A stretch of 64,000 bases of DNA from Pseudocercospora fijiensis CIRAD86 (taxonomy: Eukaryota; Ascomycota; Dothideomycetes; Mycosphaerellales; Mycosphaerellaceae). Numbering within the stretch: position 1 is the first letter of the stretch; every line of letters begins with the position of its first letter. Of the stretch, positions 1 to 64,000 are shown piece by piece. The DNA lies in NCBI RefSeq assembly GCF_000340215.1, contig NW_006921545.1:393630-457629 (forward strand). Direction: 5' to 3'. Both the position numbers and the translations under genes were made by a program. The notes below the pieces were generated by a model. The model saw only the letters and a program-made list of their open reading frames with translations. It was not told the origin of the DNA and searched no databases.

Positions 1-1659
1 AGCCTTTCGATAGTCGACTTTTAGGGCTACTAGCCCTATCTCGTCCCTTAGTCTCTTAGGTGCTTTAGGGACCCTTATAGTCCTTCGTAGTCCTCCTTCG
101 TTTATATCCGTAGGAGTAGTAGAAGCCGTAGGAGTAGTAGATCTTTCGTCGATGTTTTTTAAACTATCTTTTTCGTCTTACGGTTCTAGAGTATTGTCTT
201 CGGTCTCGGAATCTCTCTCTATTTCTTTAGATTCTCCTTTATCTAGGAGATCGATATCGTTGTCGTCGTTATCCGTAATAGGCCGTAGAGTAGGTAGCTC
301 TTCTCCGGATAGTAGGCTACTTCCCTTAGTTAATTTGTCGAATTTAACGCTAGTATAGATCCCGATAGCGTTTGTCTTAGGATTATAGATCCTATACTAT
401 TTCGTAGGCTTCGTATATCCGATAAAGATTCCTAGGAATACTGTCTTTTCTAGCTTATCTTTCCTTTTCTCCTTAGGAATAAACGGATAGGCTAGATAGC
501 CGAATACCTATAAATGTTCTTCGCTAGGCTTTCTTCTAGTATAGAGCTCCTTAGGAGTTATATCTCTCCCTTTAATAGATAGCCTATTATATAAATAGGT
601 AACCGTATAGGCCGCTTCGCCCTAAAATCGTTTAGGGAATCCGGATACTTCTAAAGCCGCCTATACCTTACTTATAATAGTACGGTTTTGTCTCTCTACT
701 ACTCCGTTTTATTCTAGAGTATAGGGTACCGTTATTTCGATTCGTAGTCCTAGATAGGCCTTAAGAGCTTTAATAAGCTCCTAAGTATTATCGATTCTTA
801 CGGCCTTTAGTTTCCTCCTAGTTTTAAGTTCGGCCTCGTCTTTCTAAGACTTAAGGGCTTCGTATACGTTGCTTCTATAGCGAGTAAGACGGATATCTAG
901 CCGTCTCGTAGCGTCGTCCGTAATTATTCGTATATACCTATTTCTCTCTAAGGTACTATACTTATACAGACCCTAAAAATTAATATATACCCTATCTAGG
1001 TAATAATCTACCTTTTTAGGTTCTTCTCGACTTTATCGTCTATCGGAGTTTATAGTAATATAAGTCTCGTAATACTTATTTAACGTTAAAAGCTCTAGGA
1101 CTCCTAGTAGTACTTTCTATATTTTTCGTTGTTTTTCGTCTCCTAGATATCCTCGGCGTCGATACTAAAGTAGCGTAGTACCTTTAGTCGTAGTAGTAGC
1201 TACTCTCGGAGTCCTAATAGATCCAGATTCTTTTAGAATATAGTACCTTCCGACGCGTACTCCTTTTACTAGTTCTTCGTTTCCTCTTCGAAGTATAGCC
1301 TCTTCTTTAGTAAATAGAGTTGTAATCCCTTATTTCGAGAGTTAGCTTATCGAAAGCAGGTTATAACTAATCTCTAGTACGTATATAATATCCGGAATCG
1401 TAGTCGAACTTCCCTTAAACTAGACGAGGGTTATACCGGACTCTATAACCTTTATTATTTTACCGCTCGCTAGAGCAACTCTTCCGGTTATTTCCTTATA
1501 GTCCGTAAAGTGGTTCTTATTATTAGATATATATCTAGTATACCTAGAGTTTAGGATCTAATCCCCTTTATTAGATAGTCGAGTCGTAGAATCGATAGCT
1601 ATCTAAGCCGCGATCTTAGATTCCTTCTTATTATTTTCTTAGATTTTTCCGTTCTTTTA

Positions 1660-1725
1660 GTCCTATTTATACTTCCTATAGTCCCGTTTAAAGTGCCCGA
1701 AGTTTTAGTAATAGTAATACGTCTT
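1660..1725 (-). pseudogene. Copia gag zinc-knuckle remnant
   Basis: This part of the Copia gag frame holds the CCHC nucleic-acid-binding knuckle. Its cysteine codons are partly changed to Tyr, as expected when TGC/TGT become TAC/TAT by TG-to-TA mutation. The homologous knuckle in the second copy lies near 42075-42130. It fixes the orientation (minus) and superfamily of the element. Confidence 0.75.
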
Positions 1726-2663
1726 TCTTTTAGCTTTATTAGGCGTATTAGGCGTATTGCCCCTCTTTCCGTTACCGGCCTTATCTTTCGCCGCTTCCTT
1801 AGTATATTAGGCTACTACTTTATCGCTTTTAGAAGTAGTAAAAGTAAATTTAACGTCCTATAGTCGCTAAACTAGTTTCTCGTAGGAACGAGTAGATAAA
1901 CCGGCCGCCTTTAAGGCGAATATAGTAGACGAATACTTTTCTCCTAAAGACGATATAAGGACTACCTTATTAGAGGCCTCCGAAGGAGCTTCGTCTTCGT
2001 CCGCGGCCTTAATCTCGGATTAGATTTACGTAAGAGCTAAAGCTGTAGTATCGATATCCTTAAGAGCTTTAAAAAAATAGAAACGAGAGAGTAGCGTCGA
2101 AACCCGTTCCTTTATCGATATCTCGCTAACTTCCTTTATCTTATCGATTACCTTCTTAGTCGTACGTAGTCCTAGGAGGTATATACGCTTATCCCCGGCC
2201 GTAGACTTAATAAACGTAACCGCTTTTACGTCTTCTTCTTTAGCCTCTCTTACCTTAGCCGAATCTTAGCTTATAGATTCTAGTATACCGTTTCTATACT
2301 TCTAAAGGCCTTATCTAGATAAATAATCTTAAATTAGATCGATCTAGATAGTATAGTTCTTAGTAGTAAGCTACGGAATTCCTTTTACTACGCCGATAGT
2401 CGCTTTAGTACTAGATACCTTTATCGTTAGAATTCTCGGCTCGTACTAGTCGTATCGTTAATATTTATCGATCGTTTAGTTTATATTAATCGGTTCTTTT
2501 TACCTAGAGACTAGCGTCTATAGTAGAGTAATAACTATTATCTTATTATCGTTCGAAGTAAGTCGCTTTTTTCGATTTACGGAGTGACGTAGGATAATGT
2601 TTGAGCTTACGTAAGCGGAATGCCTAATCGGGTAATTCCTCGAACTTTCTCGTTTCTTTACTT

Positions 2664-2681
2664 ACGCTTCGGGCTTATAAC
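2664..2681 (-). promoter_or_regulatory. Copia primer-binding site matching an initiator tRNA-Met anticodon arm
   Basis: Directly inside the LTR the plus strand reads CGGGCTTATAACTA. Undoing two CA-to-TA changes gives GGGCTCATAACC, the anticodon-arm sequence of eukaryotic initiator tRNA-Met. That is the priming mode (internal half-tRNA) known for Drosophila copia. The match is read from sequence; the use as primer is inferred. Confidence 0.55.
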
Positions 2682-2870
2682 TATTATAGATAAGCGGTAA
2701 ACCGATAGAATTGCTTACTATTTAAATAAAGGACTTACTAGCTACTTATATACCCTAGCGCTAAGAATTATAAGCTATTACTAGGCCGTAAGTAAATAAT
2801 CTTTTAACTTCCTTCTCCTTATCTTACTTATAAATCTAACTAGCCTCGTATATTCTCGAGTATTCTAATA
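2682..2870 (-). repeat. 5' LTR of the Copia element (189 bp)
   Basis: The interval aligns over its full 189 bp with 30465-30653, differing mostly by RIP-type transitions. Both copies begin TATTATAG (ancestral TGTTATAG) and end in CTAATA, fitting TG...CA LTR ends after RIP. The gag side lies to its left, so on the minus strand this is the 5' LTR. Confidence 0.8.
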
Positions 2871-5800
2871 TTATATAGCTAGAACGTCTATAGTATTCTT
2901 ATAGAGCCGGAGGCTATTATAGCTAGTTCTAGTGTATTTCTAGTTATTAGTAGCTCGAGTATCTAGGAAGATAGATAGCTAAGTATAGTCGCTATTTCTA
3001 CTAAAGCTCCGGGCTATAAGGATACTAGTAATAGGGCGAGGAGGTACTAGTCGAGTACTATAGGCACTATCGAGGTATACCCGCTTACTATAGTCGCTAG
3101 TAGGTCTAAACCGGTAGCGCTAGTTAACGCACTATATAAAGGCTTTAGGAGTCGCTATTATTTCTTTCCTTATTTTTACTATAAAAAACAGTATATAGGC
3201 TACTCGGTAGGCGAACGCTACTATTATATTAAAATTTCCTAATATACGTTAGGAATAGAAGTAAGGTAGCTAGTATAAAAGGATATACTAAATAGACTAG
3301 TAAAAGATAATAGCTAGTAGTCGGCTAAGGCGTAAGAAAAAGCGCCTTACTATAGGTCCTAGATAAGGCGTTCCTACTACTATAGTCCTAGAAGGAGAAT
3401 AGTCTATAGCGGACCCGAGTATATACTCTACCTCTAAATATAAAGAATTCGTTTTAAATACTTTAGCTAGGCTCGTTCTATACGGTCTATATTAAGCTAT
3501 TAGTATAAGACGGTATTTAGAGCGTCTCTACTATACAAGTAAGTAGTTTTAGCTTCTTTACCGTAATAATAATAGTTCGCCTTTAGATAAGGTCCTAGTT
3601 AACGCTATAGCGTCTAGCCTCGATATAACGCGAGTATAATATATAGGAGCTTTAAGAGAATACTACTAATTACGAGTCTCTATCTAGGTATTAGTAATGC
3701 TATTATTATAGCTTACGGACTCTCTAGGATTAGAGAGGGTTATCGAGAGTATAAGACTAATAGATTTAAAGCTACTAACTATAAAATGCTCCTACGTAGG
3801 TAAACTAGCCGTATATATCGGCGAAATCTCGAGGAAGAAGTAACCTAGGTCGGTAGTATATTTAGAAGATACGTCTAAAATACAATTATAATTAAGCGTT
3901 TCTCTAGTCTATTATTTCTAGTTACAATACTATTAGCTAAAACTATTACGTCTCTTTCTACTTATACTCTCGATACTCGGAGTATAGAGATAAGACAAAG
4001 TAGTAGAAGAAGGTAGAGACGACCGTATAAATAGCTAAGAGTCCCTATAGATAGTAGGAATTAATACTATAATAGCTCTATTACTACTATGTCTAAAACT
4101 CGGTCTAGAAGTCCGGCTCTAAGAAGATAGGTTAAAAACGGTAATTCTAGCAATAATACTCCTACCGTAAGGAGATACTAAGCTATTATACCTCGGACGA
4201 CGCAATATATAGGAACCTTCGTTAGTAAAGGCGATACCTAAGTAGTTTAATATAAAGCTAAGCTCGCGAGGATTATCTATTAAACTTCCTACTAGATTTG
4301 TTATACCTAACTTATTATCGATCTTAACCGTAATAAGAATATATATATTTTTACTCGTACTACTAGGCTAACGATACTAATTACCGTCTATAGCTTAAGT
4401 AACTAAAATATCGCAATACTCGTACCGCAACTACCTATCGTCTATAAGCGTTCTCCCCGATTGCTACGCTACTTTAATTTAGTAGGTATAGTAAAGGACT
4501 AAGGATCGCCTATATTAGGATATACTCGGCTAATATAGCTAGTCTCGTAGACCGGGTCTTCTTAGTAAAGATACTAACTAGCTAGTCTATAGTAATAGAA
4601 GCGAGCGATAGGCGCGATATAGATTCTAGAGTAGATATAGAGAAGGTTACTTTAGTATATATAACTAACTTAGCCTTCGCCTTCCTTTCTTTCCTAGAGA
4701 GACTATATATATTTGTTTCTACTATCTCTATAATACTAAGTAGCTATAGCTATTATAGAGACTCTTATATAGATATTTATACCGAGATAGGGCGGAGCTT
4801 AGAGAAGATTTAGTAGAGAACGGGTAAGTATTCGTATTTCCGATAGAGAGGACGAGGCTATCTAGTCCTAGAAGCTATTATAAGATCGAAAACGGAATAC
4901 TATTAGCGCTAGGTCTCGCGTATAGCTTATTTCTTACTCTAGAGACCTATACTAGCTAATTAATTAAGAATACGAATTACTACTCTTTAATACTCTATAG
5001 CTCTAGTCGCTCTCGTTAGTCTCTAGTTAGTTAATATAGGATAAGTAATTAGAAGAGTAATAAGATATCGTAAGGAGATTTAATTATACGATACAATCTA
5101 GTTCTATACTAGCGTAATCTAAGTCTTAGGCAACGTTATCTCCGTACGCTTTTAGGGATTCTCTCGCTAATAGGAATAGCAATTGCATTTCCCGAGTTTA
5201 ACGTACCGTAACGATAGTAATTATCCCCGAAACTACAAAACAACCTAGAATTGCTAGAAAGCTAGCTATAGCTAGATTTTATCGTTATTAAAGATACCGG
5301 AGGAACTAGGACATTTACTAGTAGAGGTCTCGTTTACGAAGAGATAACTAAAAAGCTACTCTAGCCTACCCTATACCTATATTAAGCCTACTCGATCTTT
5401 ATAGTAAGTATATTTTTGTAGGTAAGTCTAGCCTAATCTTAGCTAGTATAAGGACGAACGGATAAGTCGGCTTATAGTAGCATATACGGCGAAAGGCTAT
5501 AAGGGCTAGATATAGGAGCTTCTCTAAGCTAGTATAGTACTAGTAGGTAACCTACGAGTAGAAGTAGAAGTAGGAGCGATATAGGGCCGAATACGTCGAT
5601 TGGAAGTCGTAGTAGTATAACCTATTTAGCTAGCTCCTCCTTAGATCGTTATAGCTTTACTTATACCTACGTATAATATAACCTTTATCTAGCTAGCTTA
5701 ATTTGCCTCTTTCGTCGTCTACTCGGACTTAGCGGTTTAGCTTAAAAATTATACTCGATAGTTAGGTATATTCTACGACGCTTTTACCGCGAAATTTCTC

Positions 5801-8800
5801 TAGGTAAGCTATAGCTTTATAGAGTAGACGGCAATTAGAACTCGGCTTCTAAAGTATTACGTAGTATTAGGGACTAATAGATACCTCTATATCTAATTAA
5901 AAAAACCGCGGCTCTTAGTTAGTAAGTTCGCTAACGCTCTCTAGTCTATCTAAGGACTACGATTACGTTAGGCGCGACGATAACTCCTTAGAATCGTAGG
6001 TATTCTTAATATTCGTCGCCCGAGCTAAATACTATATATATTAATAACCTCGCGGACATTAGTTAGACTTATTAGGGTAATAAGGCGTTACGTAACTTGT
6101 TGAAGTTTAAGTTACTACGAGCATTTTATCTATATAGCGTATCTAGCCTCTATTACTAACGCCTAAACGCCTCTATCGCTACCTAAAAGCTTAGATTAGA
6201 GCCTCCCTATACTTACTTATAATAGAAAGTCTTCCTCGTTCTCGAGACCGTATTTCTCTTATTACTTTAGTACTTACTAGTAGCTCGTTCGGGTAGATAA
6301 AGATAGTAGGTTAGGATAATAAAAGACGCGACGGAAGTTCTCTATATACTTTTAGTAGGCTAGGTAGATTGCGCAAACTTAATAACTCTACTTAATACTA
6401 ACGCCTCGCGGAAGATAAGCTAAGTAGTCTAGTTTTAGTAGAAGTTAACTATATTACGCAAGTTTGTAAATTTAAGTTAATATAGAAGCCTTATAGAAAA
6501 TAAGTATAGTAGTAGTTAGTATTTACTAGTACTTCGAATAATACCGGTCTATATTATTAGAACTTTTAGTTTTATATTTCGAATTAATACTTCTAAGCTT
6601 AGCTAAAGGTCCGATAGTAGGAGGTTTAAGACGTTTCTAAAGTATTTAGTTCTAGAGAAAATGTTTAATTAATCGTAGACTAGTATAAACGGCCCTAGGT
6701 ACTATATAGGAAGACTCGAAGGGATCGCTAGTATTTCCTAGTTATTAGGCTTATAAATACAATAGGGGATCGATTATAGTCGATATTGTAAGAATACTAG
6801 GTTTCCGCTATATAGGAAGTAAGGGTAATAGGAAGAAGTAGAAGTATACCGCGGTATTTTAGCTATTAGTTTCTAATTTTCTAATAGGCTTATAGCCGAT
6901 AGATAGCTTCGAGAGTATTATATTGTTTAAGATATATAAGGGCTATTATATAGCGAGTATACGAGTGCTTTAATCCGGTATCCGTATAAAGAGCGTAAGC
7001 TCGCCGTTCTAAGTAGAAGCGTTTTAACGATTATATCTATAAAAGGAGCGGCCTAGCTATTACGAGGGAGAAGGTATATCGTCGTATTAAGAGCGACTTC
7101 TACGCTAGTCTCTTATTATTTCTCTTTCTTCCTCGTTAACTACGTTTATATTTGCTATAGCCGCTTCGAGCGTCGGCGCCGTCTTAGCGATATTATATAG
7201 TTTATACTTCGCGACGGCTAATAGTAAATGCTCCGCAAGTCGAGATTTTCTAACTAAGCGCGGTATATTAGCGTATCGATAGCGAGCTCTAAATCTAGGT
7301 CCTATCTTAGTACTTTCTCCTTAATATTTTCGGGAGTATCTACTATCTATAAAACACGCCTCGGAGGCAAATATTGCGCTAAAAACCTACTTTACGAAGT
7401 CTTATTAAATATCTATATTCCCTCGAATATCGTATATAAAAATTCTTAAAGCCTACTCGACTTTCCTACCTATTAAAGAATATAGCTATCTACCTCCCCT
7501 ACCTAGATATTTAATTCGACTATAGCGGCTATCTCTATATTACCCCTAACCCTATCTACGAATAATATATATATCTACTTAACTAAAATTATAAGACCTA
7601 TACGCTCTTCGTAGGCCTTAAAGAGTCGAGAATATAGCTTAACTCTATAGAGAATAAAGAATTATTATATAATAATACCGGAGGGTAGCGATATTATAGT
7701 TCTCCTATACGCGGAGCTTACTTAGATATATTTTTACGTCTTCGCTATTACCTCTATATCTATCTCTGCTTTTCTAACCCCGATTAGTGTCCTTATAATA
7801 GTAATAAGGCTATTCCGACAAATTACTACTATTCTTCTACTATATTTATATAGTAGCTTCGGTTACGCTTATTGCCCTAGATATAACGGAATTCTCGTTC
7901 GACGTTCGGGAGAGTAGGGATCTAGTCGTATATCGTTCGCGACGTAAACTTTAGTTACCGAAGCGCGGGCTCTCGGGATAGCAGCGTTAGTATATAGCTG
8001 CCCTAATAATTAGGAAGAAGTAAGTTAGCGTTTTATAGAAAGTTTTCTTAGGGTAATTCCTAAAGCCGAAGGTCTACGTCTAAAGCTAAGGCGAGGCAAG
8101 CGTAGGCCTAGATTAGATTAGGTAGCACCTAGTTAGCAAGGTATACTAAGTGCGCTAGTTATAATAAGACGTAATTTTCTATCGCTTAGCGAAGGAAGGC
8201 TATAAGTTAAGGAATTTTATCTATAGAGATCTATAGCCGGTATAAGGCGGCTTTTATATCGTGTTTATAGAGGTATTAAGTAAGGATAAGGTATTATAAT
8301 ATAGAAGATATAAAGAGTTAGTTATTAAATCCTATAGGTTTACGTAACTTAGCCTAGGCTTAAGTTCCGTAGGCCCTAATCTACCGGCGAGTATACGAAC
8401 GAAGCCTTTATAAGATCTTACTAGAAACCTCTAACCTAATAGAAACAATCTTAGGTTCTTATAGATACTATAGCTCTTTATAGTCTTACGTTTAGAAGAC
8501 CTTCCTAAGCCGATACTATTTCTTTCTAGCTATCGTAGAGATTTTCGTCTTATCTAGTATAGATTCTCGAATTATAAAGGAATGCTAAGTCCTACTAAGC
8601 TCGCTAATATCGACGAGATCGTTACCTCGTTAAGTAGACTACTTTAAGAACCGTTACGAGGCTAGTACTATATAATAGAATAAGTTAGGGCTTAATAGAC
8701 AGACGATAGACGTAAAGATTAATTAAGAAGGTAGCTAGCTCTAAAGAAGGTAGCCTCGTTATAGCTGCGTCGCTATACGTCTTAAGTAATACTACGTAGT

Positions 8801-9601
8801 TCCGTAGTCCTACCGTTATTTCGCTAACGAAAACCTTAAGGGTAGTAGTAGTTCTCTCTATAGTCGTCTCTCTTTATATTAGCTATTATATATCCCTATA
8901 AAGCAATTAGATATTAAGTAAACTAACGAATAGTATAACTAGATTTCCGTAAGGTATAGCAAGACTTACTATATTACGAACGAATTTTTAGGATTGCCTA
9001 TAACGTAGAGGTTTTTAGGGAGCTTATAAGAAATTTCGCATTTACTAGTACTAGCAACGGGACTATCTTTAGAAATATCGAACGTATTTCCTTAGTTATT
9101 TACCTACGAATAGCTAATAGACATTAGCCGTAGCGTTACTCCGGCGTAGTCTAAGTCTTAACGAGTAATCTAGCGTAGAGTATCTAGTATTCTAATACAA
9201 ACTAGGGGAAGTCTAGTTATATCGTATACTAGAAATCTTCCTAGATATGCCTAATGTTAGCGATAGTACCTGCTACCTAGCTAGCTGCCTTAAGATTTCC
9301 CCTAACTAGATCTTTATATAGTATATAGTAACGCTGAAGTCGTAACCGTTTCGGTTCGAGGCATCGGCTTCTAAAGACCTAGCTAGAGCTCGTACTTAAA
9401 GTTATCTCGGGTTCGAAGAAGTCTAAATAGAGCTACCTAGCTATATTAATTATTCGAGGGTTAATTCGTTATAAGATAGGTTAGTACTCCTCAATCCGGA
9501 AAAATTCCGCTTCTTAAATGCTACCGGCGTACAAAGCTTCTATTAGAGAGGCCTATACGTACTAGATTGTTAATATAGCACTTCTAATTATATCGACAAT
9601 A
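2871..9601. mobile_element. Unclassified RIP-saturated repeat block
   Basis: About 6.7 kb of sequence with the same CA/TG depletion as the flanking Copia element and no open frame over about 60 codons. I looked on both strands for reverse transcriptase (YxDD), integrase, hAT, Tc1/mariner and helicase motifs and found none I could defend. It is probably one or more old transposons, because RIP acts on duplicated DNA. Confidence 0.5.
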
Positions 9602-10908
9602 ACGCAATCTTTGCCCCTTTAAGTTCTTTTTAATATATCTTTTTATATAGAGGAGTGATAGCTTAATAATATAGAACAAAGATACTCTAATTAGTATCTA
9701 GTTTTAGAGAATAATAAAATTCCTAGTTGTTACCTATTAAATTTATAGGCTATATAGCCTAAAATTTCAACTTAGAAGTTTAACAATTTTAGCATTCTTA
9801 AGGCCTTAGCATACTATTTTTAGTAATCTAAAATCTAGATCTTATAGTCTTACCTTATAAAAATCTAAGTCTAAGTTTAAATATTAGTATAGCAACTATT
9901 AGTAATACAATCTAGAAAGGAATATTGTTTTCTTACTATATTCTCGTTAGTTTATCTTTTTATTTAGAAGAGTTGTAGCTTAGTAATATAAGACAAATAT
10001 ACTTCAACTCTTATATATTTTTAGAAAATAACTAAAACTATTATAGCTATCTACTAAGATTAGCCTAAAACTCTTAGGTAAAGATTTTAAGATTTTAGTA
10101 TTTATTAAGCCTTAGTATAGTATTTTTAGTAATCTAAAACCTAGACCTAAAAGTTTTACCTAATATAAATATAGTTTGAGATCCTTATTTTAATATACTT
10201 ACTATTAGTCTTGAGATCCTAAAGCGAATATTCTTAATAATTGTAGGCTTCGCAATTTAAAGTTTATAATTCTTAAGAATATTCTTTTCTAAGTTATAAG
10301 ACTATTTATAGCTTATTTCAAATAAAAGCTCTTATATAGATTCCTACTATATAAAACTATTAGGGTTAGGTTTTAGATTACTAAAAATAGTATACTAAGG
10401 CTTAAAAAAAGCAAAAGTCTTAAAATCTTTATTCTAGAATTTTAGGCTAATCCTAGTAGATAGCTATAACAATTTTAGTAATTTTTAATACTAGATTAAA
10501 ACTAGAGTATCTTGTCTTATATTACTAAGCTATAACTCGTCTAAAGAAAAAGATATACGAAAGGGAACCTAAGAAGAATTTAAGTTTTAAGTTCTAGATT
10601 GTATAACTAACAGCAGCTATATTACGAGAGAAATCTCAAAATAAATTTTTATTAGGTAAAACTATAAGGCCTAGCTTTTGAATTACTAAAAATAGTATAT
10701 TAAGACTTAAGAAAACGATAAAATTCTAAAATCTATAACCTAGAATTTTAAGCTATATAGCTTATTAATTTAGGAGGCAACGACTAGAAATTTTAATATT
10801 TTCTGGTAGTGTACATGGGTTAGAGTATCTTTGTCCGATATTATTAAGCTATAACTCCTCTAGATAAAAAGATATATTAAAAAGAACTTGTAGGGGCAAA
10901 GATTGCGT
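9602..10908. mobile_element. Nested inverted-repeat (foldback/MITE-like) element
   Basis: The left end (AACGCAATCTTTGCCCC) is the reverse complement of the right end at about 10890-10908. Similarity between the arms continues inward for roughly 260 bp, including the pair TATCTTTTTAT...GAGGAGT and its complement. A second, related pair of arms lies inside (about 9940-10165 and 10320-10560). The same unit therefore occurs four times, in the order forward, forward, reverse, reverse. This looks like one copy inserted into another. The right tip coincides with the left edge of the ordinary-composition island. I see no coding sequence. Confidence 0.65.
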
Positions 10909-12690
10909 TGTGAATTCTTTATTAACAATCTAGTGTGTATAGAGCTCTGTCTTCTACTCGGAAGGCAGAACTGCTCAAGTCTTTCAAGTTTGGCGTCGAG
11001 TCTCAAATTTCGCTAGTAGCCGCTAGATATGCGTACAACTAGGAAAGATTATTTATGAGCAGTCTTAGTGAATTGCCCGTCCCCTGCTCTTCTTGCAAAT
11101 CCGTATGCTATTCGCTGTTTTGTCCGCCGTCCTTCTCAAGCGTCCGAGAAACTTGCAGACTTGCAGAAGTTCTATAGGCGATGCAACGCGGTAGTGTATG
11201 TTCGTAATAGGACGGGCGCTCTGGAATCCGATACGTTGATGCGAGCCGGCAATTTCTAATAGTGCAAATCGTCTCTTACGCGCTTCGGAATGCCTCTCGA
11301 GTTCGTAGCTTGTCGGAGTAATAGCAGATGCTTTACAACACCAACACCTTTTGCCGCAAAAGCCAGAACTGCCTTCTCATTTTCCTCAGCATCCTTTCCC
11401 GCTTCCCACCCAAAACAAGGCGGTTGTGCAAGCAGTACAGAGCTCGAGGGCTCCTAGGCAGTCCGTGACCTTAGACTTGCAGATCAAGTGTAGGAGCTCG
11501 ACACTCGCCAGCGCCGGCAGCAGAAACCAGGGGTTTGCGAATCGACCGTCATTCCTCGTCCTCGTCCTCGTCACCACCACCGCATCCATCCCATTTCACC
11601 TTTCTTTAGGAGAGGTGGGAGCAATCTAACAGCGCCCAGGCATCTCAGTCTCACGCCGTTCATGTTTCGTCCTACCAATCGTCTGCGGAGCTTCGCGACA
11701 GCTCACAAGAAGAACCCCTAGAACCGAGAGAGACATAAGCTGTATAAGCCACAGATGGAGTAACGGTGGAGGCCATGGAAGGGTACGCACAGCAGATGCC
11801 CTCGGGGAAGGTGAGCTGGTTCTCCGCGAAGAGGGCATCGGTGCCTTGAAAAGATGCTATATAGGGTAGCTGGTGATCGGTTCGTAGAGACAAGATCTGC
11901 CTCGTTTGGCAGTCATCCGCCTAGAGTTGAGCATGTGGTTCAAGTACCCCATTGTCGAGCAATTACTATACCACACCTTTTGCGCTTGTGCCTACCAACT
12001 CACTCACTCACGCTCACAGTCCCAGCTTCCCACATCCAGACAGCAGCTCGCAGATCAACCTTCTCGCTCCGGGAAAGATGCTTGGGTCGTCCGAAACGGT
12101 GACCACCAGAATCTGTTCGACAACCTACAATCCAAGTTGGGTACTGGCAAATGATTTCATCATTCACACTCTGGCATGCCTAACACCGAGGGTTTCAATC
12201 TATACAGATCACCGTTGCTTGCTCAAGGCACAATATTCGCGACGACATCTTCATCTCGCCTGCTCAAGTCCACAAGCTGCTCGAAATCGTACCAATTCAA
12301 GTATGACTTGGACGTCCACCGCCTCCCACTCAATCGCTTCTCCCGCTTCATTCGCGACGATACCTCGTCGAAACTACTTCCCAATGCAATCCAGGTATGC
12401 GATGGCGAGGTCTACTGGAATTTGTACGCTCGCGAGTGGCATAGTCCAGCTCCTCGCACGAATTCCGGAGGGCCTGAGAGCCCACCAGAGATCAACAGTG
12501 GCATGTAGCTGCGATCAACAATGTCATCGCCGCCTTGCGTGCGAGTGGTTTCTGGGACATGCGAGCAGCTCCCTCTTCGGCGCAGGAGCAGGTCTCGATT
12601 CGAAGCTCCGCACTCCACCCCCATAGCTGTAGTCAGTCCCGGCGACTCCCTCCACACCGCACCGCTGTCGACAGCAGGTCAACCCAACTT
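10909..12690. other. Ordinary-composition island 1, left part: no confident gene
   Basis: CA and TG return to normal frequency abruptly at about 10909. Short open frames exist on both strands but overlap each other and switch frame. A plus-strand stretch around 11952-12508 looks partly coding in two alternating frames, which suggests a decayed gene or unresolved introns. I could assign no family. Confidence 0.4.
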
Positions 12691-12699
12691 CCATTAGGT

Positions 12700-15124
12700 G
12701 TTGTTCTCACTGGGCCTTTATCTGGCTCCGCCGCTCTTCATCCGCCTCGCACGTCTGAGGCCTTTTTGCCAGCCACTTCTCCCGCTCGGCCACTTCGCCC
12801 TCGTTCGTGGTGAACTTTCCGTCACCTGCCACCCATATGCCGCCTGCCACTGCTGCGTCGCCTGCCACTCCTTCAATGCCTCTCACTCTCGTGCGGCTTG
12901 CTTGAAATTCGCAGGGCTCTATTTTGGCGTCCATTAGCAGTCCCACTTCAACGAATGCGTTATGGGTCTCGGTGCATATTGACGCGCAAGACTGTTGTTG
13001 TGCGAGGGTGCTTTCTGGACGCATCTGAGAGACTTCGGGTGAAGCTCTTGGGATTTCTTGATCTTGTTGGTCGCTCTCACGTCACGCTCGGCATGCCAAA
13101 CTTCACGTCAACACAGGAGACCTTCCATCCCTCGTTTGATAATTTACTGTGTACAACGGGAGTGGCGTGGACAGGTTCATTGAGTACTTCCCCCAACGTC
13201 GCTACTGCAGTCTCGAAAACGCAGGCTACCTCGACTGTTCACGCCGACGCGAGCAAGACCTTCAAGCACAATGCTACACAGCTTTCCAGCAGATGCAGAG
13301 GATTCTCGACGAGTTCTGTTTGCAAGAGGCGCTCGGCGGTTGGCGGGAGGCGGCAGCACGTTGTCAGTATTTTTGCTACCAGATTGATGGTGCTGGGGAT
13401 GGATAGGGTTTGCTACCTTGGTATTGTTGTCGCGCGCGCGTGCTCGGCGAGACACTACACTGTCTGCTTTGAAGAGCACTTCATATGCGCTGCTGATCGG
13501 ATGTGTTGCTACAATCCCTTCGAGCGCCCGTTCGCTGCGACAATTCACCAAGCTTGATGGGATTTCCGGCCTTCAACTCAGTGTCGTTGAATTTCCCCAC
13601 TCCTAGACTCCTTCGTGTGCGCTTGCTTCTCCGAGTCTCCGTCTCCTTGATGTTTGCTCGGGATTGGCTCGGATCTTCCACTTCGTCCAAAATCTCTTCG
13701 TGATCAGCGTTCAAGACCTGATCCACTCCTCCCAATCTTGCGCTATGCCCAAGCCTTACCATCCGCATTCTCTCGAAATCGCCGACTCCGCGATTGCATG
13801 GTTCTCGCCCATTCTCGGGATGAAGGTAGGGTGGGCATTGCTGTTTGAGTTTTCTGCAGCTTCGCTTCGCTTCGAGGTCGCCTGCTGCACGCCTGGCCTG
13901 TGTTTGACAGCCAGTGAGAGGAGAGAAAGCTTTTTCAAGCCTTAAAGTATGTGCATTCTCGAATGATAGAGAGTGTTGTATCCAGCAGAGGATGCTGCTT
14001 GCCATGTCTCTGGGAATGTTGCGGAAGATCCCTGTCCATGGGGCAAAGAGGTTCAGCTTGTTGGGTTTCTTCGCGGAGGAAGAATTGGTTTTTGCATCAC
14101 AGAAACCGCCGCATCGAGTCCTATCATTCAAAAACTTTCCGTGATGTATCATGATAGATTGTGGCATGGCGTTATGGCGTGGTCAACCCTCCGAAGCTGC
14201 ATTGGGGCAGATGATAGCCCTGCCTCTACATTTCCGCGTTACCCCACAGGTGTGCTCGATCCAGTAAGAACGAGTCGTGGAATCACATCGAGTCTAAAAA
14301 TGCATTGACTGGGGCTCCGCGTCGTTTTTCGGCGATGTCTTCTGAGACTTGAAATCGTAGTGCAATTGCTTGGGCTTCCGCTACAGATGATACTCGCTGC
14401 GCTGTGAAACTCGTCGATCTTCCCTTTCATGTTGTATGCTGGAGTCTGCATGTCCGCGGACACTTGCGCACGAGAGCATCAGCGCCCAGCGAGCTTGCGG
14501 AATGCGGAGCTGTCATGGTCGTACATCTGCCGAGTGTCCGTAACTGATATCGGTAGCCTCCTCAATTCTGGAAGCCTCTCAGATCCCAGCGTCCTTGTTC
14601 GCGCTGACGTTCTCTATGTCGCTTCTTTCCGCGGTGTTTCGCTTCAAATTCTCTCCCACAATCTCTTATGCAGTCTCTTCCACGCCCTCTTGCACGCCCA
14701 CATCACCAGCAATGATTTCCTTCGGGTTGGCGGCTCGAGAGCTTATTGCAGCCTTGGTGAGAGGTGTAGGTCCCACGTCGTGACTTGTCCCGACGACAGG
14801 TCTCGCAGTGCATGCATCTTCGTCTTCTGGGGGTGTGAGATCGCTATCTCAACTGCCCTCGAGCTACGACTTCCATATCCCGCCTTCCTACTCCACCTTC
14901 TCCAAAGCCGGCCACATGTCGCAGACGTAGCGCTTCATGCACTGGACGGCTCTCTTGGCGGCGATTCCGAGGATAGCGACTTCACAGATGGTGCAAATTT
15001 GAACGACGTGACGGAGGAGAAGCTCTGAACCGGATCCACTGTGGTGAGAAGGTTGATTCCACAGCTCATCTCTGCATCCCTGTGGCCTTCCATCCCAGAT
15101 GCGATTGAGTGAGGATCGGGTCAT
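12700..15124 (-). pseudogene. Degenerate coding region, minus strand, family unknown
   Basis: Several coding-like stretches follow one another on the minus strand in different frames: acidic and serine/proline-rich text near 14750-14860 interrupted by TAA, an alanine/glutamate-rich stretch near 14300-14420, the 228-codon frame at 13481-14167, and pieces at 13177-13551 and 12707-13024. The frame switches and internal stops suggest a broken gene, or several relics, rather than a working one. Unmarked introns could explain some switches. No domain was recognised. Confidence 0.3.
13481..14167 (-). CDS. Hypothetical 228-aa protein or relic
   Basis: This is the longest open frame in island 1. The C-terminal half is charged: it includes HEEILDEVEDPSQSRANIKE and then a basic run TRRSKRTRRSLGVGKF, plausible for a disordered or nuclear protein. 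The N-terminal third is less convincing. Overlapping frames on the plus strand are also open, so coding status is uncertain. It lies within the larger minus-strand region that looks degenerate. Confidence 0.3.
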   Translation of the reverse strand: MPQSIMIHHGKFLNDRTRCGGFCDAKTNSSSAKKPNKLNLFAPWTGIFRNIPRDMASSILCWIQHSLSFENAHTLRLEKAFSPLTGCQTQARRAAGDLEAKRSCRKLKQQCPPYLHPENGREPCNRGVGDFERMRMVRLGHSARLGGVDQVLNADHEEILDEVEDPSQSRANIKETETRRSKRTRRSLGVGKFNDTELKAGNPIKLGELSQRTGARRDCSNTSDQQRI

Positions 15125-18090
15125 TTGCTGTGAGTTGAACTTGTCTTGGATGAAGCATACGATAAGTGTGATGTTGTAATAATCTCAACAGTCATGAACA
15201 ATGACGGTCGTTGATGGAGGGTGTCTTCTCGAGGATTCAGTTTGCGTGTTTTGCGGCGAGAAAGTTCAACAATAGCGAACCTTTTCGCTGAGGACCGGAG
15301 ATAGGGCCGACCCCGCGGGGCTTGCCTCCCGAGCTTTCGGGACGGCACGGCATCTCGCTGCTTTCCGCTTTCACGACTCGCGCAACCGCGACAAAGCCAA
15401 AGCTCGAGTCTTCATGATTACAGCACGACATCGCGAATGAAATGCTGCTCGTGTGGCCGCCAGCAGGTATCAGCTCACTTCGCACCGCTCCCCAATCGCA
15501 CTCTCCCCGCCGCATCTTTCGCGAGCGAGGCCGACGACGGCGCCAGACAGCAGAAGCTGTTCATCGTACATCGACCTCCACGCCCTCCGCCTACGAACAG
15601 AACGCGCAAGCCACGACAGGGACTACCGCAGCTTCAGTGGGAAAGAGCAAGCTCGAGAATGATGGCGAGACGCAGTTCAGGTGAGGCGGTCTCAAGCCGG
15701 ACCAGAATCATGTAGAACGCCCATTGCGATACCTGATCAAATCAATGAGAAGGCTCTTGTTATACCCCACTTCCATCGCTGTATATTCTCATACCCTTCA
15801 GCGGCTCTCGTAGAACGTTCGAACCGGGCTCGTCCCCGTATCTGGTGAGCAAAATGCGTGGAAGACTCCATCTCACAGACCTGGCGGGTGCACTCACGAT
15901 GCTGTCTGCAATGTCGCGGAGGCTTCTATGGACTTCACTACCGCGATGCAGAAGAAACACCAAGATGACGCCTTATGTCAAACACTCTGATGTGCGGGTT
16001 TCCTCTCAACTTCAATCTACGACCGCCCATTACACCCATCCAAACGAACCCTTTCCCAGCCTTACCACCACCAGAAATCCGGACCATGCCTATCCAGCTT
16101 CGTCATGACACGGCGATCGGTCCACGATGGAGATAGAAGCCCGCCTTAACTTCAGCCAAGTTTCCGAACCGTGGCTCCTTCCTGTGAGATGGGGTACCAC
16201 AGCTTGCAAAGTCTTTCCATTCGAAGCAGATGCACGAAACGACTGCAGAATTGAAGGGCGAACTCTGCTTAATTCGTCACTGAGTGTCAAATCGAAGGCA
16301 GGCCGCATGGGAGTCCCTCTGCATCTAGGAATCATTTGTCAATCACCGCAAGCGATCGGCCAACTTGGTACATCGAATACTTTTCAGCATGGCTATGGTA
16401 TGGTGAGGAATCAAAACGAGCTTCCCGGGCCTGACTCATCAGAAACAACGCAGTGGAGACCACAGTGTCTGGGCCACTCATCTGGCGGCCGGGATTGCAC
16501 CTGGCCTTGCAGGAAGAAGTCAAGCAGGTCGTGCGGATCTGAACCAGAGTCGTCTGCTGGCATGTACCTGCTTCGCATCGTGCCACAAAAGGAGTCGCCA
16601 ATGAGCCGAGACTTCATGCTGAATGTGTGGAAGGCCAATCGACATACAGCCACACTTTCACGAAATTCAAACGCTTTACGTCTCACGGGGCAAAATGCCA
16701 TTGAATGCAAATACAATCATCGCCTAGCATGCTCAAAGAGGGGGTTCTACGCAATCTGCATTATGCACCCGAAGCTGCCTAGGTACTGAGCAGATCCATC
16801 TACTTCGGTCAACATGATGCTCAACGCTGGTAAGACGAAGCGCTGATCCCAGCCTGTACTATACCGCCTATACGGGTGTGCATACTGGAGATCCAAATGC
16901 GATCCCAGGCATAACGCCTACTTCATTGCCGATCCGTTCACTCCCAGGCTTCCTCCGCGGCAGACACATCGTCCGATGCGAATGACTGATGCAACAAGGT
17001 CGGTTGTCGCGCGCTCTCTCTCTCTTTGACGCTTCGTTGAGACGTGGATGATATCGCTCACGCTTGGTCAATGGACGTCGGTGCCCAACAAGTTTGACTC
17101 TGGACAGTACTCGCTGGTTCTGCTCCGTCAATCCTGATTCGAGCGGAGCGACAGATTCAACAGGCACCTAGAGCAACCTGAGCGAGCGAAGCGAGTGAAT
17201 GGTTGTGGAAGGTGTCTAGTGAATCTGGCGTAGAGCTCGAGAACAAATCAGATTAGTGCTACACAACGTATAGAAGGAGGCTGAATTTGAAAGATGCGCC
17301 CGCAAAACAGAGCGCGCGATGTGATTGGTCAACAATTCGAATCGCAATTACGTGTATCGAGCCTGAGGCCATTCCTTCTGCTTTACGTTACTAACAACCA
17401 CAACAACAATAGCTATTGTTACAATATTGCACGCCAAATACACGCTTCCGCACGCGCCAAATACACGCTTCCGAATGCGCCAAATGCACGCTTCCGACAC
17501 GCGTAGGCCGAAGTCCACTTTGTTCTCGAGCTCTACGCCGTCGCTCCGCTCGAATAGGACAAGCACTACAGGGCTTGAACGATACTTTATACCATGACCT
17601 GTGTCCCTCATCAGGTGTTGAATACTGCCTCCGTCCGCAGGTGCCGCCCAATGAGCTGTTTCCCGGACTTCTACGGCTCAACCACAAGATCAAAGCGCCG
17701 TGGTAACGAGAATATGGCGCTGCCCATGCGAGAGGTGCAGGCCAACTCACATTGAAGATACTCGCGTGACTCTCCAAGGCTTTCATCACACACAGCAGAG
17801 CTGAACTCTGAAGTTGGTGCCGGCATATTCGGGCAATGTACATTTGGAGCATGAGTGCGACAGTACTTCCCTCCGACTTGGAACTTGCCGGAGGTCTGTT
17901 TTTCTCGGGGGCCAAGCAGCTGCACGACCACACTGCAAGGGCGTCAAGCTCTCGAGCCGTAGGAGGAGGAGCTCGTCGCCGAAGGATATGTGACAGATAT
18001 TCATAGGTTCTTCGTCGATCAGTGTTGGCAGGCAACGCACAGTGCACGGCATTTTGAACTCGCATACGCTTCGTAGCTACAATACTACCT
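15125..18090. other. Island 1, central part: no confident gene
   Basis: Non-RIP sequence with many mutually overlapping short frames. A 220-codon plus frame at 16127-16789 and minus frames at 17671-18065 are open, but they show no recognisable domain. The minus pieces at 17671-17931 and 17786-18052 would need a frame change to join. I treat this as non-coding or decayed sequence. Confidence 0.35.
17432..17503. repeat. Short tandem repeat, about 24 bp x 3
   Basis: The unit CGCCAAATACACGCTTCCGCA recurs three times with small changes (CGCCAAATGCACGCTTCCGA in the last). It lies just after a run of AACAAC triplets at about 17393-17410. No coding meaning is evident. Confidence 0.7.
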
Positions 18091-18091
18091 C

Positions 18092-18499
18092 ATGAAACCC
18101 CTCCTGGGCATGTGGGCTACAGAGACCAAGCTCGATAATGAGGGCAGACTCAAGCGAACTACAAACGGACCTCAGGAATACATCACTCCTCGCGACTACT
18201 ACAACACCTTCGAAGGCCAAGACGACAATAACGATGGTGTGGCAGATAATGATTGGGCAGATCTCACCATTTCGGATAAGCCCAACAGTATTTCTCTCTT
18301 CTGCCACGGAAAAGCAACCGCCACTCATTCCCCTGGTATGAAACGATGCGAATTGATTGGAAGTTCGCATAACTTCAACGCTCCGCAGCCTACTGTAGCT
18401 GAGAAGTATGAGACAACCAACTGGCATAAACTTTCACATTTTTTTTTGCATCTGCTGCTACGTCACATCACATCCAATTCGTACGAAGGCTTTTCATGA
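18092..18499 (+). CDS. Hypothetical protein or gene fragment (135 aa)
   Basis: The frame starts MKPLLGMWATETKLDNEGRL and has a polar, aspartate/asparagine-rich middle (FEGQDDNNDGVADNDWADLT) with coding-like composition. No signal peptide is present, and the frame stays open a little upstream of this ATG, so the true start may be earlier or lost. The last 25 residues look like read-through into untranslated sequence. I recognise no family. It could be a 5'-truncated relic. Confidence 0.35.
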   Translation: MKPLLGMWATETKLDNEGRLKRTTNGPQEYITPRDYYNTFEGQDDNNDGVADNDWADLTISDKPNSISLFCHGKATATHSPGMKRCELIGSSHNFNAPQPTVAEKYETTNWHKLSHFFLHLLLRHITSNSYEGFS

Positions 18500-18523
18500 A
18501 CACAGCCTGCTATGTCATCTCGG

Positions 18524-18780
18524 CTTGCATCTCAAAGCCGGCCTCTCCATGACGATGCTCTCTGAAATGATCCTTATGATATCTCCCATGCCCATGCCAA
18601 AGCATTCATTCCATGACCACAACCCACCAAATCAATCTCGTGCGAGGCTTCCATCCCAAAGCCGACATCTCAAAGCCAACATCTCAAAGCCGGCGTGTCT
18701 CCTCTGGTCCCCATGACATCTCTCCCATCGCCTTCCCAAATCATTCATCCCATGACCCCAACCCCAACCCCCAAACCATC
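18524..18780. repeat. Imperfect duplication downstream of the C4HC3 gene
   Basis: Two stretches share CATCTCAAAGCC and CATTCATYCCATGACCMCAACCC elements in the same order, about 135 bp apart. The block sits just downstream of the stop of the minus-strand gene at 18786-19565, so part may be its 3' untranslated region. Confidence 0.5.
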
Positions 18781-18785
18781 TCGAC

Positions 18786-19565
18786 TCACATATCAAAATC
18801 CTCCTCCCCATGATCCGTCCCATGCTCCGTCGCCTGATCCTCATTCTGAGCTCTCAGCAACTCCTCCTCAGTCAACTGCTCCCGTACCAACCCCTCCACA
18901 ATACCCCTCGGAACCTGGACCCGACACATCGACGCGCGACAATACGGACAAGTGATCTTGTAGGCCAGATCCTGAATCTCGCCAGTCTCGGGATCGACGA
19001 GCGTCACGTCCGCATCGACCAGATCTTCGGCGGTGATGTTGTGGGTCTTATTGGTTGCGAATTCGGCGAAGCAGGAGAGATGGAGGCCTTGTCTGCATTG
19101 GTGGCAGTTGACGACTGAGGGCTCGGTAGCCAGTAGGTCGAAGCAGACGCCGCAGGATGGGAGGTCTTCTTCTTCGTTTTCTTTGTTGTCGGTTGTGAGG
19201 TCGATAACGGTTGAGTTTTGGGTCTGATGAAGGCTTTGTCAGTCCACGATCGTCAGTCACAAAGGTAGTCAGATGGCATGGCATACTGGCACCCTGCCAT
19301 GCCCCACAAGAGTCCTCGTGACCCACAAGCCCAGCATGGCTTGCTTCAATGCCTCCACCCCATGGCACCTATCGCAAGCGAGAGTATTCCAGACGCGCAA
19401 GAAACCTTCCTTCAGCTTCTTGATGGTGATGTTTGGGTTGTAGGCTGCTTGGGTCAAGAATATCTGGCATGGGACTTTTCGTGGTTCGGCGATGGGATGG
19501 GCGTGTTTGATTTTGCAATTTGGGCACTGGTCCAATTGGGTTTGAAGAGCGTAGGTGACAGGCAT
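18786..19565 (-). CDS. C4HC3-type zinc-binding protein, two exons
   Basis: Exon 1 (19565-19287) starts MPVTYALQTQLDQCPNCKIK and encodes 93 residues. A 63-nt intron (19286-19224) has donor GTATGC, a CTGAC branch-type site and acceptor CAG. Exon 2 (19223-18786) adds 145 residues, giving 238 aa in phase with a TGA stop. Exon 1 has C-x2-C pairs (CPNC, CDRC). Exon 2 has CGVC, CHQC, H-L-S-C and CPYC in C4HC3 order, the pattern of PHD or RING-variant modules that bind two zinc ions. A PHD role would be chromatin reading and a RINGv role E3 ubiquitin ligation; I cannot choose. The C-terminal tail is acidic. This is the best gene in island 1. Confidence 0.75.
19224..19286 (-). other. Intron of the C4HC3 gene
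   Basis: The reading frame stops within this stretch if unspliced. Removing it joins codon 93 to ACC-CAA-AAC in phase 0 and restores a continuous frame through the zinc-binding cysteines. Length and splice signals are typical for filamentous fungi. Confidence 0.7.
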
Positions 19566-19619
19566 GATGACTGCTGGAGGGAGGGAAAAGTAGAAGGATG
19601 GAGGTATGTGTTGCAAAGA

Positions 19620-20830
19620 CTTGCTAATGATGAAAGAAATCAGGTCCGGAAAAATGTCACGCTTTATGTACGGCGAAGGCAGTGCGTCTGAAGCTCGGCG
19701 AGAGAGTACCGTTGATCGACTTTCGTCGGAGGCCCGATCATCTTCGATGCAGGTCTATGCGGACTCCCGAAGCTGGATGCGTGATGATGGGACTTCATCG
19801 GAAGCGAAAGAGTGCATCAAAGTGGGCTTGTGCATGCAAACTCTAGAACCTGAATGGTCAGGATCAATCATGATGAACACAACTACTTATCCTCGTGCAG
19901 TCGGGTATACGCACGAAGCTTGTCCAGAAGCAACTGAAGCTGACTCCCACCAAGCATGAGAGCGTTCGCATATGCATATGCGGATTCCCGATCGCCCGGA
20001 GTCTGGAGAAGGTCAAGTCGACGTGAAGTCTGACAGACGCAGTATGTCGGACGCCCGATTCCGGAGCAAGCTTGTTGTTTTCTTGTTGATGTCTGAACTT
20101 CTTAACGGAAATTGAAGATGCTGCTTTTCAGCATGGCCATGCCAGCCTATTGTCTCGACGGAGCTGTGTAACGAGTCTTTCGTGTGCGGATTTCCAGCAC
20201 TGCCCAATTTTTTCGACACTCTCTTCTCGACATCGCGTGTTCTTCTGGTGCAGCGTTTGTTCCCAAGCCGTGATCGGGAAATGCGTGCAAGTGCTTCGAT
20301 GGTGGCTGGACGCGATCCTGCAGCGGTGTCGCACGCGAACAAATGATGCTTGATTGGTAACTGTATGCAAATGAGAGTATTTCCATGTTGACCTCCGCGC
20401 GCTCACCTCCTGCGCCTTACGACGAAGCCGAATGGTCCCATACCACGACCAAACCTAGACGATGGTCAGGTTTACGTGCCTCGAGGAATCCCATGAGCTC
20501 ATGCCGTGAAGCGTATGCCTTGAAAGAGTGCGGCAAGAGCGCGCGCGAGGTGGAGTCGGTATGGACTTCGACTGTCGGAGTGACGAGGGACGACTCGGAC
20601 GAGGAAACATCAAGATTTGCTGGCCCGGGCCGCGCCGATGAGCCGAGAAATGTGCTGAAGTCAGTAGTATGTTTCTTTCATTCGCCAAAGTGTTAGCCAT
20701 GCCATCCCATTCCCCAACATCTCGCCTTGTGGCAGTGTTCACGATTCAATTGTGACTTCGAAGTCGTGAGCCAGCTTAGCTCCAAGAAGTAAGGAGTGAC
20801 ATCCACTTCAGCTTGTACTTATGTTCTTAG
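19620..20830. other. Island 1, right end: no confident gene
   Basis: Ordinary composition, with a 117-codon plus frame at 19606-19959 and overlapping short frames at 20128-20742, none with a recognisable domain. A loose motif of the form GCGGAnTCCCGAnnC recurs near 19726, 19769, 19980 and 20047. RIP composition resumes at about 20830. Confidence 0.35.
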
Positions 20831-21790
20831 TTAGACCTAGTACCTACGGGTAAAGACCTACCTCCTTCTTAGGCTCTTTATAGTAACTTCTTCCGCTCTA
20901 TGTGTACCTTCTACGTTATCTTAGTTGCTATCACTTTCTTCTATATCTAGTTTAGCGGCTAGAAGAAGTCTTCTATAAAGAGCCTAAGGACAAATGTCGC
21001 AAAGCGGCTATTCTATCCTTATAAGGATATAGTCTATACTAAATAGCAGACTAACTACGCATTATCGTTAAAAGTTATATTAGAATTGATCCTAGATATC
21101 GTTTTAAAGAAACAAAGCCTCTATATATTATTAAGCGTATTATTAAAGATATAGAAATGATTCAAATGAAAATTATAAAACACTCCTTCGTAAGAAACGC
21201 TGTACGAATAGCGTCTAGATTGCCTATAAAGGGCAGTAATACTATATCCCTAGAAGGCTTCTAACTATCCGAGGACTATAAGAAATACCGATATAGATAG
21301 CTCTAAGTATTACTAGATAGTAGACGTAGATATTAGTAATATTATAGGCTAGTAGGGCTAATAAGCTAGTTAGCTAGCTGTTGGCTTAAAAAGAGACCCG
21401 GGCGCAATTTGGATACGATAGACCGCTAGCTTATAACTTGAATCCCTCTCGATCTACCTCTTTAATTTTCTTACTTTAAGTTGAATATATCTTGTGTTAT
21501 ACTATCGTGTTTCGACTTTTAATCTAAAGGATTATCTCCCGCTAGTTGTGTAGCTTCTTGAATCTGTAAGGATGTCTACTTGCATTAGTTGACTTTAGTC
21601 CTTAGACCCTTACTAATATAAGGAGTAGTAAGTAGGTAGCATTAGTTAAAAGTCCGATAGTAGAAGGTGCGTATTATGCCTACCTCTGCTACTTACGTTC
21701 AATTAGGAAGGGGCTGAAACGGAGATAGGCAAAGACCTGCTTAATGAAACCGCCCTAAGCTATGCCTTTATAAAGACTAATAATTATCGA
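20831..21790. mobile_element. RIP-degraded repeat remnant between islands 1 and 2
   Basis: CA/TG-depleted sequence of about 960 bp. An inverted pair lies at its left (CTTAGGCTCTTTATAG near 20868 and CTATAAAGAGCCTAAG near 20973), suggesting a hairpin or MITE end. No coding sequence was recognised. Confidence 0.5.
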
Positions 21791-21906
21791 TACTAAACAA
21801 CTTCTGATTCTTGCCCAAGAAAGCTATACCTTCATCCGATAACAACCCCCTCTGCTATTTAGCTACGCTGAACCATGCTATCGCTGCTGCATATCGGGAA
21901 TTAAGC

Positions 21907-23262
21907 TCAACGATAGCAGCATTTCTTTCTCTCCATTTCGTCGATTCTTCCAACTCCGCGAGCGTTCTCGAATCCCAAAGCTGCATCCAGATCATCCTCG
22001 TCCAGGCCTACTCCACAACCCATCTCTCCTTCCTCCTCCACCATCCTCGTCTTGTCCTTGCTGCCATTCCCAATCCCACCTCCGAGACTATGATACCTCA
22101 TGCCTTTGCCACTGAGGCTACTGCAATCCTCAGGCGCGCCTCTGTCACCACTGTAGCTACCACCCTTTTCGCGATTCTTACCACGACGGCTGCTGCGGCG
22201 ACTACCACCACCCACCAGACCATTTAGGTGCTTCTTCATCTCCATGTCCAATTGGATTGCCAGATCCAGAACCTTCAGCTTTGTCAGTTCGAGAAACCAG
22301 TTCTGAACTGCCCTTTGAAAGCATCTCCGCGATGTTGCAAATTCGGCTACGAGGAAGGTGAGGCGCTTCGACACTTGGGATTCCAGAGCTTTCTCGAAGG
22401 CTTGGGCACGAGATTCCTACGCATCGACATGATCCGAGAGATCTTTCTCGATCTGAGCTGCCCGAACTTCGACGGCTTTGGATTGAGCTTCGAATTCGTG
22501 AGCCCGAAGTTCTAGAGCGTCGGACTGTGTAGTGAGATCCTGCTGGAGTTTCTTCTCCATGGCTTGCCCTGGGCTGCAATTCCGGCATCGACTTGCTTTT
22601 CCAAAGCTGGAAGCAGCTGTTCTTTTGGCCGAGAAGAAGAAGACAACTCTCCACATGCAGCCGCTATGCCTTGGATCTTGCACTTGAGACGCCTCGCATC
22701 ATGGTCATCGTGTTGGCGTACCAGCAAAGTCGTCCCGAGATGACGATATTTGGCACGCATGGGACGCATGTTACGCTCCCAAGGAGTCACATCTTCTGGG
22801 ATAGAGATTTCGCCATCCCAGTTCGGATTCCTGAGCCAGCGCTCACTCCAGCGAGTTCATGCGCAGACCCATTCATTGCCGGAGCGTCTTTCACGAAGAG
22901 CAACCATGCCCTTGTAGTCAGAGACACGTGAATGAAGAGCCGAGAGGGTGCGAGTAGCGGCGTTCTCGTATGCTTGACTGGGACCTTGGGAGCCTTGAGT
23001 TAGTCGAGGAGAGAGGCCAGTGCGTCTGCCGTTGGGAGGTTGCGAGCGGAGACTTGGTGTTGGGGGCAGAAGCGATAGATGGTACGAAGAGCGTCAGGAG
23101 AGCACACGATGCGTTCAGTGGCGCTGGTGAGTTCATCAATGGTCAGGTTCTGAAAGACGTTTTCGTGCTGAAGATAGTCTTCTTCGGAGGCGGCTATATG
23201 GTTTGCAGCTTAGCCACGAGGAGAAGAGGAGGCCGGCGGCATAGCGGGTAGGTTGTGTTTGC
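21907..23262 (-). pseudogene. Broken coiled-coil gene, family unknown
   Basis: Coding-like text runs along the minus strand from about 23262 (SEEDYLQHENVFQNLTIDEL...) to a stop near 21907. It is broken by TAA at 23000-23002, TGA at 22857-22859, TAG at 22417-22419, and frame changes near 22960 and 22580. The middle is tryptophan-rich (WLRNPNWDGEISIPEDV, TPWERNMRP). Downstream is a heptad-like coiled coil (LELRAHEFEAQSKAVEVRA) followed by a basic, glycine-rich tail. TAA and TAG fit CAA/CAG mutated at CA, as RIP would do. I recognise no family. Introns cannot account for all breaks, because the TAG lies in one continuous frame. Confidence 0.6.
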
Positions 23263-23670
23263 TTTGGAGACCGGAGATGGACCGGGACTATCCAGGAGGC
23301 TGAGAAAGGTGCTTGTGAAGTGCATGAAGGATGAGATTCGAGAAAGAATGGTGTAATAGAGATGTGTGTCAAGGCCGAAACTGTACAATACCGTAGATGG
23401 ACGCCAAAGTACCGTTCTCGTATGCAGGTGTTGTTGGAAGCACCCACAGCGCCGATGATTATGTCGCCCGCAGACGATGCATGGCGGTAAATGGTCAAAA
23501 ATGTCGGACGCAGGCAATGCATGATGGTTGATGATGAGCGTTCAATAATGTCGTTGCCATACTTGTCGTACAGCCCCAGGCAAGCATATATCAAGCACGA
23601 GAAGATCTCGACAATTCCACGTTCTTGAGACCACCGTCACGGCCATCTCGCCTTATCTTACCTGCAGCAC

Positions 23671-24183
23671 ATGTGGCTGCTCTCCAGAATGGCTCTGCGC
23701 GCTCGCAAACCACCTGCTCCCTGCAATCGCAAGGCGCTCGCGGAGTTCATGAACAGCGCGATCCTCCCCATCTTTTTGACCCAAAGCGTCCTGAATGCGT
23801 TGTATGGTATCGCGCTTTTTGACAATGCCGCAGGCCCAGGACAGCGCGATGAGCAGGCGCGTCGCCACGGGAACTTGCCTGGCGCCATTGAGCGTAGGCA
23901 TCGGGTGGCCTTCGATAAGACACTCATCGACGAGGCTGCGGATCAGTTCCTCGCGGGCGCGGGTGCAGAGCAGACCCCATCTTCGCCAGAGATGGACGGG
24001 CTCATGAGAGGTGGCACTCGTGAAGCTGATACCGACAGCGGTGGAGAGAACGGCCGTGGGGGCGGCGGCAGAAAGAGCGCGGGTGGCGGTAGCGGTGTTG
24101 GGAGTCCCGGCGTGAATGGCGTTGGCGAAGATGCCAGAATGAATGACGATGCCGATGGTAGCAGTATCGCCTCGGTGGAATAA
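23671..24183 (+). CDS. Hypothetical 170-aa protein or relic
   Basis: The frame begins MWLLSRMALRARKPPAPCNR, has a helical-looking middle (ALAEFMNSAILPIFLTQSVL) and ends in a glycine/serine-rich acidic region. The glycine-rich part may be a low-complexity shadow. It lies directly upstream of the broken coiled-coil frame at 24186-25200 but in another frame, so the two could be parts of one decayed gene. Confidence 0.35.
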   Translation: MWLLSRMALRARKPPAPCNRKALAEFMNSAILPIFLTQSVLNALYGIALFDNAAGPGQRDEQARRHGNLPGAIERRHRVAFDKTLIDEAADQFLAGAGAEQTPSSPEMDGLMRGGTREADTDSGGENGRGGGGRKSAGGGSGVGSPGVNGVGEDARMNDDADGSSIASVE

Positions 24184-24185
24184 CG

Positions 24186-25200
24186 CGACTCGAAGCTGCC
24201 CGCGTTTCGCTCGAACCTCAGCAGGAGTCTTGGCAGCGGGATTAGTCAGCGCTCCAAGAAGAACCGGAGAAACTGGCCGATCAACTGCGTTACTTCTGTG
24301 AAGAAGTCCAAGGCCAGGTGGACGAGGGGCAGCGTCGTCTGCGATCTCTTGAGACTCGCATTGCAGAGCTTGACGACCAGGTTGACGCCAAAGTCCGGCG
24401 TATCAAAGATCTCGAGAGACACATCACCAACAAGAATCGTCATGCCGAGAGCCTCGCGAACGACATCGCCGACAAGAATCGTCGCGCCGCCGAGAAGCTC
24501 GACAAAGAAATCGTCAACAGAAACCGTCGCGCTGCCGAGAAGCTCGAGAAAGACATCGTCAACAGGAACCGTCGCGCTGCCGAGAAGCTCGAGAAGCTCC
24601 AGAAAGACATCGCCGAAAAGAGTCGCCATACCGAGAAGCTTGAAAAGGACATTGCCAGCAAGAGTCATCGTACCCAGGATGCTGACAAACTCATAAGCAA
24701 GAAAGAGTCGCAGTATGTACAGCTCGCACAGAACATCTGTAACGATGAATCGCATACCCGCCAGCTTGATGAAGACACAATAAACAAAGAGCTCCAGCTT
24801 CAGCAGCTCGAACCGGACATTGGCGGCAAAGAGGTCCAGGGCCAACAGCTCGAAGAAACTCCCGTCACGAACAGTCTCACGAATCAAAGCAAACACGCAG
24901 ACGACATGGGCGGCCGCTTCTTCCTCCCGCTCTCTTCCCTTCTCCCCGCCCTCCAAACCCGCCTCGACCCCATTCGCTTCCCTCCTTCGTCGTCTCATCT
25001 ACCACCAAGTAGATGAAATTCTCCTGTTCAAGCAGATCAAAGACCAAGCTAACACGCCCGACCACCACCACTTTGAGCAGCTTTTGGGAAGCATTGGTCA
25101 GAACATTGAGAGCGGGCCTCTGGGTTTGGTGCTGAAGGAGTTGAGGCAAGCCGTGGATGTTGTGTCTGGGGTTTTGAAGGATGACGGAGAGGATGACTGA
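24186..25200 (+). pseudogene. Coiled-coil protein gene with stop and frameshift
   Basis: From 24186 the frame reads through heptad-rich sequence, interrupted by TAG at 24243-24245 (probably CAG), and continues open from 24246 to 25016. It is a long coiled coil rich in D-I-x-N-R-N-R-R-A-A-E-K-L units; three near-identical 54-60 bp units lie at about 24460-24600. The coding sense then passes to another frame (RLIYHQVDEILLFKQIKDQA...) ending in TGA at 25198-25200, so a frameshift or a non-canonical intron lies near 24900-24990. The minus strand is also open here but is only the complement of the heptads. Function is unknown. Confidence 0.55.
24460..24600 (+). repeat. In-frame 54-60 bp repeats in the coiled coil
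   Basis: Repeated units containing AACMGNAACCGTCGCGCYGCCGAGAAGCTCGA encode N-R-N-R-R-A-A-E-K-L-E/D-K-D/E-I. They keep the heptad phase, so the coiled coil appears to have grown by tandem duplication. Confidence 0.7.
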
Positions 25201-25950
25201 GGGCGATACGTTGTAATCAAATGAACCCAGAGAATGTGGGTTGGCAAAGGATTGTGAACAAATGAACAAAGCCATTGTGGAAGGGCAAGAGACCGTGACC
25301 GAATGAACCGGGAGATTGTGAGAGGGGAAGAGATTGTGACCAGATCAACTCGCTGACGTCGAGCTAATAATAGGCTCGAATGCGTTCACGCCTATGTACT
25401 ACACCCGGCCAGAGCTAGCGAAAATACTTGACTTTACGATGAATGCAGCATTTGAGTCGTCAATCCCCCGACAACCCTTCCCACGGCCTTGTCTCGATGC
25501 ACAAAGCTAGGCAATGTGACGGTGAAATTGGAGGTATTGTTCCACGACAGTTCTCTCCACTGCCGGCTTACAGAGTATAGAGCTTCGCAACCAGCTTTCA
25601 TACCAGTTCTGTTCCACGCAAATACTTTCACGCAAATACCCGGTAGGAGAAAGTGCATACGATTTTCGGTCGTCGTCCTCAGAGACGACAGCTTATGTGT
25701 GGTATGGAGACAGTGAGTGGCAGTGTGCCGCTGCTGTCGGGACCTCAATCCCGTTTAGAGACCAAACAGCAGTGAGTATGCAACTGTCAGTCGCTAGAAT
25801 TTTCCAGGCCTGGCACGTCCGAGCATTAGACACAAGGACTCGGGAGTGATGCACACAGCAGTGATCACTCCGCTATCTTACATTCGCAAAAATTCGAGAT
25901 TGCTAGGAAGTGCGCCTCGTGCCCGACTGTACGTAGAGGAAACCGTGAAC
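25201..25950. other. Island 2, right end: no gene seen
   Basis: Ordinary composition. Near 25215-25345 a degenerate repeat of the form GAGAYYGTGACCGAATGAACC occurs several times. Small frames at 25434-25748 have no recognisable features. Confidence 0.4.
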
Positions 25951-26790
25951 CTAATGAGCTCCGACGACGTTATAATAGTTGCGGAACAATGTTCGAAGTG
26001 ACCTCCTTAGGTCTTGTTATCTGAGAAGCCGTAGAGAACAACCTCTTACAAATTGCGAAGACTGTAGGTGCTTGTCTGTCTAGTAACAAGTAAGAATACT
26101 TAGTAGTGCAGGGAACGTGCATGTCTATATATCGATACTACTACCTCGATAAAAGCTATAAGTTGCTAAAGTCGGCACCTAAAGACTACGAGAACAAGTA
26201 TCTAGCTCTAGTATCGCGATACCTAGGACAATAACTAATAAGACTTATAGACTTTAACGTACGCCTACTTTAGGAGAAGATAAGTATACCGATAGCGTTA
26301 CTACGAGGTTACTATCTGCTTTTACTAAACTAATTCTAGTACTCCGGTAAGATTATTAGGCGCGTAAAAATGTTTAATAGCAACTAATAGCCTTAGAACT
26401 ATAGTCTAGATATAACGAGGTCTAGAATGCTCGTAAAATCCTCGCTTTATTCGTATATAAGAGCGTAGTAGGGTAGCCTTATCCGATTCTTTAAGGCCTA
26501 AGAGCCTTTTTTAGTGTAGAGATAGGAACTTTCTTTCTCTTAAATTACCTCTAGGACTAAGTTACTTAATACTAGATATCGACTAGGCAGTAAGCTTCTA
26601 CCTATATCTTTTATCGATAATTATATTACTTCTCGCCTTTTCTAGTAAAATAGTATCTACCGAAATATCTACTTCCTATATATTAGTAACTAGCTATTAT
26701 AGATACCGTTTATATATAACTTAGTAAGGACTCCCGACTTTAGACCTCTACCGGAGCCTTAAGCTATATCCGTAGCTGAATTAGAGGCAA
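25951..26790. mobile_element. RIP-degraded sequence left of the Fot1-type element
   Basis: RIP composition sets in gradually over about 100 bp from 25920. No open frame or family motif was recognised. Confidence 0.45.
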
Positions 26791-29700
26791 ACGCCGCTCA
26801 CTCCGTAAGTAGTCTATACCTATCTGTAAAACTAGCCCTAGAACTAACACCTATCTGCAAAATGCCTACAGATCGTGTAGGCAGTTATTTTACATAGTTA
26901 TCTTGGTATCTGCCCGATTCTAGGTTATTCTAACGGTGCTAGAGCGTTCTATAATTATATATAGTAAGGGTGTTATTATATAGTAGTATGAAGTCGCTTT
27001 TAGGTCGGCTTTATAGCCTACCGAGTCGACCCTTTACCCCCTATTTATAAGACAACCACATATCGTATACATATGATTTTTATATTATATAAAAGCCCGG
27101 AGTAAGTAGATTGAGACTGTGTATCGTATATATCTATATAGTGTTAATATAGCTAGTGTTTAGTAGATGCGTAGAAAGTCGGTATATGCGGCTTTAGCGG
27201 GCGTAGCAGGCATAAATCTACTACTTTCTACTTCCTGTGCTAACACGAGAGATTAGCTCGTTCTAGTAGTGTATCTATATGTTAAGAAGCATCAAATAAC
27301 GTGGTTATAAGGCCTATCAATTATTATCTAACACTTCCGGCAGCTCCGTATCCTCCTCGAGTAATAGATCTAGTACCTAACCTAACCCTATCTCCCCTTC
27401 TATCTCGTATAGCTGCGACTAAGAGCTAAGACCTACAGACTGTATATACAACACCTTATTATCGCTATTAGACTCTTCTTTAACAAGGTCTTCGGCCGTG
27501 CGTTGCCTCTATATCTCCTTAGTAAGCAAGGCAAGGTCCTTTAGCCTTATTCTTAATAGAAATAAGGACCTGTAGTGCTACGAGTCTAATAAGTCTTCCT
27601 TATTAGATAGCGCTCGGTCGTCTACTTCTATACTAATTAGCGAGTCGTTGTTCTCGAAGAAGGACAACTACTAGCTATAGCGACAACTTCTATTAAAAGT
27701 AGCTTCTTCTATACCCTTGTCCTTTGTAGATAACTAAGCCTAATTGCTATCTTCTAGCAATACTCGTTGGTCTAATAGCAACGTATCTACTAGTCTAAAC
27801 CGAGCGGCCTTCTTCCGGCGTAGTAGCTTCGAAGGTATAGTAGTAGCGAAGTGAGGATATAGATTACTAATAGACTCGTTGCTACCTATTAAATTGGCTA
27901 ATTTAAACACTTTTAATAGAGCCTTGTCTTCTAAGTTGTTAGGCAAATAGCGGCTAGCACTAGCGCTATATTTAACTAGCCTCAACTCGCGCCTCTTAGG
28001 TTAGAAGACCTTCTTAATCGGACCTTGTTTATAATAACTAGTAAGCGGTCCGGTCTTATAGACACTACCTAGAAGCAACGGTAGAAATAGCTCAAGTAGT
28101 AACTATAAGGTACGCCTAAGAAGGGGCTTCTTCTTATCCTTATTACGGCCTCTTCTAGTTACTATAGTGCCGATTATCTTCCGCTAGCGCTTACAATAGA
28201 CCTTCTACTGCTTCCTTGTCTTCGCCGCCTTGCTATTAACTAACTTCTAAGCCTTCTTAATAGCTAACAACTCGCGGTAAGCTATCCGCGACTAGACCTT
28301 ATAAGCATAGGCTATTCTAATCTTCTACTGTTTGCCGGTGTTAGCTTTCCGTACCTTGCGTACCTTAGCAGCTATCTCTATCTCTAAGAGGTCGTAAAGG
28401 GCTTGTACTCTAGTATTAGTATAGAATAGCACCGAAGACGTTACGCCTTCGAGAAGACCTTGTATTAGTAACGATGGCGGTCTATGCCTGTTTAATCGCT
28501 CGTTAAGTGCGTTAACCTGTCGCTTTGTAGTGCGGATAGTTAAGGCTAGATTAAATAGGCTTGTATCTACTAGAGGCGGCAAATCTAGTAGGTATAAGAC
28601 CTCGAACAGCTTGCCTGTTTCGTAGGCCTCGCAGAGCCTATCTAGGTCCTATACTAAGAGGTCCGCCTTCTCGTTAATTTTACGCTTTGTATAGGCGACT
28701 GTATACGTGCCGTACTCGTCTCGGAGGAAGTCGAGCGCTCGTTAAGCGCTTATAGGGGCAATTCTAGTCTTCCGGAAGGCCGAGCGAATATTGTCGCTTT
28801 TAAAGGTCTTCCGCCGGATAGTGTTAATAGCGTCTATAAACTAAGTTACCCTAAATTCGCCTGTGCCGAGCCTAGTGTATTGTATTACTGCCTAGCGGTA
28901 GTAGTGCTTATAGACCTAGAATAAGACTATATCTAGTAGCTATAGGAAGTATAAGGTGTATAGTAGAAGGGTAAAGATTAGAATGCGGTGTTTCCGAGCG
29001 AAGTTAATAAACTTAAAGAACTCGTAGCTTCTAAAGTTGTCTATTATTAGAAGCCGATATTGGCCTTTATTAGTAGGCCTTATTAACCTCTCGAAGTGCT
29101 TAATCTAGTAGAAGGCAAACTCGTCGTTCAAATAGCTACTATCTGTTACACTAATAAGATAGTGTACTAGCAACTTGTTAAACTAGTGTTTAAGACGGAC
29201 CTTGCCTTATACTAGCAGTATTAGCTCAATGAAGGCTCCGTAGGCATTTACTGCTTCTACCGAGGTTATATGCTTCCTATTAGTATTAGTTGCCGCCTAT
29301 AACCGCCTCTTTAGATCTATTGTAACTACCTATTCGGCGCCTCTAATACTAATCCGGAAACCTGTCTTATCTATATTCTAGCAGTTCTTAAGGCTAATCT
29401 TATAGACCTGTATTAACTCGCATAGCTTATTAAACTACGAGCCGATAAACTAAGGGTCGTGTGCTTCCTTCCTTGCTAACTCGATAGGCTTCCTTTTAAT
29501 CTCTTTAATATTATACTTCTTTATCTACCTCTTATGCTACTTACTACTTAATAGTGCTAGTATTTCACCTTCCGGAAGTAACCGCTTCAATATCAACTTA
29601 GCCGTAGCGAGAATAAGTAACGTTAGCAGCGACAGGTCTATTAATTCTCGAGATCTATAGTACTCGACAAGGGCGATAGATTAGGCTTCGAAGAGGCGAG

Positions 29701-30064
29701 AATGCGACGATTTACGGTCGGTACGGCTCGTATTGCTATTATATCGTCGATATAATCGATAATAGATGTTATTATAGTAGTGTTCGTTACACTATCGTCG
29801 TAGGTTAACTAGGCGGTAGTGTATGTGTTCAAACTCGCGAATTGCCGCTATCTAAGTAGCTACTCGAGCATCTTTAGTAAGGTTTGTAGCCGTGGATTTA
29901 TAGACGGCCTTCCGTACGTGTTTCTTCGACTTCCGCTTTCCTAATAGCATTGTAATAGTATTAAATAATTAAATAAAATGGTCTACATATGCTATTACAG
30001 ATAGGTGTTAGTTGCTAAGGCTATTTTGCAGATAGGTATAGACCGCTTACGAAGTAAGCGGCGT
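26791..30064 (-). mobile_element. Fot1/pogo-type DNA transposon (Tc1/mariner superfamily), RIP-degraded
   Basis: Terminal inverted repeats of about 70 bp bound the element. The left end (ACGCCGCTCACTCCGTAAG, then GTCTATACCTATCTG) matches the reverse complement of the right end at about 29993-30064. The repeat tip is itself palindromic (CGCTTAC...GTAAGCG). One minus-strand transposase frame fills the inside. I could not fix the expected TA target duplication, so the outermost boundary is good to a few bases only. Confidence 0.8.
27740..29950 (-). pseudogene. Fot1/pogo-like transposase, single frame with RIP stops
   Basis: The ATG at 29950 survives (MLLGKRKSKKHVRKAVYKST). The same frame runs without indel for 737 codons to a stop at 27740, interrupted only by TAG/TAA. 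Family motifs are clear: N-I-D-K-T-G-F-R-I (the D-E-T-G-F first catalytic Asp region, E changed to K), L-I-I-D-N-x-R-S-Y-E (second Asp, from D-x-H-x-S-H), and F-L-x-L-L-D-I-V-L-F-x-V-Y-K-H-Y-Y. This is the order of Fot1/pogo DDE transposases, which cut and paste at TA sites. Two longer open pieces are 28325-28582 and 27740-27985. A C-terminal region after the catalytic core makes it longer than I would expect for Fot1 itself. Confidence 0.82.
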
Positions 30065-30464
30065 GTGACTCTACTAAGCCGCGGATAGTAGCCTAGTAGA
30101 ACTTTTCGTTCCTAGAGATACTAAAGCGCTATCGTTAATAACTTCTATACCCTACCCTTCTAGTCTTTAGTCGGTAGACTAAAAGCTTAATTTATTATAT
30201 CTTACCTTCTAAATTAGTTAATTTATTATTATATACTTCGCCCGACTTATACTCGAATTTATAAGTATTATTCTATTTCGTAACCTATACGTAGTTAACC
30301 TCTACTACTCTAGTAGCTTTCTTCGTTCTCTTCCTCTATAGTAGAGGCAATAGGCGTTTACCCTCGTACGGTCTAGGCTAGCTACTTAATAGTATAACGA
30401 TACTAGTAACTTTTAGGATCTTACTAATAGAGGTCCTTTCGTCGGTAATTATACTAGTAGTTAA
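30065..30464. other. RIP-degraded spacer between Fot1-type element and Copia LTR
   Basis: About 400 bp of CA/TG-poor sequence with no recognised motif. Confidence 0.5.
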
Positions 30465-30653
30465 TATTATAGATAAGCTATAAACCGATAGTATTACTTA
30501 CTATTTAAATAAAGGATTTACTAGCTAGTTATATACCCTAGCGCTAGGAAGTATAAGGCACTACTAAGCCGTAAGTAAACAATCTTTTAGCCCCCTTTTC
30601 CTTCTCTTACTTATATATCTAATTAATCTCGTATATTCTCGAGTATTCTAATA
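30465..30653 (-). repeat. 3' LTR of Copia copy B (189 bp)
   Basis: Same length and sequence family as 2682-2870. On the minus strand the reverse transcriptase/RNase H part precedes it, so it is the 3' LTR. A purine run (plus strand CTCCCTCT) abuts it at 30654-30661, as expected for a polypurine tract. Confidence 0.8.
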
Positions 30654-31779
30654 CTCCCTCTACTTAGCTATCTAGTCGTAAACTAAGTAGCTAAGTCCTA
30701 ATTATTCTTAATCGTTCTTGTCTCTAGGACTCTCTTTACGTCTTCTTTAAACTCCCCTTTTATTAGGGATTTAGTAAGGAAGTTCGCTAGTTAGTCTTTA
30801 GTCCGAATATACTTTATAGCGACTTGTTTGTCCTCGACTAGTTCCTATACGTAGTATACCGCTACCTCGATATATTTCGTTCTAGAATAAAATTCCGGAT
30901 TTCGTACTAAAGCGTTAGCCGCCTTATTATCCCCGTAGATAGTCGTAGGTTCTTTATAGTTGTCTTCTATAAGGTATACGACTTGCTCGAAGAAATTCCG
31001 GGTCTAAATAGCTTCTTTTAGGGCGTAGGATAGCGCTAAGTATTCGGCTTTCCTTATACTAGTCGTAACGGACCTTTATAGTATAGTAGACTAAGATATA
31101 GATCCGTAGGCTCATAGAGATATATATTCTATCGTTAACTTCCTAGTCGAGTCTACTATATAGTCCGAATCGGTATAGATAACCGGTAGACGAGTAACTA
31201 AAGTACTTATATAGTTTTCATTCTTAGGGATAGGACTATACTTTATATAGTAGTCCCGAGTGTTTCCTAGTTATCTAGGGCCGTAGATACCTCTTTCGTA
31301 ACGTCTCGTAGCCGGATTTACCGAGGATTAGCTTAGTTATTACGTTAGAAAAGATATATCCGGCCTAGTAGCTCGTACGGTCTAATTTAGTTTTCCGATA
31401 AGTCGTTAGTATTTCCGGATATCTACTACCTCCTCGTCCTTTATAATAGGTAGTAGATTTACGTATCTATTCGCCGGAGTCGATACTCGAAAGATTTCGT
31501 CTAGATCTAAGCCCTCCTCTCTAAGCGTATTTTTAATATAGTACCTTTGATCTAGTAGTATAGACCCCTTAGCTTCTCTCTCGATTTATACGCCTAGTAT
31601 AAACTTAGTAGGACCTAGATCCTTTATTTTAAACCTCTTTATAAGGCCGTCCTTTATAGTTTAACCTCTGCTTCTATCTTCGCTAGTATAATAAGTTCGT
31701 CGACCTATAACGAGACTATTAGCGTTAAGTCGCTATTAACAAAGACTAATTAACCCGTAGGTATAGCGTAGAGGTCGTA
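30654..31779 (-). pseudogene. Copia reverse transcriptase/RNase H, 3' part, copy B
   Basis: Reading minus, the frame shows a reverse transcriptase end with Y-V-D-E-L-I-I-L-A near 31690-31720 (the YVDD site, with D-E here). Then come P-V-I-Y-T-D-S-D-Y (RNase H, near 31140-31190) and G-D-N-x-A-A-N-A-L-V-R-N-P-E-F near 30885-30935. It ends with an A-I-K-Y-I-R-T-K-D-type C-terminal motif shortly before the LTR. Stops are all TAG/TAA. The frame is cut at 31780 by hAT-type sequence. The missing upstream pol is not found on the other side. Confidence 0.82.
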
Positions 31780-32090
31780 TTAGACCCTATAGTAATTTAG
31801 TTTGCGAACTATAAAACGTATATAGTTTAGTTTCTAAGCGGTACCCCTCCGGCTTAGTTCTAGTTTAGTTTGCTACCCCGCTAGTCTAAACTAGTTTCTA
31901 AGAAAATCTAACTAAACTACGACGACCTCGGATCGAGCCTAGAGTACGATAGGGCCCTATATTGTATATACTATACGATTATACCTATATTCCGGGCTGT
32001 TTAGACGTATTCTAGCGTATTTAAGGTCGGGGTTTTATCCGTAGCTAGTACGTAGCTAGCAAACTAGTCCGTATATCGGTTTCTTAGTAA
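31780..32090. mobile_element. Truncated hAT MITE-type copy
   Basis: This stretch matches the first about 310 bp of the intact MITE at 59719-60111, with many RIP changes. It stops where the MITE would read CTTAGCAAACC and is followed at once by a second terminal repeat, TAGACCCCGTAG, at 32091. It is either an interrupted copy or part of a nested insertion. Confidence 0.7.
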
Positions 32091-32539
32091 TAGACCCCGT
32101 AGTAGTTCGGTTTCCGAACTACTAAACGTATATAGTTAAGTTTCTTAGCGGCGAACTAGCTCCCTAGTTCCGGTTTAGTTTTTTCGAACTATATAGATTC
32201 CTAGTTAAAACTAGAGACTATATTAGTTTTACTATAAGGATACTCTTATTCGACTACTAGCTACGATAGCCGGCTATAATAGTAACTAGGTTATATTTAC
32301 TACGCTCTATTGCCGTTGCTAGGGCGTAGTTACCGTTACTAAGGCGTAGTTACCGTTACTAGGGCGTAGTTACCGTAGTTGCGAAAGCTTACCTATATAA
32401 CGTTACGTAGGCGGCAATAATTAGGGCTTCGCGATATTCTTATACGTCTTAACTTCTTCCTCTATACCTATACCTATAATAACTACTATACGTCCCTGCC
32501 CCTTTCCTTATAGTAGTAAGAGAGAAGCGCGCCGCGCGC

Positions 32540-34010
32540 TAAATAGAAGATAGAACTAAAGACTGCGAGTTTATTTTGCCTAAGTATCTAGTAAAAAAGC
32601 GTAAGACTAAAGAGGAGTACTCTACGAAGAAGAATTCCGTACGAGACTACGAGAGAAAGGAGAAGATAGATAAGAATAAAAAATCTAAGGATAAAAGAAG
32701 AAAGGCGCGTAATAAGGCATTCTATCGATAACTAGCGCCTATAAAAAAAAGTAAAGGTTAGAATAAAAAGACAACGTAAGAGAAGGCTACGAGGAGGGAA
32801 GAATTACGGCTAGTTTTTAAGTGTAAGGTTCTAGTAGCGTAAGTTAATCTAGCTAACGGCCGTAGCTAGTAGCTATAGCCTATATATTTTTCTTTAAGAC
32901 GTTAACTAATAGTATTTAGACCTATAGTCGCTACCTCTATCGATACGACCTATAGTAACGGAGATATTTAGATAGCCGAGAACAACGATACTAGAGTTTA
33001 GGATGCCGCGAAAGAGCTTAACACTACGAATAAAGGGACTAATAAAAGCGAGGTAATACTATACGTCGATCTAGTAATAGATATAGTCTTAGGGCCTAAC
33101 GCTATAGACGATAAGCGCTAGAAGTAGATCGAGTATAGTTAAAGAGACGAGATACTAGTAAAGGGCTAAGGTATAAGTCCTATTAATCTAGAAAATTATA
33201 GTCCTAGCTACTACGAAAAGCTAGTAAGGATTGGAATCGAGACTAGTTGTCTTTATATCCTCGATATAGAGTAGAAATTTCTTTATTAGTATTAGAGCGA
33301 AGCCTTTCCGTCTATAAAGGCAAAGTAGCTTACGATTAATACGATCGGGGCTAGGTATCTAGGGACGGTAGAAGAGTTACTAAAGGAAGAAGGGGTATAG
33401 GTAATTATTCTATACTCGGTTTATATACCTAGCGTTCGTAGCTAGTAGATACTAATAGTTAAATAGAAAGCGTTTCTCGAGGGTAGAGTACTACTACTAT
33501 ATAAAATCTTTACTAAGGTAGAGAGGGCTTATATCCGGAATCTAAGTTACTAGTAGGATAGGTTAGCGTTAGAGTTCTCTAAATCTCTATATAAGCCTCT
33601 AAAAGATTACCTATTTTAGCGATACGGCTTTATCTCGACTACTCCGTAGATATCTAACGAAGCTCGAGCGCTCTTTAAGGTCTTTACTAAGAAGCGGAAG
33701 GAGTTCGAGGATTAGGATTAGTTAATAGAGCTATTAGTTAGTCTTAGGTTTCGTAGTTAGACTCGGCCTAAGTATTTACTTATCGAGTATCTTAGACCGA
33801 AAGAGGATAGATAAAGGCTAAAACCGAGCTTAGATTCGTTAGGTATAGTAGCTCGGTTCCGTTAGTAGGAGAGAGCCGCCGTATAGAAGGCAAAATTTAG
33901 GTAGTTAGGGTAGCTAGGAAGGAAATTCTAGTAGTTAGGCTAGCTAGGGTAGCTAGGAAAAAAAATCTAGTAGTTAGGTAGCTAGGAAACAAAAAAAAAA
34001 GGTAGCTAGC
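32540..34010 (+). pseudogene. Unknown frame upstream of the hAT transposase
   Basis: A lysine/arginine-rich stretch (around 32590-32790) is followed from about 33250 by one frame of about 240 codons broken only by TAG/TAA. It contains Q-I-S-N-E-A-R-A-L-F-K-V-F-T-K-K-R-K and ends in an L-G-Q-type repeat (TAGTTAGGGTAGCTAGG) near 33890-33990. I do not recognise the family. It could be an N-terminal part of the transposase or separate cargo. Confidence 0.45.
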
Positions 34011-34949
34011 TATTTACTACCTAGCTATTCCTAACGATACGATACTATAAAAGAAAGGGTGTTTCCCTATAGCTACTAGTATATATCTACTACTCCTAAG
34101 TCCTTACCTTACCGGACGAAACTTTAAAACATACCGACCGATATTATATATATACTAGGCGCTATACTAGGAAGGGTAATAACGAGACGATAGTCGAAAT
34201 AGTCTAGTATACGAGCGAGATTACGATAACGTCTAGAGGAGGTCGTATACTTACTTTCGAGCCTATAAAGTCCTAGACGACGATTAGGGCTAGATTTATC
34301 CTCTCCGAATCCTAGTAGTAGGAATTTATTATAGGGTACTACTACCTAGTCCTTACCTTTATAGAGTCTAAGTAGAAGGTTATTCGGAGATATAAGAATA
34401 TCGAGTATTAACCCGGAAATATTCGAAAAGACTAGCTATGCGTATCTTTAGAAACCCGAGTATATAGAGCAGTTTAATTAATAGGTCTATAAGATATAGT
34501 TCCCTTTATACTTACGTTCGAAGGAGTATAAACTCTAGAAGTACTCGATACGATAGGGTAGTAAGGAGCGAACGGATACGTTCTAGAAGTTCTTTATAGA
34601 GGGGGCATTATACCGTTATACGACTTCTCGAGTTGAAGGTTAACTAGTAATTGTCTATAACTTCTACGGTTTAATCTTAAAATATCCGAAACTAGGGGAT
34701 AGGAACTTATCGCCTACTAACTATCTCTATTCTAAACGGTATCGGGAATCTTAAAGAGAGAGGAGGGTTAATATAGATATAACGATCTAGAAAGAGGTAC
34801 GTTTTCTAAAATGCCGGCTATAGCTACCGGCTATAGCTACCGGCTACTTTAATTAACCGTAGAGATCTAGCTAATTATTATAGGCTACGCCTAAGGAAGC
34901 TCTAGGATTAAAGGCTACCGATTTCTCCCCTAAAGACTTAAAGTAACTA

Positions 34950-37150
34950 GCAAACGAAATACTAACGGTCTTCCGGAAGACTTCTGTAAAAGGGAGTCTA
35001 TATAGAAGATATACCTATATCCTATAAACTATCCCCCCTTATTTCTCGGCGTAATAACCTAGCGTATTATATTCGAAAAGAATAAAGAGGCTACGTTAGA
35101 CGATATTCGGGGGATCCTCCGTAATACTCGCCGAGTAGCTATTACTATCGATAGCTAGTTGAGCCGGACTATAAGAGCCTCCTTCCTCTCGATTATACTA
35201 TACTTTATTAATTCGGATTAGAAACTCTAGGAACTTATAATCGGATTCCCTAAAATTCTAGGCTCCTATACTAGTAAGGATATAGCTAAGCTTATCTATG
35301 CGATAATAGATAGGGTTAGCGTAATAACGAAACTAATCTCGATTACTACGGATAATACTAGTAATAATCGAATTTTATATAAGGCGTTATATATACAATT
35401 TACTTATATATATCTTTAAAATTACTAATTGTATCGATAGGGTCGAGCACGTAGAGGAGATTACAAGGTCTATAATCTAGCTTAGTATTTGGAATATTAA
35501 GCTCGCTACGATTCCGGATACGTACGATAATACGTACGATAATAACGATAAAGAGGAGCCTAGTAATGGCCCTAGCCCTATTAAATCGGAGCCGACGTCG
35601 TTGCTAGTTAAATCCCTGTAGAAATTTCCCTGCCTCGCTTGTGTAGTTCAAATCGCGATCCGAGCCCTCTTTAAGATACTTTAATTGTACTATTAAACGA
35701 CGACTAATAGAAGATCCTAAATAAGGATAAAGCAAAGTCGAAAGTCGAGAAACTCGTTATAGTAATACGACGGGAGGGTAGAGAGCCTCGCTCTCGTTTT
35801 ATATAAGGTATAACTTTTATCCGTAGCCGGCACCTATAGCCGGTAACCTAGTATAGTTCTAACTCCTTTTCTCTAGCTTCGCCGTCTAGTAATATATACG
35901 AACTCGAGCTTAAAGAGATATAACCGATTCGAGGCTATTTAAAAGAACCTAATCGAGCGCCCTAAAACTAATACCTAGAATATCGTATAGAATAAGCGAT
36001 AGTAAAAGCGGCCTCCTTAGCGCCTACTCCGTTTTACCTAAGACGTAAAGACCTAGTTCGATTCGACTTCCTATATAGTTACGAGGGAATATACTTTATA
36101 TACCGCTCTCGAGATCTATTAGAGTTCTAAAGGTATTAAGTAGCTCGGGCTTACTACCGCCGAGTAGCGATAAGTAGAGTATCTCGTCGATATTAGTAAG
36201 TATTACGCGAAGGTTACTACTACGATTAGAAGAACCTAAGGACCGACGATCTACCTTATCTTTACGTACTATAACTAGCTCTTTAATAAGCTCGACGAGA
36301 CCGTAGCTAAGCTAGCTAAGAAGAGCGTTCCCTAGAAAGTAGCTATAACGAAGGCTATAGATATCTCCTATACTAAGTTATATAAATATTATAGTGCTAC
36401 CTTTTAGTCGTTCGGGGATATCTATAGCGTTACGTACTTGCTTAACCCGGTAGAAAAGGATATATACTAGTAGAAGCCGGAATAGAAAGGGGACGAGAGA
36501 TAGCCTAAGTATTACTAGACTATTCTAGAAAAGATATTCTATAAGCGTCGGAAAGAAACTAGTCTTAATATAGCTCCTATAAAGAAAACGAAGGTTTAGA
36601 AGGCTCCGATATTATACCTATTTTATAGATAGGAAGTAGAGGTTAAAGAAGAAGCAACTACTAAAGTAAAGAAAGAAGAGTTTAATCTCTATCGCCGCGC
36701 GAATAAGTACTAAACGCGTAGGCTCGGAAAGAGGGCTAATAATCTCTAGATCTTACTAGTCTTCTAGACGAATTCAGAGACGATATTCTCGCTATATAGT
36801 AGCGGTTAGAGCCTAGGTTTCTAACGATAGCGTCCCTCGCTCGGGACGTCCTCGCTATACCGAGCGTAGGTATAGGCTATAAGAGGTCTTTTAGTATCGC
36901 TCGTTACTACGGCCGCTTTAATCGAATATACTCGCCTACTACCTTCGAATCTATTATAGTATTCTAATACTATCTCCTCTACTAGAGTCGCTAAGGTAGG
37001 ATACTAAAGATTATACTTAAAGGACTTAATCGAGGAATTAGAAAACCTTAAGATCGAAGGAACCTAGGAGCGCGAAGAGAATACGAAATTTAGTCTAAGC
37101 GAACTCCTTATTAGCGATAACGAATAGCGATAACGAAGAGGAGGAGGGCG
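34950..37150 (+). pseudogene. hAT transposase, RIP-degraded
   Basis: One frame carries the hAT signature in order. V-A-I-T-I-D-S-x-L-S-R lies at about 35141 (the D-x-W-T-S region, Asp codon at 35150). F-L-S-I-I-L-Y-F-I-N-S-D follows at about 35188. Then comes L-I-I-G-F-P-K-I-L-G-S-Y-T-S-K-D-I-A, followed by I-T-T-D-N-T-S-N-N with Asp at 35351. The C-terminal dimerisation domain reads L-A-R-D-V-L-A-I-P-S-V-G-I-G-Y-K-R-S-F-S at about 36840-36900. The K there is Glu in the family; GAG after T becomes AAG by RIP. Asp 35150, Asp 35351 and the dimerisation domain are in the same frame. Activity is lost here. The start is not resolved. Confidence 0.8.
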
Positions 37151-37680
37151 GAAATAGAAGGCGATACTAGGTCGAGAAGCGGAAATATATATAGGCTTAG
37201 AGTAGCTTTAAGGAGACGAAGCGTTTACGTAGAAGGTAATATAGCCGGTATATATAGCTAGAATATATCCCTAATATATTTTGAATTCCTAGGACCTAAA
37301 TAGACTAGTTACTATAGCAACCTAACCCGCTTACCTACGGACTATTTGTAATTCTCTATTCGCTCTTCCTCTTCTTCCCTTTCTCTATATTCTTAAAGAT
37401 AAATATACCTTAAGGATTCGGCTCTTCGAGCCTCCCTAAGCCGGCCGCCTCCCTTTCCTTAAGCTACTATCCTTTATACGAATCTAACAATAACCTACTA
37501 AGACGGTTTAATAGAAGACTATTTAATCTAGAAGGTAAGAAGTATAAATATCTCTTTACGATTATAGGCTTATTAATTTTCTAGGTCCTCGCGATATACC
37601 CTCGTCGCCTAAATGTATATAAGGATACCTTTAGAGCCTAAAGGGTAAGGATAAAGTAAGCTAAGTATAGGGAGACCGTA

Positions 37681-38214
37681 GCGAGAACGAGATATTAGAA
37701 GAGTAATACTCTCCGTAGTATATACGAAGGAAGGGGGTTCCTCGGAAAATAGTACTAAAAAATAAGAAGGCTTTAGCTAGATAGGAGAAGGCTAAAAAGA
37801 GTAGGCGGACGAAGGCTATCGTAAAGAAAAGTTATCTTTCTATTAAAAAAAAAGGGTATAAGGTAGGACTCGACGATAAAGAAGCGGCGCTTAAAACTAG
37901 GTACTATTACCCTTCGCTAAATCCGGCTATTCTAAAACAAAAGAGGGACCGAGCTTTTAATCTCTAAGACTCCCTTCTAGCGACTCGTCCGAGAAATTAT
38001 ATTAGATTTTCGGTCTAGTATACGATTTACGACTAAGGCAATTAGTACTCTGTAGGAAGCTACGGAAGCATTTCTCGTAACCGAGCTTAAGCTTTTAAAC
38101 CTCCTTACTATCTATACGAAGCGGGTTACTCTTTAAAATAAAGATATATAGTTTCTAGCTAAAATTCGGCGTCGGCTTAAAGCGGATTAATTAGAATTTG
38201 TATTTAGTCGTTAA
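37681..38214 (+). pseudogene. Histone H3-like gene 1 in the hAT element (intronless)
   Basis: A single frame runs from 37681 to TAA at 38212-38214 without indels. The histone core is plain, with stops where Gln codons are expected: L-G-T-I-T-L-R-x-I-R-L-F at about 37897, T-E-L-L-I-S-K-T-P-F-x-R-L-V-R-E-I at about 37949-38000, R-F-T-T-K-A-I-S-T-L-x-E-A-T-E-A-F-L-V at about 38023-38085, and K-R-V-T-L-x-N-K-D-I at about 38119-38150. These correspond to H3 alpha-N, alpha-1, loop 1 and alpha-2 to alpha-3. Relative to H3, two residues are inserted between alpha-N and the T-E-L-L-I segment. Loop 1 has no insertion, unlike many centromeric H3s. The tail is basic; an A-R-T-R tetrad sits at 37681, but the start is uncertain. 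It lies on the transposase strand. Confidence 0.82.
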
Positions 38215-38219
38215 ATTAA

Positions 38220-39820
38220 CCTAGGAGGAGGCCTATTTTCGTATCCCTTTACCGGCTATAGATACCGGCTATATTGCTAATTTTATCTCTACGCCGTCCC
38301 TAAATCTAAGGTACGAAGTAGAAACCTAGCGCTCTATATTTACCCGGCTATTATAGAGACGAGCTATATTTAGATTAGTTTCTTCGTATATTGCGACCTA
38401 GCGGATAGTAAGCGAAAGGGCGATAGAACGTTTATAATACGTCTCTATTTAGACCTAAAATACAAAGGTACTAAGGAGCCCTAGTATCCTAACTATAAGG
38501 AGATTCTTTAGTATTAGTACTTTAATCCTCTATACTACGAAGTAGATAGTAAGCCTACTAGAGAGAAACTTTAACGAGAGATTCTCTATAATATATAGCG
38601 CTATTATATAGTAATAGATACGTACTAAGTCCGGTAACTCGAAGAAGAATTAAGATAGCGTATTAGCGACCGAGGAGGAGATCGATAGTATACTAGTAGA
38701 GTCGAGGCCTTATAAGCGAAGTACGAGATAATATAGGCTCTTAGTTATTTAGAGTAACGTACTATATAAATAACTAGGCATACTACTCTTTTTTACTTAC
38801 GACCTATATCCTAGGATACTCTTCTCGTACTTTTTATACTCTTTTCTAATACCTTACCTATAATCGCTCCGCGATAACCGAGTAAATATAAGCTATAGGA
38901 TTTCCGCTCGGTACCTTAGCCCTCGAGATATAGCGGAGTTAATTCTCTATAACACGTAGCGCTATTATATAGCGATAGATACGTACTAAGTCCGGTAACT
39001 CGAAAAAGAATTAAGATAGCGACCGAGGAGGAGATTAATAGTATATTAGTAGAGTCGAGGTCTTATAAGCGAAGTACGAGATAATATAGGCTCTTAGTCG
39101 TATAGAGTACCGTACTATATAAATAACTAGGCGTACTACTCTTATTTACTTACTACCACTATCCTAGGATACTCTTCTCGTACTTTTTATACTCTTTTCT
39201 AATACCTTACCTATAAGCGCTCCGCGACAACCGAGTAAATATAAGCTAAAGGGTTTCCGCTCGGTATCTTAGCCTCCGAGATAGGGCGGAGTTGAATTTA
39301 GAGCGATAGCCGGCACTCGTAGCCGGTATATAGAGACGGTAGTAGGCCTTTTCCTACTAAATAACTAGCTTATTTAGTATAGCCTACCTAATATTTCTTA
39401 TATTTCCTAGTAATAGGCCTAGGTTACTTATAAGATTACTATAGCTAGTAAGGGAATTACTATTAAATATCTATACTATAGTAGGATAATATTATTACGC
39501 CGACTATTTATTAAAAGGAGTCTTTCGCCTATTACTATACCGGCTATATATACCGGCTATATTTCAAAGTTTGCCGTACCTGCCTTTTTTAGCCGTACTT
39601 GCCTTCTTTCCTTGCTCTAACGTTACTATAGTATAGGCTTACGCGACGCTTACTCTATTACCTAGCGATACCGCGATACTACCTCTCTCGCTATATTTAA
39701 CCTTCGTATCGATACCTGTACCTCTACGCTCTATATCTACTACCTCCGTAATACCCTCGCTCCGCGCGCGCCTTCGTATACCTTCGTAACGTACTTTTTT
39801 CCTTAATTCGACGACTTTTA
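38220..39820. other. Region between the two H3-like genes
   Basis: Apart from the 361-bp duplication, a frame of about 80 codons at 38330-38575 (R-T-F-I-I-R-L-Y-L-D-L-K-Y-K-G-T-K-E-P) looks coding-like but is unassigned. Clusters of the GCCGGCTA motif lie near 38255, 39308 and 39537. Confidence 0.4.
38581..39296. repeat. 361-bp tandem duplication inside the hAT element
   Basis: The stretch starting ATTCTCTATAATATATAGCG (38581) is repeated starting ATTCTCTATAACACGTAGCG (38942). The second copy has a short internal deletion near 39019. The copies differ mainly by RIP-type transitions, so the duplication predates or accompanies mutation. No coding function was recognised. Confidence 0.8.
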
Positions 39821-39870
39821 TAATACCGAGTCTACTTAACTAAGTTACGACGCTTTGTAAGAAGGGACCT

Positions 39871-40008
39871 ACTACTTCTACGGGTCGTAATAAGACTAGA
39901 AGTAGTAGAACGAGTATAGTATATTAACGTAAAAAGGCTACTACTTCTACGGGTCGTAATAAGACCGGAAGTAGTAGAACGAGTATAGTATATTAACGTA
40001 AAAAGGCT
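39871..40008 (+). repeat. 69-bp in-frame tandem repeat in the H3-like gene 2 tail
   Basis: Two 69-bp units (39871-39939 and 39940-40008), each starting ACTACTTCTACGGGTCGTAA, encode 23 residues rich in Thr, Ser, Arg and Lys (T-S-T-G-R-N-K-T-x-S-S-R-T-S). The period is a multiple of three, so the tail length can vary without breaking the frame. Confidence 0.85.
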
Positions 40009-40159
40009 ACTACTACTACCGCTAGCTCTAGTACTAGAAAGGGCGTCGCGAGTAAGGCTCTACGTAAGACGACGGCGGGTAAGGCTCTACGTAAGACGAC
40101 GACTAGCGCTTCTACTACTAGTAGTAATAATCGTATAAAGCGTCGATAGTGCCTAGGAA

Positions 40160-40238
40160 GTAAGTCTTATTTGTAGCCGGTAGCGTAGCCGGTAGCGTAG
40201 CCGGCATTCTTACTATCTTTTTACTAATCCTTCTTTAG
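40160..40238 (+). other. Intron 1 of H3-like gene 2
   Basis: Donor GTAAGT at 40160, an ACTAAT branch-type site and acceptor TTCTTTAG ending at 40238. Splicing joins a final A to CC to give Thr-Val-Ala-Leu, the expected H3 T-V-A-L. The intron contains three GCCGG-TAGCGT motif units. Confidence 0.7.
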
Positions 40239-40780
40239 CCGTAGCCCTTCGTAAGATTCGGAAGTATTAGAAGAACTATAATCGCCTACTCTATAGAGCT
40301 CCTTTCCGACGACTTATTCGCAAAATTGCCTAGTATTGTATACTAAACCTTCGCTTCTAAGCCTCCGTACTAGACGCCCTTTAAGAGGCTTTAGAAGCCT
40401 ACCTAGTTCGTATCTTTAAATATTTATTTCTCTTCTACCTCTTTTCGAACTATACTAATACTATTTTAGCGGTTAACCTTATAGCTATCTACGCGAAGCG
40501 TATTACGATTATAGATAAGGATTTTAAAGCCCTCGATTAGATCCTTAAAGGCTAGAATGTCTATATTCGAGATAGTGCTAGGTAGGATAGATATTCTAGT
40601 AGGAAGGATGTTCGTAGTATCGTCTATAAGCGTTTCTATATACAAAAGAAGCCGCTATTATACGGCGCTATATACCGCGCTCTAAATAGGCTCTAAGTAT
40701 ATATATATAGTATAGTATACTTTATTAGCCGTACGGAATAGAAGTCTTCGAAGATCCCGTTAGTACTAAGGAGTAAAAAG

Positions 40781-40812
40781 GCCGGCTACGCTACCGGCTA
40801 CGCTACTAGGTC
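40781..40812 (+). repeat. 12-bp GCCGGCTACGCT repeat in the H3-like gene 2 C-terminus
   Basis: Units of GCCGGCTACGCT, read in frame as A-G-Y-A, form the C-terminal extension. The right-edge copy has five units (63847-63900 region). The same unit, in either orientation, occurs in intron 1 (about 40174-40206), near 34812, 35824, 38255, 39308, 41570 and 63033, and as a shorter form in the MITE near 59990. It is therefore not only a coding repeat. Confidence 0.75.
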
Positions 40813-40855
40813 TTTTAAAGAACTAAAAGAAGGTAGACATTCTAGTTAATTTATA

Positions 40856-41393
40856 TTAGTTTAGATTTTTTAAAAAAGAAAATAGGGAAAAATAAGGACG
40901 GTTAAAGAGCCTAATACTTATAGTTATAGGCATTATCCCTATTTTCTAGACTATATTATATACCTGCCTTCGTAACTCTACCTAATACTCCCTCTAAATA
41001 CCCTTATACTCTACCTACTAGAAACTCAACTAGGTACCTAGACCTGTAGCTACCTCTATATCTTTTACTATCTTCTATAGGTTAAAGGACTCCTCTATAG
41101 CAGCCTCTACCTCCTTATATAATACGAAGTTACTACCTGCCCTACCCTTTATATCTCCTAAATAACTAAGAGTTCTAAGGAACGAACTAGTATTCGGCCT
41201 TAGTATAGCGAGTAACTAGTAGAACGTTATATAGAGCTGCTTTATAGCTCTTTTATATACTATACTAATACCGAGGGAGGAGCTATCCTAGTACTTAACA
41301 TTAGAGAATAGTCTAGTAGGAAAGTGTTAGAACTTCTTAAGGAGGGCTTCTAGGGAAATCGATAAGTTCTACCTAGATCTAGATAATAATATT
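40856..41393 (-). pseudogene. Unknown cargo gene convergent to H3-like gene 2, RIP-dead copy
   Basis: The minus-strand frame is homologous to the better-preserved gene at 63275-63814 and ends 6 bp from the stop of H3-like gene 2. The shared region includes L-S-Y-L-G-D-I-K and A-G-S-N-F-V-L-Y-K-E-V-E-A-A. Its ATG is now ATA and several codons are TAG. See the right-edge copy for a description of the protein. Confidence 0.6.
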
Positions 41394-41569
41394 CTACCGA
41401 GTAGTTATAGTATTAAATAGCGAGCGAAAGGATAAAATTTGTATCTAATAAGTACAGTTTCTAAACTAACCTGTAATAGCTTGTATGTGTATATACTTTT
41501 GATTAGTTAGTACCCTTGGCTAATTGTCTGTAGATTTAGGGTTGTGTAAGTACCTTCCTATAACTGAAA

Positions 41570-41776
41570 AATGCCGGCTACGCTGCCGGCTACACTCTTG
41601 TGTCTTATAAAGGGCTTGCTTCGAGTTACGTGTGTATTCTTATACTTCTTAGAAACCGATAAATTCTATAGTTCGAACTAGCTACTCCTATAGTTACTTA
41701 GCAAACTAACCTGAACTGAACTAGATCTTCGGCTTAGCAAACTAAACCAAACCAACCCGAACTACTACGGGGTCTA
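41570..41776. repeat. Right subterminal region and terminal inverted repeat of the hAT element
   Basis: The last 207 bp contain a GCCGGCTACGCT pair at 41573, then AACCAAAC/AACTAACC-type runs, and end CCGAACTACTACGGGGTCTA. The same order, inverted and less mutated, opens the copy at 62843. Confidence 0.75.
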
Positions 41777-42985
41777 CTCGGGAACGTATATAACGTCCGG
41801 AGTCGTAGGCGGAATTCCCTAAAACCGGACGAGGATTATGCCGGATTTCGCGTCCTTTATCCTTTTACCGTCTACTAGAGTAACGTATCCGGTTTCTTTC
41901 TTATAGCACGTAAAGTAGTTCTTATCGTCAGATATATATCTTATATATCCGGAGTCGAGAATCTAATCTTTATTCGAAAGTAGAGCTATCGAGTCGATAG
42001 CTATCTAAGCCGCGATCTTCGATTCCTCCCTAGTTTCTTCTTTTACTTTCCTATTCTTTAGGTCCTCTTTATACTTCCTATAGTCCCTCTTTAAGTGCCT
42101 ATCCTTTTAGCAATAGTAATAAGTCTTTCTTTTAAACTTATTCGCTATATTAATCTTCGTCTTTCTATTATTAAAAGCCTTATCTTTCGACGCCCTTCGC
42201 GTCGAATCCGTAGTATATTAGGCTACTACTTCTTTTCCTTTTAAAGTAGTAATCGTAGATCTAACGTCCTAAAGTCGTTAAACTGGTTTCTCGTAGGAAA
42301 GAGTAGATAAACCGGCCGCCTTTAAGGCAAATATAGTAGACGAATACTCTTCTTCTAAAGACGATAAAAGGACTGCCTTCTTAGGGGCCTCTAACGGAGA
42401 TTTATTTTTATCCGCGGCCTTTATCTCCGTTTGGATCTACGTGGGGGTCGAAGCCGTAGTATCGATATCCTTAAGGGCTTTAAAGTAATAGAAATAGGAG
42501 AGTAGCGTCGGAACCCGTTCCCCTACCTATACCTCGCTTACTTTCTTTATATTATCGATTACCACTCTAGTCGTATATAGTCCTAGGAGGTATATACGCT
42601 TATCCCTAGCCGTAGACTTGATAAACGTAATAGCTTTTATATCTTCTTGTTTAGCTTCTCTTAGCTTAGTCGTATCTCGTCTTATAGATTCCGGTATATT
42701 ATTTATACACTTCTAAAGGCCTTATTCGGATAAATAGTCCTAAATTAGATCGATCTAGATAGTATAGTTCTCGGTAGTAAGTTACGGAACTCCCTTTACC
42801 GCTCCGATAGTCGTCTTAGTAGTAGATGTCTTTATCGTTTTATACCTCGACTCGTAGTAGTTATATTATAGTAATTTTTAGTTTTTTTAGTCCGTATTAG
42901 TCGGTTCATTCTACTTATAGACTAGTACCTCTAGTAGAGCAATAGCCGTTGTCTTATTATCGTTCGAAGTTAGTCGCTTTTTTAT
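41777..42985 (-). pseudogene. Copia gag/protease fragment, copy C
   Basis: Colinear with about 1380-2575 of the first Copia element, including the zinc knuckle (near 42075-42130). Homology stops at the hAT tip on the left and at about 42985 on the right. The integrase that should continue leftward is absent, so this is not simply the other half of the Copia copy interrupted at 31780. Confidence 0.8.
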
Positions 42986-44180
42986 CGTTACGTAGGCGTA
43001 CGTAAAGTTAGCCGGCGTTTCGAGCTAGCTTCTAACCCCGATTTCTTAATAACGCTATTAGATATCGATATAGTCTAAACGGAAGGTTTATTAGATAGGT
43101 CGGTACGATTATTCTACCGTTTAGATAATATGCTACGTACCTTCTTTCGTAGTATTATACCCTCCGTCGATTTACGCTTCTATATAGAAGCTAGCTTCGC
43201 GCCTATAGCTAATATCTCCAAGATTTCCGGCTCTTACTTAATGCTCTATCGTATACTACTCTAGCTCTTCTTAGCGGGTATACGAGTTTCGCGAGGGCGT
43301 ACTTTTAGTAAGGGCTTTAGTATATTTATTAGTTTCGGCGAACGCGTCTTCCTACGGATAGAGGCCTTAGTAGTAATAGGAGGAGGAGGTTCTTAGAAAG
43401 GCCTTTCTAGATTAGGAGGTATAGCTTCCGCTATACCCTTCGATCTCGTACGTATTATAGGCTCTTTATTCCTTATCTCTTCGCCTAGCAATCTATTTTC
43501 TTTATCTTTGTCGTTATTATCGTCGTTATTATATAAAGAACGAAGGAATTAGCTAAATCGTACGCCGTCGTCTTATATAAATAGGTTATTAAAGACTTCT
43601 TAAGTATATAGACTAAAGACTTCTTAACGATAGACTTGTTTATTAAAAGGAATTGTATTAGGTAGATACTATATATATTGCCGTAGAGACTCGTACTAGA
43701 AATCGGGTATTTGTATATACTAGGGCGGTTTAGGTAGCTACGAAGAACCTACGGGCGGGCTACTAGGTATACTATTAGATTCTATAGTAATAATATCTCT
43801 GCTGTTGGACTAAGTCTTAGAGATAGTATTATAATACATTCTACGCGAAAATCGCGTATCTAAACATATAATAATAAGGTTGTTATATAGAGTTCTATAT
43901 AGGTACGTAGTCCCCGATCCTAGCGGAATTTTAGTCTAGACCCTTTTATAAGCTAGAATAAGTATAACGTGTTCTAAAGCGGGCAACTCCTATTACGAAT
44001 CTTAGGCATATATAGGCTATATACGCAAGCTCGTTAAGACTTAATAAAGCCAAGCCTCGATAAAGGTAGATAGTTTACGGGATCGATAAGACTAGATAGA
44101 AGTCTTCTAGCTATAAGGTACGGTTAGCCTTAGTATACGCTTTCTATCCGCCTTGATTTTAGTATAACTTTATAACGCTA
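42986..44180. mobile_element. Unclassified RIP-degraded sequence
   Basis: CA/TG-depleted, with no family motif recognised. It follows directly on the Copia fragment. Confidence 0.45.
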
Positions 44181-45230
44181 TACTATATTAGTTTGAAAAT
44201 TTATATAGTATAAGTTTTAACCCTAAAAAAGAATAAACATTAAGAAAATAAAAAATAAAATTAATATCTAAGCTAAATTATAGATATTTTCTAACTTTTC
44301 TAAATATTACTTATTTAAAGATAGTAGTTAATAAGGAGTAATATAGCTGTTTATTTATACTTAATGTTGGTTTATACAAACATATAAAGTGGAAAAATAT
44401 AAAAGAAAATATTGGTCTAGTACTAGTAGTTAGAAAATAATAGCTAGATATTTTAACTTTTGTTAATTTAACTTTAAAGCTAGATATCTCTATAAGTCTA
44501 CTATACTTTTCTTTAAAAATTTATATATACTATATTTAGATATATATTACTCTATTAGGCACTAGTAATAGTGAATTATATTTTTATATATACTAAAATA
44601 TAGTTATTTAAGCTAAATTTTAATAATTAATATAACTCTAATTATTTAACTACTATATAGAGAAACACTTATTACTACTATATATTACTATTTAAGGAGG
44701 TTCTAGAAAGCTATGTAAGCTTAAATTTCTTAACATTATCTACTAGAATCCTATAATAATTAGTACTAGATTTTAAAATAAAAGAAAACTATATTTCTTC
44801 CTTACTATATTTTCAGCAATAAAAATTAAAGTTTTAATAGTATTCAATAGTATATACAAGATATATTAACCATGTTCTATATTATTTCTACTAGAATAAT
44901 TAGTAGTTATAGGTAAAATTATTAATATACTTGAAATTAGTTTTACTATAGAAATTATATATAGACTATATTTCTTAAATAAATTTCTTTAGAGTATACT
45001 ACTTAATCTACATTATATCTAAATTTTATTATAATGATCTCTATTTTAGTCTATTTATTAAAGATATAAGAGATTTTTTAAATTCTGCTAACTTTAGAGC
45101 TATGTTATATAAGATACAGAGACTATTTGTAGATAATATCTATAATACATTATCTTTACTATACAAACTCTTACTATATTAAGTTTCAAGGTTATGCTAG
45201 CTTTATCTATAAAGTTATAGATTCGCGAAG
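44181..45230. other. Very AT-rich block without genes
   Basis: This stretch is visibly richer in A and T than its neighbours and nearly lacks CG as well as CA, unlike the CpG-retaining RIP blocks. I see no coding sequence. It may be a different, older repeat. Confidence 0.5.
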
Positions 45231-45234
45231 TTGG

Positions 45235-46550
45235 CGAGTTAACTAGGGAAACAGCGTGCGCTAAGGCTAACCGTGCGTTACGGCTAGAAGACTTCTACTC
45301 CTAGTTAGGCGCTTAGGAGCGAGCGTAGGAGGATGTGAAATTTCGGGTAGCTAGTAGGAACTTATATAGGCTTAGCTTACGATAGACTTAATAGCTTAGT
45401 CCCCGTCGTAAAGGAGGAGTTCGATCGCCTAGCCTTAGCTTACTAAATTTCCTTAGACGGCAGCTCGTAGGATTAGATCTCCTATTAGTATCGCCGATAT
45501 ATTATCCGAGTCTTATATATGCCTTTGCTCTTAAGGTACGGAGCGACATAACGGCTATTTACTTTGCTTGTTTACGATTTAGGTCGCAACTCGTTCCGTA
45601 TACTAAAGCGGAGGGCTACTATAAAATAGTATAGCTTAGTCGTCGTTAAAGAGAAGTTCGATAGCCTAATATAAGCTTAATAGCCTTTATTATACGACTA
45701 TAATACTACAGCTCGTATAGTACGAGTCCTCCCTCCTATTAACATTGCTAGTATTTTGTCCGTATCTTAAATAATTTGCTTAGATACCTTTGCTCTCGAT
45801 ATTGATTTAGTTGTTCGTAATCAGGATCGTAGCACATTTTATATACTAAAGCGGAAATAGAAGTTCTCCTCTTCCCGCTATCTATATTAATATATAGTAT
45901 ATACTTAATCTTTAATATAGGTAAGGTAATCTTGTCGTCCTATCCGGGTTAGATATTAGAGGATACTCGATTAGTCGCTGCTATACTATGCCCTATTCGA
46001 GATTTTAAGGGCCGTACCTAGTATATTTCGATATAGAAGCAAATCTCCGCTCGTATTAGTATTAGTATTAGCAGTATTTTATACGTATCTCTTATAATTT
46101 GCCGGTATGCCTTTCTTTACTCCTTAGGTACGGCACTACCGTATATAAGCTAAATTATTTACTTATTCGTAATTAGGATCGTAGCTCGTTCCGTATACCG
46201 AGGTAGAAGGCTAGTAGGAAGTTATATAGATTAGTCCTTAAGGGGAAGTTTAATAGCCTTATCCTAGTAGCCTTGTACGGTACTAATACCGTAGCTCGTA
46301 TATCTCGAATCTCTCTTCCTATTAGTATTACTAGTATTTTGCTTAGATAACTTTCTTTACGCTTAAGGTACCGAGTAGCGTAATATCGTTACTATATACT
46401 AGCCTAATAATTGCTTATTTATAATTGTAATTATAGCTTATTCCGTATAATAAAGCTAAAATCCTCCTTAATTTCCTTATTTATAATTAAGATCGTAGCT
46501 CGTTACGTCGCCGTATACCTAAGCTGAAATCCCCGTTATCCTACTCGATT
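45235..46550. repeat. Degenerate long tandem-repeat array
   Basis: A motif of the form GTAGCTCGTTCCGTATACTAAAGCGGA recurs near 45582, 45823, 46180, 46435 and 46495. A second, CCTATTAGTATTGCTAGTATTTTG, recurs near 45480, 45733, 46060 and 46315 in alternation. The spacing is about 240-350 bp. The array ends at the left edge of island 3. Confidence 0.65.
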
Positions 46551-46559
46551 ATGTCCGTC

Positions 46560-47520
46560 GTTTGCACTAATACATAGCATGCACTAGAGCCCGGCGGAGA
46601 TGTAGGTACAGTGATCTTGTAGTGCGGGTCGAGCGCGAGCGTTCGAAGATAGTTAATTAGTCGCCGTTCGAGAGTGTAAGGGCTGAGATAGTTATTGTCG
46701 TTGTCAAATTCCGAAGCGGACCTGTATCGAATGCCGGCGATAGTGGGCTCTTCAATACATGTTTAGTAATAACAGGATGCAGATCCAGTCCTCGATGTCA
46801 CAGCAGACAGCGAGGCGGGTGTCTGTCTTTTGTCAGCCCTTCTTCCGCAAGGTGAGGCATCAAGGCAGCAAGACTCGCTTGCCAAATACCTGCAGTGCTA
46901 AGAATGTCACTTTGCATCTTTCTACCTCTCCCCCTACATCATGACTGCATTTGGAGCATCATAAACACTCCTTCGTGCCGCTTCCCAAGACAAGGTTAGG
47001 ATCATAACAGCGACAGAAGGCCAAAGAAGCGACGTGACATACAACACAGCTGATTGATGCTTTGAAGTCGTATAGTTTGCTGCCTTGCTATTTATTGTAT
47101 AATGATTTCCTTTTTCATTTCCTTTTCTTTTCTCTAATCTATCGTCAATTGTCCATCGTCCATCGTCAATCGTCCATCGTCCATCGTTATAAGTGACGGC
47201 CATTGTGCTTGTGAGTGTTATTATTTATGCTTGTTCGAATTTTTCGACTGCCCTGCGTTGCACAGATCCAACCTAAGCACAAGGACATCATTGTTAAAAT
47301 TCTGGAGAGTCTCGCATGTCCTTCTTGCTTTTTATTCTACTCCCAACAACTTCCCACACCCTCCCAAGCACTTCTTCAAGTCAAACTTGTGCACCGGGCT
47401 GAATGGTGTCGGGAGACGGCGTGGGCTCAGCACGCTCGTCGCTCTGGCCTTCTGTCGGCTATGTGCCTTGGAAGAAGTTGTTGTCGTCCGCGTCAGCGTG
47501 AAGAAAAGCTTGTGTGTCCC
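46560..47520. other. Island 3, left part: no confident gene
   Basis: Ordinary composition. A short repeat of CCATCGTCAATCGT units lies at about 47145-47190. The open frames here overlap on both strands and show no domain. The region beyond 47215 is antisense to the downstream end of the C2HC-type gene. Confidence 0.4.
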
Positions 47521-47521
47521 A

Positions 47522-48682
47522 TTACCTGGCTTCAACGTTGTTAGTGGGGAGTTTGGGCTCGGATTCTGTTGCATTTGGGAAGGGTTCCATCGAGGCCAAG
47601 AATTCATCGAATCGACAGTCAGCCGCGTGCTCGAGAAGGCTTTGCTTGCACCAGAGACACACGTCGAAAGTACAGCCGGCCGCATGTGCGTCAACAGGCT
47701 GCATACACTCAATACAGTTGATAGGGATGATGGGGAGCTCGAGTGCTTCTGTGCTGTGAGATCCGACAGAGGAGCCTTCGCCTGTTGTGCTGGTGCTGTA
47801 TGCAAAAGCTTCTTTATTGTGAGATCCGACAGAGGTGCCTTGGACTTTGCCTGCTGTGCTAGTGCTGGGTGCAGAGACTTCTTTGCTTTGACCGACAGCG
47901 GAGCCTTCGCCTGCTGAACTGGTGCTCTGCAAGGCGAGAAAACAGTCGGCAGCGTGTTCAGACTCGGGTTCCATACACCAAACGCAAAAGCTGAGCCATT
48001 CCAGCCCAGACGGTGGAGTGCTTGATCGGACAAGCAAGCTGTCGTGCTGAGGCAGCTGAGATGATCCGTCCAGCGAAGTGAAATCCAGAGACGCCTGTGT
48101 CGGGACAGCGGACAGGCCATATTGGGTAAGAGGCGGTGTTTCCGTGGCGGTCATGAGTGATAGGAGGTCAGCATCGACAATGGAAGTTTCAATGGAGTTC
48201 GCTTCCTCCGTATGCTTTCCCTTCTTGCTCACCCTTGGCAATGGCTCTTCCGGCTCGCTACGTGGCAGTTCTATCCGCTTACGCTTGCCTAACGAGGATG
48301 GTGGCAGGGATGGCTGCACTTCATTCCATGACAACAGCATGTCGGCGAGTGAGAGTGACCAGGCCAAGGCTGTGTCGGCAGAGAAGCCAGCGATGTGACA
48401 CCTGCAACTCATGACCTGCATCAAGTCTAGGATGGCTTTCGAAAGCCCGAGCTTGTTCTGCGCCGCCTTCTCGACAGTGATAAGGCGGTTGAGACGACCG
48501 ATCTGAAGTTTCTTGTCGTCTGTACCCTCGCAATCGAATCGTTGGAATCGTTGGCAAGTCGTTCCAGGGAGGACATGTCCATTTTGAATTTGGTTTTTCG
48601 TGTACCGCCTGGTCGGCCGCATGAAACATGGAGCCTGCAGATGTGAATCGAAGTACGGAAGGTAGTTGATGTCTGATGCCAT
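47522..48682 (-). CDS. Protein with three C-x2-C-x6-H-x3-C modules (386 aa)
   Basis: An intact frame from ATG at 48682 to the stop at 47522. Three similar modules lie at residues about 233-247 (CVWCMEPESEHAADC), 323-337 (CIECMQPVDAHAAGC) and 342-356 (CLWCKQSLLEHAADC). Each has spacing fit to bind one zinc ion. Between the first two is a serine/threonine-rich linker of about 75 residues with internal repeats (STSTAGK, STSTTGEGSSVGSH). Residues about 82-130 hold a helical stretch with C-R-C-H (ILDLMQVMSCRCHIAGF), which resembles the C-x-C region of aflatoxin-regulator-type C-terminal domains; this is a weak resemblance and no Zn2Cys6 module is present. A basic KGKH/GKRKRI region could serve as a nuclear signal. 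Function is unknown. Confidence 0.7.
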   Translation of the reverse strand: MASDINYLPYFDSHLQAPCFMRPTRRYTKNQIQNGHVLPGTTCQRFQRFDCEGTDDKKLQIGRLNRLITVEKAAQNKLGLSKAILDLMQVMSCRCHIAGFSADTALAWSLSLADMLLSWNEVQPSLPPSSLGKRKRIELPRSEPEEPLPRVSKKGKHTEEANSIETSIVDADLLSLMTATETPPLTQYGLSAVPTQASLDFTSLDGSSQLPQHDSLLVRSSTPPSGLEWLSFCVWCMEPESEHAADCFLALQSTSSAGEGSAVGQSKEVSAPSTSTAGKVQGTSVGSHNKEAFAYSTSTTGEGSSVGSHSTEALELPIIPINCIECMQPVDAHAAGCTFDVCLWCKQSLLEHAADCRFDEFLASMEPFPNATESEPKLPTNNVEAR

Positions 48683-48749
48683 AGTAGAAGATCCTCCAAT
48701 GGGCGACGGGTAAGGGAAGATTGGGACAGCACTTAGAAGTGGAGCTCAC

Positions 48750-49865
48750 AGGAGTCTTTTAGAATGGTCCACGATCTTTTGTAAAGAAGCTGATCGTGTT
48801 GGGTCCTGGATTCTCGTTCACAGGCTATGGTAATATATGTTGAACGGGGCTTGATCACGCATCGACTAGCGATCAGGTCATTGTCGACTGTCGACTTCAA
48901 GTCGGTGCCGCCGGCATTGCCTGGCGATAGTAGTCGGCCGTCCTTCAGCGACAGCAACCACCCGCTAAACCTGGCCAAAGTCGAGCTTTGCCTCAGCTGG
49001 CGATGAATGCTGGAAGTCAGTGTTGTCGCACATCGACCAGAATGGCGAGTAGTTCGTGATCAGCTGTCGGTGAAAGTCGTCCAGGTTCGGCATTATGCAG
49101 GCAAAGGCAGCAAGCCGCCGAAGCTAGCCGAAGTCGAGCATCGCCGTTGCTGTCACTTACTGTACACATGCTTTGCGTGATGGCCAGTCGATCAGAGATG
49201 AAGTGTGTCGACAGCTGCAGGAACCCGACCAAAGCACGACTAGCCACTGAGGATGGTCAATGCCCTTATGACTATTCAACCCTCATGATCATTTATGGTC
49301 TTGGTAGTGATTCTTCATAGGATTGATGCGTGGGACAGCCACTGAGATGAGAGCGATTCTTCCTTGGGTTGTACATGTAGCACGGGAGATCTCGAAGGAC
49401 CGGATGCGGCGATGGTGTTGATCGGAGCTCATAGGATCAATCATTCGGTAAGACGTCCGAATGGGAGCAGACAATCCGAGAGGCGCTAGGGTAGAATTTG
49501 CTGTTCATTCTCTAACAGCATGATGAGTGGCGAGTACAGACACCGAGAGTGATGTTTTCTACCTTTCTTTAGAATGCTGAAGTGTTCTTGCAAGAAGCCG
49601 AACAAACTTCTCGGATTTGGATTTCGGGCGGGCCGCAACTTCTACGCTATCGGCCAAGTAGCATCCACTCCGTCTCTTCTATGATTTCCACCCAGCGCGC
49701 AATGTCCTCTGCGAGAAGCCTGCATCTTGCGCCCGTTGCGCGTTCCTTTGCGCTCTACAACGTAGCAGTCAGCATTCTCACCGCTTCCCTGCCTGCGCCG
49801 TGCTGATCGAGAACTCCCTGCCGCGCATTACCCTGAACCGCTGCAACATACGCGTCCAAGTACTG
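48750..49865. other. Island 3, central part: no confident gene
   Basis: Upstream of the C2HC-type gene. Short minus frames (48733-48978, 49017-49247) are open but overlap other frames and carry no recognised domain. The promoter of the minus-strand gene at 48682 should lie here; I see no clear element. Confidence 0.4.
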
Positions 49866-49868
49866 CAG

Positions 49869-50028
49869 TCCGCCGCTTATTTGCAGCCTACGCCGCTTAT
49901 ATGCAGCCTAGACGCCGCTTATTTGCAGCCTGTACGCCGCTTATACGCAGCCCACGCCGCTTATACGCAGCCTACGCCGCTTTTATGCAGCCTACCCGCT
50001 GCTTATTCAGACGCTGCTTATACGCGGC
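49869..50028. repeat. 20-bp tandem repeat, about 7-8 units
   Basis: Units of the form TACGCCGCTTATATGCAGCC repeat from CCGCCGCTTATTTGCAGCC to GCGGCCCGCGCCGC, with drift in the last units. The long plus-strand frames across it reflect the repeat rather than a proven protein. Confidence 0.8.
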
Positions 50029-50029
50029 C

Positions 50030-50732
50030 CGCGCCGCACATCCATCCGACATGCCTTGCGATCGCACTCCGTTGCTGCTGCCTTCGAGAACATGTCGACT
50101 GTCATGGCTGCAGATTCCTTGCCGTACGGCTCTGCGCAGCATGTTCATTAGCACCGACTCCCAGCCCTTTTCCTTATCCTTTTCGAACCGAGCCACGAAG
50201 CCTGCGAAGTCCTTCGGTGCCGTGCGAGGAGGTGCAGCGCGTTGCACTTCCGCCGGTAGCAATAGCCGAGGTGGAGATGGTAATGGCGGCGCTGCAGGAT
50301 GGAGTACCAGGAGGAACACCAACATTATGGTCGCTTTGACAATGAAACCCTACGAGCTTCCTGTCGGCGTTGATTTGGGGTGCAGTGAGTACCCTCGGGG
50401 TTGCACAAACCATCGCGGATCGGATGTCACCTGTTGCATCAGCGTGGCTTGTTGCAAGTACTACCACTTGGACACCAATGGAAGGGAGCATGGCAATGGA
50501 CGAGCACAGGTTCGAGAAGGATGGATGAGTGATAGTACTCCTGTCATTCTCGCCCTCGCCGTTCTCCATCTCTGGCAATGTCAGGCCTGCCAGTCTTCGA
50601 CTTGCGCTGATTCCGCTTCTCTCTCCCCAACTTTCCTCTCTCCCTCCCCCGCTTGCTCTCCTTCATTTTGCTGTTTCTCCTCTTCGTACTTTGGTGTTCC
50701 TCTGCTGCTCTTGGAATTTCTTTCATAGTTTA
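50030..50732. other. Island 3: no confident gene
   Basis: Open frames on both strands, serine/leucine-rich at 50529-50728. A stretch at 50325-50420 with several Cys codons (V-D-L-G-C, C-T-N-H, T-C-C) could be an exon, but I cannot assemble a gene. Confidence 0.3.
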
Positions 50733-51119
50733 TCATTTCGTCACGTTGTTCTTGGACGACATGCGACCGAGATCTCTGTCGAGGCCAAGGTTGCGGAATG
50801 CACCTGTTCCGCTGCTAGTCCATGACTGGTGAGATGGATGACCGCGGTCAGTCTGAATGCCGCCGAGGTTCAAAGGACGCGATGAAGTGTCCGGGGCAGC
50901 GTATGGGGAAAGCGAAAGATCAAGCAGGACATCAAATCCTGCATTGGATAGCAGACGACTCTCCGACTCCATTATTGATTGGCGTCCGACTATCAACCAT
51001 AGACCGACGATAAAATTACCAAGCCAAGTGCGAGCCTTTTTCCAACTTTTGCTTGCCCGCACACTTCCCTCACTGGAACTCCCAGTGACTACGGAATGAA
51101 GATCGATCTGGTGTAACAC
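50733..51119 (-). CDS. Hypothetical 128-aa protein
   Basis: Starts MLHQIDLHSVVTGSSSEGSV and includes one hydrophobic helix-like stretch (WLGNFIVGLWLIVGR) with flanking basic residues. The composition is plausible but no family is recognised. It diverges from the plus-strand frame at 51125, only 5 bp away, which is tight for two real genes; at most one may be real. Confidence 0.3.
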   Translation of the reverse strand: MLHQIDLHSVVTGSSSEGSVRASKSWKKARTWLGNFIVGLWLIVGRQSIMESESRLLSNAGFDVLLDLSLSPYAAPDTSSRPLNLGGIQTDRGHPSHQSWTSSGTGAFRNLGLDRDLGRMSSKNNVTK

Positions 51120-51124
51120 CTACA

Positions 51125-51577
51125 ATGGCGAACGAAGAACTCCTCCCACCACCTCCACTGTTGAAGAGTACGCCGAAGCCGACGTCGTCAGACGAGATCA
51201 AACCAGTCAGTGCAGCATGCTGCCATGATCCTACCGGCGCAAGCAGAGCTTCTTCTCGCCATTTGCGGTCCTTCCCACGCCAATGTGCGACGGTGCGCGG
51301 GCATTCAAGTCCCGAGACTGACGAGCACGGCAGTGCAATGGTTTATGGCATGCATCTTTATCGCCACCGTAGTGTGGCTGACTCGAAGTCTCAGCATGTC
51401 GTTCGTGCTACCAGAAAATCGCGAAGCCTCGCAAGACTGCTACCACTTCCGGATCCCGCTTTTGCTATGCACTACAGCGCATTGGCACATCGGAGTGAAA
51501 GTGCGCTAATGCGTTCTAGGGTGTCTACGCCCTTGCTTAGCGGCACCGCTTACTATACAAAGTATAGTGGCGGCTAG
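51125..51577 (+). pseudogene. Possible broken gene at the right end of island 3
   Basis: Starts MANEELLPPPPLLKSTPKPT. The better coding sense then appears in another frame (51210-51509), which contains a membrane-like helix (WFMACIFIATVVWLTRSL) and C-Y-H-F-R-I. A frameshift or a very short intron near 51207-51245 would be needed. Part of its 3' end resembles sequence in inverse orientation at about 54210-54290. Confidence 0.3.
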
Positions 51578-51599
51578 TGTCAAAGGCTCATTAGTGCGA

Positions 51600-53900
51600 T
51601 TGCTAGGAACTTCAGTCTTCTAGCTAGAGGCAGTAACGATTATAGTTAAGAAGGAGGGTGTTTTAAGAGCCGTATAGAAGGCAGGTTTAAAGACTAAGCA
51701 CTATAGACTATAGACAACTAAGAAGGCGCTATCTAATATACTGTTTACTACGCTATCTGTCTACCGTCGGCATTAATAACTGCTTAGCAACGAGCTAGTA
51801 TACTATTAACCTATTATTAGACCTGTTCTATAGAAATCTTATAGTATTCTTCGACAATAGCGAGGCTAAGGGCACGACTAGTTAGTCTGTCTCTTCGGCG
51901 CTCAATCGCCTATTTAAGACAGCGCTAGAGGTTCTTAATTAGGTTTAAATTAGGTAAAGAAGGCGGCTAGTTGTCTATAAGAAGAATGCGGCGAGCCTGT
52001 AGCTAATAGACTATATATTCCGCTATATATACTAGAGCCGAGTCTTATTAGAAGAGTGCGGTTCTTTAGTTTAAGGCAGGCTCGTATCTAAGAGGGTATT
52101 GTTAGCTAGCGATTAGACTATTCATCTTCGATATCTCTTCCTAAACGATAGGAAGGACCTTCGAAGAATAATTCAGCCTATTAATATTGCCCTAGTCCTT
52201 TGTATTCTATAGCAACAATAGTCCTTTGCCTCTTATACCGCTTATATAGCCCTATATTATTTAGTATAGAAGGCGTTAGAAGCGAGGCCTTAAACACACG
52301 TCTTAGTTGCGCTTAGTACGGCGGCGAGTAACGAAGACTCTCTCGTATAAGCTATTACGGACAGCACACTCGTTACTCTAAAGGATATTAGCCTAGTTAG
52401 AGAGTGTCTAGTTAATATAGAAGATAGCCTATTCGAGCCTCAATCGTCGAGTACGGTCGTTATAAAAAGGACGAGGGCGAGCGATACAACGGCGGTAGCC
52501 GTACCTTCTATAGATTCGAGAGATTATTAATAGACTATACGTTAAACCGAGGGCGTTACGGACTTCTCGATAAGTTATTCGCCGAGTAATAGCATTCTAA
52601 GTAATGAATTAGAGTATTTGGCGCTCCTATACGAGTATATAGAGCCTGCGGCCTCTTCGAAGTGTTAGTAGGTAGTAAAGCACAAGCTCTCGAATATAGA
52701 CTAAATCCTCGCTATCGATTCCTAGGCGCTCTCTATAACGGTATAGTGTAAATAGCTCATTTACAACCTTGTAAACAGTCGAGAGCGCTCGCCGAGACTA
52801 TTCTAAGATCCGAAGAAGAGGCTATTTTGCTATACGGTAGAGTTGTTTAATAGTAGTGCGTAGTTTATATAGAAGGACGGCTCGGCGGAGAATTCGCTAC
52901 TCGGTAGTTTGTTAGGTCGCGATTTCGTAGGTTAGTAATAGACCTAGATCCCTAAAAATAAGGGATGCGAGTAATAGCAGTATTAACTATCTAGAAGGCC
53001 GATTTGCGAGTAGTATAGCAGGCAGTATTAGGTATAATAAATTAGTAGATTGTATCGATTAAGATAAATTCTCGGTCGAGGAACTAGAGGTATTAGATAA
53101 CGTTACTAAGCCCTCGGAGCTTTAACTCCGGTCTAATAGGAATCGCCGGGCACGCGGGGTGATCCGAACCGAGGCTAAGTTATTATCTAAAGATCGAGAC
53201 TCTTCTTTAGTTAAATCGATAACTTCTATATTAATACGACGTATTTAGCCTCTTAGTTGGTCTTCGAGTTGCCGCTGTTCTTCTAGCTACATTTCCGATT
53301 TATTATACTCCGGCGGACGGTTATAAACCGGCGGTAGAGTCGATAGGGTACGATCGCGGTAGTAGACATAATAGGGAGCAAATCGGGTAGGTAGATTAAT
53401 AGTTAGCAGTCGACGACGACCCTACGATAGAGCCGGCGGCAACAAAGGTAATCTAGATCGATAAGGCAATAGTGCTAGTTTAAAGGCTAGTGTTAAACTG
53501 ACTAAACGGACTAAGGGCATTATAGAAGGTATTAGACTTCCGCGGTTACTAGCAAGGTCGGAAAGTAGGTTTAACTAGGCTCTATATTCCTCGCCTTACT
53601 CGAGGGCTTTAAGCAATACTAGACGGCGCTAGTCTAGTAGACGGTATACCTCTAGAAGGTTAGTATGTCGTTAGTTACGAAGAGGTAGCGCACCTCGAGT
53701 ACGAATAGCGCTAGAACAACCTCTTCGGCGGCTATATTGCGCGTACTACTCGTCGGAGTAAGCGTACGGCATTGTGAGAGAACGAGAGAGAAGCTAACTA
53801 TTTAATAGGGGACTCTATATACACATCTACTACCGAAAGTACCTATTTATTACCGACCGCTCCTCCGCGCCTCCTCTACAATTACACTCTCGAATACTTT
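51600..53900 (-). mobile_element. Tc1/mariner-type transposon, RIP-degraded
   Basis: The minus strand carries a DDE transposase C-terminal half: A-L-F-x-x-D-S-A-L-V (Asp of the F-Q-Q-D-N-A region, near 52040-52070), then I-L-L-I-D-N-x-P-P-S-L-P-N-L-N-L-I-K-N-L (the D-W-P-P-x-S-P-D-L-N-P-I-E-N-L-W block, near 51940-51990). Several residues show RIP changes (P to L, E to K). A frameshift lies between the two blocks. I could not define terminal repeats, so the bounds are approximate. Confidence 0.75.
51770..52950 (-). pseudogene. Tc1/mariner transposase remnant
   Basis: Coding sense can be followed from a helix-turn-helix-like N-terminal region (about 52500-52900) to the second and third catalytic regions near 52050 and 51960, with many TAG/TAA and at least one frame change near 52035. 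Upstream, an ATG-led frame from 53774 of over 200 codons, broken by TAG, may be an additional product or an N-terminal extension. Confidence 0.65.
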
Positions 53901-56900
53901 AATCTAGCGTAGACCTACTCCTAATTATACAACGACCTTTAGCTTACTTCTAAATCACTCCTTCTTCCTTTCTTTAATATTGTAAAAAGCTTATAAATGA
54001 TATATTATTGAATCTACTAAAAGACGGTATCTTTATGCCCTAAATAGTGTCTATACGTAATTTAAAGCTAGCTAGTCGGCAAGGGCTATAGTAGATACTA
54101 ATAGCTAAGCCTCCCTTATTAGCCTCGGCAGCGACATCTTAAATTAGTATAGATTACTACAATTAGTAGTACCGGAAGGCTCCTAACCTTAGGCGGCAGT
54201 ACGGCGGAACAGGGGCTATTCCCTACACTTTCACTCCGATATACTAACGCGCTATATTCTACAATAGCGACGTCCTTACATATAGCTATGTCGCTTCTAA
54301 TTAGGACACGAGTATATAGACCTGCTTTTCTCCTTCGATCTAGCCTATAGGCAATTCTTCTATAAATCAAACTCTTTTATTAGAACTACGTCGTATAGGT
54401 TTAGAACCTCCCTTCTATCTACTCGGAGCAATCTATAACCTAAATAATATATCGAGCGACTTCTTTAAAATATATATATACCTCCGTGCTTAACTCTCCT
54501 ATATCTTATACCTGCTTAATTATACTAATATAACGGTCCTTTATAAACTTTCTCGTACGATTACGGAATACTATATCCTATTACGTAGTTTCTTTTCTAG
54601 CGTAGATAATAGTATTAATATAACTACTACCGCTCCTCCTACTTCTATCTACGCTACTATCCTCCTTAGACGAACTTAGAGTATCTAAATCGAAGGCCTT
54701 CTCCTTCTCGGCGTAAAGTATTTATCTCGATACCTTACTTATAAGACTAGGTACGGAAATCGAGCGTTAAATTAATAGGGCTAATCTAGCTAGGGAGGAG
54801 ATTAGGATTCTAGACCTATATAATCTACGAAATAAGGCGCGGTTCTAATTTAGGGCCGTTAATAAGGTATCGGCTTTTTATTATATATATAGATAAAGTA
54901 CGACTTTTTTCGTTAACGGAACTAGAGTTACGCTATCTCTAGGGGAGAATCTTTAGGGTAGAGATTGTAGGATAAGGCTTAATTCGCTAACTTATAGATT
55001 AAGGGAGGTTTTTACTACTAGTAAGGGTACGTTAAGAGTAGAGATATAGCTTATCGAGTACGAATCTATTCTCTTCTACCGTCTCGCCTCTATTATCTAT
55101 AAAAACGAAAGAGGTTTATAAGATTATAAAGTACCTACCTTACTAGGGCGAATCGCTTATCGCCGTCCTCTTTATATAATCGAAAAACTAGCTCTTCTTA
55201 TAAATTAGAAATAGAGATTTCTACTCTTCTCTCATTTCTAGAAACGTACTTTACTACTCTATCTACGGTATAACGTAGTTTAGTCTTCTTATAATTCGGT
55301 ATTAGTATAGGTATACTAAAGCTTCGTAATTAAAAGAGAGTATATAATATTGTCTCTAAAATAGTAGATTACTCCCTAGACTTTACTAATTACTAAGTAG
55401 ACGGTAACCGCTAGCTACTTTCTACTCCTTATAATAAAAGAGAAGTATAATTAAAAGTTATTACGTAGGTAGTAAGGAAGTCTATATAGCCTCCGTTAGA
55501 TACCCCTTTAATTACGAAGTTTAATAATTAGTCTAGTATAGATTAGTACTTTAGCGATATTAATTCTTATAGTAGATAAAGATAGACTAAGTAGAGATAA
55601 GAATATATAAGCTACTATACTATCTACCTTATTTGCTATTCTTACTAGTATACTAAGCCTATAATTAGACTAACTCTATAGTAGCTAAAGTCCTCGAAGC
55701 GTAAATCCCTAGTTCTATAATTAAGGCTAGTATATAGATAAAATCGAAATAGTCGGCGGATACTTTAATATTAGCGCTAGACGATAGAAGAGCTAGTAGC
55801 CTCTAGGACAAACTAAATAGTAGTATTAGTTAATAAGGAGGTAGGAACCCGACCTAACCTATAGTAGGTAAAGTCGTTATATTTTTTAATATAGTTCCTA
55901 CTAGGAGAAGTCGAAATAGTCGGTAGATTCTTTAACGTTAGTAGTAGGCGAGGGAAGTAATAATAGTCTCTAGAAGGCTAAAGTTTAGATCTAATACTTT
56001 AGCGATACTAGTTAATAAGGAGTATAGAATCTAGGCCTTAGAGACTCTAGATAATATCGAGATACTCTAATTTACTAAGAAGCGGACGTATAAACGTATT
56101 AGATACTCCTAATCTAACTTAATATAAACCGGTAGGAAGCGGGAAGTAGAGTTTAACTCGTACTAGTATATTAATACCTACGTCTACTAAATTAATCTAT
56201 AGGTGTTAGGTATCTTTAGGGAGGGCCGAAGATAGTTAATAAGGAATTCTAAGCTAAGTTTAGACTCCGGAAGATATGAAAGATAATAGAAAGGTTAGTA
56301 TAGATACCTATTAGGTACGTAAGAGGGTAATAGTATTCTTAAAGTAGGTATACGTATATCGTTATAATAATCGAGTTTATATAAAGATCTTAAATAAAGA
56401 GTAATAATTTAGAGACTCTACGATAGCGATAAGAGTATAGTAGAAGTCGCTCGTACTACTATCGAGGAAATTAAGCTTTCTATATTTAGACGGGCTAGTA
56501 GCGGCTAAGATCGTTTAATAGATTTCTAGCTAGAAACTAGTAGACAAGTTATATTAGTAGCCTCTTTAAGTCTTTAGAAAGACTTTTAACGTATTGCCTC
56601 TTAAAGATATTAATAAGCGCTATTCTTATTCTAGATCTCCCGCCTAAATTAGTATATTAATAGAATTATCGTAAGAGTAAGTAAGTCTTCTAGGCGAGGA
56701 GATCTAGGTAGTACGTACGTAATAAATGCGGGAATCTACTTTCTAATATCCGTAGTAATAATATAACCCTATCGCCGGTAATTACGTATAGTATTTATAG
56801 TTAGCCTCGAGCTTACGGCGGCGCTAAGCGATCGTTCTCTATCGGGAGAAGTCTACCCTCGTAGGAGAGCGGCTACTATAGGCCCTAGGTCTCCTAGGAT

Positions 56901-57900
56901 ATAGCGTAGTTATACGTAGACCTCTACTCGGTAGATCTACCTATATACGGACGCTAAAGGAAGTGCTAGCGGTAAATAGAGGCTATTAGCTTAAACCTCG
57001 AAGTTTGTAACGGTCTGCCTATATTTGTTATATATATAGCTACTATTAAATTGCCGAGTAGGTAGTAGTATAATTAAAAGAAATTATACGCGTCTACGTA
57101 TAGTTAGACCTAGCTCTCTATACTAAGATAGGAAAACGAGAATATAATATATAGGTTACTAGGAATAACTTAAGAGAATGCTTAGTAATAGTACTAGAGA
57201 TACTAGGTATAGAATTAGAGCGAAGGCGTAGACTACTAGTAGTTAGTATTAGCGCTAGCCGCTATAAAGGGTATTACTATATATTATTACAACTATTCTA
57301 ACTTTATACTATTCTTCGAGAAGACTCCTATAAGGTATTAGAACTCTCGAAATTGCCTCGTATAGGACCGTTCTCGATTTATAGATTCTACTACGGCTAA
57401 GGTAATAATATAAACTTACTCGAATCCTAGGAGTTAGAGGAATTACTATTAGTATTATAAGCTCTTTTTTACCTTTTACGGCTCGGGACATAAATATAAT
57501 CTGCCTCCGTATTCGGATAATAGTTACTATACTCGACCGCGATATCGCTAAAAGAAGAATAGGACTAAGAAAACGGTTAAACCTTAAGACTACTCTAACT
57601 ACGAGCTAAGCTTTAGCGGATAAAGAAGATCCTTACTCCGAGTCGAGCTTATAGAAGATCTCTACTACTAGGGCTTGTCTTTTTATTTTTATAGCTAGCT
57701 ATACTTACTTATATATACTCTATTAACTACTAAGCCTTTCCTCCTAGCTACTCTTAATAACCTTAGATATTAGTATTAGGGTTAGCTAGGATTTTAGTCT
57801 CTTATTCTAAGTATCCTATTCCTATAGATTAGAATCTATAATATCTATAGATTAGTTAGTTTCCCCGGCTTCTATCTTAGAAGGCCTAAGCACCAGTCAT
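53900..57900. mobile_element. Unclassified RIP-saturated repeat block
   Basis: CA/TG-depleted throughout. A plus-strand frame near 57310-57480 reads I-G-P-F-S-I-Y-R-F-Y-Y-G-like text and could be the end of a transposon protein. No superfamily motif could be defended. A small piece near 54210-54290 resembles the end of island 3 (inverted). Confidence 0.45.
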
Positions 57901-58829
57901 ATTAGGTCCAAAGAATCAGGAAGTAAAGGTTCAGGAGCCAACTAATCCTCTATAATCCCTATATCTTTATCCTCCTCTTTTTATAGCTTAGCCTATATCT
58001 AATTAACCTAGTTTTAGACTTAGGCAAGCTTAGATTGTTTCTTTTTTCTTCTTTGCTTGTTTTTCCCATCTCTTAAAACCTACTCTACTATTTCCTATTT
58101 AGATCTAATAACTAAATATCCCTCCCTTACTAACAACCTTCTTATATCTATATAAAGTTAGCTACTTAGTTAGGTCTCTTAAAGTTTCAACTATTCGCTT
58201 TTTAGTATAGTTAATAACTCTTTAAAGCTAGAAGATATATCTTACTAAGAAAGGATATACTTAATCTAGGGATCTCATACTATAGCAACTTCTCCGTCTA
58301 GTAGCCTACTATTAGGATACTTATACTAAGAAGAAGTAGCATCCGAGTAGTATACTTTAACTAATCTGCTCCTATATATTAAATGCTTTAGTGTCCTCCC
58401 TTCTAGAATCTATAATATATACGTTCTAAGCTAATAAGCCTTCCTAATTTAGTAGGGCCTAATCTACTTTAGCTAGAGCTTAGTTAGTTTAGGATTTTGT
58501 AATAATATCTGGGTCTTAACCTTAGGGCGAGGAGCTTTATCTGCTAGATTCTCTAGTTAGATAAGCTTTCTTACTATAGCCCTCTTAAGTAGTCGCTAGT
58601 TTCTAAGCTGCCTAGTATGTTTAACCTATAGTATCCTAGATTTAGACTATATAGTCTTAGTATTAAGAGGTCTAATTTAGTTCCTATCTACTACTATCCT
58701 TAGATACTAGCTATATACTAGGTAGGAGGGTAAAAACTAGTATACTAAATATTGTCTATATCTCGTATCCTATATAGCCTAACCTTAGAACTTATATATA
58801 TCTTAGTTAAAATATTGCATAATATATTA

Positions 58830-59330
58830 TTAAGGTTCTTAACTCTGCTATTTGCTATCGGATAGTATAATAAAGCAAGCTTATATTCTATCTAAAGCAG
58901 CTTGTTTAAGTATATAAGTACTCTTAGTAAGAAATTCTTACTATTGTCTAAAAGCAGTTCCCTTATAGGCCTATATTAATAATATATATCCTCGTATATA
59001 AATATAGCAGTTTCTTTACTGTCTACTAAGGGAACAGCTCTTACGACTAGCTAACTAGTAGTAATATCGATAGTAGTAATAATAAAGGTTCTACTAAAGG
59101 ATAAGGTAGGAAATAGCCTAACTATATTAATTTCCTACCTTTCGAGTAGCTATAACTTAATATCTACTTAGGTATAATAAATTTCCTTAGGGGCTAAACT
59201 CTTATTCTAAGTTGACTAATATTAATAGCAAGCTTTAATATATCTCCTTAAATCTTTTTTTATAGTAGGATACTATACCCTAGTCTTATAGAAACCTATA
59301 ATACCCCGGAGTCTAAAATAGCTATAGTTC
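58830..59330 (-). pseudogene. Gypsy integrase remnant
   Basis: The core region reads T-F-I-I-T-T-I-D-I-T-T-S, P-L-V-D-S-K-E-T-A, R-E-L-L-L-D-N-S-K-N-F and Y-P-I-A-N-S-R-V-K-N-L-N. These match the D, D and E blocks of retroviral-type integrase; the Glu of the last block (N-G-Q-x-E-R-x-N) has become Lys. A degraded HHCC zinc region precedes it. Confidence 0.75.
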
Positions 59331-59718
59331 TTATATATAGTTTCTATAAAATTTACTCTCTAGCTTAGCTCTAGGTATAGTATAGCACCTTTATTATTAG
59401 GAAGGATAAACCTAATATATTCTTAGCCGTTAATATAGAGAATCTTAAACTAGTCTTTGCTTTCCTTAAATAAGGACTAGAGGTAGGTACTCTTTAGTAG
59501 ATTACTAGGCTTTTAAAAAGCAAATATAGCTTTAGGGAAGTCTTTAACCTCTTTAGCACTTATCCTTAAAGCTACTAGCCTATTTTAACTAATCGTAGGA
59601 CTATTATCTTACTACGAAATATTAGCTAGCCCGGTTCCTATAAAATCTAGTCCTCTTAATAAACTATTAGGAACGATTGCTTTAGACCCCTTCCTATACC
59701 TAATTTCTACGTTACGAA

Positions 59719-60111
59719 TAGACCCCGTAGTGGTTCGGTTTGCAAACCACAGAACGTATATAGTTTGGTTTCTTGGCGGTACCCCTCCGGTTTGGTTCCG
59801 GTTTGGTTTTTTACCCCGCTAGTCTAAGCCGGTTTCTAAGGAAATCCGACTAAACTGCGACGATATGCGACGACATGCGACGACCTCGGATCGGGTCCGG
59901 GGGCCCTATATTGTATACGCTACACGGTTGCATCTGTGTTTCAGGCTGTTTAGACGTGTTCCGGCGTATTTTAGGTCGGGTTTTTGTCTATAGCCGGCAC
60001 GTAGCCGGCAAACCGGTCCGTATACCGGTTTCTTAGCAAACCAAACTAAACCAAACCAGAATTTCGGCTTGGCAAACCAAACCAACCCAACCCGGACTAC
60101 TGCGGGGTCTA
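59719..60111. mobile_element. Intact hAT MITE (393 bp) with 8-bp target duplication
   Basis: Ends TAGACCCCGTAGTGGTTCGG and CCGGACTACTGCGGGGTCTA are inverted repeats. GTTACGAA flanks it on both sides (59711-59718 and 60112-60119), a perfect 8-bp target duplication as made by hAT transposases. Its ends match those of the 9.7-kb element, so it is a non-autonomous derivative. It retains many CA and TG dinucleotides within an otherwise saturated Gypsy relic, so it arrived after most RIP there. Confidence 0.9.
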
Positions 60112-60839
60112 GTTACGAAAACTTTTTTTCCGATCGCGACGATCCTAAGTTTTCGTAACGTAGATTATATTCTTAGAAGTCCTTAGCCTATCTAGCAATC
60201 CTTTTACTTTATCCTTTTATATAGTTTAAGTATTTTAAGTTTATATAATCTATATAGATAGTAATAACTTAGCTATTACTAATATAGTTATCCTATACCT
60301 TAAGAGCTTCTTAAAAAGCAAGCCCTTCTTTTTTATAAGCTAGGTAATTTAACTTAGTACCTTATAACTTCCTTCTACTAAAGGCTATAGAGTAGAGTTG
60401 TTTATTTTTACTAGGCTAATATAGAGCTATACTAATAGCCTATTCGGATATATTAGTCTTAATAAAGAAGGGTTTCCTAAAGTTTAGCCTAATAAGGATA
60501 GGTAAAGAAGATAGTCTTAACTTAAGGGCCTTAAATGCTACTATATATTAGGCATTCTATTTAGCAGGCCTACTATTCTTTACTCTAAGAAGAGTATTAC
60601 TCTCCTTTAGTAGGTCTAATAGGGGTATAGCTAATTTAGCAAACCCCTTAATAAATCTCCGGTAGTAGCTTACTAGCCCGAGGAATTCTCGATCCTAGGT
60701 AGCTATTATTAGAGTTAGCTACTTAGGAACTATCTCGACCTTATTCTATATAGATTGAACTTAACAATATAGCTATATAATTAACCTACTTAATACTAAT
60801 CTTATACTTCTAAGGGGGGTATAATAACTCGTTATCCCT

Positions 60840-61110
60840 TAGTCTCTAGAATACTTCGTTTAGGTATTTAGTATACTCCTCCTTATCTTTACTAGAAATT
60901 AGAATGTTATTAAGGTATATAATAATATTCTTCTAGAGCAAATCTCCTAGAATATTATTTATTATTGTTTAAAACGTTACTAGTATATTAGCTAGGCTAA
61001 ATAGTATACTAAACATTTCCTATTTCCTATCTCTAGTATTTATAGCTATTTTAGGAATATTATTAGGATATACTAATAGCTCCCAATATCTAGAAAGAAG
61101 GTCTATATTA
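60840..61110 (-). pseudogene. Gypsy reverse transcriptase remnant
   Basis: The frame reads N-I-D-L-L-S-R-Y-W-E-L, then I-A-I-N-T-R-D, F-S-L-A-N (for F-G-L-x-N-A-P), and I-I-I-Y-L-N-N-I-L-I-S-S. The last is the Y-L-D-D-I-L-I catalytic motif with both Asp codons now Asn (60905-60918), exactly the change expected when GAT/GAC follow T and TG becomes TA. Confidence 0.82.
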
Positions 61111-61693
61111 CGAGTAAATAACGCGTACGTAGATACTAGATATAAGACTTAATATATTTAATAAAGAGCTAAGTCTATCTACGTAAGTCCGAATAGTTTT
61201 ATACGGTCCGCTAAGCGCTAAGTAGTAGGTTAGAATCGCGTAGGCCGAATGCCTAAGGCTAGTACCTTCTACCTAGGGCGTAGCCCTTTATATTACCTCC
61301 GTCCTCTTCTCTCTTCTTTATAGGGATAGAACGCCCTTCGTGATTTCTAGCGCTATTACTTTAGATATTAGATCGGCACTTATCTAAGCTTTCTAAAGTA
61401 ACGCGCTCGTAGTTTCCTTCCGCGCGGCTAGGGTTTCTACTACTTTCCGATCGGGGTTGCCTTATCCTAGGTTTTAGGGACTATTACTTTCTTCGCAACT
61501 TCTAAGCCGCGCTATTTTACCTGCTAACCGCCTTCCAAAATGCGCCGTAACTGCTTTTTAAACGCCTTACTTATAGTCGCGCCTTCCTTCGCTTATACGA
61601 TCTTTACTTCTATATCGCTTTCTAGGGGTATTAATATTTTCCCCTTTTCCTTCTTTTTCTTTATATACCCCTACTACTACTACTATAACAATA

Positions 61694-61778
<85 letters not shown>

Positions 61779-62842
61779 TAGTAAGTTACTATCCTATTCT
61801 TCCGCGATTTCCTTTATAAAATTAACTGTTCTAGATAGCTTTTCGTCGAATTTACGATATTAGCTTCTATAACTCTAGGGAGGATCATACCTATTAAACT
61901 ATAAGCTATCCGCTTTATTCGGTACGGAATCCGCTAACTCTTCTTTAAGCCTGCCGGCTTTAGGGCTTATACTAATTGTTCCTATAGAAGAATTGCTTAC
62001 GTCCTACTATAAGTTTCTCTAATTCCCGTACTAAAACCCTCGCTAACTATTTAGTCCTTAAATAGCCTACGTAGCCTATACTAGCTATACTCGTGCGACT
62101 CGCGGTAATATCGCCGCGAAGTACGCCGACCTCCTTAAGGTTCTTAAGGTATAGAAGGCCTTAAAGTCTCTCTAGCCGTAGGGTTTGTTATCTAGGTATA
62201 TTTTCTTCCTTTTCCGCGATAAAACCCTCGCTAACTTTTTCTTTTAGAGCGGTAGCTACGGAGGTAACGAATATAGCCGCTATTGTCGTAGCTTAGTAGA
62301 CCTAGACGTAAGTAATTCGTAGTTCTCCGTCCGTTTTCTCGCGCTACCCTCTTTTTTAGAGGGGTTCCTACCGCTCTTAAGCTCGGAACTTATTATAACG
62401 GTCCGGCAGTATAATAAGCTACTAAGTAAACGTTTCCGTAGGTTTTCTAGTAGGCTCTATATAGTTTCGGAGGTGTTATTTTTTTCTATCCTAAGAGGAC
62501 TTCTTATTTTCGGGTAAAGACCCGATATATACTTATATATACCTAAATAAAATCTTTCTCTACTCCTAAATTATATCGTCCTTTCTAAATCCCTTAAGTA
62601 AGCGAAAACAATTCCTAGAAACTAATAAGTTAGTAAAACCCGAAAGGTTAGTAGAATCCGTAAAATCTATAAACCGAAAATCGTCGTTCTACGGAAAAAC
62701 TCTAAGTTACTATCTTATTTTCTTCGCTTTCCTCTCTTCTTCTAGTCTCCTAAAGGTCTATCGTTCGTCTCGATTTGTCTATATTTCGCTACGAGATCGT
62801 CTAGCGCTATAGTATCCGCGATATTATCTAGGGATTCCTACG
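61111..62842. mobile_element. Unclassified RIP-degraded sequence right of the Gypsy fragment
   Basis: The Gypsy reverse transcriptase ends abruptly at about 61110. What follows is CA/TG-poor but I recognise no family. Confidence 0.45.
61671..61779. repeat. (CTA)n microsatellite
   Basis: About 35 CTA triplets, with one TAACAATAA interruption near the left end. It produces a long poly-tyrosine open frame on the plus strand that is not a gene. Confidence 0.95.
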
Positions 62843-63274
62843 TAGACCCCGCAGTGGTTCGGGTTGGTTTGGTTTGGTTTGCTAAGCCGAAACTCTAGTT
62901 TGGTTTAGGTTGGTTTGCTAAGCAACTATATAAGTAGCTGGTTCGAACCATATAATTTATCGGTTTTTAAGAAGTGTACGAATGTATACGTAGCTTTAAG
63001 CAAGCCCTTTGTAAGACTCAGTAGTGTAGCCGGCAGCGTGGCCGGCATTTTTAGTCCTTAGTACTTATAGAATTTTCGAATCCTACTCAGGCTACGTAGT
63101 TGTATAAAGGTACTTATATGACCTTAAATCTATAGACAATCAGCTAAGGGCACTAACCAATCAAAAGCACATACACATATATACAAGGCATTATAGTTCA
63201 GTTCGGAAACTGCACTCCTTAGGTATGAATTTTATCCTTTCGTTTACGGTTCAATTCCCTAACTGCTTAGTAGA

Positions 63275-63814
63275 ATGTCTTTATCTAGATCTAGGTAGAA
63301 CTTATCGATTTCCCTAGAAGTCCTCCTCCTTAAGAAGTTTATATACTTTCCTACCGAACTATTCGACAACATCAAGTACTAGGATGGCTCCTCCCTCGGT
63401 ATCGGTATAGTATATAAAAGAGCTATAAGGCAGCTCTGCAGAACGTTCTACTAGTTACTCGCTATACTAAGGCCGAATGCTAGTTCGTTCCTTAGAACTC
63501 TTAGTTATTTAGGAGATATAAAGGATAGGGCAGGTAGTAACTTCGTATTATATAAGGAGGTAGAGGCTGCTATAGAAGAGGCCTTTAACCTGTGGAAGAT
63601 AGTAAAAGATATAGAGGCAGCTGTAGGTCTAGGTACCTAGTTGAATTTTTAGTAGGTAGAGTATAAGAATATTCAGAGGGAGTATTAGGTAGAGTTGCGA
63701 AGGCAGGTATATAATATGCTCTAGAAAACAGGGATAGTGCCTATAACTATAACTATTAGGCTCTTCAACCTTCCTTATTTTTCCCTGTTTTCTTTTTATA
63801 AAAATCTAAACTAA
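63275..63814 (+). pseudogene. Unknown cargo gene of the hAT element (179 codons), lightly mutated
   Basis: One frame from an intact ATG (M-S-L-S-R-S-R) to TAA at 63812-63814 without indels. It is broken only by about eight TAG codons and no internal TAA or TGA, the pattern expected if CAG or TGG were mutated. The C-terminal half is helical and charged (A-G-S-N-F-V-L-Y-K-E-V-E-A-A, then V-E-Y-K-N-I-Q-R-E-Y). No signal peptide, zinc motif or catalytic motif is seen. It is convergent with H3-like gene 2, stop to stop 6 bp apart. The homologue is at 40856-41393. I do not recognise the family. Confidence 0.6.
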
Positions 63815-63820
63815 TACAAA

Positions 63821-64000
63821 TCAACCGGAATGTCTATCTTCTTTTAGTTCTTTGAAAAACCTAGCAGCGTAGCTAGTAGCGTAGCCGGCAGCGTAGCCGG
63901 CAGCGTAGCCGGCCTTTTTACTCCTTAGTACTAACGGGATTTTGGGAGACTTCCATTCCGTACGGCTAATAAAGTATACTGTACTATATATATATGCTTA
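63821..64000 (-). pseudogene. C-terminal end of H3-like gene 2, second copy (partial)
   Basis: On the minus strand the frame from the window edge reads S-R-T-E-W-K-S-P-K-I-P-L-V-L-R-S-K-K, then repeated A-G-Y-A units, F-F-K-E-L-K-E-D-R-H-S-G and a TGA stop at 63823-63821. It is in the same frame and order as the C-terminal extension of the first copy. Two codons that are TAG and TAA there (40739, 40847) are TGG and TGA here. This supports the extension as real coding sequence. One TAA remains near the window edge. Confidence 0.7.

Follow-up and report, generated by a model that had tools for sequence, protein, structure and literature searches.

Why does a DNA transposon of the fungus Pseudocercospora fijiensis carry two different genes for histone H3-like proteins, and did these genes serve the element or only travel with it? 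Here, we address this question for an element in a 64,000-nucleotide stretch of the genome of strain CIRAD86 (contig NW_006921545.1; the whole stretch that was analysed is called the window below), which an initial annotation had singled out from the letters alone. We consider it fairly probable that the window holds a hAT-type copy, very likely of a family described in 2019, which was inactivated in a manner resembling repeat-induced point mutation (RIP) and whose two H3-like genes, here called H3-A and H3-B, likely worked before that inactivation. The ends of the element, the two H3 frames and the stops are observed directly, as is the fact that three subfamilies each have the two H3 genes in one and the same order.

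Structure of the element and the published P. fijiensis family

The features of the element and of its surroundings, in coordinates of the window, are as follows.

32083..32090, no strand: left flank CTTAGTAA, imperfect partner of CTCGGGAA at 41777-41784
32091-41776: hAT-type element, window copy, 9,686 bp
32091..32113, plus strand: left terminal inverted repeat TAGACCCCGTAGTAGTTCGGTTT, 23 nt
32543..33960, plus strand: lysine-rich frame, stop-interrupted, no Pfam match
34400..36967, plus strand: hAT-type transposase region, in several frames
about 35351-35368, plus strand: TTDNTSNN block, in the transposase region
36746-36967, plus strand: dimerisation-like stretch (PF05699, below cut-off)
37411..37793, plus strand: possible N-terminal extension ahead of H3-A, in frame with H3-A in three subfamily-2 loci
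37794..37850, plus strand: H3-A tail-like stretch KKSRRTKAIVKKSY (compare ARTKQTARKS)
37879..38169, plus strand: H3-A histone fold (Pfam Histone)
40003..40159, plus strand: H3-B tail exon TRKGVASKALRKTTAGKALRK (compare ARKSTGGKAPRK)
40160..40238, plus strand: H3-B predicted intron 1, 79 nt, GTAAGT...CTAATCC...TTTAG
40239..40421, plus strand: H3-B exon 2, beginning of the histone fold
40422..40469, plus strand: H3-B 48-nt segment in helix alpha 2, predicted intron 2, CTAATAC...TTTTAG
40470..40550, plus strand: H3-B exon 3, remaining part of the histone fold
same frame onward to about 40680, plus strand: possible C-terminal extension of H3-B
41754..41776, minus strand: right terminal inverted repeat, 23 nt
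59719..60111, no strand: related MITE, 393 bp, the first letters of its ends common with the element

The inverted ends of the window element are 96% complementary over their 23 nt, that is, they are the short terminal repeats expected of hAT transposons, and the copies on C24, C18 and C22 have ends near-identical to the repeat at 32091-32113. The 8-bp target duplication typical of hAT elements is complete (8/8) around the MITE, where it reads GTTACGAA, and in two of three other copies with both ends read, with 3/8 in the third; the flanks of the window copy are identical at 5/8 positions, or at 7/8 when scored as purine or pyrimidine. These data bear out the earlier claim that the element shares its inverted ends with a MITE that has an 8-bp duplication. 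Inside the element, CA and TG occur at 0.08 and 0.14 of expectation, compared to 1.18 and 1.15 at 11-21 kb, a depletion that we read as the signature of RIP. Scans of the window with Rfam (gathering thresholds) and for tRNAs (bacterial settings) returned no matches.

The initial annotation had also assigned the element a hAT transposase with a conserved D-N-T-S-N-N block and a C-terminal dimerisation domain. The block could be located in the transposase region; the dimerisation domain appears only below threshold, with PF05699 scoring 17.2 bits in the window copy and 16.4 bits at the corresponding position of another subfamily, both under the 21.4-bit cut-off. The other transposase pieces (four in one search, three in another) gave no hAT match against Pfam, and a protein-database search with a single-frame reading of the transposase yielded no match at E 1e-4 among 7994 scored candidates. 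Dhillon et al., in the available part of their paper, did not find the dimerisation domain, whereas the subthreshold PF05699 match reported here falls at one place in two subfamilies.

The observation of a hAT element with H3-like genes is sound, and the biology of H3-carrying hATs is already known: the supposition that no case had been published does not hold, since a P. fijiensis family was described in 2019 (PMC6710886) and an H3-bearing hAT from Pyrenophora in 2013 (PMC3538342). As far as the available text of Dhillon et al. goes, the P. fijiensis family comprises 471 H3-bearing repeats, 133 of them full-length copies of 9.5-9.9 kb with 20-bp ends and 8-bp duplications, and its members have either a single H3-like gene or a pair of them, in which the second contains a 16-residue insertion; all copies are RIP-inactivated with a CA-to-TA bias, the host H3 lies on scaffold 6, and exon junctions without introns led to the proposal that one H3 transcript was captured (PMC6710886). 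To the extent of that text, the family and the window element are alike in length, number of H3-like genes, 16-residue insertion, hAT assignment, 8-bp duplication and RIP bias, and they presumably come from the same genome, although the assembly searched here consists of 30 contigs and the published one of 56 scaffolds. On our side, we find a 9,686-bp element with two H3-like genes, a 16-residue break in the H3-B alignment and a CA ratio of 0.08; the gene for the host H3 maps to contig C6. The window element is therefore very likely a member of this family, to which the present work adds the predicted introns of H3-B, two H3 lineages, the apparent constraint on H3-A and seven kept contact residues.

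Two H3-like genes and their copies in the genome

The two frames described as H3-like in the initial annotation both exceed the Pfam Histone cut-off of 26.4 bits, H3-A with 67.1 bits (E 2.2e-18) and H3-B, read from 40239, with 50.2 bits (E 3.9e-13). The best solved chains are H3.3 and H3 for H3-A and H3 chains for H3-B. In the window copy, a frame shift separates the tail of H3-A from its fold; four S1 copies (see below) that were examined are free of it, and a tail reading RRTKTIAKKS is common to many H3-A copies. The tail of H3-B reads TRKGVASKA-RKTTAGKA-RK, with GKAPRKTTAGKTPRK in subfamily 2. The coding status of the extension ahead of H3-A is doubtful: stops are present in it in the three subfamily-2 loci, and it has no codon-position bias. 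Two protein-database searches with H3-A gave 37 matches among 744 candidates and 43 among 67, and no Pyrenophora protein is named among the matches listed for them, where long names are shortened; in the first, where the query included the extension, the 37 matches each span 59% of the query or less. An AlphaFold model of H3-A shows, at low confidence, the helix pattern expected of H3 (helices at 41-51, 60-73, 81-111 and 116-135), and with a mean pLDDT of 59.6 and a pTM of 0.33 it is too poor to add weight.

A histone search of the window's own genome (73.9 Mb) returned 772 candidate places, of which 150 were scored. The initial annotation had proposed looking for the histone frames beside this transposase elsewhere, ideally in an un-RIPped copy. 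Within this genome the frames do recur with the transposase, the end of which aligns upstream of H3-A in 28/28 element loci (L010-L038 minus the CENP-A locus L034); a stop-free copy of the element was sought and is absent from the 150 scored places of the 772 candidates, the only two stop-free places being the host H3 (C6) and the host CENP-A (C5). Contigs C1 and C2 hold 27 of the scored H3-A places, and 26 of these 27 are followed, on the same strand, by an H3-B mark at a distance of 1.85-2.6 kb. By our own grouping, the copies fall into three subfamilies—S1, which includes the window, S2 (L047-L052) and S3 (L053-L056)—and in each of them both H3 genes are present in the same order. The window copy alone would be insufficient against the reading that the histone frames have nothing to do with the element and came to lie between two hAT ends by chance; given the pairing of both genes at similar spacing in 26/27 places, the transposase end upstream of H3-A in every element locus and the recurrence in three subfamilies, that reading is scarcely credible. 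The same three observations, together with the match of H3-B marks at 318 places, uphold the earlier view that the H3 frames belong to the element.

In a FastTree phylogeny of 22 element rows (11 H3-A and 11 H3-B, chosen from the copies) and ten others, with P0027 and one further row left out of the alignment (A2), H3-A and H3-B fall into two distinct clades (0.996 and 0.994), and the host H3 groups weakly (0.68) with H3-B and a Geranomyces H3. The separate clades disfavour an origin of both genes from a single H3 that was duplicated within the element, in a tree that is short and weak at its deeper nodes. We also considered whether either gene encodes a CENP-A, the loop 1 of which is longer than that of H3. 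Both H3-A and H3-B have a loop of H3 length, whereas the loop of the host CENP-A at L034 is longer, and a CENP-A identity was rejected for this reason. Seven residues that we take to be among the nucleosome-contact residues of H3 (R69, R72, R83, K115, R116, T118 and D123) are the majority state of H3-A as well as H3-B in each of the three subfamilies, in a tally where some S2 loci are the same copy counted twice. R63 is replaced in 5/6 gene-subfamily groups, and D106 and C110 in 6/6; H113 is Tyr throughout, which is uninformative because RIP of a His codon would give Tyr.

Intron-like segments in H3-B and the route of capture

According to the published proposal of passive transduplication, a single host H3 transcript was captured, travelled as passive cargo in a single copy or in two, was killed by RIP and never served the element; we regard this as possible but somewhat doubtful. 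It draws on the exon junctions without introns and the RIP of all copies described in the available text of Dhillon et al. (PMC6710886), and it fits H3-A, which reads unbroken through the place of the host H3's second intron. It fits H3-B poorly, as this gene contains two intron-like segments with splice signals. The first begins with a GTAAGT donor in 18/18 copies read (the H3-B copy counts omit L050, the 3' part of which runs into another sequence), closes with a branch-like CTA-T followed by TTAG, and was placed by eye 3 nt from the host's second H3 intron site; its donor pattern is found at 286 places in the genome. Because its length varies between 69 and 103 nt and cannot be divided by 3 in 12/18 copies, this segment is unlikely to be coding.

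The second segment, of 48 nt, might instead be a true 16-residue insertion in the protein, with no intron involved, as an insertion is what Dhillon et al. describe in the text available (PMC6710886). In agreement with this alternative, the segment is in frame, and its length is constant in the 16/18 copies in which it is set apart by the tblastn span. The 318 genome places that match its 5' end are divided: 223 have AT, not GT, as an insertion would allow and as RIP would leave of a GT, and 95 have GT (GTATGT or GTATAT), which speaks for a splice donor. Further evidence against an insertion is that (i) the segment is pyrimidine-rich, with CTAATACTATTTTAG at its end in the window copy, and CTAAT plus TTTTAG are matched in 17/18 copies; (ii) the HMMER match to H3 resumes beyond it, weakly (10.7 bits), with 17 query residues facing 1 chain residue; and (iii) it shows 0/48 purine/pyrimidine changes across the three subfamilies, compared to 25/181 in the adjoining exon (p=0.003, uncorrected). 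Since third positions are included in these 48, more than the protein must have been conserved in the segment. We thus find an insertion quite improbable and read both H3-B segments, from their sequence, as predicted introns.

These intron-like segments argue against the capture of H3-B as a transcript, and at most H3-A could then derive from an intronless transcript in the way published. Where Dhillon et al., in the part of the paper available, have an insertion of 48 nt and one intronless transcript, H3-B looks intron-bearing here and the two genes fall into separate clades, which also counts against a single passive capture. The published reading needs a second look in this respect, as transcript capture probably does not apply to one of the two histone genes.

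Apparent constraint before RIP and possible roles of the histones

RIP produces transitions only, and transversions therefore report on the history of the copies before RIP, which makes the question of histone function checkable even in RIP-ruined copies. Tail and fold of H3-A have 16/371 purine/pyrimidine-variable sites, distributed as 6/1/9 over the codon positions, a borderline bias (one-sided p 0.05, uncorrected). The stretch upstream of H3-A has 33/370 (13/11/9), and the H3-A fold by itself, with 14/305, has fewer variable sites than this stretch (p=0.033, uncorrected). Between S1 and S3, the H3-A changes show no bias (3/2/3). A comparison of S1 and S2 in bins, on 9 of 25 S1 copies and 6 S2 copies, gave 16/379 changes for the H3-A bins and 34/394 for the upstream stretch, 4/300 at the transposase end (36685-36984) compared to 25/300 in the preceding bins (36385-36684), and 87/297 in the sequence 3' of H3-A, which no longer aligns. 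All the tests of constraint, those on H3-B below included, are small and uncorrected. Gene conversion between subfamilies could also have caused the low variation of H3-A. We suggest that H3-A was probably, if on weak support, under purifying selection while on the element, and so probably made, with the same reservation, an H3 variant that could be built into nucleosomes.

The lower variation of H3-A relative to its upstream stretch and the persistence of both genes in three subfamilies speak against a cargo that never served the element. H3-B offers that account more room: neither its tail exon (14/124 variable sites, 4/5/5) nor its exon 2 (8/7/10 for the 25 sites above, about three times the variation of the H3-A fold) has a codon-position bias; exon 3 with the extension has 23/193 (5/5/13). 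The low variation of H3-A and the kept contact residues fit the chromatin role proposed in the initial annotation, that is, the marking or opening of chromatin, the steering of insertion or an escape from silencing, and the lack of bias in the tail and exon 2 of H3-B does not help it. In its full form—a hAT lineage that owns two H3 variants as working parts, with nucleosomes that aid expression, insertion or escape from silencing—we consider this role rather unlikely. If the element's histones did work, nucleosome identity would be serving a transposon as weapon or disguise.

Our preferred history, in which both genes likely worked before inactivation, would run as follows. The element would have moved by cut-and-paste and taken up cellular H3 DNA, with H3-B probably acquired as a gene that had introns and H3-A as one that lacked them in the histone region; both genes would have been carried through several rounds of amplification, and RIP would afterwards have destroyed the copies.

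Similar elements are known from other Dothideomycetes. Manning et al. reported an H3L-carrying hAT in Pyrenophora tritici-repentis and asked whether it changes chromatin (PMC3538342). As far as the available text goes, it resembles the window element in its hAT transposase, an additional frame without assigned function, a tail-altered H3-like gene that is neither H3 nor CenH3, and inverted ends, and differs from it in its length of 5.6 kb, its one H3L gene and its 26 copies, which are almost identical, mostly open and accompanied by ESTs. In the part of Dhillon et al. available, no nucleotide similarity was found between the Pyrenophora and Mycosphaerellaceae elements (PMC6710886). Had the element histones worked, H3-carrying hATs in distant Dothideomycetes would represent a recurrent solution and not accidents. 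The Stagonospora nodorum repeat R25 of Hane and Oliver (PMC3017866) likewise combines RIP damage, histone H3 and weak similarity to DNA transposons; in the text available it differs in having been reclassified as presumably of endogenous gene origin, and that text describes no structure of an element for it. Among the literature matches listed, there was no further histone-bearing transposon, which is no proof of absence. Transduplication by plant DNA transposons, as partly available sources describe it, is alike in that cellular gene DNA is multiplied between transposon ends; the P. fijiensis element differs in holding two separate histone genes whose order is kept across subfamilies.

Short motif and spacer within the element

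Throughout the hAT-type element (window 32091-41776), we find a short motif, CCGGCTA or its reverse complement TAGCCGG, at 23 places (window 32267-41586), compared to 9 in the remaining 54.3 kb. These copies occur for the most part in pairs, spaced 12-13 nt apart, and several of them lie within intron-like spots, both in the transposase region (about 34797-34882 and 35808-35877) and in H3-B, the second of the two histone H3-like genes (40160-40238). The motifs are possibly binding sites or spreading minisatellites.

A tandem duplication of 353 bp (window 38581-39298) lies between the two histone genes, H3-A and H3-B. Across element copies, the distances between the H3-A and H3-B marks form groups around 1866, 2220, and 2590 nt, a spread compatible with one, two, or three 353-bp units per copy.

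Predicted introns and further frames

Between subfamilies, the predicted 48-nt intron of H3-B (window 40422-40469; copies L039-L056) shows no purine/pyrimidine changes (0/48), whereas the adjoining coding exon is less conserved; the predicted intron 1 of the same gene also shows few changes (2/66 in its alignable part).

Two further frames were observed in the window copy. The frame at 37411-37793, which precedes H3-A and in subfamily 2 runs on into it, lacks codon-position bias and could represent a fusion protein, a leader, or non-coding sequence. The other, at 32543-33960, is rich in lysine and has no Pfam match; parts of it are also recognizable in one copy each of subfamilies S2 (L063) and S3 (L064).

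Base composition of the window

Blocks with a GC content of about 0.5-0.56 and normal CA/TG (window 11-21 kb, 22-25.5 kb, and 48-51 kb) are interleaved with blocks resembling the products of repeat-induced point mutation, with GC near 0.37.

Other H3-like proteins

The protein search with H3-A also returned an intact H3-like protein of 279 residues with a long, acidic C-terminal extension (P0027; Pestalotiopsis sp. 9143b, KJ359_001739), which might represent another mobile H3 gene. Also among the matches was a record named histone-like (P0026) from Manila clam xenomavirus, which is another mobile or viral element bearing an H3-like gene.
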